Shown here: piece after piece, positions 1 to 10,826 of the stretch
Position numbering within the stretch: the stretch's first letter is position 1
Layout: every line of letters starts with the position of its first letter
From: Bryobacterales bacterium
GTDB taxonomy: Bacteria; Acidobacteriota; Terriglobia; Bryobacterales; Bryobacteraceae
NCBI GenBank assembly: GCA_016789785.1
Contig: JAEUQE010000267.1
Location: 1 to 10,826, forward strand
Length of the DNA: 10,826 bases
Direction of reading: 5' to 3'
The notes under the pieces: model-generated
Seen by the model: only the letters and a program-made list of their open reading frames with translations
What the model was told of the DNA's origin: nothing
Databases searched by the model: none
Position numbers and translations under genes: made by a program

Positions 1-213
1 TCCTGGCTCAACCAGGTCGAACGCCTGTTCGGGCTCCTCACCGACCGAATGATCCGTCGCGGAACCTTCCATTGCGTCGACGAACTGGAGCGAGCGATTT
101 ATCAATGGTTGGCCAATTGGAACAGCAAACCCCAGCCCTTCGTCTGGAAAGCTACCGCCGACGTCATCCTCGACAAGATCCGCCGCTGCCGGGAAGCGAT
201 TGTAAAGCGTTAG
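1..213 (+). CDS. IS630-family transposase, C-terminal 70 residues (5' end outside window)
   Basis: The open frame runs from base 1 to a TAG at 211-213. It translates to a segment starting SWLNQVERLF, followed by a Leu/Arg-rich helix, the motif NWNSKPQPFVW, and a short basic tail. The SWLNQVE block is the hallmark of the third catalytic acidic residue (E) of the IS630/Tc1-type DDE transposase, and a PFVW element downstream is also usual near the C-terminus of this family. The enzyme cuts and joins the ends of its own element, with TA as the target dinucleotide. Only the last fifth or so of a normal 330-350-residue protein is visible, so I cannot tell whether the copy is intact. It reads toward the convergent permease gene and ends 43 bases from that gene's stop. 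Confidence 0.85.
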   Translation, partial: SWLNQVERLFGLLTDRMIRRGTFHCVDELERAIYQWLANWNSKPQPFVWKATADVILDKIRRCREAIVKR

Positions 214-229
214 ACCGGACAGGAGACTA

Positions 230-251
230 GGGAACATCGGCGAATGTTCCC
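230..251. repeat. Perfect 8-bp inverted repeat (hairpin) between the IS630 transposase and the permease
   Basis: GGGAACAT (230-237) is followed by a 6-base loop, CGGCGA, and then ATGTTCCC (244-251), a perfect complement. It sits between two convergent stop codons (213 on + and 257 on -), where a bidirectional transcription stop would be useful. Neither side carries a T-run, so it is not a classic intrinsic terminator. It may be an IS end, an mRNA 3'-protecting hairpin, or a weak terminator. Confidence 0.6.
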
Positions 252-256
252 CGGCA

Positions 257-1636
257 TCAATGGCGTCCGGCTGCTTCGCCGGAGGCGTCTGCCGCGCGGT
301 TAGCGCTCAAGGCGTGACGCCTCGCCACCAGGTACACCGGCCCGCCGGACAGGATCAGCAGTATATTGCCGATTGCGGCGAAAGGCTTCGCGATTGCCGT
401 CGCTACCGCCAGAACCGCAAGCGCCCCAATGAACATCCACGGCATCAGCGGATAGAACGGCGCCAGAAACGGCGGACGTTCCTGAGACCGCGAGCGAATC
501 CGCAGATAGCCGATTGCCATCACGCCGTACCAGATGGCCATCGAAAACACCTGTGACCCGATCAACGCTTCCAGACTCCTGTAGCCAACCAACAACACGG
601 TCGCCCATCCGCAGTGCGCCATTACGGCGACATGCGGCGTGCGAAATCGCGGATGGATGCGGCTTACCGGCTCCGGCAGTAGACCATCCTTCGCCATCGC
701 ATAGTACACGCGCGATGAGGAGAGGATGGTCGCATTGATCGAACTCGCCGTCGCCGTCATGACGATCACCGCTAGCAGTACGCCGCCCACCGGCCCCATC
801 GCCATCGCCGCCACATCCGCCGCTGGAGCACGCGTCTTCGATAACGCATCCATGCCCAGCGCGGAATGGATGACAAGATTCAGAATCAGGTAGAGCACAA
901 TCACAATCAACAGGCTCAACACCAGCACACGCGGCAGATCCCGCGACGGATTCTTCATCTCGCCAGCGACGTTTCCCAACCGGTCCCAGCCGAGATACGC
1001 GAACGCCACCAGCAGCATTGCACCCGTGAAATTCGACAACTCATCAGACGACGCTGTACGGTGCGCCGTCGAGAGATTCTCCCAATCCAGGCCCAGCGCA
1101 ATGCCAGCGGCCGCCAGCAGCAGCATACCCGCCACTTTGGCGAGCGTCGTAATCAGTTGCACCTTCTTCCCGATTTCAAGGCCCACGTAGTTCGCGGCTC
1201 CCAGCGTCCAGATGAGCATGGCTGCCAGAGCGATTCGCGCAGGCTCGTTCATGGGCACGAATGACGATGCATACTCCGCGAACACGAGCGCCAGCGTGGC
1301 CCCCGGATTCGTGCGGATCACCAGCAGTTGCGCCCATCCATACAAGAACGCCGGCATCGTGCCGAAGGCATGCCGCAAGTACACGTACTCGCCGCCGGTG
1401 TTCGGAAACCGCGTGCCCAACTCCGCGTAGATCAGCGCCCCCATCATCGAGATGACACCCGCCCCTGCCCACAGGGGAATCACTTCGAGGAATGTCGAAG
1501 CGTACTGCGCCACGCGGCTGGGGAGCGCGAAGATCCCCGCGCCGACAATGATGCCAAGTACGATGGCCATGCCGTCGGTGAATGAGAGTTCTCTCTGGAG
1601 TGATCCACTCGCGGACATCCCCGTAGCATCGCACAT
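257..1636 (-). CDS. APC-superfamily amino-acid permease (LAT-like)
   Basis: This is a 459-residue inner-membrane secondary transporter, the usual length for the amino acid-polyamine-organocation superfamily with 12 membrane helices. Helix 1 carries the unwound substrate-binding motif GAGIF (residues 32-36). Residues 66-84 hold the family block GALIYAELGTRFPNTGGEY. Helix 6 has AYLGWD (213-218), followed by GEMKNPSRDLPR (225-236), a very typical APC loop. SSRVYYAMAKDGLLP (307-321) is another conserved block. It probably imports an amino acid by symport or exchanges amino acids; the exact substrate cannot be read from sequence. The start at 1636 is an ATG without a clear ribosome site. An alternative in-frame ATG at 1618 would remove six residues and leave all motifs intact. 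The gene is monocistronic as seen, divergent from the PEP-CTERM gene and convergent with the IS transposase. Confidence 0.9.
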   Translation of the reverse strand: MCDATGMSASGSLQRELSFTDGMAIVLGIIVGAGIFALPSRVAQYASTFLEVIPLWAGAGVISMMGALIYAELGTRFPNTGGEYVYLRHAFGTMPAFLYGWAQLLVIRTNPGATLALVFAEYASSFVPMNEPARIALAAMLIWTLGAANYVGLEIGKKVQLITTLAKVAGMLLLAAAGIALGLDWENLSTAHRTASSDELSNFTGAMLLVAFAYLGWDRLGNVAGEMKNPSRDLPRVLVLSLLIVIVLYLILNLVIHSALGMDALSKTRAPAADVAAMAMGPVGGVLLAVIVMTATASSINATILSSSRVYYAMAKDGLLPEPVSRIHPRFRTPHVAVMAHCGWATVLLVGYRSLEALIGSQVFSMAIWYGVMAIGYLRIRSRSQERPPFLAPFYPLMPWMFIGALAVLAVATAIAKPFAAIGNILLILSGGPVYLVARRHALSANRAADASGEAAGRH

Positions 1637-1778
1637 GCGTTGGGAAAGTCGTGCAATGGCCTGGCACTTGCTGCGTGCTGGTCTTCGCGGACTGTGACCT
1701 TCGTACTAGACGGTCCCGGCACCGGCAAACTTTCGTAACCCCCACACTGGTGCCACTGAAATCCAACTCCGGTTCTAT

Positions 1779-1806
1779 TTGACCGTTCAGGGCAGCTTCC
1801 TAACAT
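1779..1806 (+). promoter_or_regulatory. Sigma70-like promoter for the PEP-CTERM gene
   Basis: TTGACC (1779-1784) and TAACAT (1801-1806) are separated by 16 bases. They match the -35 (TTGACA) and -10 (TATAAT) consensus at five and four of six positions, respectively. Transcription would start near 1813, giving a leader of about 44 bases that contains the GGAGG at 1847-1851. The site lies within the 220-base divergent region shared with the permease, where I saw no equally good promoter for the permease. It is predicted from sequence only. Confidence 0.55.
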
Positions 1807-1846
1807 GAGAGAGCGCCGAATCGCGCGCTTGGACACTCGACTCTCC

Positions 1847-1851
1847 GGAGG
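1847..1851 (+). promoter_or_regulatory. Ribosome binding site that fixes a TTG start
   Basis: GGAGG ends five bases before TTG at 1857. The next in-frame ATG (1875) would be 23 bases away, too far for this site, and starting there would cut off the positively charged beginning of the signal peptide. The site therefore supports TTG at 1857 as the real start. Confidence 0.75.
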
Positions 1852-1856
1852 TTTGC

Positions 1857-2579
1857 TTGATTCGTTTCTTGCCGATGATCGTGGGCTTGGGCACGGTACT
1901 CACCTGCCACGCATCCACCATGACCTATCAGCAGCAGTCGAGCAACAGCAGTGCGAGTGCAACCTTCACACTTCTTGGAAACGGCAACCTCCAGGTCACG
2001 CTCGCAAACACATCCATTGGAGCGGCCAGTTCCGCCAGCGATGTGTTGACCGCATTCTTCTTCAGCGTATCCCCAGGCGTTACCCTGACTCCGGTGTCTG
2101 TTCTGCTGGGGAATGGTTCGTCAATTCTGAACTGCCTCACGTGCAGTGGAGCCACCAATCTCGGCGGCGAGTGGGGCTATGCAGCCAACGTCCAGGGGTT
2201 CGCCAATCAGGCAGTGCATCTTGTGGGAGCGGCTTCCCACGGTGTGCTTGACGTCTCGAATCTGTTTGGCGGTCCGAATCTGGCGGGAACCAACGGCCCT
2301 GGCGGCATCGACTTCGGCCTCGTCTCCTACAGCACAACACCCGGCGCTGCTGCATTCACGGGATCGCCGCTGGTGCACAATCAGGTCATCATGACCTTCG
2401 GCACACAGGCCCCGTTCAATCTTTCGGCGATCGGGACTGTCGGCTTTCTCTATGGGTACGGCGGCGATGGCTCCAGTTCGTACAGCGCGAGTTTCGATAC
2501 GCCGGAACCCGCATCCTGTCTGCTGATCGGAGCGGGCCTTCTGGGACTCTACATGCGGCGCCGCCGCGTTCTCCCGTGA
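1857..2579 (+). CDS. PEP-CTERM surface protein (exosortase-sorted, possibly XDD4-like)
   Basis: This 240-residue exported protein begins with a short signal peptide (MIRFLPMIVGLG..., likely cut after CHA near residue 19). The body is rich in Gly, Ser, Ala and Asn and looks like beta-strand repeats, with a CxxC pair at C93/C96. The C-terminus is a textbook PEP-CTERM signal: PEP at 216-218, a hydrophobic stretch at about 219-233, then four arginines (234-237). In this system an exosortase in the inner membrane recognises and processes the tail, usually in bacteria that make exopolysaccharide or biofilm. No exosortase is in this window. The segment NLQVTLANTS...SDVLTAFFF resembles families named as exosortase-dependent 'XDD4' surface proteins, but that subfamily call is from memory and tentative. 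The start is TTG, supported by GGAGG five bases upstream. The gene ends two bases before the stop of the convergent coiled-coil gene. Confidence 0.82.
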   Translation: MIRFLPMIVGLGTVLTCHASTMTYQQQSSNSSASATFTLLGNGNLQVTLANTSIGAASSASDVLTAFFFSVSPGVTLTPVSVLLGNGSSILNCLTCSGATNLGGEWGYAANVQGFANQAVHLVGAASHGVLDVSNLFGGPNLAGTNGPGGIDFGLVSYSTTPGAAAFTGSPLVHNQVIMTFGTQAPFNLSAIGTVGFLYGYGGDGSSSYSASFDTPEPASCLLIGAGLLGLYMRRRRVLP

Positions 2580-2581
2580 GC

Positions 2582-3418
2582 CTACTGCTTCCGCGCCGCA
2601 GCCACTTCCTTCTGAATCTTCGCCGCCTGCGCTTGCAGAGAGCGAAGCTGCCGCAGATCCTCGTCGGCAAGCGAAATGGCATTCTGGATCCTCGACAGAT
2701 CGCTGTTTGCCGACGGGGGTCCGTCTCTCGGGTTCTCCAACCGCACCGCCAATGTGCGGTAAATGTCGGAGACCTCCCGGTACCTGCGCAGAATGTTGTT
2801 CAGATAGACGTCTTCCCGCCGGACCGTGTCTTCCAGGTCGTCCAGAAGCTTCGAAAGCCTTGCCGCCTTACGTGCCGCTTCGTCACTCCGGCGTTTCAAC
2901 TCCAGGTTCGACGCGTCCAGCTTCGAAAGCCGTCCCTCGCGGATCTCACTCTCGCTGCGCGCGGCCTCCAACGCCTTCGCCGACGCCTCGGCTTTCTCCA
3001 TCGCCGCCTTCCCGGCAGCCACGGCTTTCTCCAACTCTTCCCGGAGCGACGCCACTTGCGATTCTTCCTCGCGAAGCTTCCCTTGCAACTCGCTCATCGC
3101 TGCCTCGCGCGATGCCAGCGCTTCGCTTCGTTCATTGATCTGACGCACCAGATCGGCGCGGCTTACTGGGTCATCCACCGAAATCTTTACCGGCTGGGGC
3201 TTCGGCGCCGCTGCGGCAGGCGCCGCCGTTTCCAGCGGCTCGCGCTCGCCCACCGCTGACTCCAGTTCGCGGATCTTCGTAAGCAGATCGGCTTCCTTCT
3301 TCGCCCACGCCTGCTCCACCGCGACCGCATTCCGCTCGGCCACCTGCAGCTTCTGCATTGACCAAACCGCGAGACTTATCCCAATCGCCACCGCTCCAAC
3401 TGCAATCCACTTGGTCAT
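2582..3418 (-). CDS. Membrane-anchored coiled-coil protein, unknown function
   Basis: This 278-residue protein is not recognised as a named family. Residues 3-21 form one hydrophobic helix that should anchor it in the inner membrane. Residues 22-57 look helical, 62-78 are an Ala/Pro-rich linker, and 88-200 form a long, highly charged region with heptad-like spacing (Leu/Ala core, Glu/Lys/Arg surface). Two further helical pieces lie near 201-228 and 240-276. With one N-terminal anchor and few positive charges before it, the coiled coil could lie in the periplasm, but topology is uncertain. It is the third gene of the barrel operon: its ATG starts one base after the stop of the VWFA-like gene, and AAGGA (3427-3431 on the complement) sits 8 bases upstream as a ribosome site. 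A structural or bridging role is inferred only from context. Confidence 0.8.
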   Translation of the reverse strand: MTKWIAVGAVAIGISLAVWSMQKLQVAERNAVAVEQAWAKKEADLLTKIRELESAVGEREPLETAAPAAAAPKPQPVKISVDDPVSRADLVRQINERSEALASREAAMSELQGKLREEESQVASLREELEKAVAAGKAAMEKAEASAKALEAARSESEIREGRLSKLDASNLELKRRSDEAARKAARLSKLLDDLEDTVRREDVYLNNILRRYREVSDIYRTLAVRLENPRDGPPSANSDLSRIQNAISLADEDLRQLRSLQAQAAKIQKEVAAARKQ

Positions 3419-3419
3419 C

Positions 3420-4346
3420 TCATTTGTCCTTCAGCAGCAGACGTGTGCGATGGCGGATCTGCGTCCCATTCGCGCTCAACAGGATGTCCACCTGATTCGT
3501 CTTTGCCGGCTTCCACTCCAACTCCACACTGCTGTGCGACCGAATCGTCTCGAACGTACGCGCGATCGCGGCCGGAATATCCGCCATGGCACGGCAGAAT
3601 TCCGCGTTGCCTCCTGTCAGCGTCGCCATCTCCAGAAGTCCGGTTCGATAGGCCTCATTGAGCCGGTCGTTCTGATAGTCCACATGCACGATGAACAATG
3701 GTGGCTGATAGCGAAGCACCTTTGCCATCACCTGAGTTGTCTTCTCCTTCACCAGGCCTTCCGGAAAACGCCGGCTCATGTCACGCGAGTCGCTCGAGTT
3801 CACTACCGGATTCGTCAGATCCTCCCGGTAGTTGGCGACATTGCTATCGGTCACATACACCAGCGCGACCCGCACCCGGGACTTTGCCAGCATGCTATCA
3901 CCAATGCGGGCCGCAAACTCCACCGTGTCCAGCAGCCCTGCTCTTCCGCTCACGGCAATCTGACTCACTGCCTCGCTCGCCTTCTCGCGGTCATTCGTGG
4001 GATCCGCCAGCACCTTCAGTCCATCCTGGGCCCGCAACACTCCTACGTAGGCTTTCGGCGGCAGCTTTTCAATCTCGCTGATGATCGCCTTTCGCGCAGG
4101 ATCCACCAGCGACAGATCGCCTACCAGATCGAGCACCAGCAGCACCACCAGATCGCTCTCTCCGTTCTGAATGTGGATCACTTTTGCAGCCGACCCATTC
4201 AGTTTCGCGGTCAGGTTCTCCACGGCAATCGCCTGTGCGTCCGTGGTCCATGCGGGAACGCGCATCCGCTGCGGTCCCGCGCGTACGTTCTTAGCGGGTG
4301 GCTCCGCCATCAACACGCCAAGCAGCAATGAGAGGAGAACGTGCAT
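3420..4346 (-). CDS. Exported VWFA-like protein of the acidobacterial type
   Basis: This 308-residue protein starts with a short signal peptide (MHVLLSLLLGVLMA, cut near residue 14). It continues with a fold resembling the 'VWFA-related Acidobacterial domain' family, common in Acidobacteriota and of unknown function. The alternating strands and helices fit: VVLLVLDLVGD (67-77), AYVGVLRAQDG (99-109), T141 in LLDTVEFA, VALVYVTDS (160-168) and PLFIVHVD (216-223). The metal-site motif DxSxS is degenerate here (D73-L-V-G-D77, then S79), while the later T141 and D167 are present, so divalent-metal binding is uncertain. The longer in-frame start at 4463 is rejected because it overlaps the barrel gene by 118 bases and would bury the signal peptide. 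The chosen ATG at 4346 shares one base with the upstream stop (TGATG), which points to translational coupling. It may bind a partner in the periplasm or at the cell surface. Confidence 0.8.
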   Translation of the reverse strand: MHVLLSLLLGVLMAEPPAKNVRAGPQRMRVPAWTTDAQAIAVENLTAKLNGSAAKVIHIQNGESDLVVLLVLDLVGDLSLVDPARKAIISEIEKLPPKAYVGVLRAQDGLKVLADPTNDREKASEAVSQIAVSGRAGLLDTVEFAARIGDSMLAKSRVRVALVYVTDSNVANYREDLTNPVVNSSDSRDMSRRFPEGLVKEKTTQVMAKVLRYQPPLFIVHVDYQNDRLNEAYRTGLLEMATLTGGNAEFCRAMADIPAAIARTFETIRSHSSVELEWKPAKTNQVDILLSANGTQIRHRTRLLLKDK

Positions 4347-7162
4347 CAGAAATTGAACCTCAGCCCTAACTGAATGACGCGGCCGCCGCGCGATCCGATG
4401 ATCCTTCCCGCGTTGACGTTCGGCGCGCTTGCCGGGCCGATCACTGTATCCGGTTCGGTCCAATCGGCACGGTTGATGAAGTTCAATCCCACCATGCTGA
4501 ACTCCATGCTTGTCTCCTGCGTCACGGGGAAACGCTTGTTCACCGAAAGATCATGATTCTGATTCAAAGGGTTTCGCAACTGCGGATGTGTTCGCGAGGC
4601 ATCGCCGGTGGTGAAGTCCGCGGGTTGTGCGAATGCCGCGGGGTTGAACCATAGCTCCGGCCCCCGATTCTCGACATGCGGCGAGACGCCGGGCACCAGG
4701 TTGACATTCAGCGCGTCCACCACGCCGCCCGTATTGTTGAACTGCGGCCGCAGTGCGATCGGCTCACCGCTGGCGACAGTCGTCACGCCGCTCAATGACC
4801 AGCCTCCCACCAGGTGACGTTTCCAATCGGGGGAATTGAAGAACATCTTGTTCTGCCCGAACGGCAGTTCATACATGTAGGTGAGCGAGAGCCGGTGGGG
4901 GTTGTTGCTCGATGTCAGTGACCATTCGTTCTTGCGGTTGTAGTAGTCTTGAATGCCGTAGGGTCCGGAGTAGTTGTCCATCTGCTTGGAAAACTCATAA
5001 TAGGCCGACATCGAGAGCCCGCCGCTCGTCCGCTTCTCCACACGTACGCCGCACGCATCGCGTGTGTATTTGCCTTCCGGCCACGAACTGTACACTTCGA
5101 ATCGCTGATAGTGCGGAAACGGCCGCAGTGACCGGTTGAACTGCTCATCATTCAGGCGATCGCGAAACTGCAATGCCGAAAGCGAAATCGCATTTGGATT
5201 GGAACCCGAGTTCGACAGCAGCAGGTTCTTTCCCTCGGAATGCGCGGCGCTCACCGTGACCGTGACGGAAGCGCCCAATTCCGATTCGAGCGAAAGCGAT
5301 GCCGATTGATAGGTGGGCTGGCGGCCCGCCGGTTCCACAAGATCAGCAATCGTGTTGTTCGCCGATTCGGGCCGCAGATCGGGAAACGTGCGTGCGGGCG
5401 GCAAACCCTGGCTCAGCACTACCGCGGGTATGAGTTGCACATTGGGCGACACCCAGGCCGGCTGGCCGTTGAATGCCTGTGTTCCCCATTGCGTGGAATA
5501 AACCGGAATCGCGGAATACGATCGCCCGTAGCCTGCGCGCATCACGCTTCGCTTCACCTTCGGCAACGTCCATGCAAAGCCCATGCTCGGCTCGCCGCGG
5601 AATAGTACTGGTTGGAATGCGCGGCCACGTCCGGCCTGGCCCGCGACAATCATCGCGCCCGGCCGCTGGTTCACCGGATTGATCTCTGCGAACGACACGG
5701 TGGACATGCGATTGTAGCGCTCCGTTCGCGGCGTGCTGGTTTCGAGATTCAACCCGAAGGAGAGCGTGAAACCTCGCTTCACTTCCCATTGGTCGCGCAG
5801 TGCCACCAGAAAACGGTTCCTTCGAAAGTACGATGGCGAAATCACCAGGCTCTGCTCGGCAAAGTCCGCCGCGCCCAGAAGGAAACTCGCAAAGGCGTGC
5901 CCCGTGTTTACAATGCCCGGCAAACTCGTCAGCCCCGGCGAAAACGTATAGCGCCCCGATGGATATTGAGGTGTGAAGCTGTTCACCTGCTCCCGCACCA
6001 CCTGTCCGATCAAGCGAACACGATGTTCCCTCCATCGCGTCGAGTACCCATCGGTCAACACGAAACTGTTGCGCGCGTTGCGCGATTCCGGATATGGCGT
6101 GCCCATCGAAAGATACGGCTGCATGCGATAGCTCGCAAAGGGCCGCCCGTTCTCATCCAGCTTGGGCAGGTTGCGAATCTGATCCGTGGAGACATCAAAG
6201 GTGATCGTATTCACGCTGTTGGGGGAAAGCGTGAACACGTGTTCCAGCGTTGCTCGCCGGTTGTTGCGCGTGCGCGGAGGATTGTTCGGATCGGCTGCGG
6301 TTGGAAACCATGGCGCCGATCCGTCCAGACCGTTGGAGTAGTTCAATCCGAAGCCCAGCCTGTGGCGCTCCCGGACCGTGTGGTCCACGCGCGCAATCGC
6401 GCCATTGGCCGTGTTGATCTCCGGCGAGAAGATGAAGTAGTTGTTGCGGAAGAAGGGGCCGGCGTCGGAGTTTGGCGCGGGGTAGAACTGAATGAGACGT
6501 TGGGCTTCACGGTCCAGCCGCGATGCCGGAATGCGGTTATTGGGAAACGGTGAACGGTTGTACTGCGGGTTCTCCGCCGACACTGCTCGCCTCGGATCAT
6601 AAGCAGCGTTCTCCGCGGTCGTAGCGGGATCGTAGACCGGCAACTGCTGCCCTGCCAGATCCACCACATGCCCCCAGTCGCCGGTGCGTTCCTGCATGGT
6701 AGGGATCGTGCGCAGAAACGACCGGCCCACCTTCTCGCGCATGCCTTCAAACGTAAAACTGAAAAATGTTTTGCCGTCGCTCTTGTACAACCGCGGAATC
6801 AGAACCGGCCCGGCCACGTTGAAGCCAAACTGATTCCGCCGCAGGATATTCTTCGTCCCGCCCCGCTGCGCCACTTCGTGCGGAACCGCATCCAGAAAGT
6901 CGTTACGGAAGTTCTCAAACACACGCCCGTGCCACTGCATCTTGGCTCCGGCCTGGCGCGCCTTGGCGGGCGAGTCTTCGCGCAGCCCGAGATTTCGGGT
7001 TTGTACGCGAAACTCCTCGATCGCCTTCTGGATTTCGCTCACGGGAGCCGGTGGCGTTGTGCCCGGTCTTTGCGCAGGCGGGCGCGCAGGCGGCTGTGCC
7101 TGAAACCCGATGGACACATCCGCGGCCAACATCATCGCTGCGATCGCAGCAAGATATCGCAT
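4346..7162 (-). CDS. Oar-like TonB-receptor-type outer-membrane beta-barrel, short N-terminus
   Basis: This 938-residue protein has a signal peptide (about 1-22, ending GFQA) and a Pro-rich linker (23-40). A short plug remnant follows, with IEEFRVQTRN near 48-57 and WHGRVFENFRNDFLDA near 77-92. RRNQFGFNVAGPV (108-120) and KTFFSFTFEGMRE (131-143) are blocks typical of Oar/TonB-dependent receptor-like proteins that are abundant in Acidobacteriota. The rest is barrel-like, with alternating aromatic strands, and ends in LGLRFNF: the terminal Phe is the usual outer-membrane assembly signal. Related proteins are normally about 1,000-1,200 residues, with an N-terminal carboxypeptidase-regulatory-like domain and a full plug. 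Both appear missing or reduced here, and I see no TonB box. It is the first gene of an operon with the VWFA-like and coiled-coil genes. It lies 70 bases after alaC on the same strand, so readthrough from alaC is possible. GGGA just before the ATG is a weak ribosome site. The substrate is unknown. Confidence 0.85.
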   Translation of the reverse strand: MRYLAAIAAMMLAADVSIGFQAQPPARPPAQRPGTTPPAPVSEIQKAIEEFRVQTRNLGLREDSPAKARQAGAKMQWHGRVFENFRNDFLDAVPHEVAQRGGTKNILRRNQFGFNVAGPVLIPRLYKSDGKTFFSFTFEGMREKVGRSFLRTIPTMQERTGDWGHVVDLAGQQLPVYDPATTAENAAYDPRRAVSAENPQYNRSPFPNNRIPASRLDREAQRLIQFYPAPNSDAGPFFRNNYFIFSPEINTANGAIARVDHTVRERHRLGFGLNYSNGLDGSAPWFPTAADPNNPPRTRNNRRATLEHVFTLSPNSVNTITFDVSTDQIRNLPKLDENGRPFASYRMQPYLSMGTPYPESRNARNSFVLTDGYSTRWREHRVRLIGQVVREQVNSFTPQYPSGRYTFSPGLTSLPGIVNTGHAFASFLLGAADFAEQSLVISPSYFRRNRFLVALRDQWEVKRGFTLSFGLNLETSTPRTERYNRMSTVSFAEINPVNQRPGAMIVAGQAGRGRAFQPVLFRGEPSMGFAWTLPKVKRSVMRAGYGRSYSAIPVYSTQWGTQAFNGQPAWVSPNVQLIPAVVLSQGLPPARTFPDLRPESANNTIADLVEPAGRQPTYQSASLSLESELGASVTVTVSAAHSEGKNLLLSNSGSNPNAISLSALQFRDRLNDEQFNRSLRPFPHYQRFEVYSSWPEGKYTRDACGVRVEKRTSGGLSMSAYYEFSKQMDNYSGPYGIQDYYNRKNEWSLTSSNNPHRLSLTYMYELPFGQNKMFFNSPDWKRHLVGGWSLSGVTTVASGEPIALRPQFNNTGGVVDALNVNLVPGVSPHVENRGPELWFNPAAFAQPADFTTGDASRTHPQLRNPLNQNHDLSVNKRFPVTQETSMEFSMVGLNFINRADWTEPDTVIGPASAPNVNAGRIIGSRGGRVIQLGLRFNF

Positions 7163-7177
7163 GATCCCAGTTTATCT

Positions 7178-7189
7178 GGAACACGTTCC
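7178..7189. promoter_or_regulatory. Possible operator: GGAAC-N2-GTTCC upstream of the barrel operon
   Basis: A 5-bp inverted repeat with a two-base centre lies 15 bases upstream of the barrel start codon, in the 70-base gap after alaC. Its size and position would fit a repressor site or part of a small mRNA hairpin. Such short repeats arise by chance, and I cannot place a clear promoter next to it, so this is only a candidate. Confidence 0.2.
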
Positions 7190-7232
7190 GTTTCACGCAG
7201 CGATGATGAAACTATGTCCTGAATCCGCCGGG

Positions 7233-8417
7233 CTACTCGCTCAGGAACTTCTTCACGTTGCGCATGGCCTGCCGTGTCCGATGGCCATTCTCAATCAACG
7301 CAAAGCGCACATGGCCCTCGCCCAAAGGTCCGAAGCCAATGCCCGGCGCGACCGCGGTAAGCGCCTTCTCAAGCAGCAGCTTTGAAAACTCCAGTGAGCC
7401 GATTTCCTTGTAACGCTCCGGGATCGGCGCCCAAACAAACATGGAGCCCTTCGGCGGATCCACATGCCAGCCCGCGCGGTGCAAGCCTTCAATCATGACA
7501 TCGCGCCGCTTCTGGTACATGGCGCAGATCTTCCTGGTTTCTTCTTCACACTCCCGCAACGCAATGATAGACGCGATCTGAAGAGGCTGAAAGATGCCGT
7601 AGTCGAGGTAGCTCTTGATTCTTGCCAGCGCCTTGATCATCTTCGGGTTGCCGAGGCAAAAGCCCACGCGCCAGCCAGCCATGTTGTAGCTCTTCGACAT
7701 GGAGAAAATCTCAACGGCGTGTTCCTTCGCACCGTCCACCTGCAGAATGCTCGGCGCCTTGTAGCCATCGAAGCAGAGGTCCGCATACGCAAAGTCATGC
7801 ACAACCATCGTGCCGTGCTTCGCCGCGAGTCCAATGATCGCTTTGTGATAGTCCAGATCCACGCATTGTGTCGTCGGATTGTGGGGGAACGAGATGAGAA
7901 TCATCTTCGGCGCCTTGGTCGACGTGCGATAGAGATCCTCCAAACGATTGAGGAACTCGGCCGGCGTCGGCATCGGCAACATGCAGGCATGCCCTTCCGC
8001 CATGATCACGCCGTACTGGTGAATCGGATACGCGGGGTTCGGCGAAACCACCGCATCGCCCGGGCCGATAACTGCGAACAGCAGGTGTGCCAGCGCATCC
8101 TTCGCGCCGATGGTGGAGATCGCTTCCGTTTCCGGATCCAGCTTCACACCGTAGTTGCGCTCATACCGTTTGCAGATCTCCAGCCGCAGATTCGGCAGGC
8201 CGCGCGACATCGAATAGCGGTGATTCTTCGGATTCCGCGCTGCTTCCGCCATCTTCGAAACAATCACTCGGGGGGTAGCGCCATCGGGGTTTCCCATCCC
8301 GAAATCGACAACATCCTGTTGCGCGGCGCGCAGTCGCGCCTTCATCTCGTTCGTTACGGCGAACACGTATGGTGGGAGCTTCTGAATGCGATAAAACTCT
8401 TCGGAATCTAAAGGCAT
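7233..8417 (-). CDS. alaC: Alanine transaminase AlaC (class I/II PLP aminotransferase)
   Basis: The enzyme converts pyruvate plus glutamate to alanine plus 2-oxoglutarate in the cytoplasm, reversibly, using pyridoxal phosphate. Its 394 residues match E. coli AlaC (recalled sequence) block by block: LPPYVFAVTNEMK near the start, DFGMGNPDGATP (38-49), IGAKDALAHL (103-112), PNPAYPIHQYG (126-136), FPHNPTTQCVDL (177-188), HDFAYADL (207-214) and SMSKSYNMAGWRVGF (239-253). K242 is the PLP lysine. N180, D208 and Y211 hold the cofactor, R250 its phosphate, and R371 in HVRFAL the substrate carboxylate. The length is normal for the family and all key residues are present. It diverges from the FAD oxidoreductase with 14 bases between the two start codons, and no ribosome site is visible, so the message may be leaderless. 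A different 2-oxo acid preference cannot be excluded from sequence. Confidence 0.93.
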   Translation of the reverse strand: MPLDSEEFYRIQKLPPYVFAVTNEMKARLRAAQQDVVDFGMGNPDGATPRVIVSKMAEAARNPKNHRYSMSRGLPNLRLEICKRYERNYGVKLDPETEAISTIGAKDALAHLLFAVIGPGDAVVSPNPAYPIHQYGVIMAEGHACMLPMPTPAEFLNRLEDLYRTSTKAPKMILISFPHNPTTQCVDLDYHKAIIGLAAKHGTMVVHDFAYADLCFDGYKAPSILQVDGAKEHAVEIFSMSKSYNMAGWRVGFCLGNPKMIKALARIKSYLDYGIFQPLQIASIIALRECEEETRKICAMYQKRRDVMIEGLHRAGWHVDPPKGSMFVWAPIPERYKEIGSLEFSKLLLEKALTAVAPGIGFGPLGEGHVRFALIENGHRTRQAMRNVKKFLSE

Positions 8418-8422
8418 AAACT
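8417..8422 (+). promoter_or_regulatory. Candidate -10 element for the FAD oxidoreductase gene
   Basis: TAAACT ends nine bases before the ATG at 8432, which would place transcription start at or next to the start codon, giving a leaderless message. It lies in an AT-rich island (8417-8432) in otherwise GC-rich DNA. No convincing -35 hexamer is visible inside the alaC coding sequence upstream. Confidence 0.35.
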
Positions 8423-8426
8423 ATCT

Positions 8427-8432
8427 ATTGTA
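8427..8432 (-). promoter_or_regulatory. Candidate -10 element for alaC
   Basis: On the minus strand TACAAT (five of six to TATAAT) ends nine bases before the alaC ATG, the same spacing as the plus-strand hexamer facing it. Transcription would begin within a few bases of the start codon. No -35 match was found in the expected place. There is no Shine-Dalgarno sequence on either side of this 14-base gap. Confidence 0.4.
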
Positions 8433-9406
8433 TGGTGCGAGTGCGCGTCCTTGGGGCTGGACCTGCTGGTGGAGCCGCGGCGTTGATGGCGTTGCAGGAA
8501 GGCGCACACGTGGATCTCTTCGAGAAAAGCCCGTTTCCACGGCACAAGGTGTGCGGCGAGTTTCTCTCTCCGGAGTCGGTTCGGGTCCTCGATCGCACCG
8601 GTGTTCGCGGCACATTCGAAGCACAGGCGGCGCGCATGCCGCGCATGTTGCTCTACTTCGGCGAACGCGAGAAACGCGGTTCGCTGCCTGATCCGGCCTA
8701 CGGTCTCAGCCGGTCGGCACTCGATCAGTTGTTGCTCAATGCCGCGATTTCACGGGGTGCGAAGCATCATCGCGAAAAGGGCGATGCCTCCGGTACAACG
8801 GTGGTGGCCACCGGCCGTTATGCGAGCGCCGCGAAGGGCAAGCGGCTCTTCGGGTTCAAAGCGCACTTCCGCGGACCAGTGAGCGATGCCGTGGAGATGT
8901 TCTTCATCAGTGGCCGTGCCTACGTTGGCGTGAGCCCCATCGAGAACGGATTGACCAATGTTTGCGGGCTCGCCGAAGAGGACGTACTCGGCGCCTGCAA
9001 CTTCGAGATCGATGAGTATCTCGCGCGGCACCGTCCCCTGCGCGAACGTCTGGATCCGCTCGCGCGCCAATGGGACTGGCTCACCGTAGGCCCACTGATC
9101 TTCCAACATCAACTCGAAGAGCCCGCAATGCCCGCGATCTATCGCGCCGGGGACGCGCTTTCGTTCATTGATCCTTTTACCGGATCGGGCATCCTCTCCG
9201 CGCTCTTCACGGGCAGCGAGGCAGGACGCGCCGCGGCACGTGGCGTTGATTCATCGAAGCATTTGAAGCTTTGCCGCAGCCGCCTGCTGCAGCCGTTTCG
9301 CGCGACATCGTTCTTCCGCCAAGCGCTCGTGGACGGCTGGGGGCAATGGATCGCACCATGGCTTCCATCATCGGCGCTCTTCTTCCTCACGCGCCCGAAA
9401 GTGTAG
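8432..9406 (+). CDS. Compact FAD-dependent oxidoreductase (geranylgeranyl-reductase / PHBH-like fold)
   Basis: This 324-residue cytoplasmic or membrane-associated flavoprotein has the Rossmann FAD motif GAGPAG (8-13), a ribose-binding acidic residue E31 (LFEK) and the block CGEFLSP (41-47), common in geranylgeranyl-reductase-like oxidoreductases. A second FAD motif, AGDALSFIDPFTGSGI, spans 239-254. The protein is short: relatives usually have 370-400 residues. The loss appears to lie after SRGAKHH (107-113), where the usual strands leading to the ribityl-binding GRxS-type segment (here ATGRYAS, 126-132) are reduced. Its substrate is unknown; relatives act in lipid, quinone, polyketide or halogenation pathways. 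No type III polyketide synthase or methyltransferase, frequent partners of such enzymes, is in the window. It stands alone on the plus strand and ends six bases before the stop of the convergent deiodinase-like gene. Confidence 0.8.
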   Translation: MVRVRVLGAGPAGGAAALMALQEGAHVDLFEKSPFPRHKVCGEFLSPESVRVLDRTGVRGTFEAQAARMPRMLLYFGEREKRGSLPDPAYGLSRSALDQLLLNAAISRGAKHHREKGDASGTTVVATGRYASAAKGKRLFGFKAHFRGPVSDAVEMFFISGRAYVGVSPIENGLTNVCGLAEEDVLGACNFEIDEYLARHRPLRERLDPLARQWDWLTVGPLIFQHQLEEPAMPAIYRAGDALSFIDPFTGSGILSALFTGSEAGRAAARGVDSSKHLKLCRSRLLQPFRATSFFRQALVDGWGQWIAPWLPSSALFFLTRPKV

Positions 9407-9412
9407 AGCCTT

Positions 9413-10066
9413 TCAGATCCTCACCATCACATCTTCCAGTGGCTTCTTGGTGATCTCGGGCACCGTCGCATCGGAAGACGGATATCCAACCGGGATGAGC
9501 AGGAACGGACGTTCATTCGCAGGCCGTTCGAGAATCTGTTGCAGAAAGCCCATCGGGTTCGGAGTGTGCGTCAGCGTGACAAGTCCGCACCAGTGCAGCG
9601 CCGCAAGCAGGAACCCACATGCGAGGCCCACCGATTCCTGCACGTAGTAGTGCTTGCGCTTGCGATCGCCATCCAGCCCGTAGTCGATACGGAACACCAC
9701 GATCAACGCCGGTGCGATCTCCAGAAACTCCTTGTGCCAGTCCGTGCCGAACTGTGCGAGTTCCGCCAGCCATTCATCCGGGAAGCGCCGTTCATAGTTC
9801 TCGCGCTCTTCGTTCTCGGCGGCGATGCGGATCCTGTGCTTCACTTCCGGATCCGTCACCACCACGAATCGCCACGGCTGCTGGTTGGCGCCCGATGGCG
9901 CGAATGACGCTGTGCGAATGCACGTCTCGATCACGCCGTCAGGTATCGGGTCGGCGGAGAAGAACCGTAAAGAACGCCTTGTGCGAATGCGCTCCAGGAA
10001 CTCCTCCGACCGCCGCAGCATCTCATCCGCAGGCAATCGTTCGAACTCAAAGGGAATGTGTTTCAT
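9413..10066 (-). CDS. Iodotyrosine-deiodinase-like FMN reductive dehalogenase (nitroreductase superfamily)
   Basis: The 217-residue product aligns along its length with human iodotyrosine deiodinase (recalled sequence), not just with generic nitroreductases. It has RRSLRFFS (30-37, FMN phosphate side), APSGANQQPW (56-65), ENYERR (89-94) with W99, HYYVQESVGLACGFLLAAL (139-157), GLVTLTHTP (161-169) and LIPVGYPSSDATVP (190-203). The human lid residues that bind the amino acid part of halotyrosine, E157, Y161 and K182, correspond to E87, Y91 and K112, and T239 near flavin N5 corresponds to T168. All four are kept. The membrane anchor of the animal enzyme is absent, as expected for a soluble bacterial form. 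The predicted reaction is FMN-dependent removal of iodide (or bromide/chloride) from halotyrosine. The start is ATG at 10066, which overlaps the fahA stop as ATGA; a longer start at 10090 lies inside fahA and is less likely. It is the last gene of its operon. Halotyrosine activity is inferred, not shown. Confidence 0.85.
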   Translation of the reverse strand: MKHIPFEFERLPADEMLRRSEEFLERIRTRRSLRFFSADPIPDGVIETCIRTASFAPSGANQQPWRFVVVTDPEVKHRIRIAAENEERENYERRFPDEWLAELAQFGTDWHKEFLEIAPALIVVFRIDYGLDGDRKRKHYYVQESVGLACGFLLAALHWCGLVTLTHTPNPMGFLQQILERPANERPFLLIPVGYPSSDATVPEITKKPLEDVMVRI

Positions 10067-10826
10067 GATGCGAGAATGCGGCCACGGCACTCGCCGAGGC
10101 CAATCCGTGCGAAGCCTTCCTTCTCCGCGAAGCCGCGAAGGATCACTTCATCTCCATCCAGCAGATACGTGCGTTCTTCTCCACTTGGCAGACGCAATGG
10201 CTGTGTCCCTCGCCATGTGCGTTCCAGCAGGCATCCGCGCGACTCAGTCTCCGGCCCACTCACCGTGCCGCTTCCGATGAGATCGCCGGGCCGCAACGGG
10301 CATCCATTCGATGTGTGATGCGCAATCATTTGCGCCAGCGTCCAATGCATGTGACGGAAGTTGCCGCGGCTGATCAGGAATGGTTCTGGTGAATTCGGTG
10401 TGCGGATCCACACTTCCACCGTCAACGCGAACGCACCGTCGATCGTCTGCCGCAAGTAGGGCAGTGGCTCAGGACGCGCATCGGGCGCAACCCGGAATGG
10501 CTCCAGAGCTTCTCGCGTGATCACCCAAGGTGAAATTGATGTCGCGAAGTTCTTCGCGAGAAACGGACCGAGCGGTTGGTACTCCCAACGCTGAATGTCT
10601 CGTGCGGACCAATCGTTCAACAGGCAGATGCCGGCCAGATGATCCTCGGCCTCATCAATCGGAATCGGCGTCCCCATTGCGTTTCCAGGGCCAAGCCACG
10701 CGCCGATCTCCAGTTCATAGTCGAGCTCACAGGTTGGGCCGAAAATGTTTTCGCCGAGTTGACCGTTTGGACGCCGCACCGGCGTACCGCTCAACACGAT
10801 GGACGATGCGCGGCCGTGATAGGCGA
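10063..10826 (-). CDS. fahA: Fumarylacetoacetase, C-terminal part (5' end beyond window)
   Basis: This enzyme splits 4-fumarylacetoacetate into fumarate and acetoacetate, the last step of tyrosine and phenylalanine breakdown via homogentisate. About 253 residues are visible, matching roughly residues 158 to the end of the 419-residue human enzyme (recalled sequence). Motifs in order are YHGRASS at the window edge, SGTPVRRPNGQ, ELE (calcium-binding E199/E201 in human), NDWSARDIQRWEYQPLGPF (human D233, R237, Q240, Y244, then the K253 equivalent), SGTVSGPE (T350) and CLLE (E364). All these calcium, substrate and catalytic positions are kept. The frame is open to the window end, and the homology continues upstream of the GTG at 10797, so that codon is an internal Val and not a start. 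The stop overlaps the start of the deiodinase-like gene by four bases. Earlier pathway genes would be expected upstream, outside the window. Confidence 0.95.
   Translation of the reverse strand, partial: AYHGRASSIVLSGTPVRRPNGQLGENIFGPTCELDYELEIGAWLGPGNAMGTPIPIDEAEDHLAGICLLNDWSARDIQRWEYQPLGPFLAKNFATSISPWVITREALEPFRVAPDARPEPLPYLRQTIDGAFALTVEVWIRTPNSPEPFLISRGNFRHMHWTLAQMIAHHTSNGCPLRPGDLIGSGTVSGPETESRGCLLERTWRGTQPLRLPSGEERTYLLDGDEVILRGFAEKEGFARIGLGECRGRILAS

Follow-up and report, generated by a model that had tools for sequence, protein, structure and literature searches.

We analysed a 10,826-nt stretch of Bryobacterales DNA (positions 1-10,826 of contig JAEUQE010000267.1, assembly GCA_016789785.1; hereafter the window), in which the gene of an iodotyrosine deiodinase (IYD)-like flavoprotein overlaps the end of fahA, encoding fumarylacetoacetase. 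The reading that we prefer, with a probability of about 0.5 or slightly above, is that this protein is a halotyrosine deiodinase docked to, and coupled with, homogentisate-route genes, into which it would feed tyrosine. It would be an FMN-dependent member of the nitroreductase superfamily that binds the zwitterion of 3-halotyrosine and removes the halide reductively to give tyrosine. In the window lineage, its gene probably joined a run of homogentisate-route genes by insertion at their 3' end and would be translated by stop-start coupling behind fahA; the released tyrosine would enter the homogentisate route, of which FahA is the last enzyme. The activity, the substrate range and this flow of tyrosine into homogentisate are what we infer. 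Beyond the window, IYD is best read as a halotyrosine dehalogenase that moves between genomes and now and then becomes docked to genes using tyrosine, in this case those of homogentisate catabolism.

The following features of the window are considered below:
10063..10824, minus strand: fahA, fumarylacetoacetase, C-terminal part, the 5' part lying beyond the window end (TIGR01266, FAH structures)
10063..10066, minus strand: ATGA stop/start overlap of fahA and the IYD gene (read from the sequence)
9413..10066, minus strand: IYD-like flavoprotein, 217 aa, ATG start (PF00881, PDB 5ko7, mammalian IYD)
9806..9808, minus strand: codon of E87, presumed first residue of the zwitterion triad (aligned with 5ko7 and mammalian IYD)
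9794..9796, minus strand: codon of Y91, presumed second triad residue (alignment)
9731..9733, minus strand: codon of K112, presumed third triad residue (alignment)
9563..9565, minus strand: codon of T168, at the presumed flavin-N5 Thr position (alignment)
8432..9406, plus strand: FAD protein of the geranylgeranyl-reductase superfamily, convergent with the IYD gene (TIGR02032, 88 bits, cut-off 159)
7233..8417, minus strand: class I/II aminotransferase, AlaC-like (PF00155), start-to-start with the FAD protein gene
The window also encodes a 938-aa outer-membrane beta-barrel protein (4346-7162, minus strand; PF25183, 450 bits) and a PEP-CTERM-tagged protein (1857-2579, plus strand); the gene at 3420-4463, next to the beta-barrel gene, gave no match in a Pfam scan.

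The gene identities given in an earlier note on this DNA, fahA and an IYD-like gene, were supported by FAH structures and a TIGR01266 match just under cut-off for the former and by PF00881 and solved IYDs for the latter. The fahA piece covered model positions 159-418 of 420 and scored 363 bits against a TIGR01266 cut-off of 375, presumably because the gene piece is truncated; FAH structures aligned with its residues 2-252 in the PDB comparison, and the full-length FahA of genome G050, 80 % identical to the window piece, reached 468 bits. The note had also claimed that the fahA stop and the IYD start share ATGA (10063-10066), which the minus-strand reading frames confirmed. This overlap suggests translational coupling, and inspection by eye revealed no obvious Shine-Dalgarno sequence before the IYD ATG, which suits stop-start coupling of the two genes. 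Four-nucleotide ATGA overlaps are frequent in co-directional bacterial gene pairs, so that the overlap by itself points to coupling and not to a common pathway.

The best solved relative of the window IYD was PDB 5ko7, titled 'Nitroreductase' (263 bits), which we take to be, like 5ko8 and 5krd, the IYD of Haliscomenobacter hydrossis. The two proteins matched over their whole length, and E91, Y95, K116 and T173 of the H. hydrossis enzyme, a numbering consistent with the alignment, are all kept in the window IYD; we know of no fahA coupling of the H. hydrossis gene. Mammalian IYD structures aligned with residues 2-216 (212-223 bits), while 6pz0, a shorter chain titled iodotyrosine deiodinase, reached 84 bits and the other nitroreductases in the PDB comparison at most 64 bits; the remaining curated nitroreductase families gave far weaker scores, all well under cut-off. 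In IYD structures the Glu-Tyr-Lys triad presumably clamps the halotyrosine zwitterion, and the Thr aligned with T168 presumably contacts flavin N5. Among 171 aligned IYDs, the window protein included, E87, Y91 and K112 were each invariant, and the T168 position held T in 170 and S in one. Given the matches to solved IYDs and these conserved residues, the assignment as IYD is sound at the sequence level, and the protein probably dehalogenates halotyrosine. Its catalytic domain and triad are common to mammalian IYD/DEHAL1, which is membrane-anchored, whereas the window IYD begins at the catalytic domain. IYD-like proteins are common (at least 8000 candidates passed, of 8000 scored), and for 120 relatives listed, the label was nitroreductase in 17 cases and iodotyrosine deiodinase in 15, with no name for the others. 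In the IYD tree, the window protein fell in its own clade of six with database proteins P0002-P0006, IYD relatives at 96 % and 81-82 % identity.

To place the pair, fahA loci were compared within the Bryobacterales order (that of genomes G001 and G050), where 47 of 200 genomes have fahA. The closest fahA, about 80-81 % identical to that of the window, was that of G050, whose gene order is the window's (hmgA-like gene, fahA, FAD protein, aminotransferase) with IYD absent. There the FAD protein gene (69 % identical) adjoins fahA, their reading frames overlapping by 4 nt at their ends, and the aminotransferase is 93 % identical; hppD lies on another contig than the hmgA-like gene and fahA. IYD was found neither at the syntenic place in G050 nor elsewhere in that genome (E 1e-60), nor beside fahA in any of 30 fahA loci of the order, G050 included, with flanks of up to 1.5 kb. 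Since the closest syntenic genome lacks IYD, the fahA-IYD pair looks locally acquired, and its gene order indicates that the partner of IYD is a homogentisate-type gene run. The simplest reading, with a polarity drawn from few genomes, is an insertion of IYD, in the window lineage, at the 3' end of fahA; we thus infer insertion rather than loss. The C-terminus of the window FahA is 7 residues shorter than that of G050, which is weak evidence of insertion because its length varies among the 30 genomes.

The dioxygenase gene in the runs of G050 and G844 is a divergent hmgA-like one. A 385-aa protein is encoded at or next to fahA in three genomes of the order (L116 10509-11666, L117 11749-12906, L118 8235-9392) and was also found in L210 (4578-5735). 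The L117 and L118 proteins are 71-74 % identical to that of L116, and that of G844 67 %. Matches to HgmA_N were weak (38-41 bits, two proteins scanned) and TIGR01015 gave 51 bits against 511 for L116, so the 385-aa protein may represent a homogentisate dioxygenase that has diverged or been replaced. A CnbZ-family protein (L116 13614-14366), which one would not expect with homogentisate genes, lies two genes from the G050 hmgA-like gene and scored 311 bits with the 2-amino-5-chloromuconate deaminase equivalog (cut-off 220). Next to fahA or close to it, L117 (11006-11764), L209 (11540-12454) and L210-L214 also encode a conserved protein, called at 252-408 aa, with no Pfam match in the two scanned.

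The earlier note had named conserved fahA-IYD pairing in several genera as a check of its reading; among the genomes searched, the exact pair was found only in the window. No adjacent pair occurred in the order, where IYD was searched in 257 genomes and fahA in 200 of those, or in 396 genomes sampled from the phylum, where one of the 32 genomes with both genes has them on one contig. The exact pair as a conserved unit was rejected on these samples.

Two other genomes of the Acidobacteriota group have IYD among or against homogentisate genes. In G734 (locus L209), hppD, orf123, IYD, hmgA, orf304 and fahA follow each other on a single strand:
7191-8282: hppD
8887-9555: IYD
9552-10841: hmgA, with both HgmA Pfam domains
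12948-14267: fahA
The gap between orf123 (123 aa) and IYD is 6 nt, and IYD overlaps hmgA by 4 nt with a GTG start or by 1 nt with an ATG start; the remaining gaps (226, 698 and 493 nt) hold short open frames on either strand. The run from hppD to fahA is likely one operon, judging from this spacing. The homogentisate runs of G483, G592, G844 and G050, also from the Acidobacteriota group, are without IYD, unlike that of G734; of hppD, hmgA and fahA, the window shows fahA alone. In G498 (L248), IYD (5998-6666) lies tail to tail with hmgA (6667-7959), with 0 nt between them, and hppD (10384-11493) follows 2.4 kb beyond hmgA. A gene for an NADPH-dependent FMN reductase (5336-5890) lies upstream of that IYD, and three related loci (L249, L282, L294) have a relative of it no more than 2.5 kb from IYD. 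The IYDs of the window, G734 and G498 are on different branches of the tree, with low support near the G734 row.

Co-occurrence of IYD with the homogentisate route was then assessed by counts, with tests that ignore phylogeny and genome completeness. Within the order, IYD was present in 55 of 257 genomes and HPPD over cut-off in 76; the latter occurred in 8 of the 55 IYD genomes versus 68 of the 202 others (OR 0.34, p=0.007), or 10/55 versus 69/202 when HPPD fragments of at least 150 bits were counted (OR 0.43, p=0.03). That HPPD is rarer in the IYD genomes of the order, 47 of the 55 having none over cut-off, counts against a general tie between IYD and homogentisate. A general dependence of IYD on this route in the order was accordingly left unsupported, the association being negative. 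Six genomes of the order have both IYD and fahA (co-occurrence OR 0.48, p=0.15, with an approximate denominator of 197 assumed of the 200 searched), and on the contigs examined the two genes are adjacent in none of them. The sign was reversed in the phylum sample (n=396; IYD in 96, fahA in 94), in which 32 genomes have both genes versus 22.8 expected (p=0.013), a mild positive co-occurrence. Eight acidobacterial IYD genomes searched for fahA gave no clear match and one weak one.

At the level of loci, fahA, hmgA or hppD was found in 2 of 216 IYD loci (L209 and L248 only), a set that includes genomes taken twice (e.g. L001 and L200) and in which many flanks end at contig ends. From the phylum, 80 of 95 further IYD loci were read plus that of G734, 15 being left out. 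In a Bacteroidota order with 67 IYD genomes, HPPD is near-universal (176 of 198 genomes), so that this sample is uninformative on the IYD-HPPD association; four of five Bacteroidota IYD genomes have fahA, not close to IYD. Nine plasmid records carry IYD; in the five inspected stretches no homogentisate-route gene was found, and among the annotated neighbours in two of them there was no tyrosine-route gene.

IYD also has other neighbours. Of 136 loci from the order and the phylum, 7 have a pyridoxal decarboxylase gene immediately next to IYD, either divergent from it (L148, L200, L201) or upstream on the same strand (L235, L245, L260, L290), which fits tyrosine as a product being used. In the PDB comparison, which covers L148 only, its decarboxylase was closest to DOPA/tyrosine decarboxylases (396-374 bits, DOPA decarboxylase being top at 396) and gave 171 bits with glutamate decarboxylase; the six others are 47-86 % identical to it. 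All seven close matches directly adjoin IYD and none lies elsewhere in the loci; weaker relatives (29-30 % identity) in L182 and L152 are farther from IYD. In 10 of the 55 IYD genomes of the order, a relative of the window aminotransferase lies 254-488 nt from IYD in divergent orientation. The window enzyme itself is AlaC/DAP-aminotransferase-like and below the cut-offs of all 25 listed models. An aminotransferase-IYD arrangement as the ancestral neighbourhood of the window gene was considered and is unsupported, aminotransferase-adjacent IYDs being on several branches.

The commonest partner in the order is a PQQ_2 beta-propeller gene, which precedes IYD on the same strand by at most 3 kb in 15 of the 55 genomes and is the gene directly upstream in 14 (L150, L152, L153, L167, L174, L179, and also L183-L185, L187, L188, L191-L193), the Pfam assignment having been made on one of the 14. 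A rhodanese-like gene is likewise upstream on the IYD strand in 5 of the 55 and a nitrilase-like gene in 3, with a split match in L194; a LigB-type dioxygenase gene is directly upstream of IYD in L279. Ten Chloroflexota loci (L024, L028, L035, L037, L044, L047, L051, L052, L068, L069) keep an IYD neighbourhood of their own (e.g. L028 8066-17550), consisting of acetyl xylan esterase-like, metallo-beta-lactamase-fold and IYD genes, often a short-chain dehydrogenase, then an amidohydrolase and a SelA-like PLP enzyme. In the non-acidobacterial IYD loci among L001-L080, no homogentisate-route or decarboxylase neighbour was found with the queries used, the sole match being a distant aminotransferase (25 % identity, L073).

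These contexts bear on the alternatives to our preferred reading. A single, often-transferred IYD gene might land behind any tolerant operon and serve purposes of its own (to detoxify, to exclude halotyrosine from proteins or to recover tyrosine), the fahA junction being metabolically meaningless. The diversity of IYD contexts in the 55 genomes (PQQ-propeller, rhodanese-like and nitrilase-like genes), the esterase/metallo-hydrolase/amidohydrolase neighbourhood confined to Chloroflexota, the patchy IYD tree and the negative IYD-HPPD association in the order all agree with this explanation, which we regard as a serious contender of lower probability. It fits less well with the G734 locus, where IYD lies inside the homogentisate run, with that of G498, where IYD abuts hmgA, or with seven close decarboxylase matches that are all directly beside IYD. 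At least two homogentisate loci would have p ~0.005-0.04 given a guessed chance expectation of 0.1-0.3.

Tyrosine from IYD might instead go mainly to uses at the amino-acid level (tyramine, transamination, protein synthesis), with homogentisate as one outlet among several and not the principal one. The aromatic amino acid decarboxylases that adjoin IYD in 7 of 136 loci (DOPA decarboxylase-like in L148), the divergent aminotransferases in 10 of 55 genomes and the 47 IYD genomes without HPPD over cut-off are in line with this, but the gene coupled in the window is fahA and not a decarboxylase, and the window aminotransferase, under the listed model cut-offs, may have another specificity; we consider this alternative about as probable as the preceding one. 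Much less probable is that the protein reduces nitro compounds or quinones in general and, instead of halotyrosine, takes a quinone or an aromatic intermediate from the homogentisate route: membership of the nitroreductase superfamily, the title of 5ko7 and the 17 relatives labelled nitroreductase (against 15 labelled iodotyrosine deiodinase, of 120 listed) would suit it, whereas the mammalian IYD match over residues 2-216, the triad invariant in 171/171 proteins and the much weaker, far sub-threshold scores of the other curated nitroreductase families argue for a deiodinase.

Coming back to the docked halotyrosine deiodinase, the earlier claim of halotyrosine salvage into homogentisate survives in part. 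The identity and triad of IYD, the G734 and G498 loci and the phylum co-occurrence support it, and such salvage is plausible in the window genome and in G734. The exact pair being found only in the window, the lack of IYD in G050 and the negative IYD-HPPD association in the order weigh against it, and homogentisate salvage seems not to be what bacterial IYD generally does. The position of IYD beside various tyrosine-using enzymes is in our view a more interesting lead than the exact pairing. We tentatively propose, at somewhat less than even odds, that IYD of the Acidobacteriota group may be a plug-in dehalogenase that became docked on several independent occasions to genes whose products consume tyrosine (three different positions among homogentisate genes, and two arrangements with a tyrosine/DOPA-type decarboxylase), which would turn halotyrosine into a growth or nitrogen substrate.

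To our knowledge, the role of IYD in bacteria has no settled answer. Mammalian IYD recycles iodide in the thyroid (PMC13078365). We found no paper linking bacterial IYD and tyrosine catabolism in the open-licence literature, and earlier printed suggestions are possible. The fahA-IYD pair, the G734 run and the repeated decarboxylase-IYD neighbours make a role in halotyrosine catabolism testable with few enzymes. If true, halotyrosine catabolism would mean that halogenated tyrosines have an additional biological sink in soil, and, should IYD indeed be a plug-in dehalogenase, this would give a first physiological role for bacterial IYD.
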